Shown: piece by piece, positions 1 to 64,000 of the stretch | How positions within the stretch are numbered: the stretch's first letter is position 1 | Layout of the letters: every line of letters starts with the position of its first letter | Assembly (NCBI RefSeq): GCF_020883455.1 | Contig: NZ_CP086615.1 | Coordinates: 4,084,501 to 4,148,500, forward strand | Length of the DNA stretch: 64,000 nucleotides | Source: Spiribacter halobius | GTDB taxonomy: Bacteria; Pseudomonadota; Gammaproteobacteria; Nitrococcales; Nitrococcaceae | Reading direction: 5' to 3' | Translations under genes and position numbers: made by a program | The notes under the pieces: model-generated | Seen by the model: the letters and a program-made list of their open reading frames with translations, nothing else | Databases searched by the model: none | What the model was told of the DNA's origin: nothing

Positions 1-816
1 CTCAGGCACGTCACCCCGAACAACCATCCCCCTTACCCGGAAAATGGGCTCAAATTCCACGCCAATATCCGTTAGCGTTGGCACGTCCGGGAAACTCGAG
101 GGTGCCTCCTTAAGGAAGGAGAGGATTGGTTTGAACTGGCCGGAGTTCAGCAGATTGGCGACGTCGCCCGGCTGCTCGAACAATGTGTCAGTGTGGCCGC
201 CCACAAGCGCCGCGTAACGCTCGGTTGGCTTGTCGTAGCTGACCTGCTGAAGTTCAATTCCAACTGACTCAAGCAGGGCGCGGGTACTGATAACCTCCAG
301 TGAGCCCTCATGGCTGATGTTTGCCATGGTGGCACTACCTGGGTTTTCCTCAGCGTACTCAACGAAGCTCTCCCAGTCGGTGAAGCGATCTTCGTCGCCG
401 CGGATATAGATCTGGCTGAACGTGATGTTTCCGATGCCGATAGGCGTCCAGTCGACGGTCGGATTCTCGTCGATGCTGCCCGATGAGTAGAGGGTCAGGA
501 CATCGTCGCTGAACTCGAGGATCGTGTAGCCGTCCGCCGGCGCGGCCATGAAATCCGGTATACCGGCACGGCCTCCACCGCCGGGCTTGTTCACGACGGT
601 GATAGGCACGCCCATTATCCGACCCATCGGCTCGGCCATTGCACGGGCGAACTGGTCGGACCCGCCTCCCGCCCCGAAGGGGACGATCATTGTGATCGGA
701 CGCTCAGGAAATCCGCCCGGCTTATCGGGTACGTCCGCAGCAACGGCGGCGCCTAGCGTCTGCAGTGCGAAAATGCCCGCAACGAGCCCGTACTTTGTGG
801 TCTGCAAGAGTTTCAT
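1..816 (-). CDS. TctC/Bug family solute-binding receptor, partial
   Basis: This is the periplasmic receptor of a tripartite tricarboxylate transporter; such receptors capture small carboxylates. The start at 816 has an AGGAGGAG ribosome site just upstream. About 26 residues form a signal peptide (charged MKLLQTTKYG, hydrophobic core, then AVAA before DVPDKPG). The mature part begins with the family hallmark FPERPITMIVPFGAGGGSDQ. The frame runs off the left edge after 272 residues; the family is usually about 320, so the last 50 or so are missing. It lies 55 bp downstream of the SDR gene on the same strand and is probably co-transcribed with it. The ligand cannot be told from sequence. Confidence 0.9.
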   Translation of the reverse strand, partial: MKLLQTTKYGLVAGIFALQTLGAAVAADVPDKPGGFPERPITMIVPFGAGGGSDQFARAMAEPMGRIMGVPITVVNKPGGGGRAGIPDFMAAPADGYTILEFSDDVLTLYSSGSIDENPTVDWTPIGIGNITFSQIYIRGDEDRFTDWESFVEYAEENPGSATMANISHEGSLEVISTRALLESVGIELQQVSYDKPTERYAALVGGHTDTLFEQPGDVANLLNSGQFKPILSFLKEAPSSFPDVPTLTDIGVEFEPIFRVRGMVVRGDVPE

Positions 817-871
817 TGCTCTCCTCCTGTTATCGGTGCTTTAGCACCGCTATCTCCTCGCCATCGAGGAC

Positions 872-1651
872 TCAATCGCTCATCTCACCTTTACGGAACT
901 TGGCGGCTAGCCAGCCTCCCTCAACCTTGAGTTCCGCACCGGTCACGAAGTCGGACTCCTCGGATGCGAGGAACACCGCGGCCATTGCGATGTCTTCGGG
1001 CTTGCCCCACCTTCCGACGAAATTCTCTTTCTTCCATTCGGGACCGGTTTCCGGGTCATCGGCGAACATCGCGTTAAACGGTGTCGCGATCATCCCGGGG
1101 GCTAAGCAGTTCACCCGAATATCCGCCTCTGCCAGATCGACTGCCATGGACCGGGTAAGCCCGAGGACACCCGTCTTCGCGGCGACATAGCCCGCACGGT
1201 CAGGGCGGCCCATGAAACTGGCGATCGACGCGAGATTTATGATTTTTGCTTTCTCGTTCTTCTTAAGCTCCGGCACGGCAGCGCGGGAGCACAAGAAAGG
1301 GCCGGTCAAGTTGATGTCCAGCATTTTCTGCCAGTCCGCAGTCGTGTGCTCCTCGAACGGTGCCATGGTGCGCGCGCCGGCGTTGTTGACCAGAATATTC
1401 AGTGTGCCGAAGTGCGCGACGGCGTCACGCACGAGGTCTTTTGTGGACTGCTCGTCGGTGACATCGACCTTGATGGCGTGCGCCGCTCCATTCGCCCGCT
1501 CGTTGAGCTTCAATGCGACCGCTTCAGCATTGGGGAGGTTAATGTCAGCAACGACAACGCGTGCACCTTCGCGCACAAAAGCATCGCAGATGCCCTGCCC
1601 GATGCCACTTCCGCCTCCGGTCACGATCGCGACCTTGTCTTTCAACCTCAT
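872..1651 (-). CDS. SDR family NAD(P)-dependent oxidoreductase
   Basis: A classical short-chain dehydrogenase of 259 residues. The cofactor motif TGGGSGIG lies at 11-18, NNAG at 89-92, the active-site serine in the NLASIAS stretch near 142-145 and the YxxxK pair at Y155/K159. An upstream in-frame start would add 13 residues, but ATG at 1651 is preceded by AGGAAG at good spacing and begins with the typical MRLKDKVAIVTGG, so it was chosen. The substrate is unknown. Its neighbours are a carboxylate receptor downstream and a Crp-type regulator upstream, which suggests oxidation of an imported hydroxy-acid; that is inference. Confidence 0.92.
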   Translation of the reverse strand: MRLKDKVAIVTGGGSGIGQGICDAFVREGARVVVADINLPNAEAVALKLNERANGAAHAIKVDVTDEQSTKDLVRDAVAHFGTLNILVNNAGARTMAPFEEHTTADWQKMLDINLTGPFLCSRAAVPELKKNEKAKIINLASIASFMGRPDRAGYVAAKTGVLGLTRSMAVDLAEADIRVNCLAPGMIATPFNAMFADDPETGPEWKKENFVGRWGKPEDIAMAAVFLASEESDFVTGAELKVEGGWLAAKFRKGEMSD

Positions 1652-1792
1652 GATCTTCCTCGCCAAGCGTGGGTTTGCAGGCGACGCCATCGCCGGGTCC
1701 GAAATCTTCCCGACCCGGGCGCAAGGTGTCGTTCTTCGTTGGGAGGTGCGCTCCCGTGTAAATTCACGCTAGGCCTTACGCCCCCAGTGTTC

Positions 1793-1808
1793 TGTCAGCT
1801 AGCTGACA
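1793..1808. promoter_or_regulatory. 16-bp perfect palindrome, Crp-fold operator candidate
   Basis: TGTCAGCTAGCTGACA is a perfect palindrome 142 bp upstream of the SDR start, between it and the Crp/Fnr-type regulator gene. Its TGTCA-N6-TGACA spacing matches the two half-sites of Crp-family operators (TGTGA-N6-TCACA for Crp itself). It is probably the site of the adjacent regulator; the pairing is inferred. Confidence 0.5.
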
Positions 1809-2021
1809 CACGAATCGGAGCCGGGCACGGCATCCGCCAAAGAGGCAGCAGTGGTGCCGGGTCCACAGGACTTACAACTAGGGCACAAAGCCGCGCCGGC
1901 GCAGGTGTGTTACACGAACTGGCAGAGGAGTCCGAAGGGCGGGGACGCCATGGCGCATCCCCTTAAAGAAAAGCGGGAATTTAACGCGTGTGCGGACCCG
2001 GCAGTTACGCTTCTAGCCTCT

Positions 2022-2708
2022 TCACGGGTTGCAGGGGACGAATCGACGAAGGGATTCAGGTTCACGGACCAAGATCCGGCGGCGTACCGTCTCGATGTAC
2101 CCAGCTGCGGCGAAGCGATTGAGTATCATCGTCACTGTCTGCCGTCGGGAGGCAACAATCTGCGCCAGCTCTTCGTGTGAGAGCTTTATCCCCTCAGGCA
2201 GTGGCGATGCTGCGGACGTTTCCGGCTGATAAAGCGCGAGCAACACACGCGCCACACGCTGCTCGACCGTATTGCCAAGGACTTCGTTGATACGTGAATG
2301 AAATGAGCACAGCCGATGGATGAGAACCCGGCTGATGCAAATGGCAAGCAGCGGATCTCGCATCATCAGCGAAAGCACTTGCTCACGGTCCAGACACACG
2401 AGGACTGCGTCGGTCAGGGCGCAGGTACTCGCGTCCCGAATGCCGTCGGAATCCAACGCCGTCAAGCCGATAATTCCACCGGGCACGTGAACACGGAGCA
2501 AGGTCTCCTCGCCGTCACGACTAACCGTCGCAGCCTTTACTGCCCCTTCGAGTAGCAGCCACACGGAATCCGCAGGATCACCCTGATGGTAGATCGACTC
2601 ACCACGGCACTTGCTTACCTGCACTCCTTCCTGGGCCAGGCGCGCGATATACTCATCCGGGTCCGGGTAGGACCGTTCCTGCTCTGCGCCGAAATTGTAC
2701 TCTCGCAT
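2022..2708 (-). CDS. Crp/Fnr family transcriptional regulator
   Basis: A 228-residue regulator with an N-terminal cyclic-nucleotide-binding beta-roll (about 25-130, including the GESIYHQGDPADSVWLLLEGAV stretch) and a C-terminal winged helix-turn-helix (about 170-222) with recognition helix ASRRQTVTMILNRF. The N-terminus lacks the clustered cysteines of Fnr oxygen sensors. The phosphate-binding cassette of true Crp is also not clear, so the effector may not be cAMP. It reads toward the SDR and receptor genes and probably controls them through the palindrome at 1793-1808. Confidence 0.9.
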   Translation of the reverse strand: MREYNFGAEQERSYPDPDEYIARLAQEGVQVSKCRGESIYHQGDPADSVWLLLEGAVKAATVSRDGEETLLRVHVPGGIIGLTALDSDGIRDASTCALTDAVLVCLDREQVLSLMMRDPLLAICISRVLIHRLCSFHSRINEVLGNTVEQRVARVLLALYQPETSAASPLPEGIKLSHEELAQIVASRRQTVTMILNRFAAAGYIETVRRRILVREPESLRRFVPCNP

Positions 2709-3077
2709 TGCGTCACAGCCGCAGGCGCCTTCTGCTCAGTCCTCAATCGAGGAGCGAGTAAACACCACCACGGGCGTTCCTTTTCGTGTGCTCTTCGCTT
2801 CTATGCCATCCGGCGCTTGCTGTCAAACTGCGAACGAATACCGCTCTCCGGCTCGTCGCGCCGCTAGGTAAGCGATGCCGCGCGCCATGCTCCTGCTGTG
2901 ACCTGCCCCCGGAATTAGTACCGGACGACAGTTAGAGCAGTGTATTTCATGAGCCACTGCCTGTGTTTGGACCATCCTCAGGCACAATCCGACCTCCCAA
3001 TACCGAGCGAGCTGAAGGCGCGGCCACGGGCGGGCGCATTCGGCTGATCTAAGCTAGGCACGCGGGGTGCGGAGGCA
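2709..3077. other. Non-coding stretch, nothing recognised
   Basis: About 370 bp between the Crp-type regulator and the small Xre gene. I see no convincing gene, repeat or terminator. It should hold the promoter of the regulator gene, but no clear -35/-10 pair stands out. Confidence 0.4.
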
Positions 3078-3389
3078 TCACTCTGGGTCAGTCGGCATCG
3101 ATGGCGGCTTACCGAGCCCCTCAAGACGCGCCCGGCAGACATCGATATATCCAGCGAGCAGCTCCAAATCGAGTTCGCCAGCGGTGGACTCCACGCGCGA
3201 GATGTCCGCGTGGTCCTTGGCGAGGGCTGTAGCGATTTCGTCTCGGGTGAGCCCAGCGGCACGCCGCAGGCCAACCAAGGCGGTCGCCAATTCCCGACGC
3301 GGCGCCGTACTCAGAATCTCATGGTCTAGCGCCGGGTTCCTGTGGCGCAGCTCCCGGAACGCCTCACGCAAATCCGACGAGTCCGTCAT
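3078..3389 (-). CDS. Xre-type helix-turn-helix protein, antitoxin-like
   Basis: A small protein (103 residues from ATG 3389; a GTG nine bases upstream is possible). An HTH_3 domain occupies about 35-85 (LATALVGLRRAAGLTRDEIATAL, then DISRVEST). Size and architecture resemble HigA-type antitoxins, but no toxin-sized frame lies directly next to it on the same strand. It may be an orphan antitoxin or a small repressor. It sits at the edge of a region full of broken mobile DNA. Confidence 0.65.
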   Translation of the reverse strand: MTDSSDLREAFRELRHRNPALDHEILSTAPRRELATALVGLRRAAGLTRDEIATALAKDHADISRVESTAGELDLELLAGYIDVCRARLEGLGKPPSMPTDPE

Positions 3390-3998
3390 CGCAGCCACCG
3401 TGGCGATCGTCGAGTGTGGGCTACCAGTATAGCGCCACTACCTGACCCCGAGCCGGGGCGGCGAGCTTGTCCCGCGCACGCCAGACGTGCCCCCGCTCCG
3501 ATCAATGGTTCACCTGCCCGAGAAGTTGAACGCCTTGGCATGTCGTCGGGTCGGATTCAGCCCCTCCCCCGGGGGGGGGGTGGGGTCCCTGGGACTGTCT
3601 AAAAGGCATTACGGGATCACCGCCGGAAGTTCATCCGAACGCCCGGAGCTACACCGAAACGCGTCAACTCCAGGAATCTCGGCGGGCGAGGTCCTACGGC
3701 TTGCGGTGGGTGCCTATACCGGGCCCGCAGTTAGACGGCAGCCAAGGTTCTCGCGCCTGCGATCGACGACATCCGGAGAACCATCCGGCCAGCCGCGGGA
3801 ATTCGGGGACGTTGCGCAGGAGAAGCGCGATGAGCAGATCCGGCAAGGGACTCCCGAGGCCATCGAGCAGGACCCTGTCCTGGTGGATGGGCTGCGCGAG
3901 ATGCTGAATGGCCGCCCTCGGAAGGCAGCTATGACCGGTAGCTGTAGACCTTTCGGACACCTGGCGCCCCGTTCCGTCGCGACCGCCTGCGTCTCGAT
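3390..3998. other. Degenerate stretch before the IS66 relic
   Basis: No gene is supported here. A run of C followed by a long run of G lies around 3565-3582. Short open frames on both strands match nothing I recognise. The stretch probably belongs to decayed mobile DNA that continues into the IS66 tnpA relic. Confidence 0.35.
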
Positions 3999-4236
3999 GG
4001 CCACACGCCACCACACCGTCAACGCCAATCAGCTCTGGGGCTGTCGGCGACTCTAACAGCTCGGGGGGCTCGCCGAGTCGACCGGACGCTCGGCACTGAC
4101 CCTGGTCCCGGTGCGCGTGGCGGCCAGCGAGCCGCCACCGGCGTGACCTGAGGTGAACAGCCCACTGCGCTCCGGCAGCCTGGAGATCCAGCTCACCGGC
4201 GACCACCGCATGGTGGTGCGCAGTGGGGCAGACGCA
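3999..4236 (+). pseudogene. Relic of an IS66 tnpA gene
   Basis: This segment aligns along its length with the intact IS66 tnpA downstream (about 4515-4750): GTCAACGCCAA-CAGCTCT, CGGTGCGCGTGGC, GAGCCGCC, GGCAGCCTGGAGATC and CGCATGGTGGTGCGC recur in the same order. Stop codons and small indels break the frame. The similarity ends exactly where the stop codon of the interrupted antitoxin gene begins on the other strand (4237-4239). It is a divergent copy, not a duplicate of the neighbouring element. Confidence 0.75.
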
Positions 4237-4290
4237 TTAAGCGGCTATGCCATGCTCGAGCCGACCAAGTCATGCTTCCACATAACGACC
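4237..4290 (-). pseudogene. 3' end of the IS66-split ParS/Xre-type antitoxin gene
   Basis: Read on the minus strand and joined through the 8-bp duplication to 7071-7463, this piece continues the antitoxin as GGRYVEA, stop, LGRLEHGIAA, stop. The DUF2384 (ParS/MbcA) family normally ends with a motif like V-x-x-L-L-G-R-I-x-x-G-I-x-A, so the match is specific. An in-frame TGA (4270-4272) shows that the gene already carried a nonsense mutation, before or after the IS66 insertion. The expected RES-domain toxin gene should follow the TAA at 4237-4239, but the IS66 relic starts there instead. Confidence 0.7.
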
Positions 4291-4311
4291 GTAAGCGTCC
4301 GGCCAGCACCC
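4291..4311 (+). repeat. IS66 left inverted repeat
   Basis: Begins GTAAGCGTCCGGCCAGCACC. It matches the right end at 17 of 21 positions. Confidence 0.9.
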
Positions 4312-4393
4312 ACTTCTCGTTGTGACGTCGCCTCGCCGATGATCAGCGCTCACGCATAGGCGGGCACTTGTGAGGTGCCCACTTGGAGGCGAG

Positions 4394-4786
4394 GTGGACA
4401 CCATCGATGGGGATCAGACGCTGAGCCGCCAGCGCCGGCGGCGCTTCAGCATTGAATACAAGCGCCGCCTCGTTGAGGAGAGCCTCGAGGGCCCGGACTC
4501 GGTCTCGGTGGTCGCGCGCCGCCACGACGTCAACGCCAACCAGCTCTTCCGCTGGCGCCGGCTCTACCGCCTCGGGGAACTTGGGGCGCCGAGTGAGGGT
4601 TCGGCGCTGAGCCTGCTGCCGGTGCGCCTGGCCGCCTCCGAGCCGCCGCCGGTGCCGCCGGAGGTGAAGAGCGCGGCGCCGTCGGGCAGCCTGGAGATCG
4701 TGCTCGCCGCCGGCCACCGCCTGGTGGTGCGCGGCGCGGCGGACGCCGCGGCCCTGCGCGTCGCGCTCGAGGTGCTCGGGCGATGA
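4394..4786 (+). CDS. tnpA: IS66 accessory protein TnpA
   Basis: The first of the three IS66 genes. About 130 residues from a GTG at 4394 preceded by GGAGG; a GTG at 4370 would add eight. The N-terminal helix-turn-helix (RRFSIEYKRRLVEESLEGPDS, then VARRHDVNANQLFRWRRLY) is of the IS66 OrfA/HTH_21-like type and probably binds the element ends. The C-terminal half is rich in Pro and Ala and ends with GSLEIVLAAGHRLVVRGAAD, as in the family. It overlaps tnpB by ATGA at 4783-4786, which suggests translational coupling. Confidence 0.9.
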   Translation: MDTIDGDQTLSRQRRRRFSIEYKRRLVEESLEGPDSVSVVARRHDVNANQLFRWRRLYRLGELGAPSEGSALSLLPVRLAASEPPPVPPEVKSAAPSGSLEIVLAAGHRLVVRGAADAAALRVALEVLGR

Positions 4787-5130
4787 TCGCGCTGCCCTCG
4801 GGGGTGCGCATCTACCTGGTGGCCGGCGTGACCGACATGCGCAAGGGCTTCGACGGGCTCGCGGCGCTGGTGCAGCAGGCGCTGGCGAAGAACGCCTTCT
4901 CGGGGCAGCTGTTCGTCTTCCGCGGCCGGCGCGGGGATCGGATCAAGGTGCTCTGGTGGGACGGCCAGGGGCTGTGCCTCTATGCCAAGCGCCTCGAGCG
5001 GGGCCGGTTCATCTGGCCGCAGGTGCGCGAGGGGGCGGTGCACCTCACCGCCGCACAGCTCTCGATGCTGCTCGAGGGCATCGACTGGCGCCTCCCGCAG
5101 CGCACCTTCGACCCGCAATGCGCGGCCTGA
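4783..5130 (+). CDS. tnpB: IS66 accessory protein TnpB (Orf2)
   Basis: 115 residues, the standard length for IS66 Orf2. The conserved core is present: VYLVAGVTDMRKGFDGL-like start, GQLFVFRGRRGDRIKVLWWDGQGLCLYAKRLE and a C-terminal L-x-x-LLEGIDW. The protein is required for transposition of IS66-type elements; its biochemical role is not settled. It starts inside the tnpA stop codon and is followed by tnpC after 51 bp. Confidence 0.95.
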   Translation: MIALPSGVRIYLVAGVTDMRKGFDGLAALVQQALAKNAFSGQLFVFRGRRGDRIKVLWWDGQGLCLYAKRLERGRFIWPQVREGAVHLTAAQLSMLLEGIDWRLPQRTFDPQCAA

Positions 5131-5181
5131 ATCGATCCGAAAAAGAGCGACTTGGCCGATCTGCCCGGGTATAATTAGCCG

Positions 5182-6759
5182 GTGCAATCCACCACTCCCC
5201 ATCCGCCTGACGCCCTGCCCGTCGACGCCGCGGCGCTGCGCGAGCTGCTGCTCGCGAGCCGCGCGGAGCTTGCCGCCTCGCAGGCGACGGTGCGCCGCCA
5301 GGCCGAGGAGCTCGAGCGGCTGCGCCTGCAGCTCGCGAAGCTGCGCCGGATGCAGTTCGGGCGCTCCTCGGAGCGGCTGCAGGCGCAGATCGCGCAGCTC
5401 GAGCTCGCCATCGAGGCGCTTGGCGGGGAGCCGGCCGGGGAAGCGGTGGCGGCTCCCCCTGCCACCAAGCCGGCACGGCAGAGCGCGCCGCGCACCCCGC
5501 GGGCGCTGCCGGCGCACCTGCCGCGTGAGACCCAGCGCCATGAGGGCCCCTGCGCCTGCCCGAGCTGCGGCGGGGTGCTGGTCACCTTCGGTGAGGACGT
5601 CTCGGAGGTGCTCGAGTACGTACCGGCCTCCTTCCGGGTGATCCGCCACGTGCGCCCCAAGCAGCGCTGCCGCGCCTGCGCGGCGGTGGTGCAGGCGCCG
5701 GCTGCGGAGCGGCCCATCGCCCGAGGGCTCGCCGGCCCGGGGCTGCTCGCCCACGTGCTCGTGGCGAAGTACTGCGATCACCTGCCGCTCTACCGCCAGG
5801 CGCAGATCTATGCCCGCGAGGGCGTTGCCATCGAGCGCTCCACGCTCGCCGACTGGGTGGGCGCGGCGAGCGCGCTGCTCGCCCCGCTCGGCGAGGCGCT
5901 GGAGCGCCACGTCCTCGGTGGCGCGAGCCTGCACGCCGACGACACGCCGGTGCCGGTGCTCGATCCCGGGCGCGGGCGCACGCGCACCGCGCGCCTGTGG
6001 ACCTACGTGCGCGAGGAGCGCGGCTGGGGCGGCGCGGCCGCCCCCGCGGTGGTCTTCCGCTACAGCGCCGACCGCAAGGGCATCCACCCCCAGCGCCACC
6101 TGGCCGGCTACCGCGGCACGCTCCAGGCCGACGGCTATGCCGGCTTCGGGGCGCTGTACGCCAGCGGGCGCATCGAGGAGGCGGCGTGCTGGGCGCACGT
6201 GCGCCGCAAGTTCCACGACGTGGCCGCGGCCACCGACTCGCCGCTCGCGCGCGAGGCGCTCGCGCGCATCGGCGCGCTCTACGCGCTGGAGGCCGAGATC
6301 CGTGGCCGCCCGGCCGAGGTGCGCCGCGCTGCCCGCGAGGCCCGCGCCGGCCCGCTCGTTGCCGGGCTCAGAACCTGGCTCGAGGAGATCCTGCGCACGC
6401 TCTCGGCAAAATCCGCGCTCGCCGCGGCAGCGGGCTATGCCCTTGGCCGCTGGGAGGCGCTTGCGCGCTACCTCGGCGACGGGCGGCTTGAGATCGACAA
6501 CAACGCCGCCGAGCGGGCGCTGCGCACGGTCGCCCTCGGGCGCAAGAACTACCTGTTCATGGGCTCCGACCACGGCGGGGAGCGCGCCGCACTGATCTAC
6601 AGCCTCATCGGCAGCGCCCGACTCAATGGGCTCGACCCCTTCGCCTACCTGCGTACGGTGCTCGAGCGCATCGCCGAGCATCCGATCCGGGAGATCGACG
6701 CGCTGCTGCCCTGGAACCTGGCCGCCGAGCTGGGCGACCATCGCCGTCAGGCTGCCTGA
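5182..6759 (+). CDS. tnpC: IS66 DDE transposase TnpC
   Basis: A 525-residue transposase of normal family length. In order: an N-terminal leucine-rich coiled coil (about 15-75), a zinc-binding domain (CACPSCGG and, further on, CRACAA), the central RNase H-fold domain with the first catalytic Asp in LHADDTPVPVLDPG, then LQADGYAGFGALY, and the C-terminal glutamate region GDGRLEIDNNAAERALRTVALGRKNYLFMGSDHGGERAA, an IS66 signature. It starts with GTG at 5182. The frame is uninterrupted. Confidence 0.95.
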   Translation: MQSTTPHPPDALPVDAAALRELLLASRAELAASQATVRRQAEELERLRLQLAKLRRMQFGRSSERLQAQIAQLELAIEALGGEPAGEAVAAPPATKPARQSAPRTPRALPAHLPRETQRHEGPCACPSCGGVLVTFGEDVSEVLEYVPASFRVIRHVRPKQRCRACAAVVQAPAAERPIARGLAGPGLLAHVLVAKYCDHLPLYRQAQIYAREGVAIERSTLADWVGAASALLAPLGEALERHVLGGASLHADDTPVPVLDPGRGRTRTARLWTYVREERGWGGAAAPAVVFRYSADRKGIHPQRHLAGYRGTLQADGYAGFGALYASGRIEEAACWAHVRRKFHDVAAATDSPLAREALARIGALYALEAEIRGRPAEVRRAAREARAGPLVAGLRTWLEEILRTLSAKSALAAAAGYALGRWEALARYLGDGRLEIDNNAAERALRTVALGRKNYLFMGSDHGGERAALIYSLIGSARLNGLDPFAYLRTVLERIAEHPIREIDALLPWNLAAELGDHRRQAA

Positions 6760-6770
6760 GCGAAGATCCC

Positions 6771-7019
6771 ATGACCGAGCCCCCGCCACCGGCACTGCCG
6801 AACATCGAGGCCCTGATCGAGGAGGATGGCCAGATCACGGTCGGCCACCTCGACCCGGTCGGCGTCGTCGCCATCGCCAACGACGAGCACAACGCCCTGG
6901 CCATGCTGCGGCGTCGCCGGGGTGAGAACCTCGCCGCGCTGCTGCGCCGGCTCGACGCCGCCGTCCACCTCGCGCTCGAGGAAGGCGAGCGCACCGACGA
7001 GATCAACCCGCCGCGTTAG
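6771..7019 (+). CDS. Small fourth ORF of the IS66 element
   Basis: An 82-residue acidic protein 11 bp after tnpC and inside the right terminal repeat, so it moves with the element. It has no motif I can name; RRRRGENLAALLRRLDAAVHLALEEGE suggests a helical C-terminal half. Similar small frames occur in some IS66 relatives. Its function is unknown, and it may be an accessory or passenger protein. Confidence 0.6.
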   Translation: MTEPPPPALPNIEALIEEDGQITVGHLDPVGVVAIANDEHNALAMLRRRRGENLAALLRRLDAAVHLALEEGERTDEINPPR

Positions 7020-7041
7020 ACCATCCGCCGGCCTGCGCAAG

Positions 7042-7062
7042 GGGTGGTCGTCGTACGCTTAC
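7042..7062 (-). repeat. IS66 right inverted repeat
   Basis: Its reverse complement begins GTAAGCGTACGACGACCACC. It is followed by the second copy of the target duplication TAACGACC at 7063-7070. Confidence 0.9.
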
Positions 7063-7463
7063 TAACGACCTCCTGCCTCGTTACGCAACAGGTCAGCAGG
7101 CGCGGCTCCGTCGAGTGTATGGTTCGCTCGCGTCAACCAGATCACGGCGCGACTGCGGTCGCCGAATACCTCGGTGGCTCGGGCGAAGACGCGGGCCACC
7201 CGCAGAGCCCGCTCCGAGTGGAAAGCCGACAGCCTTGCCGAGCGAGCCTTCGACCGGAGTGTGCTCCTCGAGATGACACATTTCTCGAATGCGGCTGCGC
7301 CCACGCGGCCTAGCATCCGAGCGGCGCTCGACACGGGGACCCCCTTCTCGATGAGTTGGTAGAATACCCGCCAGTCGACCTCGCCCAACGCCACATCCTC
7401 GAGACCATCAAGGTCACCTAGGAAATAGGCGAGGTCCGTTCCGTGTGTGCGCCTAACGCCCAT
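7063..7463 (-). pseudogene. ParS/Xre-type (DUF2384) antitoxin, 3' end cut off by IS66
   Basis: The 5' part of an antitoxin gene of the Xre/MbcA/ParS family, which pairs with RES-domain toxins. From ATG 7463 it reads LAYFLGDLDGLEDVALGEVDW, VFYQLIEKGVPVSSAARML, a helical middle, then the conserved C-terminal ARATEVFGDRSRAVIWLTRANHTLDGAAPADLL. The frame meets a stop just past the IS66 junction, so about 15 residues (LGRLEHGIAA-type tail) are displaced to 4237-4282. No RES toxin gene is present in the window. A longer upstream start (7604) is open but not family-like. Confidence 0.8.
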
Positions 7464-8034
7464 TGCCACCACCGTCCGACGTCGATCGCTGCCCAGTCCG
7501 CACGCTACGTTGGCGCTTCCTGTGCGGTGGTGCAAATTCAACGTCTGGACAGCCGGCACATCCCATCGGTGACCCCGCGTCACTTCTGCCCGTGGTGCAG
7601 CCACCAGTCCTGCCGCGTTGCACGGATGAGCTACGCCTCGATGACGGAACCAGTCGACATGCTGGCTTCTAAGGCGTCGGCTTGCCGCCTGTTACGCAAC
7701 TAGGTGTTGTGTGCCCAGGGAGTGCACTGGAGGAGACCTGCTGGGGCGATCCATAGGGTTCGCGCGGGCTTGTGCTGAGGTCGAGGGGGAGAATGTAACA
7801 ACGGGTGCGCTCAAGACGGACCCGGGCCGCATCACCAACCATGCTGGCCTTGCCACCCCCAGCCATACCGACCAATCCGTCTAGCACTCGCACGCCTGCG
7901 CCGCGCAGCGCCGCGGGTTCTACCCCGTTTCCACGAACGGTGGGGGAAGTCCACACAGCTTGAGGGGGAGGCCTTAGAGCATCTGACACGGCGCGAGAAC
8001 CTTCCAGCAGGGCCCGAGCACCAGCACGACCGCC
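7464..8034. other. Degenerate stretch downstream of the recombinase
   Basis: About 570 bp between the antitoxin start and the 3' end of the split recombinase. Short overlapping frames exist on the minus strand (for example 7669-7989), but none has a recognisable domain. I read it as decayed sequence that also holds the antitoxin promoter. Confidence 0.35.
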
Positions 8035-8784
8035 TCACCTACACCTACGAGCTGATGCCGTGTTTGACCGCTTGGGAGTTCGACGTGAAGCCTCGCGCAA
8101 CGCCATGATCTGCTCAGCTTCCCCAGTCGTAATCATGGCCTCATGCGCGTTCTCATGGATCACCCACTCGCTGCGGGGACGCATTCGTGTTTTGCCGACG
8201 TAGGAGCCGTCAACGATTTCGGCGTGCCGGTTCCACACCAGATGCCCCGCATAGACCAAGGCGTTCTCCTCGATGTTGAACATCGTCGACTGCTGCAAGG
8301 GAAGTTCCAGTTCCCGACGAAGCGTGGCCCGACTTTGGCCGCGCAGCCGACCTCGCAAATAGCACTGAATCTTTGGGAACATGAGGGGATCACGGACAAG
8401 CCGGGTCTTGGTGATCGGCTGACCTTCTCGTGTCCCGATCACCTCGCGCTCAATCCGGTAGCCCGTTGGCGCCCTGCCGCCGGCCCGCCAGCCGCGCTGG
8501 ATGTTGAAGCGCATCCCGCGAAGACCGTCTTCCTTGCACTTGAGTGAGTGGAACTCGTCCATCGCTTCGAGCATGGATTCGATAAGGGAGTCGAGGTAGG
8601 AATCCGTCTTTGGCAGGGATTTGAAGACGACCTCGATGCCGAGTTTGCGCAGCTGGTGTTTGTAGATCTTCGCGTCGAGGCTCGACCGGGCGAACCGCGA
8701 TGTGTCGAGGCAGTAAACGCGCGTGAACGGGCATTCCGTGGACTTCGCCACGGCAATCATCTCTTGGAAGCCTGGGCGTTGGTC
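8035..8784 (-). pseudogene. Serine recombinase, 3' part of a split gene
   Basis: The C-terminal part of a large serine recombinase: YCLDTSRFARSSLDAKIYKHQLRKLGIEVVFKS (catalytic-domain core with the SRFAR signature), then the Recombinase domain GMRFNIQRGWRAGGRAPTGYRIE and the zinc-beta-ribbon-region start ALVYAGHLVWNR. Across the 11-bp duplication it joins in frame to the 5' part at 13540-13703 (AKTDQRP, then GFQEMIAVAKS). The joined protein would be about 300 residues, shorter than many of its class, so the 3' end may also be decayed. Confidence 0.88.
8774..8784. repeat. Target-site duplication, left copy
   Basis: GGGCGTTGGTC, repeated at 13540-13550. It flanks the XamI-type element exactly outside the terminal inverted repeats. 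Confidence 0.9.
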
Positions 8785-8809
8785 AAGGCATTCAGCTAAT
8801 GTGTTGAAA
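8785..8809 (+). repeat. Left 25-bp terminal inverted repeat
   Basis: Starts AAGGCATTCAGCTAATG and ends TTGAAA. It is a perfect reverse complement of 13515-13539. Confidence 0.95.
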
Positions 8810-8814
8810 ATGTC

Positions 8815-8868
8815 TTGGCGGGCCCATCAAAAGCCTCCTATACTCGGGCTCTGGGTATAGGGGGCTTT
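8815..8868 (+). promoter_or_regulatory. Transposase promoter overlapping an RBS-masking hairpin
   Basis: TTGGCG (8815-8820) and TATACT (8839-8844), 18 bp apart, form a plausible promoter with start near 8851. A 14-bp inverted repeat, AAAGCCTCCTATAC (8830-8843) and GTATAGGGGGCTTT (8855-8868, one mismatch), overlaps the -10 box and contains the GGGGG ribosome site eight bases before the TTG start. RNA from outside the element would fold and hide this site; RNA from the internal promoter would lack the left arm. IS10 and IS50 use the same logic. Confidence 0.55.
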
Positions 8869-8872
8869 CACA

Positions 8873-10672
8873 TTGGCCAGCCAAAAATCCGGCTCAGACT
8901 CTCGAAAGGTTCGTGTCCCGGAAGCGGTCGAAGGCATCCAGGTTAACCACTGCAAGAACCCAGTCTGCGAGAATTTTGGCCTTGCGGCCCGCAACAAAGG
9001 CAAGGACCCCGCTTACACCCGCGTCGGAGCTAACTCGCGGCCGCCGCGGATAGGCGAAAAAGCCAAGTCCATCCCGCCCTCGGTCCGCTGCAAGTCCTGC
9101 GGCGAGACCATCCCACTGAAGAGCAACGCCGGCGTCGTCGACACGATCGACATCCTGACGTGGCGGCCCGAGACGTTTTGTTGTCCGCAACCCGAGTGCG
9201 AGAACACCAGCGTCGATCTGCGCACCACGCCCGACGCGTACTACCGACACGGCAAGACCCGACAGGGCACCCCGCGCTTTCGCTGCCGCGCCTGCGGCCA
9301 GACGTTCGTCACGCAGGGAAGGCGCCGGCCGCAGCGCGCCGGCGAGCGCCCCTACCGGACCGAGCAGGTCGTGAAGGCGCTGCTCAACTCGATGCCCATC
9401 AATCGAATCATCGAAATATTTTCGATCCACCCGCAGACCATCTACGACATCATAGACCGCGCCTACGAGGCGTGCCTGGTCTTCGCCGCGGAGCGTGAGA
9501 TCCAACTCGGCGCCAAGGCCGCCGGACGCGGGGATCTCTACATCGCCACAGACCGGCAGTCCTACACGCTCAACTGGCGCCTGCGCGCCGACAAGCGCAA
9601 CACGGTACTGCGGGCGATAGTATCCACTGAGGTGCTCTCCGGGTACGTCTTTCCGGTACACCTGAACTACGACGCTCGCTCCGACGTCACACAGGTCAAT
9701 GAGATCGCCATGCTGCTCGGTGATCCCCAGATGCCGGGCATCTGGCGGCGCTTCCCGCACTACTGGCTCCTCGACGACTACGCGGAGGGCATCTTCCGGG
9801 TGCGCGAGGACGCCATTCCCCAGGAGACGCTGGCACAGCTCCGCAAAGAGCCTCTGGCGCACGTTCGACGTATCTACCGACAGGCCCTCAAGCGCTGGGA
9901 TGTCGAGGCCCCAAGCGACCAGCTCGACACGCAGACAAAGCTTCCGGACGAAGGCTTGCAGCTCCGGGAAGAGTACGTCCTCTACGCTCACTTCAGCCTG
10001 CTGCGTCGTTGGCTGGAGGCCTTCGATGAGGCGCACTTCTTCGTCGACCAGGAGAGCGGCATACGAGCCGCCTACATGGCGGCCTTTCACGACTGGGTGC
10101 TCGCGAACCGCAGTCATCTCTTCTACACCAAGGTGAAGGGCGCGCCGACGCGTGAGGAGCGAGAGGCGGCCGCGCGGGAACGAGACGAGATTCTGGAGGA
10201 GGCGCGACAGCAGTGGGGCAGCGTCGGGCGGGGCAAGATCGAGCTGCTGAAGATCGCGCTGCAGGCGAACTCCCAGCAACAGGGCCATTGGCACGATCGC
10301 TGGACGCCGTATCCATGGGGTTCGAGTGGGGAGGTTGAAAAGACTTTCTCCCATCAGACCGCCCGTCCGGAGCAGGACCTGGAGCGCCTGGCGGAGATAC
10401 TCCTGCACTGCTCACTGCTGCCGACCGAGCGATTTCTCCAGCGCGCCCGACGTCGACTATCACCGCTTGAGCGCGGCGTCCCAACGGCAGCGGGCAATCG
10501 CCGTATCTGGACCGGGAGGGCGCCCTACAACCCGAAGATGATCATCAAGCTCCTGGAGCTTCTGCGGGTGTACGTGAACTACTGCGAGGCGCCCAACCGC
10601 AACCGCGGCAACACGCCCGCCATGGACCTGGGGCTTGCTCGCGGGCCGGTTGAGCTGCGAAAAATACTGTAG
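8873..10672 (+). CDS. Zinc-ribbon DDE-type transposase of the XamI element
   Basis: A 599-residue protein starting at TTG 8873. The N-terminal 160 residues hold several Cys pairs (CKNPVCENFG, CKSCGE, CCPQPECEN) and a zinc ribbon YYRHGKTRQGTPRFRCRACGQTF, as in IS1 InsA and related transposases. A helix-turn-helix follows (RTEQVVKALLNSMPINRIIEIFSIHPQTIYDII, about 160-195). An RNase H-like core has candidate acidic residues in DLYIATDRQS, HYWLLDDYAEG and SSGEVEKTF. It is the only transposase between the terminal repeats, so it is assigned to their mobilisation. The family is uncertain. Confidence 0.75.
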   Translation: MASQKSGSDSRKVRVPEAVEGIQVNHCKNPVCENFGLAARNKGKDPAYTRVGANSRPPRIGEKAKSIPPSVRCKSCGETIPLKSNAGVVDTIDILTWRPETFCCPQPECENTSVDLRTTPDAYYRHGKTRQGTPRFRCRACGQTFVTQGRRRPQRAGERPYRTEQVVKALLNSMPINRIIEIFSIHPQTIYDIIDRAYEACLVFAAEREIQLGAKAAGRGDLYIATDRQSYTLNWRLRADKRNTVLRAIVSTEVLSGYVFPVHLNYDARSDVTQVNEIAMLLGDPQMPGIWRRFPHYWLLDDYAEGIFRVREDAIPQETLAQLRKEPLAHVRRIYRQALKRWDVEAPSDQLDTQTKLPDEGLQLREEYVLYAHFSLLRRWLEAFDEAHFFVDQESGIRAAYMAAFHDWVLANRSHLFYTKVKGAPTREEREAAARERDEILEEARQQWGSVGRGKIELLKIALQANSQQQGHWHDRWTPYPWGSSGEVEKTFSHQTARPEQDLERLAEILLHCSLLPTERFLQRARRRLSPLERGVPTAAGNRRIWTGRAPYNPKMIIKLLELLRVYVNYCEAPNRNRGNTPAMDLGLARGPVELRKIL

Positions 10673-10723
10673 AAATATGTTTTCCTCTCTGCGTCGATAG
10701 CCGTGATCGGCGCAGAATCCGCC

Positions 10724-10752
10724 TTGACAAGTTGTCGACTTGTCGACAAAAT
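10724..10752 (+). promoter_or_regulatory. Promoter of the RHH-methylase-endonuclease genes with two GTCGAC sites
   Basis: TTGACA (10724-10729) and CAAAAT (10747-10752) are 17 bp apart. The spacer contains the tandem repeat TTGTCGACTTGTCGAC (10732-10747), so GTCGAC occurs at 10734-10739 and 10742-10747. GTCGAC is the target of XamI, the family to which the encoded endonuclease belongs. Transcription would start near 10759, which is the ATG of the RHH gene, so the message may be leaderless. The two repeats suit binding by an RHH protein. Confidence 0.65.
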
Positions 10753-10758
10753 GGGACT

Positions 10759-10932
10759 ATGGAAATGGCGCAGACCAAGCCCGAAACAACCTCGAAGGAG
10801 TCTCAGGTAATAGGCATCCGCGTGCCCGTTGGGCTCGCCAGAGCTTTTAAGGCCGAAGCTGCCACGCGGGGGTTAAAGTTGAATGACCTCTTCGAGGAGA
10901 TGTGGTCTGCATACCAAAGGTCTCGGAAATAG
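10759..10932 (+). CDS. Ribbon-helix-helix protein, putative controller of the restriction genes
   Basis: 57 residues from ATG 10759 (ATG 10765 also possible). VIGIRVPVGLARAFKAEAATRGLKLNDLFEEMWSAYQ is a typical RHH fold: beta strand, helix A, helix B. It has no ribosome site, and the predicted transcript starts at the ATG. It lies between a promoter with tandem direct repeats and the methylase gene, the place where many type II systems have a C (controller) gene; those are Xre proteins and often leaderless too. A controller role is inferred; an antitoxin-like role is the alternative. Confidence 0.7.
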   Translation: MEMAQTKPETTSKESQVIGIRVPVGLARAFKAEAATRGLKLNDLFEEMWSAYQRSRK

Positions 10933-10941
10933 GCGCATCGA

Positions 10942-12498
10942 ATGAGAGGCATTCACTCAGAATATGAGCTCGGCCAGGCTGCAGAGCATCTGTATTCAAT
11001 GGGCTCCGAGGGCCGCTGGGCAAGGGATGGCTCGGATCCTCTCCACTCTCTTCAGAGGGAGATAGCCGCTGGTCACGACCCGCTCGGCGATGCCTTCTGC
11101 GCCATTCGCTCTCCGGAGGCGCGGCGGGGGGCGGGAGCGACGTACACGCCATGGCCGATTATCGACTCGATGCTCCGATGGGCGCGAGAGAACGCAGATC
11201 CCGCTCGCGTTGTAGATCCGGGCGCAGGCTCCGGACGATTCGCGCTCAAAGCGGCCCGCGTTTTCCCCGAGGCAAGCGTAGTGGCCATAGAGCCGGACCC
11301 GCTTGCCGTGCGCATTCTTCGGGCGAATATAGCGGCTGCCGGCATGAAGGATCGGGTTACCGTCATCGAGGATGATTACAGGCAGGCCGTGATCGAGGAG
11401 ATTGAGGGTCAAACGCTATTCATCGGGAACCCGCCGTATGTCCGACACCACAATATCGCCGAAGAATGGAAAGAGTGGTTTGCCCGTAGTGCGGCAACCT
11501 ACGGTATAAAGGCGAGCAAGCTCGCCGGGCTGCACATCCACTTCTACCTGCGGACGCTTCAGCTGGCTCAAAACGGCGATGTAGGTGCATTCATCACTTC
11601 GTCCGAGTGGCTCGACGTGAACTACGGCGACTCGCTGCGCCAGCTCCTGAGCCGGGATCTGGGCGGCATTGCGCTGCACGTTCTCGACCCGAAGGCTTTG
11701 CCCTTCGCCGATGCGACGACGACGGGCGCGATAGCATGCTTCAAGGTTGGGCGGAAAGCGGACAAATTCCGTGTTCGCAATGTTGATTCAGCAGCAAAAC
11801 TCAATGGGCTATCCGGCGGACGGGGTATCTCCTGGGACAAGCTTGCCGGCACCAGTCGCTGGTCGGCGATCATACGCCCAGGGCCTAAGCCACCCGCGGG
11901 CTTTGTGGAGCTTGGCGAGATCTGCCGGGTTCACCGGGGGCAGGTGACTGGTGGAAACCGCGTTTGGGTTGCAGGGGAGGAAGCTTCTAAACTGCCTACG
12001 CGGCTTCTCACACCTGCGGTTACGAAGGCCAAGGAGCTGATAGGCGCCGGAAACGTCTTGTCGGATGCACGTCACCTCAAGCGGATCGTGGACCTCCCGC
12101 AGGATCTCGATGATCTGGATGCTGACGAGCGCAAGAGGGTGATGCGGTTTCTGCGCTGGGCAAAGAAACAGGGCGCAGACCAGTCTTACATTGCACGCCA
12201 TCGGCCAGCTTGGTGGTCAGTTGGGCTCAAACCAGCTGCTCCGATTCTATGCACGTACATGGCTCGACGCCCGCCGGCCTTTGTGCGCAATGAGTGCGAG
12301 GCTCGCCACATCAACATTGCCCATGGCCTGTACCCCAGAGAGAATCTGTCGAGCGAAACACTTGATGCGATAGCTTCATTTCTCAGAGAGAATGTCGGCG
12401 TCCATTCTGGTCGCACATACGCCGGAGGGCTTACCAAGTTTGAGCCCAAAGAACTCGAACGAATTGCTATTCCACCAATAGAACAACTAACGGCATGA
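10942..12498 (+). CDS. N6-adenine DNA methyltransferase of the XamI-type system
   Basis: A 518-residue class I SAM-dependent methyltransferase. Motif I is VVDPGAGSGRF (90-100), the acidic loop AIEPDP about 115-120, and the catalytic motif IV IGNPPYVRHH (161-170) marks an N6-adenine enzyme of the gamma type. The C-terminal half (from about 290) is the target-recognition region. It would protect the host at the site cut by the downstream endonuclease. Its stop overlaps the endonuclease ATG by ATGA (12495-12498), so methylase and nuclease are coupled. Nine bases separate it from the RHH gene. Confidence 0.93.
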   Translation: MRGIHSEYELGQAAEHLYSMGSEGRWARDGSDPLHSLQREIAAGHDPLGDAFCAIRSPEARRGAGATYTPWPIIDSMLRWARENADPARVVDPGAGSGRFALKAARVFPEASVVAIEPDPLAVRILRANIAAAGMKDRVTVIEDDYRQAVIEEIEGQTLFIGNPPYVRHHNIAEEWKEWFARSAATYGIKASKLAGLHIHFYLRTLQLAQNGDVGAFITSSEWLDVNYGDSLRQLLSRDLGGIALHVLDPKALPFADATTTGAIACFKVGRKADKFRVRNVDSAAKLNGLSGGRGISWDKLAGTSRWSAIIRPGPKPPAGFVELGEICRVHRGQVTGGNRVWVAGEEASKLPTRLLTPAVTKAKELIGAGNVLSDARHLKRIVDLPQDLDDLDADERKRVMRFLRWAKKQGADQSYIARHRPAWWSVGLKPAAPILCTYMARRPPAFVRNECEARHINIAHGLYPRENLSSETLDAIASFLRENVGVHSGRTYAGGLTKFEPKELERIAIPPIEQLTA

Positions 12499-13415
12499 TC
12501 AAACCACCCAGATGGAGCGATTCGGACCTCAAGGCTGATGTTGACCGCTCTATAGCGCTATTTCGCCACGAGCGCCTCGACGAGCCGGTTGAAATATGGC
12601 GTAAGACTTTTGATGCGCATGAGGCTCAGTTCCGGACGCTTTTCGAAAAGCATGGCGCCCTCGACCTCAAGAGCATGACCGCGGATCAGGTCGCCAGGGT
12701 TTTCGAGGATAATCTAGGCGATGCCTTGCGATATCTTGCTGGCCCACCGATTTCGGAGGACGACTTGAAGGTCCTAGCGGACGCCTCATTGGCGCCGAGC
12801 AAAATCAAGGAGGATAACCACGCCGCTGAGCGCATCCTAAGCACAATCGTTCAGGCGCTTGACTCCAAACGGTTCCCCTGGGTGGTTGATAACCGTCAAC
12901 CGACAGACGCCGAAAAGCGGGCCGCAGTCCTCACGTCCGCAGCTTTGATAACCGCGCAACGTGTCTCGACGCTTCGGCGCAACGATGGAAAGAACAAGCA
13001 GGAGGGCGGCGTTAAAAACTTTCTGCGCGGCATTGGCTTCCAAGAAGTTTCTTCGCGGACGATTCGTACGCTCGCAGACGCCCCAAGTGTCGGAGAATTT
13101 TGCTCGGAGTGTCTCGTGGGGTCTAGGAAGGCAGACATACCCGTCCGGCTCTATGACGGCCGCCTGATGCCAGTCGAGTGCAAGGTCTCCAACAGTTCGA
13201 CGAACAGTGTTAAGCGTGTCAACAACGACGCTGCGGTAAAGGCAGGTATCTGGCGCCGCGAGCTCGGCGAGAATCAGGTGGTGCCAGTGGCAGTTCTATC
13301 AGGCGTGTTCAACGTCTTGAACCTGATCCAGGCTCAAGAGAGTCACCTGACCCTGTTTTGGGCTCACGATCTCGGCAAGATGGGTGAGTTCATAGAAAAG
13401 ACACGTCAAGGATAG
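12495..13415 (+). CDS. XamI-family type II restriction endonuclease
   Basis: 306 residues. Recognised by the family pattern: LRYLAGPPISEDDL (about 78-91), KRFPWVVDNRQPTDAEKRAA, VSTLRRNDGKNKQEGGVKNFL, DAPSVGEFCSECLVGSRKADIPVRL and MPVECKVSNSSTNSVKRVNNDAAVKAG. The last contains the D...ECK of the PD-(D/E)XK nuclease centre (D in KADIPVRL, then ECK). XamI cleaves GTCGAC; the specificity here is inferred from the family. The gene appears full-length and functional, and is followed by a hairpin terminator. Confidence 0.93.
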   Translation: MIKPPRWSDSDLKADVDRSIALFRHERLDEPVEIWRKTFDAHEAQFRTLFEKHGALDLKSMTADQVARVFEDNLGDALRYLAGPPISEDDLKVLADASLAPSKIKEDNHAAERILSTIVQALDSKRFPWVVDNRQPTDAEKRAAVLTSAALITAQRVSTLRRNDGKNKQEGGVKNFLRGIGFQEVSSRTIRTLADAPSVGEFCSECLVGSRKADIPVRLYDGRLMPVECKVSNSSTNSVKRVNNDAAVKAGIWRRELGENQVVPVAVLSGVFNVLNLIQAQESHLTLFWAHDLGKMGEFIEKTRQG

Positions 13416-13464
13416 GCGCCAACACCCGCATCAAGGGGCAAACGCCCCTGAGAGATAAAGCAAT

Positions 13465-13497
13465 GCCTCCGACACTTTTTGGTGCCGGAGGCCTTTT
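13465..13497 (+). terminator. Rho-independent terminator after the endonuclease gene
   Basis: GCCTCCG (13465-13471) pairs with CGGAGGC (13486-13492), with further pairing ACAC/GTG around a T-rich loop, followed by CTTTTT. It lies 50 bp after the endonuclease stop and just inside the right terminal repeat. Confidence 0.85.
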
Positions 13498-13514
13498 TGC
13501 TCGGCTAAGCCAAC

Positions 13515-13539
13515 TTTCAACACATTAGCTGAATGCCTT
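13515..13539 (-). repeat. Right 25-bp terminal inverted repeat
   Basis: A perfect reverse complement of 8785-8809, immediately followed by the second copy of the target duplication (13540-13550). Confidence 0.95.
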
Positions 13540-13703
13540 GGGCGTTGGTCGGTCTTTGCGGATTGCACCCTGTCCTCGAAAGTAGCGACCACCGTAGCAC
13601 CGCCGCTGCGGCAGTAGTTCGTTAATTCGCCTCGCTGGCTCTCGACGCTGATATCGTGCCGATCTTTCGTCGAGCGCAGGTAAAGCGCTGCCTTTTCAGC
13701 CAT
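13540..13703 (-). pseudogene. Serine recombinase, 5' part of the split gene
   Basis: From ATG 13703, preceded by AGGAG, it reads MAEKAALYLRSTKDRHDIS, then VESQRGELTNYCRSGGATVVATFEDRVQSAKTDQRP: the N-terminal resolvase domain with the catalytic serine in YLRSTKD. The frame runs into the terminal repeat of the XamI element and soon ends. Joined to 8035-8784 it gives one uninterrupted recombinase. Confidence 0.9.
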
Positions 13704-13822
13704 GCCACGTACTCCTGTGCAAGCAAGGGGAGTAACTCTTGTGGAGCAGCGTGCTCGAGCTGACCTGAAGTTACCCCGCCCCGGTGAAGATGTTGGGCTT
13801 TCGGTAGACTTGCCAGAGTGCA

Positions 13823-13984
13823 CATCCGTGCGGAGTTGCGCTCCGGCACCTCATCCTGGATCGGCCGGTGCAGTACAATCCAATCACCCCACTGCCAGGC
13901 CATTAGCTCGTGGGACTCGAGGTCTCCGAGGCAGTACACCAGCTCAGGGCCAAGGGCACACTGGGATTCCGTCCCCTTCTCCAC
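13823..13984 (-). pseudogene. N-terminal relic of a second ParS/Xre-type antitoxin
   Basis: From ATG 13984 the frame reads GPELVYCLGDLESHELMAWQWGDWIV, then HRPIQDEVPERNSARM. Without gaps it matches the antitoxin at 7063-7463 (GTDLAYFLGDLDGLEDVALGEVDW, VFYQLIEKGVPVSSAARM) at 18 of 46 positions. After SARM the similarity stops, although the frame stays open into the recombinase leader, so the gene has lost its C-terminal part. It follows the nucleotidyltransferase gene by 43 bp. Confidence 0.5.
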
Positions 13985-14027
13985 TCGTGGCAGTCCGGGC
14001 GAGCACTATTGGATTCCGCCGGTTCGT

Positions 14028-14381
14028 TCACTCCGCCCGATTTCGATCTCGGGCCTTCCTCAGCAATGAGTTCCGCACGTGCTCCCTTATAAGGTCTTCG
14101 AGAAAAATCAGATCGATACGGATAGGTGACTCGAGGTCGCTGACACGGCAATAGAGCGTCTCGCGGGTGACGCCTCTAGGACGTTCCGTGACGAGGATGT
14201 CGATATCCGAACCGGTGCGGAAGTGATCCTCATCCTCTGCAAGGGAGCCCGTAAGAAAGGCCGTCGCGCCCATACCTTCGAGCACGTCGAGGGCCTCGCT
14301 CGCGAAGCGAATCGCCACTTCCCGGCGAGCCCTCGCGCGCCGCCGTTTGAGTGCCTGATAGCTCGGATATGAGTGCCGCAC
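14028..14381 (-). CDS. MNT-type nucleotidyltransferase domain protein
   Basis: 117 residues with the minimal nucleotidyltransferase signature TAFLTGSLAEDEDHFRTGSDIDILV (GS, then SDID, about residues 43-64), which supplies the two metal-binding aspartates, and a third acidic residue in RIDLIFLEDL. Such small MNT proteins are antitoxins of HEPN toxins (transferring AMP to the toxin) or relatives of aminoglycoside nucleotidyltransferases. No HEPN-like frame is visible beside it; downstream is an antitoxin relic. It may be an orphan. Confidence 0.75.
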   Translation of the reverse strand: MRHSYPSYQALKRRRARARREVAIRFASEALDVLEGMGATAFLTGSLAEDEDHFRTGSDIDILVTERPRGVTRETLYCRVSDLESPIRIDLIFLEDLIREHVRNSLLRKARDRNRAE

Positions 14382-14471
14382 GATGCGATGTCACCTCAAC
14401 AGAGCCGGCATTGCGCCTTGGCGATCAGATAAGGTATCGGCCGCCATCCGAAAAGCCGGGTTCGAGCCGAT

Positions 14472-15275
14472 TCACGGCACTCGGACGTATTGGTGTGGGT
14501 CGAACCGCTCATTCTCCGCAATGCCACCATAGCCGCGCGCGTTCGACACGACACGGCATCCAGCGACGTACGTATCGACGGTGTCATGGGTGTGCCCGTG
14601 GATCCATAGGCTTGGGCGCACGCGCGCGATGACCTCGCCTAAATCAGAGCCATAGCTGAATGAAATCTGCGGCCCCCAAGGCCCGTCGGGATAGTAAGGG
14701 GCGTGGTGAGTGATCACTACCGGGATAATCCCTCGCTCGCGAGCGCTTGTGACCTCGCGCTCGATGTAGTGGGTGGATTTCAGGTGAAGGGCCTGCGCAT
14801 CCCGCGGTCGAAAGCGGTATGCGTAAGGCTCAGCGGGAGGGCCGTGGCGGATACGGCGGAAATCCCGCATGCCCCGCTGCGCCGCCTTGAGGGCCAGCGG
14901 CTTGCCGCCGCGGAAGTCCGTCCATAGCGTCGCGCCGATAAACACCACGGTTCCGATCTCTACGAAACCGCGCTCGAGGACATGGACGTTGCCTATGCCT
15001 TCGGCGGCGACCGCATCGCGCAGCTTCTGGACAACGCGCGGGATTGAGCCGTCGTAGTACTCGTGATTGCCGGCGACGAGCACGACCGCGCGAAAGGCCC
15101 CGGCGTACTGCAATGCGAATTGGGCGGCCCACTCGCCGACGTCGATATCTCCCGCCAGCACCAGGACGCGGTCAAGATCGGCCTCGGTAACCGGTAGCTC
15201 GAAGCGCGGGTCATGGCGTCTGAGCCCCCGCCCACTGACTTCGAGATGCAGGTCACTGACATAGCGGATCTCCAT
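14472..15275 (-). CDS. Calcineurin-like metallophosphoesterase
   Basis: 267 residues from ATG 15275. The five metallophosphoesterase blocks are visible: YVSDLHLE, VLAGDIDVGEW, VAGNHEYYDG, VVITHHAPYY and WIHGHTHDTVD. The fold places two metal ions and hydrolyses phosphodiesters or phosphomonoesters. The start is 14 bp after the exonuclease stop, so the two genes are in one unit. The substrate (nucleic acid or nucleotide) is not determined; the neighbours favour nucleic acids. Confidence 0.9.
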   Translation of the reverse strand: MEIRYVSDLHLEVSGRGLRRHDPRFELPVTEADLDRVLVLAGDIDVGEWAAQFALQYAGAFRAVVLVAGNHEYYDGSIPRVVQKLRDAVAAEGIGNVHVLERGFVEIGTVVFIGATLWTDFRGGKPLALKAAQRGMRDFRRIRHGPPAEPYAYRFRPRDAQALHLKSTHYIEREVTSARERGIIPVVITHHAPYYPDGPWGPQISFSYGSDLGEVIARVRPSLWIHGHTHDTVDTYVAGCRVVSNARGYGGIAENERFDPHQYVRVP

Positions 15276-15289
15276 ACCCCGCCAGCGCC

Positions 15290-15808
15290 TCACTCGGCGT
15301 CCATGCAACCGAAAGCCGCACGGTGTGCTTCCACCAGGGCGCGGACATCCGTGCCCGCGCGATGACGGCGGCCGCCGATGCGCCGGTAAGCCGCTTCCCT
15401 GTATCCCTCCAGCTCAGCGAGCCTGGTGCCGGGAAATGCCTCTATGGCGGGCGCAATGCGAAACTCCGGCACCAAACCCGCGGCCTCTAGGAGCGTTTCA
15501 CACCAGAATGCGTCGAATGCCGAGGCGTCGCTGAATGCGACCCCCACTGGCCGAAGCGCCGCATTCAGCCGGTAGGCAACAATCTCCGCTGGTAGACCCT
15601 CGGCTTCGAGAGTCTCGCGACTGAGACCATGGATATCTGCCGCGTTGGGGTCCCAGTAGGTCCACATGGATGCGGGACGGATCAGATAGGACGTAACGGT
15701 TCCATCCGGGGCTGACCACGCCACTTCTACGGGGTAGCTCTCCGGGTCCAGTCCGGATGCCTCGAAGTCGATAAAGCTCGGAAGTCCTAGGGCGCTGCTG
15801 GGATTCAT
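15290..15808 (-). CDS. DEDD-type 3'-5' exonuclease domain protein
   Basis: 172 residues. SFIDFEASGLDPESYPVEVAW is the DxE block I of DnaQ-like exonucleases (D14, E16). VAFSDASAFDAFWCETLL resembles block II, and RRHRAGTDVRALVEAH supplies the His and final Asp of block III (HxxxxD). Size and order fit a stand-alone DEDDh exonuclease. It starts with ATG at 15808, overlapping the stop of the 25-codon frame upstream (ATGA), and is followed by a metallophosphoesterase gene. Confidence 0.8.
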   Translation of the reverse strand: MNPSSALGLPSFIDFEASGLDPESYPVEVAWSAPDGTVTSYLIRPASMWTYWDPNAADIHGLSRETLEAEGLPAEIVAYRLNAALRPVGVAFSDASAFDAFWCETLLEAAGLVPEFRIAPAIEAFPGTRLAELEGYREAAYRRIGGRRHRAGTDVRALVEAHRAAFGCMDAE

Positions 15809-15882
15809 GGCCGTGAGTCACCTGAGGCCGCCAATGCGCTGGCGACGATAAGTTCGTGCCCTTCGGCGAGTGCTGCCTTCAT
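15805..15882 (-). CDS. 25-residue frame coupled on both sides
   Basis: A mini-frame (MKAALAEGHELIVASALAAS, then GDSRP) whose ATG overlaps the stop of the upstream phosphoesterase (ATGA at 15879-15882) and whose TGA overlaps the ATG of the exonuclease (ATGA at 15805-15808). Two perfect coupling overlaps by chance are unlikely. It may be a real microprotein or a translational relay between the two genes. Confidence 0.45.
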   Translation of the reverse strand: MKAALAEGHELIVASALAASGDSRP

Positions 15883-16703
15883 GGCGTCTTCCCGGCCGAG
15901 CACTCGGGACTTTCCGGGATCCAGAGCTCGCCACTCGGACGGTCACGGAGCTGCCTGTACTCTGCTGCGAGCTCCACACCTGCCTCGGGATCGAAGCCTC
16001 CCTCCACGATGACGCACCCGCGTCCATCAATCACAGCGCCGAGCCCCACGCCAAGGGCGGTGAGCGGGCGCTCGCGGTACGTGACCCCGTAGGTAACGTG
16101 GTGGTGGCCGTGAACGATGAGCGTTGCCCCCATTGCCTCTGCGAGGTCGTCGATGATGCGAAAGCCGTGGGGATGGCAGGACGGCGCCTCGTGCGTGATG
16201 AGCACATCGGCACGCTGATGCCATAGCGCCTCAACATCCTCGGGGAAAATCGCGGCGCGCGCCTTGCGTGGGAGCCCGCCGTTCCAGCGCTCCTGCATCG
16301 GCACCGTCGCCAGGTACTCCTCGCGTGTGCGGTAACGCGGTCGACCTTCATCCCGGAGCGGATGCCAGATCCGACCTAGGAAATGCCCCCCGAGGCCAGC
16401 AACCCGGAGATTGTCGATGGTCACCACGCCACCCGATAGGCAGCGGTGTGCCAACCCCGACCCGAAGAGATAGTCGTAGTGGTGCGCTCGGGTCACGTCG
16501 TGGTTGCCGTGAATCCACCACAGATCGGTAACCGCTGCCGCCTCATGCACCATGTCATCGAGGCTGGCCTCGAGCTCGAAATCCCCGAGCATGAACATGG
16601 CACGCGGGCGGTGTGACAACGCCGCGTGATTCAGCCCCGAAAAGTCCCCATGCGGATCACCAGCGAAGAACACCGTCTTCAGCAGCTCAGGGTCAACCGC
16701 CAC
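15879..16703 (-). CDS. Metallophosphoesterase, first gene of the nuclease cassette
   Basis: 274 residues from GTG 16703, which is preceded by GGAGGA; a TTG at 16736 would add 11. Motifs in order: FFAGDPHGD, MFMLGDFE, WWIHGNHDV, DVLITHEAPSCHPHG and LIVHGHHHVTYG, the complete two-metal centre. DPHGD in place of the usual D-x-H gives a small-phosphoesterase look. The gene heads a run of four overlapping frames ending in a second phosphoesterase. Confidence 0.88.
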   Translation of the reverse strand: MAVDPELLKTVFFAGDPHGDFSGLNHAALSHRPRAMFMLGDFELEASLDDMVHEAAAVTDLWWIHGNHDVTRAHHYDYLFGSGLAHRCLSGGVVTIDNLRVAGLGGHFLGRIWHPLRDEGRPRYRTREEYLATVPMQERWNGGLPRKARAAIFPEDVEALWHQRADVLITHEAPSCHPHGFRIIDDLAEAMGATLIVHGHHHVTYGVTYRERPLTALGVGLGAVIDGRGCVIVEGGFDPEAGVELAAEYRQLRDRPSGELWIPESPECSAGKTP

Positions 16704-16877
16704 TTCGCACTGTCCTCCATCCTGCCGGCGAGCCAATCAGGTAGTCTTGAAGTCCCAATGCCAGACTCCTCGTGGACGTTATCGAGCGGGCTCGAGAGCA
16801 GCGCCACCCACGCGCCAGACGATCCAGCAATACCCCTCGGCACCAGGCTCGAATTGCCAGTGCGCTCGCCACCGGCG

Positions 16878-17258
16878 TTAGCGCTGCGCGGTCATATCGG
16901 TCCGTGAGGGCTCGGCATTGGCGAGCACGACACTCAGGTCGGTCTTCCGCTTCTGTGCCCCCGCCTCGGAGCGGACCCGCTCAGCCTCGAGGCGAATCTC
17001 AAAGCCACAGGCTTCCGCGATTCTCTGTATCTGATCAAGGCCCGGGACGCGGCCGGCGTTGCCGCCCTCCAGGCGAGAGATCACAGTGCGGCTGGTCCCG
17101 ACGCGCTCAGCCAGTTGCCTTTGCGTCAGGCCACTCGCCTCGCGCATCCTGAAGGCCAAGTGCCCGAGGTCGAGGGCCATCGACGCGCGGCGCATGGCGT
17201 CACGATTCTCCGGGCGCTCGGCGAGTTCATCGAGCAACCCACGCACCTCATCGGCCAT
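16878..17258 (-). CDS. Xre family regulator, HigA-like
   Basis: 126 residues from ATG 17258, preceded by GAGGGG. An N-terminal helical part is followed by an HTH_3 domain (about 32-88): FRMREASGLTQRQLAERVGTSRTVISRLEGGNAGRVPGLDQIQRIAEACGFEI. HigA-type antitoxins look like this, but no toxin gene lies upstream (only about 100 bp to a candidate operator) or downstream. It may instead regulate the phosphoesterase/exonuclease cassette that starts 175 bp downstream on the same strand. Confidence 0.8.
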   Translation of the reverse strand: MADEVRGLLDELAERPENRDAMRRASMALDLGHLAFRMREASGLTQRQLAERVGTSRTVISRLEGGNAGRVPGLDQIQRIAEACGFEIRLEAERVRSEAGAQKRKTDLSVVLANAEPSRTDMTAQR

Positions 17259-17366
17259 CACCAGCCCCTCCCCGTGCAGCGCCTGGCTTGTGTGCCTTCG
17301 CTTCCTGACCGCGCCTGCGCTGCGTATGTGACGGATACCTCACCGGCGGCTCGGCGACGTGGCCCT

Positions 17367-17387
17367 CTACGTTACGGAGTAGCGTAG
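17367..17387. promoter_or_regulatory. 21-bp imperfect palindrome upstream of the Xre gene
   Basis: CTACGTTAC, GGA, GTAGCGTAG: nine-base arms with one mismatch, about 110 bp before the Xre start. A likely autoregulatory operator. Confidence 0.45.
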
Positions 17388-18002
17388 CACATTTGCGACA
17401 TCAGCTCCTGCCGGCACGATCGTGGACCGCTAGCCAAACAGGGCCCAGCTGCTTCGCCTTTTGAATCTGAGAGGCGCTACTGCTAGGTGGCGGCCGCAAG
17501 ACGTCGCCCGTACTTCGAGCTCCGGCGGGCCGAGGTCAGGGCGCTATTCCAGGCCTCAGTAGCGGACGAGGCTCGCCTCTCAGGGCAGCCGATATGTCCC
17601 GGGCTGAATTGACGGGTCGCGCTTGACGTTGTCGAGGGTCAGGCACGTGGCAGGGACTTGCACGGCCTCGGCTGCGGTGACCATGGATAGCATCAAGCTA
17701 CCGGGGCTTTCACTACGCAGGGGGAAAGCCCAAACGCCCGCTGGGTATCCGTTTGGAGTTGGCCAGAATAGTCCTGCTGGCATGCAGGCAGCGACGCGCG
17801 CTCATCGCCTTGAGCCTGCTTTGCCCGTCAAACTCCCGGATTCCGGCGCTTAACGTGCGCGAGTGGCCAGCCACCTCAGTCAGTGCAGAAACGAGAAAAG
17901 ATTGGCATTTCGCCCCATCCTGACAGGCGGTGCCGGATTATCTAGCTTTTAAGGTTCCGCAGACTATGCTTCATCAAACAGCGAAAAGCGCGGAGGCGGG
18001 CG
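17388..18002. other. Mostly non-coding stretch
   Basis: About 615 bp. A 67-codon minus frame (17580-17783) shows no known motif or good ribosome site. The promoter of the exported protein must lie near 17900-18000, but no clear consensus is visible. Confidence 0.35.
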
Positions 18003-19784
18003 ATGAACGCGCCCAATTGGAGCCCTGCAAAGGAAGAGCGGTCGTGTATGCCTTTGGCGGGACTGCTCACCGCGCTACTGACTTTGGTCGCAACCCTGAC
18101 CGCTGTGCCGGTAAGCTTTGCGCAGCCTGCGTCACTGTCCGGTCCGTTCGTCGAAATCGATTCCGACCGCACCATTATTCTGCAGCGTGAAAACGACCGC
18201 GCAAAGATCAGCGCTATTGTCCACCAATCGGACGAATTTTTTAACCGGGAAGCGGTCATTAAATTCGAGTCGAGCGCTCCGGACGCGGTCCGCCTTGAGC
18301 AGGTGGATGGTGAAAGCAACGCCGTTATGGCCATTGCAACGACGGACGACGTCACTTCTGCCACAATCACCGCGCGCAGCGAGGGCGCGGAACCGGCCGT
18401 AGCCACCGTTGCCATTGCGACGCTTGCCGAGGGAACACACCTCATCACGCACGAACAGGTCGTTCGCATAGAGGGTTCTGACCAGAACGACCCGCTGCTA
18501 GTCCTTGAGACTACCGCGGCGACTCGAGCCATCGCGAAGGACGACATTGTGGTGAGTGGCGATCGCCTGGGCCTTTTGAACCGTGTGGAAGCGGTATCCC
18601 TGGACGAACAGGACGAAACCATCACTCTAAGCCTCGAATCAACCGCGTTAACTGAGGCGTTTGAGGCGTTGGACGTGGAGGTAACGGCGCCGGAGAGAAG
18701 CTACATCGCGGAACTTTCGATGGAGGGCGGCGAGCAGAAACTGGGGGTGTACCCGGCTCGAACTGCCGATGGCGGCTCCTCTCCGCTGTTGCCAGTGGCA
18801 CGCATAACTGAAAGTAACGCGCCAAAGTTCCATTGTGAGGTAGCACGTGCCGCGATGGAGCCAATTATCGACGCAGCTCAATTCAGGTTCCAGGCGAGCT
18901 TTGCGCCGCGCGCCGATGTGAAGATTGACGGCGGGGAGCTAAGGCGTTTCGAAGTTTCGGTGACGGGCAGCGCCGAACTGTGGGCCTTCACCGGAGCCAT
19001 AGATTTTCCCCTGACTGCTGGGGGAACCGTGGTCTGCCGAGTGATTTCCGGAGGCCACCCACTGGCCTATCTTCCGATTGTTGGCCCGTTGGGACTCGCC
19101 CCAAACCTAACCCTGGAAATCGGCGTGGAATCCATGGTTCACCTTAGCGCGGGCAGAGTGACGGTATACGAGCGGGAGTTTTCCCAGGCGATGGACCTGA
19201 CTATGGGGCTGGCCTGGGAGGCGTCAAGCGAATTCGTTACTACCCACAAGCAATCCATATCTGGTCCCGACCCAGAGCAAATGGATATTATTGATTACGA
19301 GCACGAAGACAACTTCACGCTGCGCGTCTCACCGTACGCCGGGGTAACCGTGGGCCTGCGGCCCGCCGTCGGCCCTTGGCTGCGGCTCGGGAGCCTAAAT
19401 CTCGTCAACGGAGAAATCTCCGCCGGCGCCGGCATGGATGTAGGCCAAGGCTCTGATGCTGGTGTCTGCGGGGCTAACGACGCTAACGGCTGCGTAGCTG
19501 CCTGCGCGTCGGCGAGCCTGGATCCCCTGAAGGCCGAAGCGAGACGCATGATCGCGCTCTTGGAGCGGATCTCGCGACCGCCCGCTAATGCCCTCGCTCA
19601 ATGGTTGGGCAAAGCCGATCTGGAACTGCTGTCTATCCACGACTTCATTGGAACCCAGGATCGCTGCAAGGAACCGTGGCGTGCCGCTGTAACCCACAGT
19701 GGTCGGCAGCACTCGGTCGCAGAGGCCGTACCAAGTGTTGACGTGCGAGCAGGAGGCCGGGCGAGCTGGGCATGGCCGCCGTAG
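18003..19784 (+). CDS. Large exported protein of unknown function
   Basis: 593 residues from ATG 18003 (GGAGG upstream); ATG at residue 16 is also possible and would start closer to the signal peptide (LAGLLTALLTLVATLTAVPV, then SFA before QPAS). The N-terminal third is beta-rich and repetitive in character, with alternating hydrophobic positions. The middle (about 280-470) looks like a beta-strand domain. The C-terminal part contains CGANDANGCVAACAS, probable disulfide cysteines, and then helices. I recognise no family. Secretion to the periplasm or cell surface is inferred from the signal peptide alone. Confidence 0.75.
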   Translation: MNAPNWSPAKEERSCMPLAGLLTALLTLVATLTAVPVSFAQPASLSGPFVEIDSDRTIILQRENDRAKISAIVHQSDEFFNREAVIKFESSAPDAVRLEQVDGESNAVMAIATTDDVTSATITARSEGAEPAVATVAIATLAEGTHLITHEQVVRIEGSDQNDPLLVLETTAATRAIAKDDIVVSGDRLGLLNRVEAVSLDEQDETITLSLESTALTEAFEALDVEVTAPERSYIAELSMEGGEQKLGVYPARTADGGSSPLLPVARITESNAPKFHCEVARAAMEPIIDAAQFRFQASFAPRADVKIDGGELRRFEVSVTGSAELWAFTGAIDFPLTAGGTVVCRVISGGHPLAYLPIVGPLGLAPNLTLEIGVESMVHLSAGRVTVYEREFSQAMDLTMGLAWEASSEFVTTHKQSISGPDPEQMDIIDYEHEDNFTLRVSPYAGVTVGLRPAVGPWLRLGSLNLVNGEISAGAGMDVGQGSDAGVCGANDANGCVAACASASLDPLKAEARRMIALLERISRPPANALAQWLGKADLELLSIHDFIGTQDRCKEPWRAAVTHSGRQHSVAEAVPSVDVRAGGRASWAWPP

Positions 19785-19866
19785 TAGGCGCCGACCACAC
19801 TATGGAACGTACCCGATCCTCAAAGCTGTGGCCAGAATTGAGCCGATCTGGAGTTGACCCGCATCG

Positions 19867-20171
19867 GTGGAAATCCGAGCCTTTGTGAAGCACTCGAAGT
19901 GCACCCCGCCACAGTCTAGCCCCCAATGCCCGGCAGCCTTCCGGGAGCAGATGACCGATCTTGTGCGCGCCGGGCGCGCGCCCGAGGAACTCGCCCAAGA
20001 GTTCGAGCCCTCGGCGCAGATGACCCGCAGCCGGGTGACCCAGGCCGACCGCGACAGCGGCCGGGGTTAATGACGGCCCGAACAGCGCCAAGCAGCTGGA
20101 ACTGCGGCGCCTACGCCCTCAGGTCAAGCGGGCTGCGCGAGGGGCGGGAGATCTTGTCTGCTGTCAGTTAG
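19867..20171 (+). pseudogene. Relic of an IS3-family orfA
   Basis: CPAAFREQMTDLVRAGRAPEELAQEFEPSAQMTRSRVTQADRDSG is clearly the N-terminal helix-turn-helix of an IS3-group OrfA (usual form: YP-x-FREQ-x2-L-x-R-x-G-R, EELAREFEPS). A frameshift near 20070 is followed in other frames by ELRRLR and LREGREIL, the family's normal continuation. No orfB or terminal repeats remain. Confidence 0.75.
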
Positions 20172-20268
20172 TGGGCCACTGACAGGCGTGCCCGCTGCAC
20201 CTATGGGTTGCTCGCACGGAAGTCGGTACGGGCCACAGGGAGGGGTGCGCTCCGGCCGATACGTATTC

Positions 20269-21801
20269 CTATCGGGCAAACGCGCCGCTCTCCTCATAGA
20301 CAGCAGCGAGCTCGCTCATCGATGTCGCCAGCGCGGGATATAGCCCATCATAGATACGGGCCATACGTTGGTAGCGCTCGAGGTGCTGCTCGTCCGCGCT
20401 CGGCGATACGGCATCACCCTCGGAGCGCACCGTGGGCAACTGTGGGTCCGTGACGCTCTCGAACATTCCACCCGTTATGCCACCGAGCAACGCCGCGCCG
20501 AGCGCTGAAGCATCCGTGATATGCCCTCGGGAAAGCTCCATGCCGAGGGCATCCGCCTTAATCTGCAACCAGAAACGACTCTTGGTACCGCCGCCCACGC
20601 TGAGCATGCGCTGAGGGCGCCAGCCCCAGCACTCCTCGGCGCGTCGCACGATTTGCAGTATCCCGTACGCGGTGCCCTCAAACACGGCACGAACCAGGTC
20701 CGCGCGGTCGTTGCCCAAACGCAGGCCGATCCAAGCGCCGGAGGCGTTGGGATCCCAGAGAGGGCTACGCTCGCCGGCCAGGTAGGGCAGAAAGACAACG
20801 CCGTTCGCTCCCGGCTCGGACGACGCTGCCAGCTGCTCAAGCTCGGCGAGGTCATGCAACTCTGGCCAAACTTTGTCGTTAAGCCAGCCAAAAGCGCCAC
20901 CTACGGTGGACATGGCACCGTGGGCCAGCCACAGGTTCGGGATGATGTGCTGGCGATTGAGGAACGCCGGGTCCAGGGTCGGCTCGTCCAGGCAAAAGGT
21001 AACCACGCCCGAGGTGCCGACGGACTCAAACGCCTTGTAGCCGCGGTTGATCCCAAGCGCGAAGGCGGCGGACGCGGTGTCCGCAGCGCCGATCGCGACC
21101 GGTGTGCCTGGCGCGAGCCCAGTCGACCGCGCCGCCGTTGCGCTCAGGCTCCCGACCCGCTGCTCGGGCGGGTGGATCGGCACCATGTGCCCCCGTGGCA
21201 CGCCCACGGCCTCCAACAGCTCCGGGCACCAACCCCGTGCCGGCTCGCGCACTGAGAATAACCCCGAGTAGGACGCCTGAGTCGGATCTGTGGCTAGCTC
21301 ACCCGTCAGCCGCGCCACGAGGAACGTATTGAGAAAGCCCACATGCCGCACCCGAGCCCAAGCCTCCGGCTCGTACTCCATCACCCAGCGCAGCGTCCCG
21401 GCCGAACAGGTGGAGGGGCTCATGCGATTACCGGTCGCCGCAAAGGCAGCCTCCTCGCCGCCGAGGCGCCTGACAAGCCTATGCATCATGCCGCTGGCAC
21501 GGTTGTCCAGGTAAGTGATACTGGGGCGGACAGGTTCGAGCTGTGCGTCCAGCAGAACCGTTGTCGGGCAGGTGGTCGCTATGCCGATGCCGACCACCGG
21601 TCCGGCGTCCGCGCTCACCTCACGCAGCGCATCCGTTACCAGTTCCCAGTAGCGCTCAAGATCCAACTCCGCCCAGTGCAGGTGACTTGTAATCAGCGGC
21701 ACGGGGCGCTGTGCCTTTGCATGCAGCTCGCCTGCCGGCGTGAACGCGCAGACCTTAACGGCACTTGTGCCGGCATCGATTCCGAGCAGAATTTCATTCA
21801 T
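20269..21801 (-). CDS. FGGY family carbohydrate kinase, xylulokinase-like
   Basis: 510 residues, normal FGGY length. The N-terminal ATP-fold begins LLGIDAGTSAVKVCAF (phosphate loop). The substrate region contains ATTCPTTVLLD and YLDNRASGMMH. The second domain has PVAIGAADTASAAFALG with the catalytic-base aspartate, GTSGVV and GGGTKSRFW. It would phosphorylate a sugar or ketose made by the preceding dehydrogenases. Its start overlaps the Zn-alcohol dehydrogenase stop by 8 bp, so it is the last gene of the operon. The exact substrate is unknown; xylulose-, ribulose- and AI-2-type kinases share this fold. Confidence 0.92.
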   Translation of the reverse strand: MNEILLGIDAGTSAVKVCAFTPAGELHAKAQRPVPLITSHLHWAELDLERYWELVTDALREVSADAGPVVGIGIATTCPTTVLLDAQLEPVRPSITYLDNRASGMMHRLVRRLGGEEAAFAATGNRMSPSTCSAGTLRWVMEYEPEAWARVRHVGFLNTFLVARLTGELATDPTQASYSGLFSVREPARGWCPELLEAVGVPRGHMVPIHPPEQRVGSLSATAARSTGLAPGTPVAIGAADTASAAFALGINRGYKAFESVGTSGVVTFCLDEPTLDPAFLNRQHIIPNLWLAHGAMSTVGGAFGWLNDKVWPELHDLAELEQLAASSEPGANGVVFLPYLAGERSPLWDPNASGAWIGLRLGNDRADLVRAVFEGTAYGILQIVRRAEECWGWRPQRMLSVGGGTKSRFWLQIKADALGMELSRGHITDASALGAALLGGITGGMFESVTDPQLPTVRSEGDAVSPSADEQHLERYQRMARIYDGLYPALATSMSELAAVYEESGAFAR

Positions 21802-22834
21802 CGCGGATCGCCACCTTCACACCGTCCCCGCTCTCAGCAAGCTTCAGCGCCTCGCCGATGTCGTGTAGCCCGAGACGATGGGTGACCAGCTCGCCGGCAG
21901 CGATTACGCCGGCTTCGATCAGACGCAGCGAGCGCTCGTACTGCCGCCGGGTGAGGGCGCTCGCGCCGCTCACGCGAATCTCGTTGTAGTGGATGAGGTT
22001 CGGGTCCACCGCAGCGTTCTCCCCGGCCGTAAAACCGGCAAAGAGGTTCACGCGCCCCTGTTTGCGCACGAGCGCCAGCGCCTGGTTCACGAGCACCGGC
22101 AACCCGATGGCGACGATCACGACGTCGGCACCGAGCCCATCACAGCGCTCACGCACACTGGCGGCCAGGTCATCGGCGTTCGGGTCGACCACGGCGTCGG
22201 CGCCCAGGCTGGCGGCGAGCTCCCGGCGGCGGGCGTTCGGCTCGCTCACGATCACCTGGCGGGCGCCGGCGACGCGGGCTAGCTGCAGATGCATCAGCCC
22301 GATGGGCCCGGCCCCAAGCACCACGACGCTGTCGCCGAGCCCGACCTCGGCGTTCTCCTGGCCGTTCAGGCAGCATGCGAGCGGCTCTGCGAGCGCCGCC
22401 TGCTCCCAGGAGGTGCCGGGAGCCAGCTTGTACACGTTGCCCGAAGCGATGCCGGTGGCAGGGATGCGGACGTACTCCGCGAAAGCGCCGTCGTACTCGT
22501 ATCCCATGGCGGTGCGATTGGCGCAGACATTCTCCCGGCCCTGCTTGCAGTACTCGCAGCGCAGGCATGGGATAACCGGGTCCATGGCGACGCCATCGCC
22601 CACCGCGAAGCCGGAGACTCCGCTACCCACGTCCACCACCTCACCGGCGAACTCGTGGCCGATGATGGAGGGCAGGCGCACGCCCTTGGTCTTTCGGCCG
22701 TGGAAGATGCGCAGGTCCGTGCCGCAGATGGTGGCGGCCCGCACCCTGAGTAGCAGCTCGCCGTCGCCGGCCTTCGGGGTCTCGACCTCCGCGTAGCGGA
22801 TGTCTCCCGGCGCGTGGAATACGGCGGCATGCAT
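21794..22834 (-). CDS. Zinc-dependent alcohol dehydrogenase (MDR family)
   Basis: 346 residues. Catalytic-zinc ligands are in ICGTDLRIFHG and IIGHEFAGEVV; structural-zinc cysteines are in CLRCEYCKQGRENVC; the Rossmann motif is VVLGAGPIG. The pattern is that of sorbitol/threonine dehydrogenase relatives that oxidise polyols to ketoses. Here it could supply the ketose for the downstream FGGY kinase. Its ATG shares a base with the aldolase stop (TGATG at 22832-22836), and its end overlaps the kinase gene. Confidence 0.92.
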   Translation of the reverse strand: MHAAVFHAPGDIRYAEVETPKAGDGELLLRVRAATICGTDLRIFHGRKTKGVRLPSIIGHEFAGEVVDVGSGVSGFAVGDGVAMDPVIPCLRCEYCKQGRENVCANRTAMGYEYDGAFAEYVRIPATGIASGNVYKLAPGTSWEQAALAEPLACCLNGQENAEVGLGDSVVVLGAGPIGLMHLQLARVAGARQVIVSEPNARRRELAASLGADAVVDPNADDLAASVRERCDGLGADVVIVAIGLPVLVNQALALVRKQGRVNLFAGFTAGENAAVDPNLIHYNEIRVSGASALTRRQYERSLRLIEAGVIAAGELVTHRLGLHDIGEALKLAESGDGVKVAIRDE

Positions 22835-23655
22835 CAGCGCGCCTCCTGGCCGCGGGCGACCTGCTCCTCGTAGATCTCGAGCGCCTCGGCCACGCTCGCC
22901 TCGTCGTGCATGAGTGCCGCGATGGCGCGGATGACCGCCGCGGGGTGATCGTGCTGCCAGACGAAGCGCCCGTAGGTAACCCCGGCGAGCCCCACGTCCA
23001 GCGCCTCGCGTGTCATGTTCAGGTAGTCCTCGAGATTCTCTCCCATCTCGCCGCCGGCAAGCGCGACGCGCGAGGGGCAGGCCTCCACCACCTTACGGAA
23101 GCTCTCCCCGGAGCCGGTCCAAAGCGTCTTGATGAGGTCGACGCCGAGCTCGGCGCCCGCGCGCGCAGCATAGGCCACGGCGTCGGCGGAGTTCGGGTCG
23201 TCCATGCGCGAGCCCTTGGGGTAGATGTGCGCCACCAGCGGCATGCCGGCGAGCGCGGCCTCACGGGAGATGCGCCCCAGGTTGGTGAGCTGGGTGGTCT
23301 GCTCCGGGCCGCCCACGATCATGCCAACGGAGATGGCATCCGCACCAAAGCGCACGGCCTCGTCCACGTCGGCGACGATGGCCTCCTCGTAAGGATGGAA
23401 CTGCGTGGAGTACGCGCTCGCCTTGAAGATCATGGACACCTTGCCGGCGTGCGGCGGGAACACCTTCTCGGCGATGCCCTTGTGCATGGTCACCGCCTCC
23501 GGGCCGCCGGCGACGACCTCGTCGAGCACCCGGGCGATGTCCTCGATGCCGGGCAGCACGCCGCGGGTGATCGGATGGTCCACCGTGATGCCCAGCATGC
23601 GCCCGGACTTGGTGTTGAGAAGGCGGCTGAGACGAATCTGCTTGCCTACGAACAT
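22834..23655 (-). CDS. Class I aldolase, DhnA/LsrF-type
   Basis: 273 residues from ATG 23655 with GGGAGAG upstream; an open 76-codon extension is antisense-like and was rejected. The TIM-barrel pattern of the DhnA family is visible: MLGITVDHPITRG, DAISVGMIVGG, PLVAHIYPKG, then DLIKTLWTGSGESF with the probable Schiff-base lysine, VALAGGEMG and VTYGRFVWQHDHP. Relatives are archaeal-type fructose-bisphosphate aldolase and LsrF thiolase of AI-2 breakdown. With the kinase it would cleave a phosphorylated C5-C6 intermediate. Confidence 0.88.
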   Translation of the reverse strand: MFVGKQIRLSRLLNTKSGRMLGITVDHPITRGVLPGIEDIARVLDEVVAGGPEAVTMHKGIAEKVFPPHAGKVSMIFKASAYSTQFHPYEEAIVADVDEAVRFGADAISVGMIVGGPEQTTQLTNLGRISREAALAGMPLVAHIYPKGSRMDDPNSADAVAYAARAGAELGVDLIKTLWTGSGESFRKVVEACPSRVALAGGEMGENLEDYLNMTREALDVGLAGVTYGRFVWQHDHPAAVIRAIAALMHDEASVAEALEIYEEQVARGQEAR

Positions 23656-23710
23656 CGGTTTGCTCTCCCAATACAATGGATGGTGCGCCTGCGCTCCACG
23701 GCGGCAGCCC

Positions 23711-24406
23711 TCAGGCGCGCGCGGCCCCGTTAGCGGGAACCACTTCCAGCGCCCGATCGATCCAGCTGCGGTCCAGCCTGCCGTTGTCGATCTCCTCGGC
23801 CTGCTGGCGCTCCATCTCGACGACGCGCTCCGCGGCGGCCACGGTGGCCTCGGCGCGCCAACGCGGGACCACGACCACGCCATCGGCGTCGCCTACCAGG
23901 ATGTCGCCGTCATCGACGGTAATCCCACCGATGTGCACCGTGCCGTGGATCTCTCCGGGGCCGCTCTTGTAAGGCCCGAGGTGGGATGCGCTGCGGGCGA
24001 ACACGGGCAGAATGCCGGCGGAGAGCGCGTCGAAGTCGCGGATCGCGCCATCGAGCACAATGCCGGCGATCCCCCGCGAGCGGGCGTACCGGCACATGAG
24101 CTCGCCGAGAATCGCATTGGTTACCTCGCCGCGGGCATCGATCACCAGGATGTCGCCCGGTTGCGCCAGGTCGAGGGCCTTGTGCACCACGAGGTTGTCA
24201 CCCGGGCGCGTGCGGACCGTCAGCGCCGGCCCGGCCATGGCCTTGAGCCCGAGCGCGGCGAGGCAGCCGCCCACCGGGTAGAGGCCGACGCTGCCGTGGC
24301 AGCGCTCCAGATTGTCGGAAACTGCCGGCGTATTCAGGCGCGAGAAGCGCTCGACCAGCGCTGGGTCGGGCCGCTCGGCGGCATCGAAAAGGGTCAGTCG
24401 ATTCAC
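23711..24406 (-). CDS. RraA-like family protein (aldolase/decarboxylase type)
   Basis: 231 residues. Core motifs AGPALTVRTRPGDNLVVHKALD, GDILVIDARGEVTNAILGELM and GIAGIVLDGAIRDFD (the R-D pair that binds pyruvate and metal) place it in the RraA/HMG aldolase fold. In catabolic operons such proteins act as pyruvate aldolases or oxaloacetate decarboxylases; the RNase E-inhibitor role of true RraA is unlikely here because the protein is longer and operon-bound. Its ATG overlaps the Ldh stop (ATGA). Confidence 0.88.
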   Translation of the reverse strand: MNRLTLFDAAERPDPALVERFSRLNTPAVSDNLERCHGSVGLYPVGGCLAALGLKAMAGPALTVRTRPGDNLVVHKALDLAQPGDILVIDARGEVTNAILGELMCRYARSRGIAGIVLDGAIRDFDALSAGILPVFARSASHLGPYKSGPGEIHGTVHIGGITVDDGDILVGDADGVVVVPRWRAEATVAAAERVVEMERQQAEEIDNGRLDRSWIDRALEVVPANGAARA

Positions 24407-25494
24407 TTTGTCACTCCATGTTCGTTTTCGGGGCCGGGCCGCGCAGTCGGCGTCAGGGACGCCGACAGCGGACTGCCGAGGGTCTCAAGCTGCGCCACGG
24501 TTTCCGCGGGCAGCGGGATGCCCCTCTCGCGACGCCGCTCGGCGGTGCGGCGCTCGATCTCCCCAGGCAGGAAAATCTCCTCCACGCCCGCCGCGCGGCG
24601 GGCGGACTTGATCTCCTCGATCATTTCGTCCATGCGGGCGCGGAACGTCTCCATGGGCAGGAACGCGCCCACGTCTGTGAGGTGTATGAAGGCGCCCACG
24701 TTCTGCGGCTGCTCCAGGTCCCGGTAGAGGTCTCCGATGCGGGGCCCGAAGCCAGCACCCGTCAGCACGCCAGCCATGATGTCCACCATCAGTGCGATGC
24801 CGTAGCCCTTGGGCCCACCAAAGGGCAGAACACTGCCCTCCAGCGCCGACTGCGCATCCGTGGTGGGCCGGCCCTCTCCGTCAATCGCCCAGCCCTCAGG
24901 AATCCGCTCCCCGCGCTCGGCGGCGAGAATGATCTTCCCGCGGGCGACCACGCTGGTCGCCATGTCGAGAATGACCGGGCGATAGCGCCCCGCCGGCACG
25001 GCGAAGGTGTACGGATTGGTGCCGAGGTACGGATCGACACCGCCCCAGGGGGCCATCGTCGACGGCGCGTTCGAGTACAGGAACGCAGCTGCGCCCGCAT
25101 CCGCGGCACGCTCCGCGTAGTACGCACCGGAGCCGTAGTGGTTGGTATTGCGCACGCCCACCGTGACCGACCCATGCTGCGGCAACCGCTCGAGAGCAAT
25201 GTCCAGCGCACGGCTAGCCACCACGGCACCCATGCCGTTATCGCCGTCCAGCAGCAGCGACGCCCCCCGGTCCTGCACGACGCGAATGTCCGGGCGAGCC
25301 GCGACCAGCCCACGCTGCAGGCGCTCCACATAGATTGTCATGCGGGTCACGCCATGGGAGTCGACGCCACGCAGATTGGCGTCCACCAGCGAGGCCGCCA
25401 CGACCCCGGCATCTGCCGCCGGGAGGCCGTGGTGGGCGAGTATGGCGGAGCAATGCTCCTGCAGCGCCTCGGGCGTTACTACCAGGGCACTCAT
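24403..25494 (-). CDS. Ldh family (malate/L-lactate dehydrogenase type) oxidoreductase
   Basis: 363 residues from ATG 25494, preceded by GGAG. The family is shown by RGVDSHGVTRMTIYVERL, TVGVRNTNHYGSGAYYAERA, the NPYTFAVP stretch, VILDMATSVVARGKI and PFGGPKGYGIALMVDIMAGVL. These NAD(P)-dependent enzymes oxidise 2-hydroxy-acids such as malate, lactate or ureidoglycolate. Within this operon a hydroxy-acid intermediate is likely. The longer open frame to 26118 is antisense noise. Confidence 0.92.
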   Translation of the reverse strand: MSALVVTPEALQEHCSAILAHHGLPAADAGVVAASLVDANLRGVDSHGVTRMTIYVERLQRGLVAARPDIRVVQDRGASLLLDGDNGMGAVVASRALDIALERLPQHGSVTVGVRNTNHYGSGAYYAERAADAGAAAFLYSNAPSTMAPWGGVDPYLGTNPYTFAVPAGRYRPVILDMATSVVARGKIILAAERGERIPEGWAIDGEGRPTTDAQSALEGSVLPFGGPKGYGIALMVDIMAGVLTGAGFGPRIGDLYRDLEQPQNVGAFIHLTDVGAFLPMETFRARMDEMIEEIKSARRAAGVEEIFLPGEIERRTAERRRERGIPLPAETVAQLETLGSPLSASLTPTARPGPENEHGVTK

Positions 25495-25546
25495 CGCTCC
25501 GCCCCCCTGCGGGCCGTTCGACCCGCGGGCCGGTTTCCCGCCCGCA

Positions 25547-26707
25547 TCACAGACACTCCCGCATGATGGCCACGAGGTCCTCGCGCGTGGTGGCACGCGG
25601 ATTGACCGGCACGTTGCCGGACTGAAGCCCCCCCTCGGCCATGCCTTCGAGGTCGGCTTCGCGCACGCCGTAGGCGGCAAGCGAGTTCGGCGCACCCACG
25701 TCGCGGATGAGCCGCTCCACGCTGCGCACACCCGCCTCCGCCGCGTCGCGCAGCGGCAGGTGACTGACCCGCTCGCCGAAGAGCTCCGCGATGTGCGCGA
25801 ACTTCTCGAGGTTGGCCACCACGTTGAACCGCATAACCGGGGGCAGCAGGATGGCGATGACGTCCGCGTGGGGGATCTTGGCGTTCGCGCCGAGCGGCAT
25901 GGCGAGTGCGTGCGCGAGGCCAAGGCGAGTCGGGTTGAAGGCCATGGCGGCCATGCTCGAGGCAAGCAGCATGTCGGCCCGGGCGGTGAGCGTGTCCCCC
26001 GCGAAGACCGCGGTGCGCAGAGAACGCCCGACCAGGGCGATGGCCCGCTCCGAGAGCGCCTCGGAGATCGGCTGCGTCGCCTTGTTGACGTAGGATTCGA
26101 GCGCGTGAGCCAGCGCATCGATGCCGGTGACCGCGGTTACCCGCGGCGGCAGGGTCACCGTGAGCTCGGGGTCACAGAGCGCGATGTCCGGGACCGTCAA
26201 CGGGCTGCCGACGCCGTACTTGCGCCCCTTGTCTTTCTCGGAGATCACCGCCCAGATCGTCGCCTCGCTGCCGGTGCCGGCAGTGGTGGGAATGGCGATG
26301 AATGGCGCCCCCTTCTCCTTCACCACGCCGAGGCCGGCGTAGTCACGAATATGACCGGGGTTGGTGAGCATCGCCGAGACGGCCTTGCCCGTATCCAGGG
26401 CGCTGCCGCCGCCCACGGCCACGATCACGTCACAGCCCTCTGCGCGGTAGCGCTCGACGCTCGCCTCGACACCGCGTGCGTCCGGCTCCGATTCCACGTC
26501 GGAGAAGACCGTGTAGCCGATAGCACCGCGGTCCAGCGCCGTGGTCACCCGGTCGACCACCCCCGCGGCGATAAGCCCCGGATCGGTGATGACCAGGGCT
26601 TTGCTCCCCCCGAGGGAGCCTGCGAAGTCACCGAGCCGCGCGGTGAGCCCGATTCCGAATTCGAGCCGCGTGGGCAGCTCGTAGCTGAAAGGCCGGTGAT
26701 AGTTCAT
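25547..26707 (-). CDS. Iron-containing alcohol dehydrogenase
   Basis: 386 residues, the usual length. Signatures: GGGSALDTGKAVS (nucleotide-binding), PTTAGTGSEAT, and the metal-binding histidines in GIDALAHALESYV and RLGLAHALAMPLG. The enzyme interconverts an alcohol and an aldehyde or ketone with NAD(H). GGAGAG precedes ATG 26707. It lies 28 bp after the aldehyde dehydrogenase, and together they could take an alcohol to an acid. Confidence 0.93.
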   Translation of the reverse strand: MNYHRPFSYELPTRLEFGIGLTARLGDFAGSLGGSKALVITDPGLIAAGVVDRVTTALDRGAIGYTVFSDVESEPDARGVEASVERYRAEGCDVIVAVGGGSALDTGKAVSAMLTNPGHIRDYAGLGVVKEKGAPFIAIPTTAGTGSEATIWAVISEKDKGRKYGVGSPLTVPDIALCDPELTVTLPPRVTAVTGIDALAHALESYVNKATQPISEALSERAIALVGRSLRTAVFAGDTLTARADMLLASSMAAMAFNPTRLGLAHALAMPLGANAKIPHADVIAILLPPVMRFNVVANLEKFAHIAELFGERVSHLPLRDAAEAGVRSVERLIRDVGAPNSLAAYGVREADLEGMAEGGLQSGNVPVNPRATTREDLVAIMRECL

Positions 26708-26735
26708 TCAATCTCTCCGCAATGCCTGTGTGGGA

Positions 26736-28184
26736 TCAGCCGCGATGCATCCGGTATACCGCCTTCAGCGTCGTGTAGAAGTCCGCGGCGGTATCCCCGA
26801 TGCCGAATGCGCCCTGGCCGGACTGCTTCCAGCCACCGAAGGGGAGGTGACCCTCGCTGTTGGTGCCGTGGTTGACGTGCACCATCCCGGCCTCTGCCCG
26901 CCGGGTGAACGCATGGGCGAAGTCCATGTCGTCGGTGAAAACCGACGAGGTGAGCCCGTAGCGGACACTGTTGTGGACGCGAATGGCCTCTTCACGGTCG
27001 GCCACGGGAACGACCACCAGCACCGGCCCGAAGATCTCCTCGGTAGCGAGCGCGGATTCAGGCGACACGTCGGTGATCACGGTAGGCGCGTAGTAGTAGC
27101 CGTCTCCTTCCAGCGCGCGACCGCCGGTGAGAACCCTGCCCTCACCCTGCTGCGCGAGTGCGACGTAGTGCTGCACCTTGTCGAGCTGCTCCCGGCTCGC
27201 GAGAGGGCCCATTCCGGTCTCGGAGTCCAGGCCATGACCGACCTTTAGGGCCTCGGCCCTGGCGACCAGAGCCTGCTCCAGCGCCGCGCGCTCGGCTTGC
27301 GGCACGATGACGCGGCTGATCGCAGTGCAACGCTGCCCGGATACGGCAAAGGCTGCGGCTGCGATCTCCTTCGCCGCATGCTCTACGTCCCCGTAGCCCG
27401 CCACCACGGCACCGTTCTTGCCGCCCATCTCGAGCTGCACCTTCGCGTTGCGCTCGGCGGCAAGCACTCCGAGACGAATGCCGACGTCCGTGGAACCGGT
27501 GAACGTGATGCCGGCGATGGCGGGGTGGCGCACCAGGCGATCCCCGACGTCACGGCCAGCGCCGATCAGCAGGTTCGCGACCCCGGCAGGAAGCCCGGTT
27601 CGCTCCAGAAGCCGGAGGAGCAGCACGGCGGCGCCCGGTGCCTGCAGTGCGGGCTTCAGCACGACCGTGCAGCCACAGACCAGGCCCGGAATGAGCTTGC
27701 GGATGGGCGTGAGGATCGGGAAATTCCAGGGCGAGACGGCCGCCACCGGCCCTATGGGCTGGCGAATCGTGTAGGCCTCGGTGTGGGGCCGCGCACTCTC
27801 GAACGTGCGGTCGCCGAGGCGCAGCGCCTCGCCGGCCCAGAAGCGCATCTCGTCGATCGCCCGGTTGGCCTCGGAGCGGGATTCCGCAAGGGGCTTCCCC
27901 ATCTCCCGAGTCACCGATTCGGCAATCTCGTCGACGTGCTCTCGCCACAGATCAATGAGCTTGTAAACGTAGCCCGCCCGGGTCGCCGCCGGTGTCCCTG
28001 CCCAGGCCGGGAATGCGGACGCCGCGGCGTCCACGGCCGCGTCCGCATCGTCCGCCGTTGCCAATCGGTAGCGCCGCGTAACCTGCTCCAGGTCACCCGG
28101 ATCATGGATGCTGTGAGTCTCTCCACCAGCGAGCCAGTTACCGTTGACGTGGCTCGCCCAGGCGGGTTCGGCAATATCGTTCAT
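26736..28184 (-). CDS. NAD(P)-dependent aldehyde dehydrogenase
   Basis: 482 residues from ATG 28184 with AGGAGGT upstream. Hallmarks: SPWNFPILTPIRKLIPGL, GITFTGSTDVG, LEMGGKNG with the general-base glutamate, SGQRCTAISR with the catalytic cysteine, and EEIFGPVLVVV. It oxidises an aldehyde to an acid; the substrate is set by the pathway. The open frame further upstream (to 28439) overlaps dctM and is not real coding. Confidence 0.95.
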   Translation of the reverse strand: MNDIAEPAWASHVNGNWLAGGETHSIHDPGDLEQVTRRYRLATADDADAAVDAAASAFPAWAGTPAATRAGYVYKLIDLWREHVDEIAESVTREMGKPLAESRSEANRAIDEMRFWAGEALRLGDRTFESARPHTEAYTIRQPIGPVAAVSPWNFPILTPIRKLIPGLVCGCTVVLKPALQAPGAAVLLLRLLERTGLPAGVANLLIGAGRDVGDRLVRHPAIAGITFTGSTDVGIRLGVLAAERNAKVQLEMGGKNGAVVAGYGDVEHAAKEIAAAAFAVSGQRCTAISRVIVPQAERAALEQALVARAEALKVGHGLDSETGMGPLASREQLDKVQHYVALAQQGEGRVLTGGRALEGDGYYYAPTVITDVSPESALATEEIFGPVLVVVPVADREEAIRVHNSVRYGLTSSVFTDDMDFAHAFTRRAEAGMVHVNHGTNSEGHLPFGGWKQSGQGAFGIGDTAADFYTTLKAVYRMHRG

Positions 28185-28254
28185 ATTGAAATGACCTCCT
28201 CGAATGCGGATGCGTCGGGGCCTGTTGCACACGCGACCGCTCGGACGGTGCCCG

Positions 28255-29526
28255 CTACATGAACAGGCGCACGGGGAACAGCGTGAGCGCCGGGAACGCC
28301 GCCAGCACGACCAGCCCGATGAGCATGACCACGTAAAAGGGCAAGGCCGCCTGCGTGATGCGCTCGACGCTGATCCCCGAGACCTGCGCCGTAGCGAACA
28401 GGCAAATGCCCACGGGTGGTGTCGATAGCCCCACGGCAAGCGCGGTGACCAGGAACACGACGAAATGGATCGGGTTGATGCCCACTGTCATTGCCGTGGG
28501 CATAAGCACCGGCGTGAGAATGAGGATCGCGGCGATGATGTCCATGAACATGCCGACGACCACCAGCACCACGCCCATCAGCAGGAGCACCATGGTGGGG
28601 TCCTGCGACAGTGAGAGGATGGCGTTGGTGACCTTCCCGGGCAGCCCGTCGACGGTGAACACGTAGGTCGCGACGGATGCACACATGGCGATGAACAGGA
28701 TCGTACCGGTGGTCACGCCCGTATCGATGATCATCCGCGGGACTTCCCGCCAGTTCACCCGCCGGTAGATCAGGGCGCCCACGGCCAGTGCATACAGCAC
28801 CGCCATGCCCGCCGCTTCCGTGGGCGTCATGATCCCACCGAAGATGCCACCGAGGATGATCACCGGGGCACCGAGCGCCGGTATGGCGATCAGCACGTGC
28901 CCAACCGCCTCGCGGAAACCCGTGGACACCACGTCGCCATAGCCACGGCGAAGTGCGAGCCAGTAGTTGAGCGCAATGAACATGACGGCGAAGACCACGG
29001 CCGGGCCAAGGCCGCCCGCCAGAGAAGCACCCACCGACTGCCCCGCGGCAGTCGCGGCGATGATCATGAGGATGCTCGGCGGCACCACGGACGCGAGGGT
29101 GGCAGTCACCATTGTCAGCGCCGCCGCATAGGGCTTCGGGTAGCGGCGCTCTTCCATGGCCTTGATCTCCAGCGGGCCGAGCCCGCTCACGTCGGCCACC
29201 GAGGATCCGGAGATGCCGCCGAAGATCATGCTGGCGATGATGTTCACCTGCCCCAGCCCACCCCGCCAGCGGCCGACCACGGAGTTCGCGGCGAAGAAGA
29301 TGCGGTCGGAGACGCCCCCACGCCCCATCACGCTGCCGGCGAGGATGAACAGCGGCACAGCCACCAGCAGGAAGCTGTTCATGGAGCTGTACATCCGCTG
29401 CGCGATCAGCGAGAGCGGCAGGTCGAAGAGCACCAACGTGAGAATGGTCGCCAGCCCGAGGGAGATCGCCAGCGGAATCCCCACCAGGCTCAGGGCGAAA
29501 AAGGTGCCTAGCAGAACCCAGCTCAT
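28255..29526 (-). CDS. dctM: TRAP transporter large permease, DctM-type
   Basis: 423 residues, almost entirely hydrophobic, with about 12 membrane segments, starting MSWVLLGTFFALSLVGIPLAIS. Family motifs: FLLVAVPLFILAGSVMGRGG, GGISGSSVADVSGLG and ITPTEAAG-like IMTPTEAAGMA. It is the cation-coupled channel of the TRAP transporter. It overlaps dctQ by ATGA at 29523-29526. Confidence 0.95.
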   Translation of the reverse strand: MSWVLLGTFFALSLVGIPLAISLGLATILTLVLFDLPLSLIAQRMYSSMNSFLLVAVPLFILAGSVMGRGGVSDRIFFAANSVVGRWRGGLGQVNIIASMIFGGISGSSVADVSGLGPLEIKAMEERRYPKPYAAALTMVTATLASVVPPSILMIIAATAAGQSVGASLAGGLGPAVVFAVMFIALNYWLALRRGYGDVVSTGFREAVGHVLIAIPALGAPVIILGGIFGGIMTPTEAAGMAVLYALAVGALIYRRVNWREVPRMIIDTGVTTGTILFIAMCASVATYVFTVDGLPGKVTNAILSLSQDPTMVLLLMGVVLVVVGMFMDIIAAILILTPVLMPTAMTVGINPIHFVVFLVTALAVGLSTPPVGICLFATAQVSGISVERITQAALPFYVVMLIGLVVLAAFPALTLFPVRLFM

Positions 29527-30146
29527 GAATCCGAGCCTCCGGTTTCCAGATAGCGGCGGGTCCGGCGGTCGAGATAGACCGACTCGAGCTGCGCCCATAG
29601 CGCGAGCGCCGCTCCGGTCACGACGGCGGCCGTGACCAAGTACATCCCGATGCCAAGCGCCGGCGAGGTTTCCCCGTTGCGGATCTGCTGCAGGACGAGC
29701 CGCAGGCCTGTGTAACCAAGCACTGCGAAGAAAAGACAGCCGGCCGCGAAATACACGTGCAGGGCCCAGGAGCGAACGCGTGCGGGAGCGAGCAGGAGCA
29801 GAATGGTGATCCTCGCGTGGCCCGCCGAACGCGTGCCCACCGCAAGCCCCAGGAACGTCGTCCAGATGAACAGGTACCGGGTCAGTTCCTCGGTCCAGGG
29901 CAACGAGATCGGTGCGAGGCGCGCCAGCACCTGTAGTGTTACGGTGATCAGCATTCCCGCGACGCCACAGAAGAGGAGCACTTCGATTACGCGCCACACC
30001 ACCCCGAGTCTGCGGTGGGTCGGCAATTCGGCATCGACGCTCCCACCGCGAGCCTCACCGACGGAATCGCTGGACTCCCGCAAGGTGCCGGCCGTAGCGG
30101 CCGGCACCTCCGCGGGCGTGTTGCGCTTGCTGCGCACAGCCGTCAT
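29523..30146 (-). CDS. dctQ: TRAP transporter small permease, DctQ-type
   Basis: 207 residues. A 45-residue polar N-terminus is followed by four membrane segments; LARLAPISLPWTEELTRYLFIWTTFLGLAVGTR is the DctQ signature. It links receptor and large permease. Four bases separate it from the dctP stop, and it overlaps dctM. Confidence 0.93.
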   Translation of the reverse strand: MTAVRSKRNTPAEVPAATAGTLRESSDSVGEARGGSVDAELPTHRRLGVVWRVIEVLLFCGVAGMLITVTLQVLARLAPISLPWTEELTRYLFIWTTFLGLAVGTRSAGHARITILLLLAPARVRSWALHVYFAAGCLFFAVLGYTGLRLVLQQIRNGETSPALGIGMYLVTAAVVTGAALALWAQLESVYLDRRTRRYLETGGSDS

Positions 30147-30149
30147 GCC

Positions 30150-31163
30150 TCAGTTCCGTCCGAGGTAATCCAGGGTGTCGGCCATGCACTGCTCGCCCAC
30201 CAGGGACTCGAACCGCGGATAGAGCTCGAGGGCACGCTCCTGGAAGGCTTCGCGGGCCTCGGGTGTCAGTTCGTTGACCTCCATGCCTCGATCCTCGAGC
30301 TCGGCCACCATCCGCTCTTCCTCGCCGAGGTCATGCTCGAGCTTGAACCGGGCCGTGTCCTGAGCGGCCTGCCGCAGCGCCGACTGGGTTTCGTCGTCGA
30401 ACTCCTCCCAGAGGTCCTGGTTGAATGCCAGGATGTAACCGTCGGCGATGTGTCCGGTGAGGGACAGGTAGTCCTGCACCTCGTAGAACTTGTTCGCCAG
30501 CGGCACTTCCACCGGGTTCTCCTGCCCATCGATCGTTCCGAGCTGCAGCGCGGTGTACACCTCGGTGAAGTCCATCGGGGTTGGATCCGCGCCCAGGGGG
30601 CCGAAGAACTCCACCCAGAGCTTGTTGTTCGGGACGCGCAGCGTCAGCCCCTCGAGATCCTCGGGCGATTCGATGGGACGCACGCTGTTCGTGACATGGC
30701 GGAACGTGCGGATCATCAGGGCCAGACCTTCAGTGTTCAGCCGGTCCATCGAGGCCAGTAGCTGCTGCCCGGGCTCGCCCTCGAGGTAGTCCACGAACTG
30801 GTCGTAATCGCTGAAGAGGTACGGCAGGCTGATGGCGTTCATGCACGGCTCAAAGGAGGCGTACACGGACGTCGAGAGAATCACGGCGTCGAGCGAGCCA
30901 TTCTGAACCATGTTCACGGCGGCATTCTGGTCACCGCCGAACAGGACACCGTCAGCGAACACCTCGACCTCCACTTGGCCGTCGGTCGCTTCCGCCACCT
31001 GCTCTGCGAAGTGCTCTGCGGACATGCCAACCGCGGAACCAATCGGATCGCCCACGGCAAGACGTACGGTCTCCTGGCCCTGTGCGAGCGTCGCGACGCC
31101 GGAACATGCAAGGACGCCAGCGAACACGGCCGCACGCCGCAGGTAGTTTGCAGATTCAGTCAT
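30150..31163 (-). CDS. dctP: TRAP transporter solute receptor, DctP-type
   Basis: 337 residues from ATG 31163 with GGAGGAGGAG upstream. A signal peptide of about 29 residues (LRRAAVFAGVLACSGVATLA, then QG before QETVRL). The mature receptor has the family features EVFADGVLFGGDQNAAVNMVQNG, SLPYLFSDYDQFVDYL and LRVPNNKLWVEFFGPLGADPTPMDFTEVYTALQLGTIDGQENP, which contains the conserved arginine that binds a carboxylate. The ligand therefore probably carries a carboxyl group. It is the first structural gene of the operon. Confidence 0.95.
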   Translation of the reverse strand: MTESANYLRRAAVFAGVLACSGVATLAQGQETVRLAVGDPIGSAVGMSAEHFAEQVAEATDGQVEVEVFADGVLFGGDQNAAVNMVQNGSLDAVILSTSVYASFEPCMNAISLPYLFSDYDQFVDYLEGEPGQQLLASMDRLNTEGLALMIRTFRHVTNSVRPIESPEDLEGLTLRVPNNKLWVEFFGPLGADPTPMDFTEVYTALQLGTIDGQENPVEVPLANKFYEVQDYLSLTGHIADGYILAFNQDLWEEFDDETQSALRQAAQDTARFKLEHDLGEEERMVAELEDRGMEVNELTPEAREAFQERALELYPRFESLVGEQCMADTLDYLGRN

Positions 31164-31258
31164 CTTCTCCTCCTCCGAGAATGTACTGTCTGAGTGATGG
31201 CCCCCATCGCGGAGGCAGCAAGGCTTGCTTCGAACTTGGTCGATCTTTCTTCCGGTCT

Positions 31259-31957
31259 TCACCTCCTTTCTGCGGCGGCGGCACTGACGGCATCCAACAA
31301 GTCGACAAACTTGTGCTGGACGTTCAGTAGGTGGGCATCGAGAGCGGCAACAGCCGCCGAAGCATCTCGCCGTGCAAGGGCACGGGTGATCTCGCGGTGT
31401 TCCTCCAGGCTCTCGGCGACACGGCTCTGGGCCCGGTATGAGATGAAGTGACGCACCCGGTCGATCTGCAGCTCAACGTAGCGGTACACCTCCTTGATCC
31501 GACTGTTGCCAGTCGCATTCACGATGGTGATGTGGAGCTCGCGATCACGGCTCAGGTATTCGGCCGTGGTTTCCGAGTCGAAGGGCTGCTCAAAACCATC
31601 GAAGAGGGCACAAAGCTCGTGGAGTCTCGAATCGCTCCAGTGCACGAGCTGACGAATGCCTGCCGCTTCGAGCACGCAGCGCAACTCGATGAGCTCCTCG
31701 ACGTCGCGCCGCGTGAAGTCCGTCACGACCCAACCGATGCGTGATCGGCGCTTGACCAGCCCAACGGACTCAAGCTGATGGAAGGCTTCGCGGATCGGTG
31801 TGCGACTTACGTCAAGCTGGTGCGCTAGCGCCCGGTCGCTAAGCACCTGATTGGGCGGCAGAGCTCCCTCCACAATGGCTCGAACCAGGTGCTCGTAGAC
31901 CTGCTCGCTGACCGAACGGACGCCAGGCGAGGAGAGGTTGAGAACGCTGTCATCCAC
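31259..31957 (-). CDS. GntR family regulator with FCD domain
   Basis: 232 residues from GTG 31957; no in-frame ATG lies nearby. The N-terminal winged helix (about 16-72) has DVSRTPIREAFHQLESVGLV; the FCD effector domain has the metal-binding pattern SRDRELHITIVNATGN, EHREI and DAHLL. It is transcribed in the direction of the TRAP operon, 95 bp before dctP. Two 12-bp palindromes next to its start suggest autorepression and control of the whole operon, relieved by the transported acid. Confidence 0.92.
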   Translation of the reverse strand: MDDSVLNLSSPGVRSVSEQVYEHLVRAIVEGALPPNQVLSDRALAHQLDVSRTPIREAFHQLESVGLVKRRSRIGWVVTDFTRRDVEELIELRCVLEAAGIRQLVHWSDSRLHELCALFDGFEQPFDSETTAEYLSRDRELHITIVNATGNSRIKEVYRYVELQIDRVRHFISYRAQSRVAESLEEHREITRALARRDASAAVAALDAHLLNVQHKFVDLLDAVSAAAAERR

Positions 31958-31959
31958 AG

Positions 31960-32003
31960 TTGGTATACCACATACCGCTGGTGTTCAGTACGTGGTATAC
32001 CAA
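31960..32003. promoter_or_regulatory. Twin GntR operators
   Basis: TTGGTATACCAC (31960-31971) and GTGGTATACCAA (31992-32003) each contain the palindrome TGGTATACCA, with centres 32 bp apart, about three helix turns. The pair is also an inverted repeat. The inner copy ends three bases before the GTG start of the regulator. TGGT-N2-ACCA-type sites are typical for FCD-type GntR proteins. Confidence 0.8.
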
Positions 32004-32246
32004 TCGCCCTGCGCGTTGTCCAACCTTGCATGGGGAAAACCGACGACCGGTCGCACGGGCTTACGGTGATCTAGGCCACGCCTTCCCGCCTAACCAGGGG
32101 ATGGTGTGAACTCTCCCTCGCAGTTCTCGCGGCTGTGCCAGAGCATCGTTGAGCGGGTGGCGGCGCGCTTAAAGCGCCCCATCGAGGGGCACCGGCCGTA
32201 CGTGTAGCTGATTGCGCCGCAGGTAAAGGCGCGCGAGGGCGGTCGC

Positions 32247-33476
32247 TTACGCGCCCCGCGCGTACCTGAGCTGGCGCATGGAGACGATACCGGCCAGCGG
32301 GCCGAGGGCCAGGATCGCGAAGGCGAAGCGCCAGCCGATGGACTCCGCGATCAGCGGGATGATCCAGATGGTGGGAATGGTCAGGATGAAGCCGATGGCG
32401 AGCTGCAGGGTGAGCGCGGTGCCCACGTAGTCCTGCCGCCCGAGCTCGGTCACCGCCGTGGAGAACTGGGCGGAGTCGGCCACCACCCAGAAGCCCCAGA
32501 GCAGACCGACGGCCAGAATCACCGGAATGGGGGCGGTCTGCAGCAGGCCGATGCCGAGCGCGCAGGCCCCGGAGATGGCCATCGCGATAATGGTCGCGCG
32601 CGCCCTGCCGAGCCGGTCGCCGAGCACGCCACCCAGCCAGCAGCCCAGGGCACCGATGCCGATGACGGCGAAGGTGCCGATGGCCGACCAGCGCCCGGCC
32701 TCGCCGACCCCCTGCAGGCTCAGCGTCTCGCCGAGGAACACCGAGAACCACGCCCACATGGCGTAGAGCTCCCACATGTGGCCGAAGTAGCCGAGGGAGG
32801 CGAACAGCACGCCGCGATCCGTGAATACCCGCCAGGCCATGCGCGGGTCGAACCGGCCCTTCGGAAACGGGAACGGGCCATCCCTGCCCACGACCTCCGC
32901 AAGCACGCCGCCGGCCACGGTCAGAAGGCTCGTCACCACGATCACCAGCTGCCACTGCAGCCCGCCCAGGCCGTTCACCAGATGCGGGGTGGCGGATCCC
33001 AGCGTGAGCGCCCCCACCATGATGCCGAGCGCCGTCCCCCGCTTGAAGCGGAACCACGTGGCCATGGCCTTCATGGCCGGCGGGTACACCCCCGCCAGGA
33101 ACAGGCCGGTGAGCCCGCGCAGGGCGATGGCGACGGTGACATCCGGCGCAGTCAGCAGCAACGCATTGGTGGCCGCCGCCCCCGTCGCGCCGTAGAGCAT
33201 CAGCCGCCGTGGGGGTACCAGATCGGCGATGTTGAGAATCGCCGATCCGAGCGCCCCGACGACGAAGCCGAGCTGAACGGCGATGGTCAGCCACGCCGCC
33301 TGCCCCGGCGTGATCGCCCAGACGGCCTCGAGCTGGGGCACCACGGCCGTGGCCGAGAACCAGGTGGTCATGCCGAAGAGCATGGCCGAGGCCAGCACCG
33401 CCAGACCCGCCCAGCAGCCCGGCGGATCCCTCGCCTCGTCCACCGTCGCGTCGGCCGTCCGTACCGCCGTCGACAT
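32247..33476 (-). CDS. MFS transporter
   Basis: 409 residues with about 12 membrane segments, beginning GCWAGLAVLASAMLFGMTTWFSATAVVPQL. The loop between helices 2 and 3 contains LVPPRRLMLYGATGAAATN, and LGDRLGRARATIIAMAISG resembles the GDRxGRR motif. It is the last gene of the acetoacetate-type operon, two bases after the MaoC gene stop. Direction and substrate are unknown; export or uptake of an organic acid is plausible. Confidence 0.9.
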   Translation of the reverse strand: MSTAVRTADATVDEARDPPGCWAGLAVLASAMLFGMTTWFSATAVVPQLEAVWAITPGQAAWLTIAVQLGFVVGALGSAILNIADLVPPRRLMLYGATGAAATNALLLTAPDVTVAIALRGLTGLFLAGVYPPAMKAMATWFRFKRGTALGIMVGALTLGSATPHLVNGLGGLQWQLVIVVTSLLTVAGGVLAEVVGRDGPFPFPKGRFDPRMAWRVFTDRGVLFASLGYFGHMWELYAMWAWFSVFLGETLSLQGVGEAGRWSAIGTFAVIGIGALGCWLGGVLGDRLGRARATIIAMAISGACALGIGLLQTAPIPVILAVGLLWGFWVVADSAQFSTAVTELGRQDYVGTALTLQLAIGFILTIPTIWIIPLIAESIGWRFAFAILALGPLAGIVSMRQLRYARGA

Positions 33477-33478
33477 GG

Positions 33479-33952
33479 CTAAACCGGGTCGAGCGGTGCC
33501 GTATAGGTAACAGCCTTGCCGGTCACGCAGACATCGCCGTGCTGGTTACGCACCTCGGTCTGGATGGTGCAGATGGGCTTGTCTGGCCGGGCCTCCACGA
33601 CGCGTACCGTGCCCGTGATGGTGTCGCCCACGTAGACGGGCTTCTGGAACTTCCACTCCACGTTCAGGAACACCGACCCTGGCCCGGGCAGATCCTCGGC
33701 GACGACGGCGTTGAGGATCCCCGTGGTTACGCCACCCTGAACGATAAGTCCGCCGAACCGGGAGCCCTCGGCCGCGGCACGGTCAGTGTGCAGCGGATTG
33801 CGATCACCTGTCATGGCGCTGAACAGCTCGATGTCCGCCAGGGTGACGGCCTTGCTGCGCTCGGCGACGGCCCCATCGGCCGGACGGCCGTGGCGTACGC
33901 CCGCCCAACCGTCACCCGATTTGTCCTGCCTGGCGGTGGTGTCCTGACTCAT
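33479..33952 (-). CDS. MaoC-like hot-dog dehydratase
   Basis: 157 residues from ATG 33952. FSAMTGDRNPLHTDRAAAEGSRFGGLIVQGGVTTGIL is the MaoC/(R)-enoyl-CoA hydratase motif with the catalytic D and H; VFLNVEWKFQKPVYVGDTITGTVRV completes the hot-dog fold. It would hydrate enoyl-CoA or dehydrate 3-hydroxyacyl-CoA. The ATG overlaps the thiolase stop (ATGA, 33949-33952). Confidence 0.92.
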   Translation of the reverse strand: MSQDTTARQDKSGDGWAGVRHGRPADGAVAERSKAVTLADIELFSAMTGDRNPLHTDRAAAEGSRFGGLIVQGGVTTGILNAVVAEDLPGPGSVFLNVEWKFQKPVYVGDTITGTVRVVEARPDKPICTIQTEVRNQHGDVCVTGKAVTYTAPLDPV

Positions 33953-35127
33953 GAGTTCACTCTCTCTATGACGATGGCGAAGCCCTGGCCGCCGCCGCCG
34001 CAAAGCGTGGCGACGCCATAGCGCCCCTCGCGCTGGTGCAGGGCGTGGGCCAGGGTGAGAAGCAGGCGGAAACCCGTGCCGCCAAGGGGATGACCCAGGG
34101 CGATGGCACCGCCGTTGACGTTGACGATATCGATGGGGATATCCAGCGCATCGGCGCTGGCGATGACGACGCCGGCGAAGGCCTCGTTGATCTCGAAGAG
34201 GTCGATGTCCGTGGTCCTCAGCCCGGCGCGCTCCAGGGCCGCCCGCGTGGCGTTGGCCGGCTTGAGGTGCAGTGTGTTGTCCGGCCCGGCGGTCTCGGCA
34301 CAGGCCAGTATCCGGGCGAGGGGCCGGCGCCCGAGGCGCTCAGCGGTGGCCATGGACGTCACCGCCCCCACCGAGGCACCGTCGCTCATCTGCGAGGCGT
34401 TGCCGGCCGTGATCGTGCCCTCGGCGGCAAAGGCCGGCCGCAGGCGGGCAAGCCCCTCTGCTGTGCTGTCCCGTCGAATGCCCTCGTCGGCCGCCAGCGA
34501 ACCACCGGCCACCTCGATGGGCGTGATCTCGGCGCTCAGCCGGCCAGCGTCGGTGGCCTCGGCGGCAAGCTCATGGGAACGCGCCGCGACTTGGTCCTGG
34601 CGCTCCCGGGTGACGCCAAGCTCGGTGTTGGCGCGCTCGGAGAGCTCGCCCATGCCTTCGTCCCCGAGCGAACACCACAGGCCGTCCATGACCATGGTGT
34701 CGGTGAGCTCCACCGGGCCGGGCTTGCGCAGCCCCGGACGAATCACAGCGGCATGGGGTGCCCGGCTCATGGAATCACCGCCACCCACCAGGTAGGCACC
34801 GCCTTCCTCCAGGCGGATGCGGCGCACGGCATCGCTTACGGCCGAGAGTCCCGCGATGCAGACGCTGTTCACCGTAGTCGCCGGCACCTGCCAGTCCACC
34901 CCGGCGTCCGCGGCCGCGAGGCGGGCGGGATTCTGCCCCTGGGCAGCCTGGACCACCTGACCCAGGATCACGCCGTCGGGGCGCGCGAGCTCGGGATTGC
35001 GCCGTATGAGCGCCCGCAGCGCGTGGCTGATCAAGGCGCGCGACCCATGGTCCTGCAACGCTCCGCGGTACTTGCCAAAGGGCGTACGCAGGCCATCGAG
35101 CAGCACGGGGGTGGTGGCGCCACTCAT
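33949..35127 (-). CDS. Acetyl-CoA acetyltransferase (thiolase)
   Basis: 392 residues. It begins TPVLLDGLRTPFGKYRG; the nucleophilic cysteine is in VNSVCIAGLSAV, the second-site histidine in GGAIALGHPLGGTG and the acid/base cysteine in VATLCGGGGQGFA. It forms or cleaves acetoacetyl-CoA. Downstream of acetoacetate activation it would release two acetyl-CoA. It is coupled to the DUF35 gene upstream (ATGA, 35124-35127) and to the MaoC gene downstream. Confidence 0.95.
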   Translation of the reverse strand: MSGATTPVLLDGLRTPFGKYRGALQDHGSRALISHALRALIRRNPELARPDGVILGQVVQAAQGQNPARLAAADAGVDWQVPATTVNSVCIAGLSAVSDAVRRIRLEEGGAYLVGGGDSMSRAPHAAVIRPGLRKPGPVELTDTMVMDGLWCSLGDEGMGELSERANTELGVTRERQDQVAARSHELAAEATDAGRLSAEITPIEVAGGSLAADEGIRRDSTAEGLARLRPAFAAEGTITAGNASQMSDGASVGAVTSMATAERLGRRPLARILACAETAGPDNTLHLKPANATRAALERAGLRTTDIDLFEINEAFAGVVIASADALDIPIDIVNVNGGAIALGHPLGGTGFRLLLTLAHALHQREGRYGVATLCGGGGQGFAIVIERVNS

Positions 35128-35555
35128 TGCTGGGCCTCCTTCGCGCCGGCAGGCGCGAACGTCGGCAGAGTGAGATTCTCGCGCTCGGTCCAGCGCAGGC
35201 GGACCGGCATCCCCACCTCCACGGCATCCGGGTGGCAGTCCACCACGTTGGAGAGCATGCGCGGGCCCTCGGCGAGGTCGATGAGCGCGACGACGTAGGG
35301 AACGTCCTCGAGGAATGCAGGGTGGCCGGGCTTGTGGACGATGATGCGCGCGGCCACGGTTCCTTCGCCGCTGGCATCACGCCAGCTCAGCGCGTCCGAC
35401 CAGCAGTACGGGCAGCGTGCGCGCGGGTAGAACACCCAGCGCTGGCAATCGTCGCAGTACTGAAGGGTCAGCCGGTGGTTCCGGGCATTCTCCCAGAACG
35501 GCGCGGAGACCGGACTCGCGTTGGGCCCGGGTTTGGGCATGGCCTTGTCAGTCAT
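35124..35555 (-). CDS. Zn-ribbon OB-fold (DUF35) acyl-CoA-associated protein
   Basis: 143 residues from ATG 35555. The rubredoxin-like zinc ribbon CDDCQRWVFYPRARCPYC (C-x2-C-x10-C-x2-C) is followed by an OB fold (GTVAARIIVHKPGHPAFLEDVPYVVALIDLAEGPRML). Such proteins form a complex with a thiolase-like partner encoded next door, here the gene immediately upstream, whose stop overlaps this ATG. Confidence 0.92.
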   Translation of the reverse strand: MTDKAMPKPGPNASPVSAPFWENARNHRLTLQYCDDCQRWVFYPRARCPYCWSDALSWRDASGEGTVAARIIVHKPGHPAFLEDVPYVVALIDLAEGPRMLSNVVDCHPDAVEVGMPVRLRWTERENLTLPTFAPAGAKEAQQ

Positions 35556-36709
35556 CGCGTCTCCTCCCGATGCAGCACCAGCGCCGTCGCCTCGCTCATG
35601 GTGGCGCCGTTGCCGGTGACCAGCGCCCACTCGCAGTCCGCCACCTGGCGGCCCTCGACGTCGCCGCGAAGCTGGCGCACCGCCTCGATGATGTGGGACA
35701 TGCCGCCGGCGAGATCCGCCTGGCCGCAGGCGATCTGACCGCCGTGGGTATTCATGGGCCGGTCGCCGGACCAGGTGAGGTCATGCTCGAGCAGCCACGG
35801 GCCGACCTGGCCCTTCGGGCAGATACCGGCGTCCTCGATGGTCACGGCCGCCATGATGCTGTAGCAGTCGTACAGCGAGAGCAGGTCCATCTCCCCGGGG
35901 CCGACACCAGCCTGCGCATAGGCGTTGTCGATGGCGGACTTCAGCGGCCCGGTCGTGAGATCCGGCGCGCAGGAGATGGCCCGGTGGGTGACCTTTTCGC
36001 CGGCCCCGGCCAGGACCACTGGCGCCTGGCGCAGGGTCCTTGCCCGCTCGGTGGTGGTCACCACGAAGGCCGCACCGCCGGCGCAGGGCATCACGCACTC
36101 GTAGAGGTGCAGCGGGTCCATGACCATGGGCGAGTCCAGCACGTCCTGCACGGTCAGCGGCTGCCCGTGGAAGACCGCCGCCGGGTTGCGCTGGGCATTC
36201 TCGCGCTGGGCCACCACCAGGTGCGCAAGCTGCTCGCTGGTGGTGCCGTACTCGGCCATGTGCCGGTTGGCGATCAGGGCGTAGGCGGTGTTGGCCCCCG
36301 AGGCCCCGAAGGGCACGTCGAACTCGCGAATGGGGTTGCGGTTCGGCGAGCGGGGCGGGTTCTCCTCACGGGTGTTGGCGAGCACGCAGAGCACCGTCTC
36401 GCACATGCCCGACTGGATGGCCGCGGCCGCCCGCCAGGCCATGCCCGCCCCCGAGGCACCGCCGAGGTCGACGACATTGGACATGGTCGGCTGCAGCCCC
36501 AGGTACTCGGCCACGGTCGCCGGCACGTGCTGGGGCGTCTCGCCAACCTGAGGGCCCACGAGCAGACCGTCTATGGCCGCCGGCTCGAGCCCGGCATCGG
36601 CAACGGCCTGCGCGGAGACTTCCGCGATCATTCCAAGAGTGGTGGCGCCGCGCGTACGGCGCACGGGCGGCAGCTCGGCGATGCCGGCGATCGCGGTCTG
36701 CCATTTCAT
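35552..36709 (-). CDS. Thiolase-like protein (SCP2-thiolase type)
   Basis: 385 residues from ATG 36709. It has the non-specific lipid-transfer/SCP-x thiolase-like architecture: TAIAGIAELPPVRRTRG, NVVDLGGASGAGMAWRAAAAIQSG, DCYSIMAAVTIEDAGICPKGQ and MNTHGGQIACGQADLAGG. The segment that carries the thiolase nucleophile has GASGAG rather than a clear Cys motif, so it may act with the DUF35 partner in binding or aldol-type cleavage of acyl-CoA rather than as a true thiolase. Coupled to both neighbours by ATGA overlaps. Confidence 0.88.
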   Translation of the reverse strand: MKWQTAIAGIAELPPVRRTRGATTLGMIAEVSAQAVADAGLEPAAIDGLLVGPQVGETPQHVPATVAEYLGLQPTMSNVVDLGGASGAGMAWRAAAAIQSGMCETVLCVLANTREENPPRSPNRNPIREFDVPFGASGANTAYALIANRHMAEYGTTSEQLAHLVVAQRENAQRNPAAVFHGQPLTVQDVLDSPMVMDPLHLYECVMPCAGGAAFVVTTTERARTLRQAPVVLAGAGEKVTHRAISCAPDLTTGPLKSAIDNAYAQAGVGPGEMDLLSLYDCYSIMAAVTIEDAGICPKGQVGPWLLEHDLTWSGDRPMNTHGGQIACGQADLAGGMSHIIEAVRQLRGDVEGRQVADCEWALVTGNGATMSEATALVLHREETR

Positions 36710-38676
36710 GACGCCGCCCTCCCGGACTCGCACTCGAACGCCTCGAGACTCTCGGGATTGGAGAGCGAGCCTTTGTTCTGGACGGTGCGGCCGGTGAGGA
36801 TCTGCAGCACCGCCTTCTCGACCTTCTTGCCGCTCAAGGTGTAGGGGACGTCCGGCACGCTCATGATCCGACGGGGCACGTGGCGGGGTGAGGCCTCGCT
36901 CTTCAGGCGCTGGCGGATGCGCTGCTCGAGCTCATCGTCCAGCGTGACCCCCTCGGCAGTGACCACATACAGCCACACCTCCTGGTCATCCTCGGTCGGG
37001 TAGCCGATGACCAGCGAGTCGCGGACCTCGTCCAGGGCCTCCACCACCCGGTAGATCTCGGCCGTACCGATGCGCACGCCGCCGGGCTTGAGCAGGGTGT
37101 CGGTGCGGCCCGTGATCACCAGGCCACCGGAGAGTCGCCACTCCGCGAGATCGCCGTGGGTCCAGATCTCCTTGCGGTCACCGAAATAGGTGTCGAGATA
37201 GCGCTGGTAGCCGCCCTCGCCCCAGAAGGTCAGCGGCATGGAGGGGAACGGCTCGGTGCAGACGAGGTCGTGCTTGCGCCCGAGCACCGGCGCATTGCGT
37301 TCGTCCATGACGTTCACCGCCATACCCAGGGCGGGGCACTGGATCTCCCCGGAGCGCACCGGCAGGGTCGGATTGCCCATGACGAAGCAGCCCAGGATCT
37401 CGGTTCCGCCGGAGATGGAGGCGAGACACAGGTCCGGCTTGACCTCGGAGTACACCCACTCGAAGTGCTCCTCGGTGAGCGGCGCCCCGGCGGACATGAT
37501 CATGCGCAGGGGGCTGAGGTCGTGATGCTCGCCCGGCGAGTACCCCTCACGCTGAACCAGTGACAGATACTTCGGGCTGGTGCCGAAGTGGGTGACGCCG
37601 GTCGCCTCGGCGATGCGCCAGAGCACCCCCGCGTCCAGGCCGGCCCCGGTCTTCGGCAGCGGCGAGCCGTCGTAGAGCACGACGGCCGCGCCGCTGGCGC
37701 GCGCCGAGATCAGCCAGTGGTACATCATCCACGCGGTGTTCGTGTAATAGAACATCCGGTCCCCGGGCTTCACGTCGCAGTGGAGCATGTGCTCCTTGCG
37801 GTGGGTCAGCAGGGTGCCGCCCGCGCTGTGGACGATGCATTTCGGAAGCCCGGTGGTGCCGGAGGTGTAGATAATGTAGAGCGCCTGGTCGAAGGGCACG
37901 TGCACGTAGTGAGGCACCTGCCTGCCGTCTGAATCGAAGGCCTCCAGCCACAGGTGGTTGCACGGCAACTCCGGGAGCGGCTCCTCGGCACCGGTAAGCA
38001 GCAAATGTTCGAGGCCGTCGATCCTGCCTGCCACCTCGGCCAGCCGCTCGCGGATGTCGTGAACCTTGCCGTTGTAGAGATAGCCCGGTGCCGCCACGAG
38101 CACCTTCGGGGCGATCTGACCGAAGCGGTCCAGTATCCCGGAGACGCCGAACTCCGGGGCACAGGCGGACCAGATGCCTCCTATTGAGGCGGTCGCGAGC
38201 AGCATGACCAGGGCGTCGGCATTATTCGGCACCAATCCGGCGACGCGGTCACCGGACTGCACACCCAGGGACTCGAGTGCGGCCTGGGCGTGAGCTACGC
38301 GCTGGCGCAGCTCTGCCAGATCGATCTCACGGTGGACGCCATGCTCGTCGGTCTCGATGACCGCGACCTCGTCGGGGTCGCCGGCGAGCATGTTCTCGGC
38401 GTAGTTCAGCTGCGCGTCGGGGAAGAACTGGGCGCTGGTCATGCGAGCGTCGTCCCTGACGCTCAGCACCCGGTGATTACCCGAGCCGATGATCCCGGCG
38501 AAATTCCAGAACGCACCCCAGAATCCCTCGAGGTCCGAGACGGAGAAGCGATGCAGCTTCTCGTAGGGTGCGTTCTCGAGGCCCACGGCACGGGCGAAGC
38601 GGGTCATCTCCGCCTTGGCTACCGTGTCCCTAGACGGCTGCCAGAGGATTTCCGGCTCTTTCTGTTGGGTCATCAT
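36706..38676 (-). CDS. Acetoacetate-CoA ligase
   Basis: 656 residues, the length of acetoacetyl-CoA synthetases. The ANL motif is YIIYTSGTTGLPKCIVHSAGGTLL (about 270-293). The acetoacetyl-type N-terminus EILWQPSRDTV and W-x-F-x-G-I-IGSGNHRVL are present, and LSGKKVEKAVLQIL holds the catalytic lysine near residue 630. It converts acetoacetate, ATP and CoA to acetoacetyl-CoA. Lying between an AtoE-type transporter and thiolases, it fits a ketone-body or short-acid pathway. Confidence 0.94.
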   Translation of the reverse strand: MMTQQKEPEILWQPSRDTVAKAEMTRFARAVGLENAPYEKLHRFSVSDLEGFWGAFWNFAGIIGSGNHRVLSVRDDARMTSAQFFPDAQLNYAENMLAGDPDEVAVIETDEHGVHREIDLAELRQRVAHAQAALESLGVQSGDRVAGLVPNNADALVMLLATASIGGIWSACAPEFGVSGILDRFGQIAPKVLVAAPGYLYNGKVHDIRERLAEVAGRIDGLEHLLLTGAEEPLPELPCNHLWLEAFDSDGRQVPHYVHVPFDQALYIIYTSGTTGLPKCIVHSAGGTLLTHRKEHMLHCDVKPGDRMFYYTNTAWMMYHWLISARASGAAVVLYDGSPLPKTGAGLDAGVLWRIAEATGVTHFGTSPKYLSLVQREGYSPGEHHDLSPLRMIMSAGAPLTEEHFEWVYSEVKPDLCLASISGGTEILGCFVMGNPTLPVRSGEIQCPALGMAVNVMDERNAPVLGRKHDLVCTEPFPSMPLTFWGEGGYQRYLDTYFGDRKEIWTHGDLAEWRLSGGLVITGRTDTLLKPGGVRIGTAEIYRVVEALDEVRDSLVIGYPTEDDQEVWLYVVTAEGVTLDDELEQRIRQRLKSEASPRHVPRRIMSVPDVPYTLSGKKVEKAVLQILTGRTVQNKGSLSNPESLEAFECESGRAAS

Positions 38677-38700
38677 GATCTCGTCCTCTCCCTGGAGGCC

Positions 38701-40170
38701 TTAGAGGAACATCGGGGGCAGCAGCGTGACGCCGACACCGAAGATCACGAAGGCCACCAGCATCATCACTGCCGTGTAGCCGAGGATCTCCCGGGCCTTG
38801 AGGGCGGTGATGCCGAGCAGCGGCAACATCCACATCGGCTGGATGCCGTTGGTGAGCTGGTCGCCGTAGCTGAAGGCCATCACGGTCAGGCCGAGGTCGA
38901 CATTGAGCTGGCGCGCGGCCTCGATCAGGACGGGACCCTGCACGGCCCACTGCCCACCGGCCGAGGGCACGAACAGGTTCACGACGCCCGCACTGAGCAG
39001 CGCCGCGAGCGGGAAGGTGCCGGCGGTGGAGACGGAGACCATCCAGTCAGCGAACACCGTCACCAGGCCGGAGCTCGCCATCATGCCCATGATCCCGGCG
39101 TAGAAAGGGAACTGCAGGACGATCTGCCCGCAGGCCCGGATACCCTCATCGATGGCGTAGACGTACGCGATGGGCGTCTTGTAGGCGATCAACCCCAGGA
39201 TCAGCAGGGTGAAGTTCATGATGTTGAGGTTGAGATCGAAGCCGTTGGTGGCGAAGTGATACCCGATGTAGCCAATGCCAGCGACGGCGATGATCCAGGT
39301 CAGCAGCCGGGAGTTCTCAAGGCGCTCCGCGAGGCTCATATCGGATTTCGCCACCGCCTCCATACCCGCGGTTATGGCTGCGGCGCCCCCGGGGCCAGGC
39401 TCAGGCAGATCGGAATCATCCTTGCCCGGGCTTGAGCCGGCGGTGTCCGACTGCCCGCTGCGGGCCTGCCGGTTCGACGAGGTCTCCCCCCCGGTCTGCT
39501 TCTCCTCGTCCGGCACCTCCTCGATCTCGGACTTCGACGGATGCATGTTCCGGTAGACGAATGGGATGATCAGCAGGAAGGCAGTGATCACGATCAGGTT
39601 ATAGGGCGAGAGAATGGTCTCGGTGACCGGGATCTTGCCCATCTGCTCCTGCAGGAAGTGGCCCTCGGTGTTGACCAGCAGCGGAGCGGAAGCGGAAAAA
39701 CCGCAATTGAAGATGATCAGGCCGGAGAAGCCGGCGGCTGCGGTCAGCGGGTAATGCACCTTGATGCCACGCCTCTTGGCCTGCTGGCAGACCTCGCGGG
39801 TGGCAATGGCGCCGACGATGAGCCCGAGGCCCCAGCTGATGAAGCCGAAGATCACCGCGAGCGCGGTCACCAGCATCACGGCCTGGCCGGCGTTACGCGG
39901 CACGCTTGCAACCCTGGAGATCACCGCCCGCACTGGTGGCGAGGAGGCCAGCACGTAGCCGAAGAGCAGGATGGCGACCATCTGCATGGAGAAGGTCAGC
40001 AGGTTCCAGAAGCCGTCATACCAGTGCCCGACCATCTCGAACGGACCGGAATCGGTCAGCCCGATTCCCAGCAGGTAGACCACGGCGGAGAGGATGATGG
40101 CGAATACGAACGGATTGGGGATGATCCGTCGCGAGATGCGCGCGGAAATCGCGCCTGCGGTCTGAAGCAT
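38701..40170 (-). CDS. AtoE-type short-chain fatty acid transporter
   Basis: 489 residues from ATG 40170 with GGAGGAG upstream. Many membrane segments; family landmarks IPNPFVFAIILSAVVYLLGIGLT, VTALAVIFGFISWGLGLIVGAI, and VNLFVPSAGGQWAVQGPVLIEAARQL near the C-terminus. A polar loop of about 60 residues (roughly 225-285, rich in E, S, G and D) is inserted between membrane segments. It would import acetoacetate or short fatty acids for the ligase encoded 24 bp downstream. Confidence 0.93.
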   Translation of the reverse strand: MLQTAGAISARISRRIIPNPFVFAIILSAVVYLLGIGLTDSGPFEMVGHWYDGFWNLLTFSMQMVAILLFGYVLASSPPVRAVISRVASVPRNAGQAVMLVTALAVIFGFISWGLGLIVGAIATREVCQQAKRRGIKVHYPLTAAAGFSGLIIFNCGFSASAPLLVNTEGHFLQEQMGKIPVTETILSPYNLIVITAFLLIIPFVYRNMHPSKSEIEEVPDEEKQTGGETSSNRQARSGQSDTAGSSPGKDDSDLPEPGPGGAAAITAGMEAVAKSDMSLAERLENSRLLTWIIAVAGIGYIGYHFATNGFDLNLNIMNFTLLILGLIAYKTPIAYVYAIDEGIRACGQIVLQFPFYAGIMGMMASSGLVTVFADWMVSVSTAGTFPLAALLSAGVVNLFVPSAGGQWAVQGPVLIEAARQLNVDLGLTVMAFSYGDQLTNGIQPMWMLPLLGITALKAREILGYTAVMMLVAFVIFGVGVTLLPPMFL

Positions 40171-40502
40171 TGTTATCTCCTCCATATCTCTCTCGGAAAG
40201 CGAGCGTGCTTCCGAGCGGACGGCCCCTGGCATCTGGCGTGCCGGGTGCGGGGTCGGCATCTATCTAACGTTTTATGAACCGACCGGTCCATACACTAGC
40301 AAGGAGATCACGGGCGTCAAGGTATGCTTGCCACGCGCCCGATAGGCGGAGTGTCCTGGGGAGCTAGTCGGGCATCGGTTTCAGAGGAGCGCAGACACCG
40401 AGGGGCAAACCACTGAAGGCCGGAGGCGCGCTGGTACGCAGGCTTTGGGGAACCTGGCGGCGGCCAGGCAATGAGGCTGTGAGGGACCTGCGGGACCTCG
40501 GA
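40171..40502. other. Intergenic region before the AtoE gene
   Basis: 332 bp between the TetR gene and the transporter. It contains the operator-like sequence at 40279-40297 and should contain the operon promoter. Nothing else is recognised. Confidence 0.4.
40279..40297 (+). promoter_or_regulatory. TetR-type operator candidate upstream of the AtoE gene
   Basis: ACCGACCGGTCCATACACT, identical at 18 of 19 positions to 41148-41166. The core ACCGACCGGT is a near-palindrome. It lies about 110 bp before the transporter start. Confidence 0.7.
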
Positions 40503-41108
40503 TTACGTCAGCGGCCGCTGAAGCAGGCCGTTGAGGAACAGGTCGACAAAGGCGTCCGCAACCTCCTCCGGGCTGCGGGGCCCGTCAGGCCGGAACCACA
40601 GGTAGCTATAGTGGTGCATACCAAGCAGCGCCTTGACGGCCACGGCGCTTGAGGTGCGGAAAACCCCATCCCGCACGCCGACCTCCAGGACGTCCGTCCA
40701 CACTTGCTCGTAGCGACGGTGGAGGTCCATCAACTCACCGCGGCGCGACTCCCCGATCGCGTGCACCTCGCGGAAGCAGACCGTGAGTTCGGGCAGATCG
40801 CGGGCGATGGTGCGCATGACGCCGCGCGATAGCAGGCGCAGGCGCTCCTCGGCGCCCATGTCCCGGCTCATGAGGTCGTTGCCGTAGTCGATCAGCTCAC
40901 GCAGGTAGCGCGTGACGATCTCGAACAGCATCTCTTCCTTGCTGGAGAACTGGTAATACAGCGAGCTGCGGCCGAGGCCAGTAGCCTTCTCCAGCTCCTT
41001 CATGCCGGTGGCGTGATAGCCGTTAGCGGCGAAGAGCTCCGCGGCGACTCGCAGCAGCCGCTCTCTCGTATCAGCATCGCTCCGTTGCCGGCCTTGGGCC
41101 TTACCCAT
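40503..41108 (-). CDS. TetR family regulator of the short-acid operon
   Basis: 201 residues from ATG 41108 with AGGTGA upstream. The helix-turn-helix is RLLRVAAELFAANGYHATGMKELEKATGLGRSSLYYQFSSKEEML (about 17-62); the C-terminal ligand domain is of the usual size. It is the first gene of the leftward group. Two nearly identical operator-like sites, one before its own gene and one before the AtoE gene, suggest that it represses both. Confidence 0.92.
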   Translation of the reverse strand: MGKAQGRQRSDADTRERLLRVAAELFAANGYHATGMKELEKATGLGRSSLYYQFSSKEEMLFEIVTRYLRELIDYGNDLMSRDMGAEERLRLLSRGVMRTIARDLPELTVCFREVHAIGESRRGELMDLHRRYEQVWTDVLEVGVRDGVFRTSSAVAVKALLGMHHYSYLWFRPDGPRSPEEVADAFVDLFLNGLLQRPLT

Positions 41109-41442
41109 ACGGGTCACCTATTGCGCATCAAACACAGTCAGCATGATACCGAACGGTCCATACACTCGCGATACTGCTTCGCGCCTACCCGACTAGAACG
41201 ACTTTGGTGGGTTATAGCGGCGACAATCGAAGACTGGCGGATCGACAGACTCGCGACTTGCGGCGGCCGACCTAAACGCAAGCTAGCAAACCGCTCCCGC
41301 TGAACCCACTACAGCCGACCGCTCTCGGCCAGGAACGATCATTCAACAACCGCGCTGCTCTTAGAGTGCCGCGCCACGAGGGCCGGGGCTACTCCCGTCA
41401 ACTGATCCGCGCCCCACTCACGCCAGGCCCACTCCAAACACG
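41109..41442. other. Intergenic region between TetR gene and SIR2-STAND gene
   Basis: 334 bp holding the operator candidate at 41148-41166. No gene is supported. A weak hairpin without a T run near 41310-41325 (GCCGA, TCGGC) may not terminate. Confidence 0.4.
41148..41166 (+). promoter_or_regulatory. TetR-type operator candidate upstream of tetR
   Basis: ACCGAACGGTCCATACACT, the second copy of the site at 40279-40297, 40 bp before the regulator start. Good position for autorepression. Confidence 0.7.
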
Positions 41443-43903
41443 TCAAACCAGTTCGGCTTGATGGCACCTAGCCCCTTGATAGGTGTACCCGACGTAACAC
41501 TTCACCCTATCCCCCGCCTCAAGCATTTCCCATACCTCCGGGTCCATACACTCCTCTGATGCGTACACACTCATTCCCCAACCGTCAATTTGTACAAACC
41601 CAAACCGATCCTTTTTCTCATAAAGCGTACCAAACTTTCGAGTTGGCGCGCTCCACCCCCCCATTAGGTCGCGCACCTTACTCCGCGCTGCATATGAAAT
41701 CCTCGACCGCTGCAACTCCCTAAAGATATCCAACGCTCTATTTCTCTCAGCCGGGTCATCAGATTCAATCGCATACCGTGCGTCCCAAAACTTAGCTTCG
41801 TAGTTCCTATCTCCTGGCGTGTACGCTCGCCGATAGTGATACGACAATTCTGACTTGTCCGCGCCCACCCGCCTCAAGATCTCACCGTAATAAAAGTGAA
41901 GACGACGATCTGCCCGCCGACGGTCTAAGGCCCTCCCAAGAACATCCAATGCCTTCTCTGCATCTCCTGCATCTTCATACAGCGCCGCGAGTCGCGCAGC
42001 GATCAGTGGATCTCGATCATTTTCGCGAAACGCCCGCTCCAAAGCATCTTTAGCTCTCTGACTATCCCTAAGCGTCCGGGCAAGGTCCGCTTCCAGCTTG
42101 AACAAATATCCATCTCCTGGAAACCTACGCTTGCTTTCGCCCAACTCCGCTTCAGCTCTCCGCATCGCTTCATCGATTACGCGCTCAGAGATCTTGTCAT
42201 CCGACAGCGCGTCCTGAAGATCAGCCAGCGCCAACTCAACGAGCGTCCCATCAATGTAGGGCGTGTGCCCCTCTCGTTCCCGAAGGCCATATAACAAGGA
42301 CCGTGCTTCACTCCGCCGTTTTCCGCGTATAGAGGAGTCCCCTGCTTCCGAAGCCATATCCCTCCATACAACAGCAAGACTATGAACTATGCTTTCATCC
42401 AGCGGATCCACAGAGCGTGCTTCCGCCAGTAACTCTCTTGCCGACTCCAAACTACCATTCGGCCGAATCCGCTCAAAGTTAGCCATCTGCTGAAGCAAAT
42501 ATGAATCGCGCCCAACCTTTTCCAAGGCGCGAATGTAAATGCTGCTTACGTCTTGATACTCGGGAAACACTTCGGTTAGCTTTTTCGCCCTAAGCAGCCC
42601 GCGAAAAGACATCCGATCCGACTGGTAAGAGATATTTATTTTATCTAAAATTCTAGCATACTCGTTAAATCGGTCATCAGAGTCAACGAAGGCTTGTTCA
42701 AAAACAATCTCCGCAATGTCTGGGTGCCTGGCGACGTAGTGCGCGTCAGCCCCATTCTGACCTTCCCACAAGACCACTCTTTCCAAAGGTTTGTGCAACC
42801 GACTCTTGAAGTCATCGAACGCTATACCATAGATCCTACCGATTAGTCCTGCGCGTACTGGAACGCGAAGCCGATTGAGCGTACAAACTGTTCTATACAG
42901 TAGTTTTGCTTCCTTAGGTTCAATGGAGCGGTACTCATCACCAATAATATCTTCGAAGCGCTTCCCCATCGTCGCTTCGTGGAGCGCTACCAGCAACTGT
43001 CGCCCATGAACCTCACGAAGTTCCCTGACCCGCTCATCGTGCGACTTCTTCTCTAGATTCGGCCCAAGACAATTCGACTTATCAAGCAACTCAACCAGTT
43101 GCTCAATCTCGCTCTCGTTTAGATACCGAACCTCGAAAATCAACGTAACCAACTCGTCAAGACCGGTGCACCGGTTGTTCCATTCACTAAACCGTTCCGC
43201 TGTGATGATCGTTAGAGGAAGACTCTGTCGCGCCGCTTTATGGAAAAGCCTTTCAATACTACGCACGTTGTTCGCCGCGTTGTCCCAAAATAGGAGGATT
43301 CGTTCCTTCGTCGCCCGATATATCTCCTGCAGTATATCAATGTCGACGTCACCGAGTGACTGCACCCAAAGAACCGCACCCAGTCCGGCGTCCTTCGCGT
43401 CCCACGCAGCCTGTCTCAGAATTACCGTTTTCCCAGAGCCTGCTTCTCCCTTGAGTACGACCAACTCAGACGGCGCGGGACGGTCTTCTTCAGGGGTAAG
43501 CTGGGCTGCACTCCTAAGCTTGTCTCCGAGACTACGGTGGACATTGAGACCGTCCGCAATCGGGTACCAACCGAGATCGGATCCACTATAGAAGAGGGCG
43601 GGCCTTGAACTTTCTACGGCCATCCCTTTATAAAGATACTCGACATCGTCAGTGAGGAATCGGACCAGTTCTTCTGAGGGGGCGTCGTGTGTAACAAAAA
43701 GTGATTGAATGGGATGCTCTACCGGAGGACGAGCAAAACTCAGCGTACGCTCATTGGTTGGGATTCTTTCGGCTAGTTCATTAAGAAATTCCTCAAAGGT
43801 TTGATTCAAGACTGTTATTCTTCGCGTGGACCAATAATCGACTTCCGGCTGCTTCACATTGGGACGTACGATATAATACTTCGGCCGTTCCTGAAGGTTC
43901 CTT
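41443..43903 (-). pseudogene. SIR2-STAND gene, 3' part: STAND NTPase, TPR and cold-shock-like domains
   Basis: Joined to 45272-45922 through the CCTT duplication, this gives one 1,035-residue protein; this part supplies residues 218-1035. In order: linker RPKYYIVRPN and TFEEFLNELAERI, STAND NTPase with Walker A GEAGSGKT (368-375) and Walker B ILLFWDN (418-424), a long TPR-like helical region (about 600-960, e.g. ALERAFRENDRDPLIAARLAALYEDAGDAEKALDVLGRAL), and a C-terminal cold-shock/OB-like domain (GTLYEKKDRFGFVQIDGWGMSVYASEE, then LEAGDRVKCYVGYTYQGARCHQAELV). Base composition is clearly lower in GC than the flanks. Separated from its start by the IS, it is probably not expressed as a full protein. 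Confidence 0.88.
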
Positions 43904-44002
43904 TCCCCCGCCCCCCGGTTTTCTTGGACACCGCACTGGGGGCAAGGTCCCAGGTGAGTAGCCGGGGCCATCCCCTTGCTGGCAGCAGTGAAGGAGGTGT
44001 CC

Positions 44003-44338
44003 ATGAGCCAGCGCGATACGCAGGGGAAGAAGGACAAGGGGCGCTTCTCGAGCAAGCGCAAGACCGAGGCCGTGCTGCGCCTGCTCCGGGGCGAGGACCT
44101 GGACACGCTGAGTCGCGAGCTCGGGGTGACGGCGGCATGCCTGAGCCGCTGGCGTGAGGAGTTTCTCGCCGGCGGTGAAGCGGGGTTGAAGAGCCGTACG
44201 GCGGACGGGCGCGAGCAGCAGATCCGCGAGCTGCAAGCCAAGGTCGGCGAGCTCACCATGGACCTGGAGGCCTCGCGCGAGGCGGTCAGCCGCCTCAAGG
44301 AGGGGCGCCCTTTGGACCTGAGGAGGTCGAGCTCATGA
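44003..44338 (+). CDS. IS3 family OrfA
   Basis: 111 residues from ATG 44003 with AAGGAGGTG upstream; the open frame back to 43976 is not needed. SKRKTEAVLRLLRGEDLDTLSRELGVTAACLSRWREEFLAGGEAGLKSR is the helix-turn-helix, followed by a leucine-zipper-like coiled coil (REQQIRELQAKVGELTMDLEASREAVSRLK). It overlaps orfB by ATGA, so orfB may start independently rather than only through -1 frameshifting. Confidence 0.92.
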   Translation: MSQRDTQGKKDKGRFSSKRKTEAVLRLLRGEDLDTLSRELGVTAACLSRWREEFLAGGEAGLKSRTADGREQQIRELQAKVGELTMDLEASREAVSRLKEGRPLDLRRSSS

Positions 44339-45231
44339 GCCGGGCGTGCTCGATCTCCACGGGCAAGCCCTTCGGTGTGGTCCGGCTCTGCCGGGAGTGG
44401 GGCATCCCCCGCTCGACGGTCTATGCGCACCGTCACAGCGGCGCACAGCCGGCACAGCCACCCGCCCGGCGGGGGCCCGGCACGGTTCAGGGTGACGCGG
44501 AGTTGATCGCGGCCATCAAGACGACCATCCAGAGCTCGCCGTTCACCGGCGAGGGCCATCGCAAGGTCTGGGCCCGGCTGCGCCAGCAGGGCATCCGCAC
44601 GGGCAAGCCCCGCGTGCTGCGGCTGATGCGCGACGCCGGGCTGCTCGCCCCGCAACGCCCCGGCCGCGACCATGGCCCCTGGGTGCATGACGGCACGATC
44701 GTCACCGAGGCCCTGGACCTCATGTGGGCCACCGATGCGACCAGCACCTGGCTGCCCGGCAGCGGCCAGGCCACCGTGTTCGCCGTGATTGATCACTGCA
44801 CCAACGAGTGCCTGGGGCTGCACGCCGCGCGGCCGGGGACGCGCTTCGAGGCGCTCGAGCCGCTGCGCCAGGCCGTACGGCGCGTCTTCGGCGGCTTCCA
44901 TGAGGGCATCACCCGAGGGCTGGCACTGCGCCATGATCATGGCAGCCAGTATGTCTCGGACGCCTTCCAGGACGAGGTCCGCTTCCTCGGCATGGTCTCC
45001 TCGCCGGCGTTCGTCTACGCGCCCGAGGGCAACGGCGTGGTGGAGCGGTTCTTCCGCACCCTCAAGGAGCAGTTCCTCTGGTGCCACGGCGCGCGCACCC
45101 TGGAGCAGCTGAACGAGCAGCTCCAGCAGTGGCGACATCGCTACAACGAGCAGTGGCTGATCCAGCGCCACGGGCACCGCTCACCGGCGGAGGTCCGGAG
45201 AGCCTTTCAGGCCACGACGGCAGCAGCGTGA
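44335..45231 (+). CDS. IS3 family OrfB transposase (rve integrase core)
   Basis: 298 residues. An HTH_21-like region GHRKVWARLRQQGIRTGKPRVLRLMRDAGLLAP precedes the integrase core. Catalytic residues are in LMWATDATSTWL (first D), RHDHGSQYVSDAF (second D) and GNGVVERFFRTLKEQF (E). The frame is intact, so the copy may be active. Confidence 0.94.
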   Translation: MSRACSISTGKPFGVVRLCREWGIPRSTVYAHRHSGAQPAQPPARRGPGTVQGDAELIAAIKTTIQSSPFTGEGHRKVWARLRQQGIRTGKPRVLRLMRDAGLLAPQRPGRDHGPWVHDGTIVTEALDLMWATDATSTWLPGSGQATVFAVIDHCTNECLGLHAARPGTRFEALEPLRQAVRRVFGGFHEGITRGLALRHDHGSQYVSDAFQDEVRFLGMVSSPAFVYAPEGNGVVERFFRTLKEQFLWCHGARTLEQLNEQLQQWRHRYNEQWLIQRHGHRSPAEVRRAFQATTAAA

Positions 45232-45271
45232 ATACAGTCATCCTGGTGTCCAAGAAACCGAGAGCGGTTCA

Positions 45272-45922
45272 CCTTCCAATCTGCTTTATCACTTCTCGGA
45301 TATTTTGGTCCTGCAAGCTGTGGCCAACAAAAACGATTGTGTTCTCGTGGCCTAGATCGTAAAGATAGCCAAATAGGCGATCACGATATTTCTTATAATC
45401 TATATACTGCTCTGTCGAAAGGATCAGCGGCAGACTGGAATCATGCGTACGCGTGATGCAGCCATGGAGCTTTACTAGCGGCACAATATCATTTGTTCGT
45501 CGGGTTTCATCTAGATTGTCGGAATTGGACAGGATAACCCGTGGCGATTGAAGTCGGTCGTGGCATTGTTCGTAAACGATCTCCGGCAGTCTGTCGTAGT
45601 TGGTCGTGAAAATTGCGCGCCAGTTGAACTGCGGTATCTGCAGGTGAAAATCAGCCGGAGCAATGTCTGCGAATTGACTGGCGACAAAGTCTTGGACTGA
45701 AAACAAGCTGTCAGCCTCGACAGCTAGATCCGCAACGAATGCAAGACTCTCATTTTTATACTCGCCATCTAAAAACTGGTCCGAGATAAGTTCGCGTAAC
45801 CCTTCACCAAGGACTGGTTTCTTTTCCCGAGGAAGTGTTGTCCCTTGCAAAGCTCCAGCACCCAAGAAGAGGATGACACGTCCCTCAGTTAGTCTGTTTA
45901 TTAAAGCCTCGGGAACAGACAT
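45272..45922 (-). pseudogene. SIR2-STAND gene, 5' part: SIR2 NADase domain
   Basis: From ATG 45922 (AAGGA upstream; ATG 45931 also possible). Residues 1-217 form a SIR2-like domain: VILFLGAG (NAD-binding GAG, 21-23), IFTTNYDRL with N108 and D110, LVKLHG with H153 as the candidate catalytic histidine, and VGHSLQDQNI. In defence systems this domain degrades NAD+ on infection. The frame now stops five codons into the IS, leaving a bare SIR2 domain that could still be translated; without its STAND regulator it may be inactive or unregulated. Confidence 0.88.
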
Positions 45923-46138
45923 GGTGGTCATCCTTATCGTTGGATGTTGGAGGTGCACGTAGCGCTTATGACATTGGACGATCTACCGGCATCCCGGTCA
46001 ACCTCCGGAACCGGTACGCCAAACGGCGTGGCCGTGCATTGCCAAAGCCTAGTTGCGTTCTGGGGCGCGGAGTCGAACCGGTAAGGAGGGTGACCCAATA
46101 GATCACGGTTCTTGAAGTCCGAGTGTCCGATCTGGGTC
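45923..46138. other. Upstream region of the SIR2-STAND gene
   Basis: 216 bp between the SIR2 start and the IS1182 left repeat. It should hold the SIR2 promoter; no clear consensus or gene is visible. Confidence 0.4.
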
Positions 46139-47823
46139 CAGGCTGTGTGAAAACCCGGGGTATACTGGGTTCCTCGGCGGTAAGGCGGGGACCAAGCGAT
46201 GAAGCGCTTCGTTGTCGGCGAGGCCCGTGGTCAAAGCACCCTGTTCCCGGCTTACCTTGATGACTTCATCGCAGACGACAATCCGGTCCGGGCCGTCGAG
46301 GCGTTCGTGGAAGGTCTCAATCTCCGGGCCTTGGGCTTCGACGGTGTCGATCCGCACGCCACGGGCCGCCCCGCCTATCATCCCGCGACGCTGCTCAAGA
46401 TCTACATCTACGGTTACCTGAATCGGATTCAGTCGAGCCGACGCCTGGAGCGCGAGACTCAGCGCAATGTCGAGCTCATGTGGCTGGCCGAGCGCCTGTC
46501 ACCGGACTTCAAGACCATTGCCGACTTCCGCCGCGACAACGGCAAGGCGATCCGGGGGGTGTGCCGCGAGTTCGTGCTGCTGTGCCGGCGGCTGAATCTC
46601 TTCTCGCAGGCGTTGGTGGTCATCGACGGCAGCAAGTTCAAGGCAGTCAACAATCGCGACCGTAACTTCACCGCCGCCAAGATGAAGCGGCGCATGGAGC
46701 AAATCGAGCAGAGCATCGAGCGGTATCTCGGCCAGCTCGATTACGCCGATCGCGACGAGCCCTCGGTAGCGGAGGCGAAGACGACACGCCTCAAAGAGAA
46801 GATCGCACGACTCAAGGAGGAAGCGCAGCGCCTTGCGGCCATCGAAGTACAGCGCCGCCAGGCGTCCGATGAACAGATCTCGCTGACCGACCCGGACGCG
46901 CGCTCCATGGCCACCAGTGGCCGCGGCACCGGCATGGTGGGATACAACGTGCAGACCGCCGTGGACAGCGAGCACCACCTGATCGTCGCCCACGAGGTGA
47001 CGAACATAGGTAACGATCGCGGGCAACTGGCCAGAATGGCCACGCAGGCCAAGGAAGCGCTGACAGCGGAGGAACTCACGGTGGTCGCCGACCGAGGCTA
47101 CTTCAAGGGCGAGGAGATCCTCGCCTGCGAAACCGACGGCATCACCACCTATCTGCCCAAGCCCCAGACCTCGGGGAACCAGGCGAAGGGATTATTCCCG
47201 CGACACGCTTTCCGCTACCGGAGCGAAGACGACGAGTACGAATGCCCGGCCGGCGAGCGCCTCCGATGGCGATTCACCACCGTCGAGAAGGGACAGACGC
47301 TTCACTGCTACTGGAGTTCGGCCTGCCCTGGGTGTTCGCTGCGCCCCCGGTGTACCGGTGGTCAGCAACGGCGCATCAAGCGCTGGGAGCATGAAGCCGT
47401 GCTGGAGGCGGTCCAGGCAAGGCTCGAACGTCGCCCGGAGGTCATGCGCATCCGGCGGCAAACTGTCGAGCATCCATTCGGCACACTGAAATCCTGGATG
47501 GGCTCAACGCACTTCCTGACGAAGACGCTCGAGCACGTGAGCACCGAGATGAGCCTCCATGTGCTCGCCTACAACCTCAAACGGGTCGTCAACATCCTCG
47601 GTTGCAGACCCCTGGCCGAGGCCATGCAGATTTGAGTGGCAGGGCGGCATACCGTCCCGAAACCGCCCAACGGCCCTCCTAGGGAATAATCGGCCTGTAG
47701 ATACATCGGCAGAGGAGTCTCTGCTGCGACCGGGTACAGATTCCGGCACGGCAGCTGTGGCTGCCCACCGCCGGTCCGGAACCGCCCTCTGCGCTGCTCA
47801 GAGGGTGTTTTCACACGGCCTGG
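46139..47823. mobile_element. IS1182 family insertion sequence
   Basis: About 1,685 bp bounded by inverted repeats CCAGGCTGTGTGAAAAC at the left and, as reverse complement, CCAGGCCGTGTGAAAAC at the right (46139-46155 and 47807-47823). A single intact transposase gene lies inside. A target duplication is not obvious. The right end falls four bases beyond the stop codon of the neighbouring SDR gene. Confidence 0.85.
46199..47635 (+). CDS. IS1182 family transposase
   Basis: 478 residues. The N-terminus LFPAYLDDFIADDNPVRAVEAFVEGLN and the DUF772 region RPAYHPATLLKIYIYGYLNRIQSSRRLERE are typical. The DDE core shows VVIDGSKFKAVNNRDRN (first D), a coiled-coil insertion, MVGYNVQTAVDSEHHLIVAHEVTN, VVADRGYFKGEEI (second D) and VEHPFGTLKSWMG (E). 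Cysteines CPGCSLRPRC form the usual C-terminal cluster. Complete frame. Confidence 0.95.
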   Translation: MKRFVVGEARGQSTLFPAYLDDFIADDNPVRAVEAFVEGLNLRALGFDGVDPHATGRPAYHPATLLKIYIYGYLNRIQSSRRLERETQRNVELMWLAERLSPDFKTIADFRRDNGKAIRGVCREFVLLCRRLNLFSQALVVIDGSKFKAVNNRDRNFTAAKMKRRMEQIEQSIERYLGQLDYADRDEPSVAEAKTTRLKEKIARLKEEAQRLAAIEVQRRQASDEQISLTDPDARSMATSGRGTGMVGYNVQTAVDSEHHLIVAHEVTNIGNDRGQLARMATQAKEALTAEELTVVADRGYFKGEEILACETDGITTYLPKPQTSGNQAKGLFPRHAFRYRSEDDEYECPAGERLRWRFTTVEKGQTLHCYWSSACPGCSLRPRCTGGQQRRIKRWEHEAVLEAVQARLERRPEVMRIRRQTVEHPFGTLKSWMGSTHFLTKTLEHVSTEMSLHVLAYNLKRVVNILGCRPLAEAMQI

Positions 47824-47827
47824 GTCG

Positions 47828-48583
47828 CTACCTGCCACCCGCCAACTCGATGAAACTCCCGGTTGCGTAGGAAGCTTCGTCTGACAGCAGCCAAAGGATG
47901 GCGCTGGCGACCTCTTCCGGCTGCCCACCGCGCTGCATGGGCAAAGATGCCTTCAGGCGATCGACCCTGCCCGGCTCTCCGCCGTCGGCGTGCATGTCGG
48001 TGTATATGAATGCCGGACGCACGGCGTTAACCCGGATCCCCTCGCCTGCAACCTCACGGGACAGGCCGATGGTCAAGGTATCCATTGCCCCTTTGGACGC
48101 CGCGTAGTCGACGTACTCTCCGGCCGCCCCCAGACGCGAGGCCGCCGAGGAGACGTTCACGATGGCACCCCCCTGACCGCCGTGCCTCGTCGACATGCGC
48201 CGCACCGCTTCCCGGCAGCAGAGGAACGCGCCGGTCACGTTGGTCGCGAGTATCCTGGTCAGCCGCGCGGCATCGATGTTCTCCACGCGGCACTGCTGCT
48301 CGAGCACGCCGGCATTGTTGACCAGGGCGGCCACCGGCCCGAGCGCCTCTTCCGCCTGCTCGAACAAAGCCTGCACATCGGTCTCGGAGGCCACGTCCGC
48401 CGCGAGCGCCCGCGCCTGCCCGCCGTTGGCCGTGATCTCGGCGACCACTCCCTCGGCCGCCTCGCGATTGCGGTAATAGTTGATGCAGACCGCATAACCG
48501 CGCCGCGCCGCCAGGCGTGCGGTAGCCGCACCGATTCCCCGGCTTCCGCCGGTGACAATGACCATCGGCTGCCCTGCCCCCAT
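47828..48583 (-). CDS. SDR family oxidoreductase, FabG-like
   Basis: 251 residues. Cofactor motif VTGGSRGIG (10-18), NNAG near 88-91, and the catalytic set N, S (NVSSAAS), YxxxK in YVDYAASKGAMD. It resembles glucose-1-dehydrogenase/FabG types. The frame is complete although the IS1182 element lies immediately after its stop. ATG 48583; ATG at residue 7 is an alternative. Substrate unknown. Confidence 0.92.
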   Translation of the reverse strand: MGAGQPMVIVTGGSRGIGAATARLAARRGYAVCINYYRNREAAEGVVAEITANGGQARALAADVASETDVQALFEQAEEALGPVAALVNNAGVLEQQCRVENIDAARLTRILATNVTGAFLCCREAVRRMSTRHGGQGGAIVNVSSAASRLGAAGEYVDYAASKGAMDTLTIGLSREVAGEGIRVNAVRPAFIYTDMHADGGEPGRVDRLKASLPMQRGGQPEEVASAILWLLSDEASYATGSFIELAGGR

Positions 48584-48655
48584 TACTGCGGCTCCAATGA
48601 CGGTGCTCCCCCGGAGGTCGAGCGGTGACGGCGACCAGGCCGGAGTCCCTGCTCG

Positions 48656-49072
48656 TCACGCATCTTCGTCCTTGGGGCCGATCCAGAACAGGGGATTGTG
48701 GGCGACCTCCCAAAGGTAGCCGTCGGGATCAGCGAAGTAGCCAGAGTAGCCGCCCCAGAAGACCTTTCGGGGCGCCCTCACGAGCCTGGCGCCGGCCGCG
48801 GCGGCCTGCTCCATGACCTCGTCCACCGCCGGCTCGGACTTCACGTTGTGAGCGATTGCAATGCCGGCAAAGCCGCTGCCGTCCGGCGCGATCCCCGCAT
48901 CCTCCGCCAGCGCCTCGCGGCCGTATAGCGCCAGCCAGCTGCCGTTCAGCGTGAAGAAGGCCACTTCCGGCGGTGAGTCCATCCTCGGCAGCCCAAGCCC
49001 GTGCTCGTAGAACCGGACCGATGCTTCCAGGTCCCTGACGCCGAGGGTAATCATGCTGATTCTCGGCTGCAT
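48656..49072 (-). CDS. VOC superfamily (glyoxalase-like) protein
   Basis: 138 residues from ATG 49072, preceded by GGGAGGGAG. ISMITLGVRDLEASVRFYEHGLGLP begins the first beta-alpha-beta-beta-beta unit and GYSGYFADPDGYLWEVAHNP ends the second, the common fold of glyoxalase/bleomycin-resistance/dioxygenase proteins. Metal ligands are not fully conserved in view. Function unknown. Confidence 0.9.
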   Translation of the reverse strand: MQPRISMITLGVRDLEASVRFYEHGLGLPRMDSPPEVAFFTLNGSWLALYGREALAEDAGIAPDGSGFAGIAIAHNVKSEPAVDEVMEQAAAAGARLVRAPRKVFWGGYSGYFADPDGYLWEVAHNPLFWIGPKDEDA

Positions 49073-49307
49073 CCTGACTCCCTCCCGCTCCGGCGCGGGA
49101 ACGCACGCCACCGCCGCTCAGTGTAGCCCCCGCGGTCGCGCCCGGTTGCGCGCCGGGGCGAGCGACCGCGGTGGGTCGGCTTTGTCCCCCCTGGGTGGTC
49201 GAGCGAGAAACGACTCGAGCTCACTCTGGCTGCGTCGGAGTTTCAGCACTGCGCTGACAGGGAAGACGCGCCGATGCTGGGTCCCCAAGGCTCGTCGCGC
49301 GTCTTGT

Positions 49308-50033
49308 TCAGCGTCCGGCTCTCTGGTCATTGCCCGCGGTCGGTGGAACCGACGTGGCGAGGACGATCGCCTGTGCCACGTACATCCAGTAGATATCAGC
49401 ATAGCGGCTGGCCGTGCGATGCCCCCAGGCCATGAGCAGTGCCAAGGCAACGAAGACGCCCGCGGCGATCGCGGCGGCTTGCGCCGTGAGGTTGCCCGCA
49501 GTGAAGCGCACTGCGAGCGTACCCAGTATCCAGACTGCGCTCGCGCCCGCCGTGAACGTCACCGATGCGGCGAAGCGCGCGGTTGAGGCGATGCGATCCA
49601 CTACGCCCGCGATGGGCGAGGCGTAAGCCGCTGCATGGAGACGATTCTCTGTCCAGCGTTGTTGGCGGAGGCGGCATCCGGGGAGCGCGATACCGTTCCA
49701 GGTGTTCAATTTGCTCTCCAGCTGCTGCCAGGGAATCTGGCCGTCGCCATGAAATGGATGGTTGGGCGGCGCCGGGAACAGCCTTCGCACGCGCCCGGTC
49801 GTCCCCCGATAGTAGAGATAGACCATCCTCGAGGTGCCAAGGCCAAACACATACGCGAAAGCCAGCGCGGCTGCACTGCCGAGAATGCCAGGGTCCGGTG
49901 CCGAGACGATGTAGCGGCCCCAGGCGGGGATCGAGGCGCTGACTGCCAGCAGAAACAGGCCACCGCCGACCAGGCCGGAGAAGAGGAAGCCGACCACCTC
50001 GAAGATGCCGAGGCGGGAGGTGGTGTTCTGCAT
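49308..50033 (-). CDS. Membrane protein of unknown function
   Basis: 241 residues from ATG 50033 with GGAGGG upstream. Four hydrophobic segments are visible: VVGFLFSGLVGGGLFLLAVS, ILGSAAALAFAYVFGLGTSRM, VTFTAGASAVWILGTLAV and AAAIAAGVFVALALLMAWG, with a soluble loop of about 90 residues between the second and third that contains NHPFHGDGQIPWQQLESKLNTW. I do not recognise the family. It may be accessory cargo near the Tn7-like module. Confidence 0.65.
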   Translation of the reverse strand: MQNTTSRLGIFEVVGFLFSGLVGGGLFLLAVSASIPAWGRYIVSAPDPGILGSAAALAFAYVFGLGTSRMVYLYYRGTTGRVRRLFPAPPNHPFHGDGQIPWQQLESKLNTWNGIALPGCRLRQQRWTENRLHAAAYASPIAGVVDRIASTARFAASVTFTAGASAVWILGTLAVRFTAGNLTAQAAAIAAGVFVALALLMAWGHRTASRYADIYWMYVAQAIVLATSVPPTAGNDQRAGR

Positions 50034-50510
50034 GCCTGGCCCTCCGCGCCGTCGCGAGTCTTGGGCACCATTGGTACGCAGAGTTTAGTCGGCGCGGCAG
50101 AGGCGGCGTCGTTCGCCGCGCTCCTGGCAGGGGCGAGTGCGCCATGACTTGGCAGCACTGCGCGGAACCCGCGCGAACACGGAGCACGCGGCTCACCGCG
50201 GCCCTCCCTGGCGCCGTGAGCGCGTGCTACACCCCGCTGCCGTCAAACCGCCGGTCCGCGTCATACCCGCCGCCCGAAACGGCGCGCGCGACTCCGAGTA
50301 TCTAGCGGTCGTCTCTTAAGAGGTTCTCCGCGGTGAGGCCCTTCCCGCGGCCCCAACGCCTCCAGGGTCTCGACCTTGTCGAGCCTCAGCGATCCGCGGG
50401 GGGCAACCACCACCACGTGACAAGACGGCAGGGCTGGTCGAGCGCGTGTTCTTCACGGGTCCGGGGGAAGCGTTCTCCCCAGAAGATCGTAGCCGTCGTT
50501 GCTCACCAGG
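50034..50510. other. Intergenic region, nothing recognised
   Basis: About 477 bp. A CTCTTAAGAG palindrome lies near 50313. No toxin-like gene is seen next to the RHH-type gene that follows. Confidence 0.35.
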
Positions 50511-50876
50511 CTAGCGTTGCCACCCGAAATAGTCCGCTAGGGCGTCCAGCTCCCCGGGATGCGCGGCAAAGTGCGCACGCACCTCGTCACGGCTCTGCTT
50601 ACGCAATCGTTCCCGATACGCGTCCGACGTCGTCTCGTCGAGCCTTTCCCGCAGCGCCGCGAGCTGGGACCGTGTGTCGCGAATGCTCTCGCCCATGACT
50701 TCGAGCGCTGCCTCCAGCTCGCGCTCACAGTCGAAGTTCGGGTCGTAGGCCTCGATGGCACGGCGGACCACTTCAGACCCCGAGATCTGCTCCCGCTCAC
50801 TGATTTGCCGCACCGTGTCAATTTGCTCCGGCGCGAGAAGCCAGTGCCGGCGATTGAGACGCTCTCGGGCTGGCAT
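50511..50876 (-). CDS. CopG/RHH-like DNA-binding protein
   Basis: 121 residues from ATG 50876; an open extension of 11 codons is possible. LNRRHWLLAPEQIDTVRQISEREQISGSEVVRRAIEAYD has the ribbon-helix-helix pattern, followed by a long charged helix (ALEVMGESIRDTRSQLAALRERLDE, then RERLRKQSRDEVRAHF). Such proteins act as repressors or antitoxins; no toxin gene is adjacent. Confidence 0.65.
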   Translation of the reverse strand: MPARERLNRRHWLLAPEQIDTVRQISEREQISGSEVVRRAIEAYDPNFDCERELEAALEVMGESIRDTRSQLAALRERLDETTSDAYRERLRKQSRDEVRAHFAAHPGELDALADYFGWQR

Positions 50877-50998
50877 GGGACCCTCTCCGACTGACACCCG
50901 ACGACCCACACCCCGACACTATAGGACCTAGGCAGCGGACCTTCATCGCAGCCGTGTGGGCTGGAACTTACTACGGCTGCAGCCATCGTTCGACACCC

Positions 50999-51505
50999 TC
51001 ACAGGTTCACGGCCATGCGGTCGCCACTGGCGAGGTGCACCAGTTTCCGGCAGGCGAAGGCGAGTTCGACCAGCGGTACCTTAAAGCCCTCGGTAGTTCC
51101 GTACGTCTGCAGCTCCTTCCAGGCGATGCGGTGATATGCGCCAAGACAGGAACACTCGCACTCGAGCCGGCGGGCGGTCTGGCAGGAATGCGTGCACCGC
51201 TGCTCGGGCTTGTACATATGGATGAAGTAGGCGGCGCCGAGATCCTCAAGGCTCTGCTCGATGACGCTGTCGAGCCAGGAAACCGGGAGCCTCCAGGCAC
51301 CCGCATCGGGCTGCCACTGGGGATTGCGGACACGTCCCGCCCGCAGCCACACTCGGGTTCCTGCATCCGGCGGCAAACGCACGAGAAGAACCCTCCGGGC
51401 ACACGTGTCGGCGCCACCAGGGAGCAGGCAAAAAACTGGGATCTGGGCGTTATTCCAGACCTTCTGGATCCGGTCGTTAGCGAGCAACTGCTTGAGCACC
51501 TGCAT
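50999..51505 (-). CDS. Cys-rich protein of unknown function next to tnsD-like gene
   Basis: 168 residues from ATG 51505, preceded by AGGAAGAG; the longer open frame to 51715 would overlap the tnsD-like gene start. A CTHSCQTARRLECECSC cluster (about 114-130) could bind zinc. WLDSVIEQSLEDLGAAYFIHMY and ELAFACRKLVHLASGDRMAV look folded. I do not recognise it. It is divergent from the tnsD-like gene with a 200-bp shared upstream region and may be part of the Tn7-like element. Confidence 0.55.
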   Translation of the reverse strand: MQVLKQLLANDRIQKVWNNAQIPVFCLLPGGADTCARRVLLVRLPPDAGTRVWLRAGRVRNPQWQPDAGAWRLPVSWLDSVIEQSLEDLGAAYFIHMYKPEQRCTHSCQTARRLECECSCLGAYHRIAWKELQTYGTTEGFKVPLVELAFACRKLVHLASGDRMAVNL

Positions 51506-51707
51506 GGCTCTTCCTCTCTTTTGGCGAATGAAGCCTGGAGGGCGTCGGCTCCAACAACTGCCGAAGCGCCGAATGCAGATGCCTGCAGCACCCTGCTCGC
51601 GCTGAGCTGGGTGCGCTGCATCCAAGCTGGCGAAGTGGCTGCGCGTGGCCAAGACTGAAGGACTCTTCCGTCGTGCCTGGTGCACTAACCCGTCGAGGGC
51701 AACGGTC

Positions 51708-53579
51708 ATGACCAAACCGCGCCACCCGGGACTGCCGCTGATCCCAGCGCCCCTTCCCGACGAAACGCTCTACAGCTTCGTCACCCGGATCCACCTCGTG
51801 AGCGGAAACCGCCATCCTGATGAAACGCTCGAGGCGCTGGCGGGTAGGCGCGCCTGGGCGCCTCGGTCGGTATTCCCAAGCCGGCTCGCGCACCTCGCCT
51901 CGGCGACGGGCATCCACGCGGAAGCGATCCGCGAGTGCTTGACCTTCTTCCCATTGCTGCGCCCGTTCATTAGCACGCAGCGCGCCCGGCTCATTGCGGA
52001 GGGGATGGACGGCGGCAATGGCCGCGCGCTCGCGATGGCGAGCGGTCACTTGCGCGGTGGCTTCCGCTGGCCGTCGCGGCCGCGCTTGTGCCGCCGGTGC
52101 GTCGAGCAGGATATGGAACGGTTCGGGCTCGCCTACTGGCACAGGGCGCATCAGATGCCCGTGGTCCTCGCGTGCCCCGAGCACCCCGAGCAACGGCTCT
52201 CCACGGCCGAACTCCGCGATGTCCGGCGCGCGAGACGGGTCGATCTCCGGCTGCCGGATGAGTGCATTGCCGACGCTGAGCGAGATCTCCTCCCGCGAGG
52301 GCTTCGGCCCGGAATTGCCCGACTGGCCGCCGACCTCCTCCTGGCCGCGTTGCCCAGCATTGGGAGCGAACGCCTCACCGTCCTCTACCGTGAACGGCTG
52401 GCAGAACTCGGATTCCTCACCGCGAGCGGCCGGTTGCGCCAGAGCGCCATCCACGAAAGTCTGCGCGGTCACCTCGCGCCTCTGCGAGCCGGGCTCCTGG
52501 CTCCCGCACTCGCAATCCAACCGAACAGCCACAGCGACTGGCCGGCGAAGACGTTGAGGGCTCCGCGCGGCGACATCAACGCGCTGAAGCACGTCCTGCT
52601 GATCGAATGGCTGTTCGGTGACCTGGCGACCTTCCGGGCGGCACTCCACGAGGCGCCCGCCAGGACTCACCGTGAGGAAAAGGCCTCTTGCACTAACGAG
52701 GGGCCAAGCGATGAGACCATTGCCGCACTGCTTCACGAGAAGGACGCGACTCTGCGAAGCGTCGCGGCAAACCTCGGCTGCTCCGTGACGAGCCTGGCCG
52801 TCAAGGCGCGTGCGCTGGGCCTTGAGCCGGGACGGCGTCCGAAGCGCGTCACCGATGCGGTCGAGCAGCGCATCGTCGCAGCGTTGCTCACCGGCCAGCG
52901 GGTGCAGGACGTGGCCGTCCAGAACGGTGTCTCAGAGGTCACGGTGCGTCGGGTGATTCGCGCGCAGCCGAGGCTCCGTGCCCGGCTCGAGGCAAGGCGG
53001 CTGGGCCGGGAACGGGCTCGCCGCCGGGCCCAGGCGAGGCGCTTTCGGAAGCGCCACCCGGAGGCCACGATCGGGGGCTTCCAGAGTGCGGAGCCCGCAA
53101 CGTACAGCTGGTTCCAGCGACACGACCCCGAGTGGCTCCGAGGCCTCTTTCCCAGAGCAGGCCGACACGCGGGCGGAAACCCCGCGGTCGACTGGCCGTC
53201 GCGGGACCGTGCCCTTGCCGATGCGATCGCGCATGAGGGACAGGCGATGCTCGGGGCGCCGGGGAGACCCAGGCACCTCTCGTGCGCCGCTCTGCTCAGG
53301 GCAGTGGACGCGCAGGTCACCTTCGACAAGCACCGCGCCCGTCTGCCGATGACGGAGGCGGCCTTGCAGCAGTGGACCGAGTCCAGGAACGCTTACCAGC
53401 TCCGCCGTATCGTCTGGGCAGCAGGGTCTCTGCGGGCCACCTGCGGCGAAGCGCCTGCATGGCGAATTCGCCGCCTGGCCGGTTTGAACGCGTCGACTGC
53501 CGCTGACGTGGAGATCCGCGTGCGGGAGTTGAGCGACGCCCCCTCGATCCAGCCACCGGGAGCGGGGTGCCCAGGGTGA
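51708..53579 (+). CDS. TniQ/TnsD-type target-selection protein
   Basis: 623 residues from ATG 51708; an open 21-codon extension is not favoured. The TniQ domain starts PAPLPDETLYSFVTRIHLVSGNR, with the zinc-binding motif LCRRCVEQDMERFGLAYWHRAHQMPVVLACPEHPEQRL (about 130-166). The long C-terminal part has two helix-turn-helix-like stretches (TLRSVAANLGCSVTSLAVKARALGL and VQDVAVQNGVSEVTVRRVIRAQP) and a SWFQRHDPEWL motif typical of TnsD. TnsD binds the chromosomal attachment site and recruits TnsC. It converges with the shorter tniQ gene. Confidence 0.88.
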   Translation: MTKPRHPGLPLIPAPLPDETLYSFVTRIHLVSGNRHPDETLEALAGRRAWAPRSVFPSRLAHLASATGIHAEAIRECLTFFPLLRPFISTQRARLIAEGMDGGNGRALAMASGHLRGGFRWPSRPRLCRRCVEQDMERFGLAYWHRAHQMPVVLACPEHPEQRLSTAELRDVRRARRVDLRLPDECIADAERDLLPRGLRPGIARLAADLLLAALPSIGSERLTVLYRERLAELGFLTASGRLRQSAIHESLRGHLAPLRAGLLAPALAIQPNSHSDWPAKTLRAPRGDINALKHVLLIEWLFGDLATFRAALHEAPARTHREEKASCTNEGPSDETIAALLHEKDATLRSVAANLGCSVTSLAVKARALGLEPGRRPKRVTDAVEQRIVAALLTGQRVQDVAVQNGVSEVTVRRVIRAQPRLRARLEARRLGRERARRRAQARRFRKRHPEATIGGFQSAEPATYSWFQRHDPEWLRGLFPRAGRHAGGNPAVDWPSRDRALADAIAHEGQAMLGAPGRPRHLSCAALLRAVDAQVTFDKHRARLPMTEAALQQWTESRNAYQLRRIVWAAGSLRATCGEAPAWRIRRLAGLNASTAADVEIRVRELSDAPSIQPPGAGCPG

Positions 53580-53614
53580 TCCTGCTGGGTAGCCGCTACT
53601 TCCGCTGCGCGTGC

Positions 53615-54688
53615 TCACTGCCGATCTCCTGAGCGACGCGAGGAGGTTTCACTCGCGGCTGCAGCCGGGAGGCCTGCGGAGGCAGCGGGAAGAGTCGCTC
53701 CCTCGGAAACGTCGGCAGAGCCGGCGGCCACCTGGTCGGGCGTAAGCCGCAGGGACCAGAGCAGGACCAGGAAGTAGAGCGGATGCCGCGCGGCCCCGAA
53801 CGACTCGGCAAGCGACGTCCAGACGATATTCGGTCGCGCTCGGCCGCGGAAGGTGGCGCCCTCCGTGCGGTAAAAGTGGAAGATGCGCGCGAGCGAAGCC
53901 TCTCCGGTCCTCGCCTCGATCCGCTTGAGCCTCTCGGCCGTCGCCGGCCGGTCACGCACCTTCAAGGGATGCGGGAGATCCAGCACCTCGGAGAGCATCT
54001 TGACGATTGCCTCCACGGACACCCCCTCAGCGTCCCGGAGCCGAAACAGGAGGGCGCCGAGCCACTCGTCCCAGGGCAGCGCCGACGACAGAGATCGCTC
54101 GGGCTCGCAGCCACAACGGGGGCGCGGCAGGGTAAGGTCATTGAGCTTGAGCTGGCTGAAGCCACAACTGGGGCAGCGTCCGCGGAGGGGCACAGCGTGC
54201 AGCGGACAACGCTCGAGACCCGGAATTTGGTGGAGTACGTGCCAGTACTCGACGCCGTGCCGGAGCACGTCCTCCTCGGCGCACCGCGGACAGTAGCGCC
54301 ATGAGGCATCGTGGCAGAGCACATTCGGGTTCAGCGTTGCGATGGCGTCGTCGCTGGCGTCATCGCCAATCTCCCAGCGCTTCTCCCAAGTTGAGAGCAC
54401 ATTGGCCGGGAGGGCAATCCGGTAGAGGGGCAGCAGGCTGTGCCGGCGCACGAGCTCTCCCGGCGACATCCCGAGTCCTGCGGCCAATGAAGGCACCGCG
54501 GAGTGAAATGCGGCATTGAAGACGTTCTGCGACCTCAGCGGTCCAGGCTCGATGTCCAACCGATTCAGGGTATCCACCGCCGTGCGTCCCGCCGAGACCA
54601 GGTGGTGCCTCGCGATCACGCTGAAGAGATGCTCGTCCGGAAGCGGTTGCACGAGCAGGTGGCCACCGGTTCGCCGCATGACGGCCAT
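53615..54688 (-). CDS. tniQ: TniQ family transposition protein
   Basis: 357 residues from ATG 54688 (ATG 54679 also possible); the open frame to 54871 overlaps the tnsC end too far. LLVQPLPDEHLFSVIARHHLVSAGR begins the TniQ domain; zinc motif YCPRCAEEDVLRHGVEYWHVLHQIPGLERCPLHAVPLRGRCPSCG. It is the fourth gene of the tnsABC-tniQ set and probably bridges a target-binding factor and TnsC. Two TniQ-type proteins in one element suggest two ways of choosing targets. Confidence 0.9.
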   Translation of the reverse strand: MAVMRRTGGHLLVQPLPDEHLFSVIARHHLVSAGRTAVDTLNRLDIEPGPLRSQNVFNAAFHSAVPSLAAGLGMSPGELVRRHSLLPLYRIALPANVLSTWEKRWEIGDDASDDAIATLNPNVLCHDASWRYCPRCAEEDVLRHGVEYWHVLHQIPGLERCPLHAVPLRGRCPSCGFSQLKLNDLTLPRPRCGCEPERSLSSALPWDEWLGALLFRLRDAEGVSVEAIVKMLSEVLDLPHPLKVRDRPATAERLKRIEARTGEASLARIFHFYRTEGATFRGRARPNIVWTSLAESFGAARHPLYFLVLLWSLRLTPDQVAAGSADVSEGATLPAASAGLPAAAASETSSRRSGDRQ

Positions 54689-54877
54689 CACGCGCACCGC
54701 CGAGACGCACTGCGCGTAAACTGGCGCGCCCGCAGTGGGGAGCGGTTCGGATGGCTCGCGGCCGCACGTAGGTCTGGCGACCTCCGTCCACAGGCGATAC
54801 TCGCGGGATGCAGACCCGGCAAGGGCTGGTGTCCCAGGTGCACCTTGGCTCCCGGACCGGCAGTTTCGCACTGAGCC

Positions 54878-56272
54878 TCAGGCATGATTCGCCCCCTGGA
54901 GGGCATCACCCAGCACGCCCTTCAGCCGCACGATCTCCCGCTCCTGGTTGGGAGTGAGATCGAACTCGCACTCGACGTCCCTGATCTGCGTGAGCAGCTC
55001 CCGGCAGAGGTCCGGAGCGAACTGCCCATGCTTTACGCGCTGCGTGATGCGTCGGATCGAGCCCGCCGCGCCGCCCGAGGCGATGAAACGATCGCCCTCT
55101 ACGAGATCCTCGTATGCGCCCGAGCGACCGCGCCGCAGCTGCTGCAGGGCGTGCCTCATCAGCCCGAACTGCTCCTTGTAGACGCGCTTGAGAAGCTGCG
55201 CATCGATGCGCTCACTGCCATCGGAGATGGCCGCCTCGTGGGCGAGCGCGAAGAGGCGAAACACGCACGCCGGAAGCCCCTGGGTGAGGTCGTAGACGAG
55301 GTCGTCCAGCTTCTGCGTGAGCTCCGCGGGCCGCCGCACCCATTGCCTCTGCCAGACGATCTGGATGAGGATCCGCCACTCCTCGCTGCCAGGTTTGATG
55401 CGATCGATCTCCACGTGCCCCCCGGTGCCGGCGCGGCGGGCCGAGCGAAACTGGTCCTCGTACACGCGGATGGCGGCCGGGGTGCCGATCTGCACCACGG
55501 GTACGCGTACCTCGTTCACCAGGGAGTCGAAGAACTGCAGCAGTGCCTGTCGGCCGCCCGCCCGCGCGAGGCTGAGATTCTGGAACTCGTCGACGAGCAG
55601 CACCGCCACCCCATAGGTTCCGAACAGGGTCTTGATCGCATGCTGCATGTCGTCGACGGAGGTCTTGGGCTTGCGGTATTCACGCCCATGGCCTGTCCCG
55701 AGGGCACGGTCGATAGCATCCAGAATCCCGAGACACAGCGCTCGCCGCGAGGCGTCAGCCGGGACATCGACACAGACGTAGACCAGCTGCCGGCACTTGA
55801 ACGGGGCGCCGTCGTAGGCATCGTGCTCGATGACCTGCGGAATGCATCGGAGCAGGTTGCGTACGAGCGTGGTCTTGCCAGCACCGGAGATGCCGCAAAC
55901 CACCATGCTCTCGGCGCTCGAGGTCTCGGTGACCTGCCGATTGCGGGCCAGGTCGTAGTGCCAGCGAACGGTCTCGGGAGACAGGGGATTGCGCTCCACG
56001 TAGCCCGAGCAAAGCAGGCGGTGCAGCTTCCGGTACACCTCGAGGTACTGGCGCGTCGGCACGACACAGCGGAGCAGCCGCTGCGATGCCGCGACACGGT
56101 CCTCGGCAGGCAACTCGCGCTCCCCGGGCGTGAACTCGGGCAACACCCGAAGCGCCTTGATCACCTCCCGGTCCGGGCGCAGCGGCGGTAGCGCCTCGGC
56201 GTACGGGTTGCCGGCAAGCTCCGGAAGCGTGCTCGGAGTGTACTCGGCGGTGGCCACGCTAACCGGCATCAT
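54878..56272 (-). CDS. tnsC: TnsC-type AAA+ transposition ATPase
   Basis: 464 residues. Walker A GISGAGKTT (127-135), Walker B VAVLLVDEFQ (222-231), then QNLSLARAGGRQALLQFFDSLVNEVRVPVVQIGTPAA (sensor region), as in TnsC/TniB proteins. It forms filaments on target DNA and activates the transposase. Its start overlaps the tnsB stop by 14 bp. Confidence 0.93.
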   Translation of the reverse strand: MMPVSVATAEYTPSTLPELAGNPYAEALPPLRPDREVIKALRVLPEFTPGERELPAEDRVAASQRLLRCVVPTRQYLEVYRKLHRLLCSGYVERNPLSPETVRWHYDLARNRQVTETSSAESMVVCGISGAGKTTLVRNLLRCIPQVIEHDAYDGAPFKCRQLVYVCVDVPADASRRALCLGILDAIDRALGTGHGREYRKPKTSVDDMQHAIKTLFGTYGVAVLLVDEFQNLSLARAGGRQALLQFFDSLVNEVRVPVVQIGTPAAIRVYEDQFRSARRAGTGGHVEIDRIKPGSEEWRILIQIVWQRQWVRRPAELTQKLDDLVYDLTQGLPACVFRLFALAHEAAISDGSERIDAQLLKRVYKEQFGLMRHALQQLRRGRSGAYEDLVEGDRFIASGGAAGSIRRITQRVKHGQFAPDLCRELLTQIRDVECEFDLTPNQEREIVRLKGVLGDALQGANHA

Positions 56273-58457
56273 CGTCTCCCATCAGCACATCGGACATGGA
56301 TTCCCAGTAACTACTCGTAGACTCCGCGTGCGGGCCCCCCGAGTCCTCATCGACGTCGCCCGGCGAGGGCTCAGCGCCTGGATCGACCGCCCCCAGTTCG
56401 CTCTCCGCGATAGCCTCGAAGCGGTCGGCATCCCGGAGCACCTCAACGCCCTTCTCCTGCGCCCTCTGCTCGGCGATCGGCTGGCGGCTGACCTCACCGG
56501 GGGTCAGTCGCTCGCGCTGCGCACGCGCGGCCTTCGCCTTCTCGGCCATCTCTTCCTTAACGGCGAGCTTGTGCTCGAGGGCCGGCGTCTCGCGGGCGGC
56601 CTTCTCCCTGGCTTCCTCGTGCAGACGAATCTCGATCTCATCGAAGGAGCATCGGAGGAAGCGCTGGAAACGCGCTGAGAGGGTGGCCCATGCGAAGGAC
56701 CCGTCGGGCAGCACCACGAGGATGTACCGCGCGGTATGGCGCAGATACCGGACCTCGAGCTGCGGCGAGCGGTGCCTCCGGGGCTTTCTGTCCTGGAGCC
56801 CGAGGTCACGCACCTCCTGGCACACGTAGATGCATCCCTCGAAGATGAGGCCTTCTCGCTCCACGCGCGCCACGCCACGCTCCAGCAGGCTCAGATACAG
56901 CTGCCGGTCGTCCATGACCTTTCCGAGCCAGGGCCGATGACGGATGCCCCAGCGCCAGATCGACATCGCCGTAGGCGCCACCCCGTCGCGAATCATCTGC
57001 TCGTCCAGCCGTTCGTAGGGCAGTTCATGGTGATGATTTCGGTTGATGACGATGCGCATGAGATGCTGGTAGACCTCCTCGAGCGTGAAGAGGGCGTCCC
57101 GTTTCGGGTCTCGCCGCCCGGGCCGTCCCCGGTCCTTGGGGATGTAGCCGTCCAGGGACTGCAGCTCCAGGTTCAGCTGACCGAGCTCGAACTCGATCGG
57201 GCCCTTGTCGTCGCCGCGGCGGGCACGGCCGTACTCGACGATGATCTGGAGGTCCCGACCCACCGTTTCCGAGAGAGCCGTTGCAAACTCTTGGTTATCC
57301 ACAAAGAGGATTTGTGGTACTCCCCCCTCCGGGAGCTCCTCCTCCGGGAGCTCCATGCCTAGCTCGGCGAAGAACGCCTCGCCTTTCCTGCGGATGGCGC
57401 AGTAGAGCGCGAGTCGTGCGTTCGCCCAGGAAGGCTCGCCCAAGCAGACGTAGAGCCCCACCGTCACGTTCGAGAAGGCGTCAATTACCTGGTAGACGGT
57501 GGCCCGCCCGACCAGCAGTGTCTGCGATGAGCAGAATCGGGATCGCAGCTCCATGTCGAGCGGTGTGGAGTCGAGCTGGAAGACGTGACCGGGGCCCTCC
57601 GGGCGGGGTGCCGTTCCCGTGCGCCCCTCGAAATCTTTCTGGTACTCGGACCGCGCCCGCCGAATCTGCCCGGGGCGGATACCCGATCGGTCCAGAAACT
57701 TCCTCGCGTAGTAGCGGAACTGGTGAAGGCTCGGCCGATCGTCGTGGTCGTACAGTGCGGGCGTCACCTTCCCCGTTGGCATGGCCCGTTGTCCCGTGCT
57801 GTAGAACGTCGGCAGCAGCTCGTCGTAGTAGCAGTCCTTAAGTGTTCGCCTCGAATCGGTCGGCAGGTACCACTTTCGGATGACGAACTCGATATTGCGG
57901 ACGTCCTCAGCCGCAACGTTCCTGCCCATGAAGCCGTCCCGGCGCGGCGCCCCGCGCTTGACGGACCCACGGCCTTCTGGTGAGGAGCAGCCGCAGCGGT
58001 GGTACTCGGGGAGCAGCGCGTTGATGTGCTGCCCGTGGCGGAGAAAGCGGTTGAGACGACGGTAAAGGGTTTCTCGTGAGCAGCCGAGCTCCTTGGCACG
58101 CTCCTGGACGAGCCGGTTGCGCTCCGAGCCGAGGAGAAACTCTTCGAGCCGATCGACAATCGGCCGGATCGACTCGAACGATCGATCGCGGCTATCCAGC
58201 GTCTTTCGGGGGAAGGCGACGTCGGCACGCAGCATCCAGTCCGGCAGATCGAGCGTGCTGCAGATGATCTGATCGGTGTCGAGCCAGTGGCGGACAGCGC
58301 TCAACGCAAAGCACCTCGGCTGCCGCCGGGCGCCGGTCAGCTCCACGCCGAACAAACGGTCCACCCCGGGCTGGAGCAGCGCGACCACGTACGAGTGATC
58401 GAGCGGTCCATGCTCGAACGCCGGGTGCGGCTGCAGCACCGCATTAACCGCAAGCAT
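56259..58457 (-). CDS. tnsB: TnsB-type DDE transposase
   Basis: 732 residues from ATG 58457. N-terminal DNA-binding helices (RNRLVQERAKELGCSRETLYRRLNRFLRHG) precede an integrase core with GHVFQLDSTPLDMEL (first D), PQILFVDNQEFATALS (second D) and DDKGPIEFELGQLN (candidate E). A beta-barrel follows, and a charged coiled-coil tail (EEAREKAARETPALEHKLAVKEEMAEKAKAARAQRERL) ends in an acidic stretch that probably contacts TnsC. It overlaps both neighbours by 14 bp. Confidence 0.93.
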   Translation of the reverse strand: MLAVNAVLQPHPAFEHGPLDHSYVVALLQPGVDRLFGVELTGARRQPRCFALSAVRHWLDTDQIICSTLDLPDWMLRADVAFPRKTLDSRDRSFESIRPIVDRLEEFLLGSERNRLVQERAKELGCSRETLYRRLNRFLRHGQHINALLPEYHRCGCSSPEGRGSVKRGAPRRDGFMGRNVAAEDVRNIEFVIRKWYLPTDSRRTLKDCYYDELLPTFYSTGQRAMPTGKVTPALYDHDDRPSLHQFRYYARKFLDRSGIRPGQIRRARSEYQKDFEGRTGTAPRPEGPGHVFQLDSTPLDMELRSRFCSSQTLLVGRATVYQVIDAFSNVTVGLYVCLGEPSWANARLALYCAIRRKGEAFFAELGMELPEEELPEGGVPQILFVDNQEFATALSETVGRDLQIIVEYGRARRGDDKGPIEFELGQLNLELQSLDGYIPKDRGRPGRRDPKRDALFTLEEVYQHLMRIVINRNHHHELPYERLDEQMIRDGVAPTAMSIWRWGIRHRPWLGKVMDDRQLYLSLLERGVARVEREGLIFEGCIYVCQEVRDLGLQDRKPRRHRSPQLEVRYLRHTARYILVVLPDGSFAWATLSARFQRFLRCSFDEIEIRLHEEAREKAARETPALEHKLAVKEEMAEKAKAARAQRERLTPGEVSRQPIAEQRAQEKGVEVLRDADRFEAIAESELGAVDPGAEPSPGDVDEDSGGPHAESTSSYWESMSDVLMGDDDAG

Positions 58458-59253
58458 GGACCACCAGCTCCAGTTCCTCGGCGGAGTGCTCCAGGCGGAG
58501 AGGGTGCTCGAAGGCCATATCCGCCAGCCGCCACCACAGCGCGTGGTAAAGGATGTGCACGCCGTCCCGGTACTCGAGCCCGGTCTGCTCGCAGGCCCGG
58601 TCGATGAGCTCCGCAACACGGAGATAGGGGCGCGAATCGATCGCGCAGCCAAGCTCCCAGAGCCAGGCGTCGCGGTGAGGCACGAGTTCCTGCCTCAGCT
58701 GTGCGAACCCATGGAGCAGCAGGAGCGTCCCGTTCTCTTGGGTACGGATCTCCAGGTCCGTGATGAGCCGCCAGCCAATGCCCCGATCCCGCCAGTATGT
58801 CTCCTCGACCAGGAGCTTCTCGCGAGTACGCGGCTTCTCGAGCGCATACGCGGCCTTGACCGAGTGCACCTCCTGTCCGCCATCCACCCGGTCCACGAGG
58901 AAATCCGAGGTCATGACGATGTAGGTCGATGAGGCTGGGTAGCGCGGGTGCCGAATCTCGAGGCGGTCTGCGATGTCGACCGTCACCACGACCGGCAGCA
59001 GGGGATACTGCTCCCGGATCGCGACCACGCGGGGGTCACGCTCCAGTCGGCAGACATAGAGGCTCTCCGAGTGGGACATCAGGTGGTAGATCCGGCCCGG
59101 ACACAGCAGGCTCGGGATGCGTCCCCGGGTGCCGTTCGAGCGCACGTCCTGGGTGTTCAGGAACGGCTCGTACCGGCCCTCGGCGTCAGCGCGCCGCCAC
59201 TTCTCGACCCATCGGTCTCGCCGGGCCGGCGTTGCCCCGCGCATGCGCTTCAT
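58444..59253 (-). CDS. tnsA: TnsA-type endonuclease
   Basis: 269 residues. The restriction-enzyme-like catalytic set is clear: E63 (SHSES), D117 (IVMTSDFLVD) and K133 (HSVKAAYAL), matching Tn7 TnsA E63/D114/K132. Other conserved parts are NTQDVRSNGTRGRIPSLL, VVAIREQYPLLP and PRTREKLLVEETYWRDRGIGWRLITD. It cuts the 5' ends of the element so that transposition is cut-and-paste. First gene of the tnsABC-tniQ set. Confidence 0.94.
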   Translation of the reverse strand: MKRMRGATPARRDRWVEKWRRADAEGRYEPFLNTQDVRSNGTRGRIPSLLCPGRIYHLMSHSESLYVCRLERDPRVVAIREQYPLLPVVVTVDIADRLEIRHPRYPASSTYIVMTSDFLVDRVDGGQEVHSVKAAYALEKPRTREKLLVEETYWRDRGIGWRLITDLEIRTQENGTLLLLHGFAQLRQELVPHRDAWLWELGCAIDSRPYLRVAELIDRACEQTGLEYRDGVHILYHALWWRLADMAFEHPLRLEHSAEELELVVHACG

Positions 59254-60139
59254 CGCTTACCCCACGCATGGTTGAGTCGGCAACTGCGCTGCCCGGGTGC
59301 CTGCATCATCTGGCCGGCGGCCGCCATGAGGACGGGGCCGGTCCTCAGGAGTAATTGCTTTTGCATTCGGCTTCGGGGCATCGGTGCTCCTGATTTTCTC
59401 GCTCCCGCCTGCGGCATCTCGAAAGACCCATACTCAGCTCGACACGAATCGCGCTTATAGGACAAAACCTACCCTCCCGCAATACCCATGAGCAGGCCTT
59501 TGTTACTGATTTATATGGATTTTCAGGAAATTAATACGGGCGGATTCGTTTCCTGTAAGCGTACTTGAATTCGCAAACCGTGGAGCGCGAATGGGTTTTC
59601 ATGCGGAGGCGCGATCGACAAGAATTAATATCCCGAATACTAATGCTCGCGCGCCCGATTTGCGGAACAGAAGCCGAGAGGAGCGGATTTCCGGGTCTGA
59701 GACTTCCGTCACACTTTCTCTCCGCCCTCGAGGTGCTTGTCGACATGGTCGGCGGCATCTTCACGCTGGACATGGGCGTAACTCCCCTGTTGCGCACGAT
59801 ACGAACCGTGCGCGGTGGCCTATGAAGTACGTTTAAGGGGGAGGGTGCCCTAGCCTATTCGCTGCCACGCCCGGGTGGCCGTGGACTGAAGCAGGCGCGG
59901 CAGAGTGACGTGCACACCGAAGGTGGGCGGATCTTGCACCCAGGCACGAACGCGTTGCTTCGGGGCATTCGTCGGGAGGGAGAGGTTGTGCATCACCAAA
60001 CACCAGATGTGAAGGTGATCACTAAGTGTATGGAATCGCACCACCTGGGTCAAGTATTTCTTGACACTCTGGCGCGACTATGTTTCGCGCAGGCAGGCTA
60101 GGTGTCGAGTGAATCAAGCAGTCAGCTGCATTGACGCAC
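59254..60139. other. Non-coding stretch beside tnsA, probable transposon end
   Basis: About 890 bp. The part around 59490-59640 is notably richer in A and T than its surroundings, as expected for a transposon end with TnsB-binding sites, but I cannot define repeats. Short frames (59565-59825 plus strand; 59850-60053 minus strand) have no recognised domain. Confidence 0.4.
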
Positions 60140-60889
60140 CTAGTCGTTCAGGTACGACTCTGACATCCCATCGAGCGTCATCTTTGCCTCCTGCCATTCC
60201 GGCATGGCCCGCTTGAGCAGTCGGTAGAAGCGGGAACTGTGGTTGTGCTCCCGCAGGTGGCAGAGTTCGTGAAGAATTACGTAGTCGATACAGCGGATCG
60301 GGGCCTTCACCAAGTCGGGGTTGAGAATGATTCTCCCGGCAGGGGAACAGCTACCCCACTGGGTTTGCATCGCCCGGATGGACCAGACGGGTGGCTCGTC
60401 CACCCATGGAAGCCGCTGGCTCACAGCAAGTAGTCGCCGCGCGAATATCTCGCCACCACGATACCGATACCAGCGGGCGAGCCGCCTCTTGATGGCGGCT
60501 GGGGAGTTATCCCGGGTCGTGACCCGGATCTGCCCCCGGAGCATCTTTACGTTTTCCTCGGCGCTGGAGGGAATGACCTTCAACATATACCGGCGACCAA
60601 GGTAGAAGAGGGTCTCGCCACTGACGTACTGGCGTTCGAGCACTGAGGCGCGGCGTGCCTCGATGTCGTCAAGGTGTCGACTCACCCAGCGGGCGCGCTT
60701 CAGGAGCACCTCTTTGGCCTCGGCCAGAGTGGTGTCTTGCGGCGTTTCTACTTCGACCAGGCCGTTTGGATAGACGTGGATTCGCGCTTCGTGCCCATCA
60801 GCCTCGCGTGCGTGCCAGTAGAACTTCAGTTTGCGTTCCCCGTATTGCACCGCGTGCGTCTTGCCGTGCAGCCGCTGGATATCAGTCAC
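60140..60889 (-). CDS. YgjP-type M48-like metallopeptidase
   Basis: 249 residues. The zinc motif is YVILHELCHLREHNHSSRFYRLL (HExxH, with a further H), preceded by RAMQTQWGSCSPAGRIILNPDLVKAP, the DUF45/YgjP signature. Genes of this family often sit directly after hsdR in type I restriction loci, as here: its start overlaps the hsdR stop by 8 bp. The role in restriction is not known; a protease that controls the R subunit is one idea. Confidence 0.9.
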   Translation of the reverse strand: MTDIQRLHGKTHAVQYGERKLKFYWHAREADGHEARIHVYPNGLVEVETPQDTTLAEAKEVLLKRARWVSRHLDDIEARRASVLERQYVSGETLFYLGRRYMLKVIPSSAEENVKMLRGQIRVTTRDNSPAAIKRRLARWYRYRGGEIFARRLLAVSQRLPWVDEPPVWSIRAMQTQWGSCSPAGRIILNPDLVKAPIRCIDYVILHELCHLREHNHSSRFYRLLKRAMPEWQEAKMTLDGMSESYLND

Positions 60890-63800
60890 GTCTCAGCCCG
60901 ACTCTCACGATGTGGACGACTTGATCCAGGATTCGGTTGGCATTGTCCAGGCCGAAGCGCCTGAACAAATCCGGGAGCAGCGCCTTGCGGATGCCGGCGT
61001 CGATACCACCGGGGTTCAGTGTGTTCTCCGCCACCACGTCGGCAACCGTCTCGTCGATCTTCAGCGCCAGCTGGATTAACTCGTCGGCGTCCTCCTCCAT
61101 CCGTGCGTCAACCTCCTCATCGCCCATCACCAATCGGAAAACACCAAAGTAGGCCTTGGCGTGGGGCCTGCTGGCCAGCGCCTCCGGAATGCCCGGGGTG
61201 CGCCGCTCGTTCACGCGGTCCTCGAACGCCCGGAACAGTGCATATTGCTTTACCGGATGATCGAACAGCGCGTCGGCCTCCTCGATGGCCTTCTTCAACA
61301 GCTCGGAGAACACCTTCTGCGCATATGGGTCATCCCGCAGATCCTGCTCGATAGTCTTCCGAGTGCGCGTGCGAATGGTGTCCGCCTCGTTGCGGGTCTT
61401 CTGGTCGTCCCACTCTTCGGGGTTCTGGCCCAGACGATCCACCTCGTATGTGCCTTCGCCCTCCTTGACCTTAAGCCCGACGACGTCCCGATCCACGAGC
61501 TTGCGGATCTGCTTCTCGTAGGCGCTGTAGTCCACCGTCTCCTGCGCGTCCTGACGGGCGATTTGGCGGAGTTCGGTGAAGAACTTGAGGTCGCGCTTAT
61601 ATGTGTTGAGCATCGCCTCGGTAAAGGACTTGTCCTCGAAGAACGAGTGAGATGAACGGGCCACCTGCAGGCACACGCCGAATTCCGTCAGCGCCTCATA
61701 GAAGTCCTCGCGCAGTTTCTGACGCGCGTCGTACTCGACGCCCTCGCTGTCGGTCTCGTAGCGCGGCATCAGCACCTGCCGGAACGCTTCCTGATCGTAG
61801 GTGTTTTCCACCCCCTGGAAGAACGACCACAGTTTCTCGTGCAGCTTCGGAAGGCGCTTGTACTCGGTGCTCACACTCCGGTAGAGGCCATCGATGTCGT
61901 CGATGTCGTAGCCGCCCTGGGTATGTTCCTCCAGGTTCTGGTACTGCTTGATGGCGGTATCCAGCTCGGCGAGGATGCCCCGATAGTCAATCAGCAGTCC
62001 GTAGGCCTTTTCCTCGTGCAACCGGTTCACCCGCGCAATGGCTTGGATCAGGTTGTGCCCCTTTAGCGGCTTGTCGATATACAGCACCGCGTTGAGCGGC
62101 TCGTCGAAGCCGGTGAGCAGCTTGTCCACCACGATCAATAGATCGGGATCGCCCTCCATGCCGAAGTGCTCGATGGCCTGGCGCTCGTATTCGTAGGGGT
62201 CACCCTGGACGTTGTTCGACCACCACTGCTGCACCTCCGGCAGCTCGGCCTCGTCCACCTCACTGTGGCCCTCTCGAGTATCCGGCGGCGAGATCACCAC
62301 ACGGGAAGTGACTAGCTCAGTCTCGTCCAGGAATTTCTTGAAGCGGATGGCGGAAAGCTTGCTGTCACAGGCCACTTGGCCCTTCAGGCTCTTGCCCAGC
62401 TTTTTGAAGTGCTGATTAAAATGGATCGCGATATCCCACGCGATCAGTCGGATGCGGTTCTCGGCGCCGTAGATGGCACCGCGCTTGGCGTACTTCCGTT
62501 TGAGGTCCGCCTTCTGGTCGTCGCTCAGCCCCTGGGTTATGGTCTCGAACCAATTGTCGATGGCCTCCTGGTTCACATCCAGCGCCGGGCGACGCTCTTC
62601 GTACAGCAACGGCGCCACCGTTTTGTCCTCCACGGCCCGACGCATCGTGTAGGCGTGGACGATGGGCCCGAAGGTATCAACCGTCTCTTGGCGATCCTTC
62701 TTGAGCAGCGGGGTGCCGGTGAAAGCGATATAGCCCGCCCGCGGCAGCGCCTTGCGCATGCGCTGATGGTTCTCACCGCCATGGCTGCGGTGACCCTCGT
62801 CCACCAGCACCAGCAGGTTCTCTCTGGGGTTGTAGCACTCCTTGTACTTGATCGCGGACAGGAACTTCTGCACCAGCGTGAAGATCACGCGCTGGTTGCC
62901 CTTGCCGATCTGCCAGGCCAGCTCGCGGCCGGAGCCCACCCGCGCATGGCCTGCCTCACCGGTACTCACCGAGGCTAGGCCCAATGCGCCCGCGGCGGCA
63001 AAGGTGCGCGAAAGCTGCTTCTCCAGATCCACGCGGTCGGTGACCACCACCACGCGGCACTGCTTGAGGGACTCGTGCAGCACCAGCAGCTTGCTGAGAA
63101 ACACCATGGTGAACGACTTGCCGGAGCCGGTGGTATGCCAGATCACCCCACCCTGGCGGGAACCCTTGGCGTCCACCTGGCTGACCTTCTCCAGCAGTTC
63201 CTCTATACCGAAGAACTGCTGATAGCGGGCGATGATCTTCTCGTTCTTGTAGAAGAGGATGTAGTAGCGCAGCAGCTTCAGGAGCCGCGCCGGACTGAGA
63301 ATGCCGATGAGCAGTTCGTCCTGCTCCGTGGGCAGCACGGGTCCGGACCACAACTGCTCGAAGTGATCACGAACGGCCGGGGCACGGTCGGCGAAGAGCG
63401 CGTCGACTTGCTCGTCGCTCAGTGGTCGGTTCTTGATCGCCTCGCGTTCGACCTCGCTGATGCGCTCCTCCTTCCAGAGAGACCAGAACTTCCTCGGCGT
63501 GCGTGTGGTGCCGTAACGTCCTTGGGTCTGACTCACCGCCACCAGCACCTGGGCGAAAGCGAACAGGTAAGGGATCTCCTGCACGCCCTGGTTGCGCAGC
63601 ATCTGGCTGATGCTCTCGTCGATCATGGACTTGTTCGGATTGCCGGAAGCGGCCCGCTTGGCCTCGATCACCACCACCGGGATGCCATTGAGAAAGCCGA
63701 CCACGTCAGGACGCCTGTGGCCCGTAGCGGAGGCGTTCTGCACCTCCATTTCCTCGGTGACCAGGAAGCTGTTCCGATCGATATCGTCCCAATCAACCAG

Positions 63801-64000
63801 CGGCACGGTGACCGCGTGCCGCTTACCATCAGGCATGAACTCATTGACGGTGATGCCCAGGGTGAGCATGTCGTGCACCGCCTCGTTGGCCGACATCAAC
63901 CCCTCGGCCAGTCCCGGCGCGGCGAGCGTGCTGAGCACCTGCTGGATGCCTTCGCTGGAGAGCCGATAGGTCTCGGCCTTGTACTCGAAGCGGTGCTGGC
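60882..64000 (-). CDS. hsdR: Type I restriction enzyme R subunit, partial
   Basis: At least 1,039 residues; the frame remains open to the right edge, so the N-terminus is missing. The nuclease domain has RRPDVVGFLNGIPVVVIEAKRA (PD-ExK type). The translocase has Walker A WHTTGSGKSFTM, VVVVTDRVDLEKQL, the DEAD-like box VLVDEGHRSH, IAFTGTPLL and QAIARVNRLHE (motif VI). The C-terminal helical domain follows. It needs HsdM and HsdS, presumably encoded to the right of the window. Confidence 0.95.
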   Translation of the reverse strand, partial: QHRFEYKAETYRLSSEGIQQVLSTLAAPGLAEGLMSANEAVHDMLTLGITVNEFMPDGKRHAVTVPLVDWDDIDRNSFLVTEEMEVQNASATGHRRPDVVGFLNGIPVVVIEAKRAASGNPNKSMIDESISQMLRNQGVQEIPYLFAFAQVLVAVSQTQGRYGTTRTPRKFWSLWKEERISEVEREAIKNRPLSDEQVDALFADRAPAVRDHFEQLWSGPVLPTEQDELLIGILSPARLLKLLRYYILFYKNEKIIARYQQFFGIEELLEKVSQVDAKGSRQGGVIWHTTGSGKSFTMVFLSKLLVLHESLKQCRVVVVTDRVDLEKQLSRTFAAAGALGLASVSTGEAGHARVGSGRELAWQIGKGNQRVIFTLVQKFLSAIKYKECYNPRENLLVLVDEGHRSHGGENHQRMRKALPRAGYIAFTGTPLLKKDRQETVDTFGPIVHAYTMRRAVEDKTVAPLLYEERRPALDVNQEAIDNWFETITQGLSDDQKADLKRKYAKRGAIYGAENRIRLIAWDIAIHFNQHFKKLGKSLKGQVACDSKLSAIRFKKFLDETELVTSRVVISPPDTREGHSEVDEAELPEVQQWWSNNVQGDPYEYERQAIEHFGMEGDPDLLIVVDKLLTGFDEPLNAVLYIDKPLKGHNLIQAIARVNRLHEEKAYGLLIDYRGILAELDTAIKQYQNLEEHTQGGYDIDDIDGLYRSVSTEYKRLPKLHEKLWSFFQGVENTYDQEAFRQVLMPRYETDSEGVEYDARQKLREDFYEALTEFGVCLQVARSSHSFFEDKSFTEAMLNTYKRDLKFFTELRQIARQDAQETVDYSAYEKQIRKLVDRDVVGLKVKEGEGTYEVDRLGQNPEEWDDQKTRNEADTIRTRTRKTIEQDLRDDPYAQKVFSELLKKAIEEADALFDHPVKQYALFRAFEDRVNERRTPGIPEALASRPHAKAYFGVFRLVMGDEEVDARMEEDADELIQLALKIDETVADVVAENTLNPGGIDAGIRKALLPDLFRRFGLDNANRILDQVVHIVRVGLRRD

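Follow-up and report, generated by a model that had tools for sequence, protein, structure and literature searches.

The closest described case to the element presented here is IS1272/TnSha1 of the IS1182 family. According to the report on TnSha1 (PMC4923244), this element inserts into hairpins, several of which are confirmed transcription terminators, with no primary sequence specificity; it carries a cargo gene and enters at the stem, where it removes some of the hairpin without producing a duplication. PMC5678879 describes the same outcome for IS1272, where the hairpin is partly deleted and no duplication is made. A second group consists of IS1397, ISKpn1 and other insertion sequences that target REP palindromes, a habit that, according to PMC1525189, extends over five IS families including IS256 and in which the transposase sets the choice of palindrome. 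With regard to cargo, an account of Tn7-like transposons (PMC8649781) depicts them as rich in defence genes, with restriction-modification (RM) systems the commonest and known innate immune systems in 26%.

The window analysed here is a stretch of 64,000 nucleotides from Spiribacter halobius. Insertion at hairpins is common to its transposon family and IS1272/TnSha1; the window family differs by keeping both stem arms and by duplicating 9-10 bp centred on the loop. It also resembles the REP-targeting insertion sequences in choosing palindromic DNA. While those sequences enter particular repeated palindrome families, the stems chosen by the window family vary, and their complementarity exceeds what shared composition would give. 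The likeness to Tn7-like transposons is that of cargo transposons with defence systems among which RM is prominent.

Structure of the window element

The window segment is confirmed as a real transposon carrying a DNA-cutting defence system. It occupies positions 8784-13540 and is bounded by perfect 26-bp inverted repeats at 8784-8809 (+ strand) and 13515-13540 (- strand), which are 100% complementary over 26 nt. Immediately outside are identical copies of the 9-bp target duplication GGCGTTGGT at 8775-8783 and 13541-13549. This division assigns the terminal C/G pair to the element; if the pair is excluded, the direct repeat becomes 11 bp instead. Since the third copy in this genome has 10 bp duplicated outside identical C...G ends, the 26 + 9 split is favoured. 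An initial sequence-only reading had proposed 25-bp repeats and an 11-bp duplication; its perfect inverted repeats and the direct repeat at both junctions stand, but the same bases are better divided as 26 + 9. The target is a serine recombinase gene on the - strand, now interrupted, with its downstream part at 8035-8783 and its upstream part, whose start codon was chosen by eye, at 13550-13703. Removing the element with one duplication yields a single 349-aa open frame across the junction. In tblastn, the recombinase part of the restored frame matches plasmid recombinase genes in unbroken alignments that run across this point (one covers query 4-200 at 32.5% identity), bearing out the earlier proposal that the recombinase is restored in frame.

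Inside the left end, a hairpin at 8830-8868 (+) with a best stem of 8 pairs is a weak terminator candidate; only three T follow it, and terminator scoring did not count it. The transposase, an open frame of 599 aa at 8873-10672 (+), contains zinc-ribbon cysteines and an RNase H-like core. A candidate promoter (TTGACA, 17-nt spacer, CAAAAT) is tentatively placed at 10724-10752 (+), ahead of a small protein at 10759-10932 (+) of 57-66 aa depending on the start. The small protein looks RHH-like by eye, its 66-aa frame has no match in a Pfam search, and similar DNA is present in the second copy. The RM pair consists of a DNA adenine methyltransferase at 10942-12498 (+; Eco57I, 45.8 bits against a cut-off of 25.3, 9.1e-12; N6_Mtase, 3e-5) and a XamI-type restriction endonuclease at 12495-13415 (+; PF09572, RE_XamI, 126.7 bits against a cut-off of 25, 1.4e-36; PADLOC REase_II, 1.3e-79), so that an endonuclease with a RE_XamI domain has a DNA methyltransferase as its neighbour. 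The RM operon ends in an intrinsic-terminator-like hairpin at 13465-13498 (+), rated R+ by terminator scoring. An Rfam scan of 7500-14500 found nothing. From the content first listed for the element, the transposase, methylase, XamI endonuclease and terminator-like hairpin are upheld; the RHH protein has no Pfam match.

Two GTCGAC sites lie between the candidate promoter hexamers, and both are kept in the second copy. GTCGAC is presumably the recognition site of XamI and is the predicted target of the window RM pair. A fixed tie between the XamI pair and this transposon was considered and rejected, since such pairs are also found apart from the family transposase: 368 other genomes of the class gave one relative, adjoining a different transposase, and relatives are present in 18 plasmid records.

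The transposon family and its transposase

The Spiribacter halobius genome contains two further copies, each with its own duplication. The second (L009) is diverged and carries the same RM pair at a different site within its own 9-bp duplication; the third (L010) comprises transposase pieces and ends, with the RM genes absent. Transposase and cargo are placed between inverted repeats, with a direct repeat outside and at more than one site, as in a unit transposon. The perfect ends, the duplication and the further copies support the original view that the repeats bound the segment.

To sample the family, 159 stretches that matched a pattern were collected, of which 124 encode a relative, and the best 80 of these 124 were kept. 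Ends were sought at 87 transposase loci; 45 passed, and setting L009 and L010 by hand gave 47 elements with resolved ends. In 15 of the remaining 42 loci the ends match at 23/26 or better and no duplication is seen; 6 of these 15 lie at contig ends, whereas both flanks are present for 9. The other 27 loci have no accepted ends. One locus, L036 (inverted repeats 18/26, one mismatch in the duplication), was taken out manually ahead of the count of 47, L013 fell below the repeat cut-off and L115 is without clear ends. L046 and L048 are one insertion, and both are within the first 47, used for stem counts; later counts leave L046 out (n=46, arm-shuffling set) and bring L114 in (n=47; offset, terminator and run sets).

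Ends are alike across the family, duplications measure 9-10 bp and the cargo varies; relatives occur in several phyla, including on plasmids. Viral contigs scanned with the transposase alignment gave no relative, and a phage collection gave two records, both with a distant staphylococcal relative. No description of the family was found in searches of the open-access PubMed Central literature, and this widespread transposon family is apparently undescribed. Sites that lack the element and keep a single copy of the duplication are present for L102 in 4 of the 79 other genomes in its genus, for L105 in 2 of 17 genomes and for L063 in 3 of 17; L015 has such an empty site on a plasmid. For the plasmid element L014, one Marinobacter record matches both flanks, with 588 bp against 2640 bp of query, which from length arithmetic alone fits an empty site. 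The left flank of L045 matches in 66 of 75 other genomes; in the close ones the match extends no further than roughly base 357-401 of 410, and no empty site is claimed. The sequence-only reading had suggested looking for further copies with different cargo, different duplications and empty sites, and all of these are present within the family. Constant flanks, or repeats that fail to bound the segment elsewhere, were what it took to speak against a transposon, and neither was seen.

That reading also knew of no named family for the transposase, and the Pfam and NCBIfam libraries tried leave it unnamed as well. No Pfam family matches the window protein at 0.001. The NCBIfam IS models all score below cut-off except for one 23-residue zinc-binding domain; IS256_N_4Cys reaches 24.0 bits, under its cut-off of 27. 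The putative active site is D227, D392 and E533. Among the 60 matches listed from a sequence-profile search of solved structures were zinc fingers and one further zinc-binding chain. Foldseek used by itself yielded a single match below 0.001, and its TM-scores were poor. The best match to the predicted fold is ISCth4 of the IS256 family (Z 12.4, rmsd 3.9, 245 residues aligned); Tn5 (Z 9.9) and Hermes (Z 9.3) match less well. Likeness of fold is no proof of membership in IS256, a family whose RNase H-like core carries an insertion ahead of its last acid. Duplications in the IS256 family are 8-9 bp, near the length in the window family. Unlike IS256, the window transposase has no Pfam match, the protein of ~600 aa bears N-terminal zinc ribbons, and 42 of the 60 elements listed carry cargo. 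Membership in IS1, suggested by the N-terminal zinc ribbon, was rejected on an NF033558 score of 38 bits against a cut-off of 100, over residues 122-199 only. IS1 ends are of the GGnnnTG type, unlike the family consensus from 94 ends, which starts C(A/T)AG(C/G)CGTT. When the four proteins encoded within the element were compared with Pfam and NCBIfam, none matched the tnsA/B/C-type transposition genes of Tn7-like elements. Tn7 inserts in the terminator region of glmS, which is a further point of likeness. While Tn7 uses several proteins and a dedicated site, the window family has a single recognisable transposase gene and enters many different terminators.

Duplications centred on hairpins

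Statistically, most resolved members are shown to have the centre of the duplication on a hairpin axis, and the hairpin is generally terminator-like. Of the 47 elements, 32 have the duplication on the axis of a hairpin whose stem pairs at 7/8 or better; this level is reached by 2.7% of 2300 random positions and by 2.25% of 2760 intergenic ones. Stems of 8/8 occur at 25 of 47 sites against 0.26% of random and 0.4% of intergenic positions. When right arms were shuffled among 46 elements, pairing was 4.04 +/- 0.21 out of 10, with 4.72/10 the highest of 2000 shuffles, compared with 6.30/10 observed. Pairing is maximal at offset 0 from the duplication centre. The target hairpins mostly look like intrinsic terminators. 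An A-run on the left with a T-run on the right flanks 28 of 46 sites as opposed to 0.4% of 2700 controls. Scores below 7/8 were found at 15 of 47 sites, including all three Spiribacter halobius copies (5, 4 and 5 of 8) and two loci, L012 and L114, where the duplication seems to lie to one side of a hairpin axis. Within the family the window copy is atypical in that it interrupts a recombinase gene and has a weak hairpin.

One could suppose that paused RNA polymerase or the nascent transcript, and not DNA secondary structure, draws the transposase to terminators. Four or more consecutive A or T accompany 29 of the 32 strong-stem sites, as in transcription terminators. However, the other three (L035, L089 and L103) are strong hairpins with no A or T run of 4 and were hit too, so the target is the hairpin and not strictly the terminator; a loop-centred stagger of 9-10 bp is also more easily explained by contact with a DNA hairpin, and the role of transcription is considered unlikely. 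Random insertion followed by selection, leaving only harmless intergenic, terminator-rich sites, is improbable. Terminators are intergenic, no gene is broken by insertion there, and the window copy demonstrates that insertion into a gene does occur. Yet 8/8 stems at 0.4% of intergenic positions in the same loci contrast with the 25 of 47 insertions, and selection for gene integrity needs no centring of the kind seen in 29 of the 31 elements with at least 7 pairs in the offset measure, where the duplication falls within 1 nt of the dyad axis.

The chances are slimmer still that the flanking palindromes are extended inverted repeats of the element or arise through transposition in the manner of IS1272-type replacement. 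Flanks plus ends could form long inverted repeats, and at L085, which has palindromic flanks and no duplication, such an origin could still apply. Elsewhere the stems vary between elements, and the duplication stands between them and the ends; at L102, L105 and L063 the idea is contradicted by element-free sister genomes that hold the same hairpin, both arms of which are kept. These retained arms, together with 9-10 bp duplications at 47 elements, are at odds with targeting of the IS1272/IS1182 type. Finally, an immobile RM island with coincidental repeats is scarcely credible: XamI-type RM pairs do occur on plasmids and in one other genome without the family transposase alongside, but the perfect 26-bp ends, the duplication and the restored recombinase frame argue against coincidence, and two more copies with similar ends at other sites show that the flanks are not constant.

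The preferred reading, with a probability of roughly 0.8, is that the window contains a unit DNA transposon with optional XamI-type RM cargo, belonging to a family that targets hairpin loops by a mechanism we infer and having presumably inserted off target here.

Cargo, inward-facing terminators and a proposed mechanism

RM genes are present in 13 of the 42 cargo-bearing elements, and 7 of the 42 have toxin-antitoxin or abortive-infection families. PADLOC was applied to all 95 cargo frames that reach 100 aa and, for comparison, to 95 frames of matching length taken from the flanking DNA at these loci. Among the 25 most-shared families, those in cargo each match 2-7 of 95 proteins and are nearly all RM, compared with 1 of 95 each in the flanks, mostly Cas1 or reverse transcriptase; the overall totals of 121 families in cargo and 131 in flanks are alike because a single protein can match many models. 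The conclusion is accordingly confined to the recurrence of RM proteins in cargo, with no total given.

At least one terminator-like hairpin just inside an end and facing inward is present in 37 of 47 elements (left 23/47, right 26/47, both 12/47). Outward-facing terminators number 1 and 8 of 47, and shuffles give about 2% each. No inward-facing terminator scored in the window copy. Across the family, these hairpins are arranged as if standing in for the host terminator that was split. Neither this arrangement nor the preference for hairpin targets was visible to the sequence-only reading.

In the proposed mechanism, the transposase would bind the 26-bp ends, capture its target through an exposed hairpin or cruciform loop and join the ends around the loop with a 9-10 bp stagger; extruded DNA hairpins are its presumed ligand. 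Insertion would split a host terminator, and the inward-facing terminators of the element may halt host transcripts, making the insertion cheap for the host. The cargo, in many cases an RM or toxin-antitoxin module, could then help the element to persist. The window copy would represent an off-target insertion into a weak hairpin within the recombinase gene.

The defined 26-bp ends ease detection of the family in genomes where annotation offers only "hypothetical protein". The broadest proposal, to which we would give even odds, is that a DDE family reads DNA secondary structure, enters the loops of extruded terminator hairpins whatever their sequence and brings inward-facing terminators with it, acting as a near-neutral vehicle for RM and toxin-antitoxin modules across phyla. 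If true, recognition of hairpin loops across many sequences would be a new rule of target choice for biochemistry, and aiming at a terminator while supplying replacements would be a testable, harmless landing mode for mobile elements. It would also provide a concrete vehicle by which RM and toxin-antitoxin modules travel between distant bacteria.

The window element and its copies in the same genome

The transposon that carries the XamI-type restriction-modification (RM) system extends from 8784 to 13540 of the window (4757 bp). Its ends were taken from the inverted repeats, which are perfect over 26 bp and bordered on both flanks by the direct repeat GGCGTTGGT. The sequence-only reading divided the same bases into 25-bp repeats and an 11-bp duplication, which is possible because the element ends in a C/G pair that chances to equal the base pair beside the duplication. 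A split of 26 and 9 bp is preferred since a third copy in the genome also ends in C...G, and beyond those bases its duplication is exactly 10 bp. The claim that excision restores a serine recombinase frame holds: deletion of 4766 bp leaves one open frame, and plasmid relatives of the recombinase give single-piece alignments spanning the restored junction. The listed contents also stand as to the transposase (a frame of 599 aa) and the RM pair, an Eco57I-type methylase with a XamI-type endonuclease, whereas the supposed ribbon-helix-helix protein is a small frame that resembles one by appearance and has no match in Pfam.

A search of the same Spiribacter halobius genome located two further elements. 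Copy 2 (L009, 6309-10712 of its locus) has the methylase and endonuclease of the window at ~79% DNA identity, a flanking duplication of 9 bp, and a transposase frame containing stops. Copy 3 (L010, 7171-10650 of its locus) has ends nearly identical to those of the window element and a 10-bp duplication. It lacks RM genes, and its pieces of transposase, at 90-92% DNA identity to the window's, are separated by a stretch at 7252-10619 with a RES/Xre toxin-antitoxin pair. Other copies with other duplications, as sought, therefore exist, and since one has the RM pair and the other lacks it between such ends, the pair is optional cargo that moved together with these ends.

A sparse transposon family

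Altogether, 114 plasmid records match the transposase, distantly for the most part; in the six best, the relatives are annotated as hypothetical and align with 98-99% of the transposase at 27-35% identity. One genome per species, for 84,980 species, was scanned with a pattern; this yielded 124 stretches encoding relatives, and the best 80 of them were retained. A tree of 33 proteins includes Pseudomonadota, Thermodesulfobacteriota, Myxococcota, Acidobacteriota and Bacillota, labels that in many cases come from metagenome bins and may individually be wrong. The family is sparse: of 368 other genomes in the class to which the window belongs, 2 match the transposase at 1e-30, and any match occurs in only 3 of 94 nearer relatives (one weak, the other two fragments of a good match). 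A Salinivibrio protein downstream of deoD (L156, 5010-6476), with ~24-25% identity to the transposase, is annotated as lactate dehydrogenase, and may be either a misannotation or a domesticated copy.

The core of the predicted transposase model (mean pLDDT 85.4) is RNase H-like, with ISCth4 of the IS256 family as its closest match (Z 12.4), ahead of Tn5 (9.9) and Hermes (9.3). Conserved acids include the invariant D227, E487 and E533 and the near-invariant D392; given this conservation, our best guess for the active site is D227/D392/E533.

Target hairpins, empty sites and terminators

Ends were located by a script, with no hairpin information, that looked for inverted repeats and 9-10 bp direct repeats and gave a small bonus for terminal C...G and AG. 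The 47 accepted elements measure 1886 to 10634 bp, and their end consensus starts C(A/T)AG(C/G)CGTT and finishes GTGTTGAAA. When the flanks are joined, a hairpin surrounds the duplication, with at least 7 of 8 bases paired at 32 of the 47 sites and all 8 at 25. The corresponding frequencies are 2.7% and 0.26% among 2300 positions drawn at random from the same loci, and 2.25% and 0.4% among 2760 intergenic positions. Pairing is maximal where the hairpin axis meets the centre of the duplication (4.96/8 at offset 0; at most 2.02 when they are 3 nt or further apart). It exceeds what a shared consensus provides, because it drops to 4.04 of 10 from 6.30 when right arms are redealt across 46 elements, with a maximum of 4.72 in 2000 shuffles. 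An A-run before and a T-run after the site, as in bidirectional intrinsic terminators, occur in 28/46 (controls, 0.4% of 2700).

Natural empty sites, which the sequence-only reading had proposed to seek, confirm hairpin targeting at three loci. For L102, in 4 of 79 additional genomes from its genus, the flanks abut around an unsplit hairpin with one copy of the 10 bp, exact in three genomes and with one change in the fourth. L105 is empty in 2/17 genomes, each with a single exact copy of the 9 bp, and the hairpin is weaker in one of the two. L063 is empty in 3/17 genomes with its long hairpin present; one copy is exact, one is exact but script-aligned one base off, and one has one change. L015, a site without a hairpin, has an exact empty counterpart on a Rhizobium plasmid.

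Pairing falls below 7/8 at 15 of the 47 sites. The window site pairs at 5/8, or 7/8 with G-U allowed, values reached by 4.9% and 0.7% of positions in its left flank, and is suggestive at best as a hairpin target; copies 2 and 3 likewise have no clear hairpin. The preference is thus strong across the family, whereas none of the three copies in the window's own lineage lies at a clear hairpin. In L085 (96-7035), the inverted ends are perfect, the adjoining 16-base flanks are mutually reverse-complementary and the direct repeat is absent, reflecting either an assembly artefact or another insertion mode.

Terminators were also scored within the 140 nt adjoining the terminal repeats (stem of at least 7 plus a T-run). 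Inward-facing terminator-like hairpins occur at 23/47 left and 26/47 right ends, so that 37 elements have at least one and 12 have one at each end, and outward-facing ones occur at 1/47 and 8/47; dinucleotide shuffles give ~2% for each and random 140-mers 1.9%. The left hairpin of the window element, a strong stem with just three T behind it, did not score as a terminator. An element that splits a host terminator could halt outside transcripts with its own, so that termination would stay intact; equally well, inward terminators may shield the transposase from read-through.

According to PMC4923244 and PMC5678879, terminator hairpins are likewise the target of IS1272/TnSha1, which, however, removes part of the hairpin and leaves no duplication, unlike the loop-centred duplications of the present family. 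PMC1525189 describes REP-targeting elements, some of the IS256 family, that select particular palindromes, and PMC8649781 describes similar cargo in Tn7-like elements. No prior account of a transposon family with loop-centred duplications at terminators was found in the open-access papers searched. We rate the family as a cargo transposon of known sort with an unusual target rule.

Cargo and its possible regulation

Among 60 elements, copies 2 and 3 being left out, the interval from the transposase match to the right end measures 330 bp or more in 42. These include L106, where the extra DNA may continue a frameshifted transposase; in L011 and L045 it contains nested mobile elements. All cargo frames of 100 aa or longer, 95 in total, were scanned with PADLOC, and 69 of them with Pfam. 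RM-type methylases, specificity subunits or endonucleases, of kinds including NotI, PstI/BsuBI, type I, IIG and type III-like, occur in 13 of the 42 (the window element, L029, L032, L035, L037, L038, L041, L047, L051, L056, L059, L089 and L100). Families known from toxin-antitoxin or abortive-infection systems, with Fic and Gp49 presumed to act in that role, occur in 7 (L033, L049, L080, L084, L090, L091 and L103). Copies with other cargo, as sought, exist: these families apart, examples are dehydrogenases (L053), an ABC transporter (L085), an exonuclease (L068) and dfrG (L016). On the transposase tree, the RM label requires 9 changes versus 10.5 with shuffled labels, and since 111 of 500 shuffles are as low, cargo type is not clearly tied to transposase lineage.

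Three elements contain proteins with DUF7830 and DUF6035 (L076, 12759-14126, with a CoiA-like nuclease match; L077, 14784-16121; L084, 11849-13324), which may form a defence module not yet described. The distantly related L016 (3332-6607), with dfrG next to it, occupies a terminator-like hairpin of an Enterococcus plasmid, and a similar protein is present in two staphylococcal phage records. L116 (3964-6458) has a XamI-type RM pair, its endonuclease 49% identical, in the vicinity of a transposase-like frame of another kind; therefore, XamI-type RM has other vehicles.

Upstream of the RM operon in the window (10724-10752), candidate -35 and -10 hexamers enclose two GTCGAC sites whose starts are 8 bp apart, and both sites are retained in copy 2 despite divergence of the surrounding bases. 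If GTCGAC is the recognition site, as it is for XamI, the methylase might regulate the candidate promoter from which it would itself be expressed.
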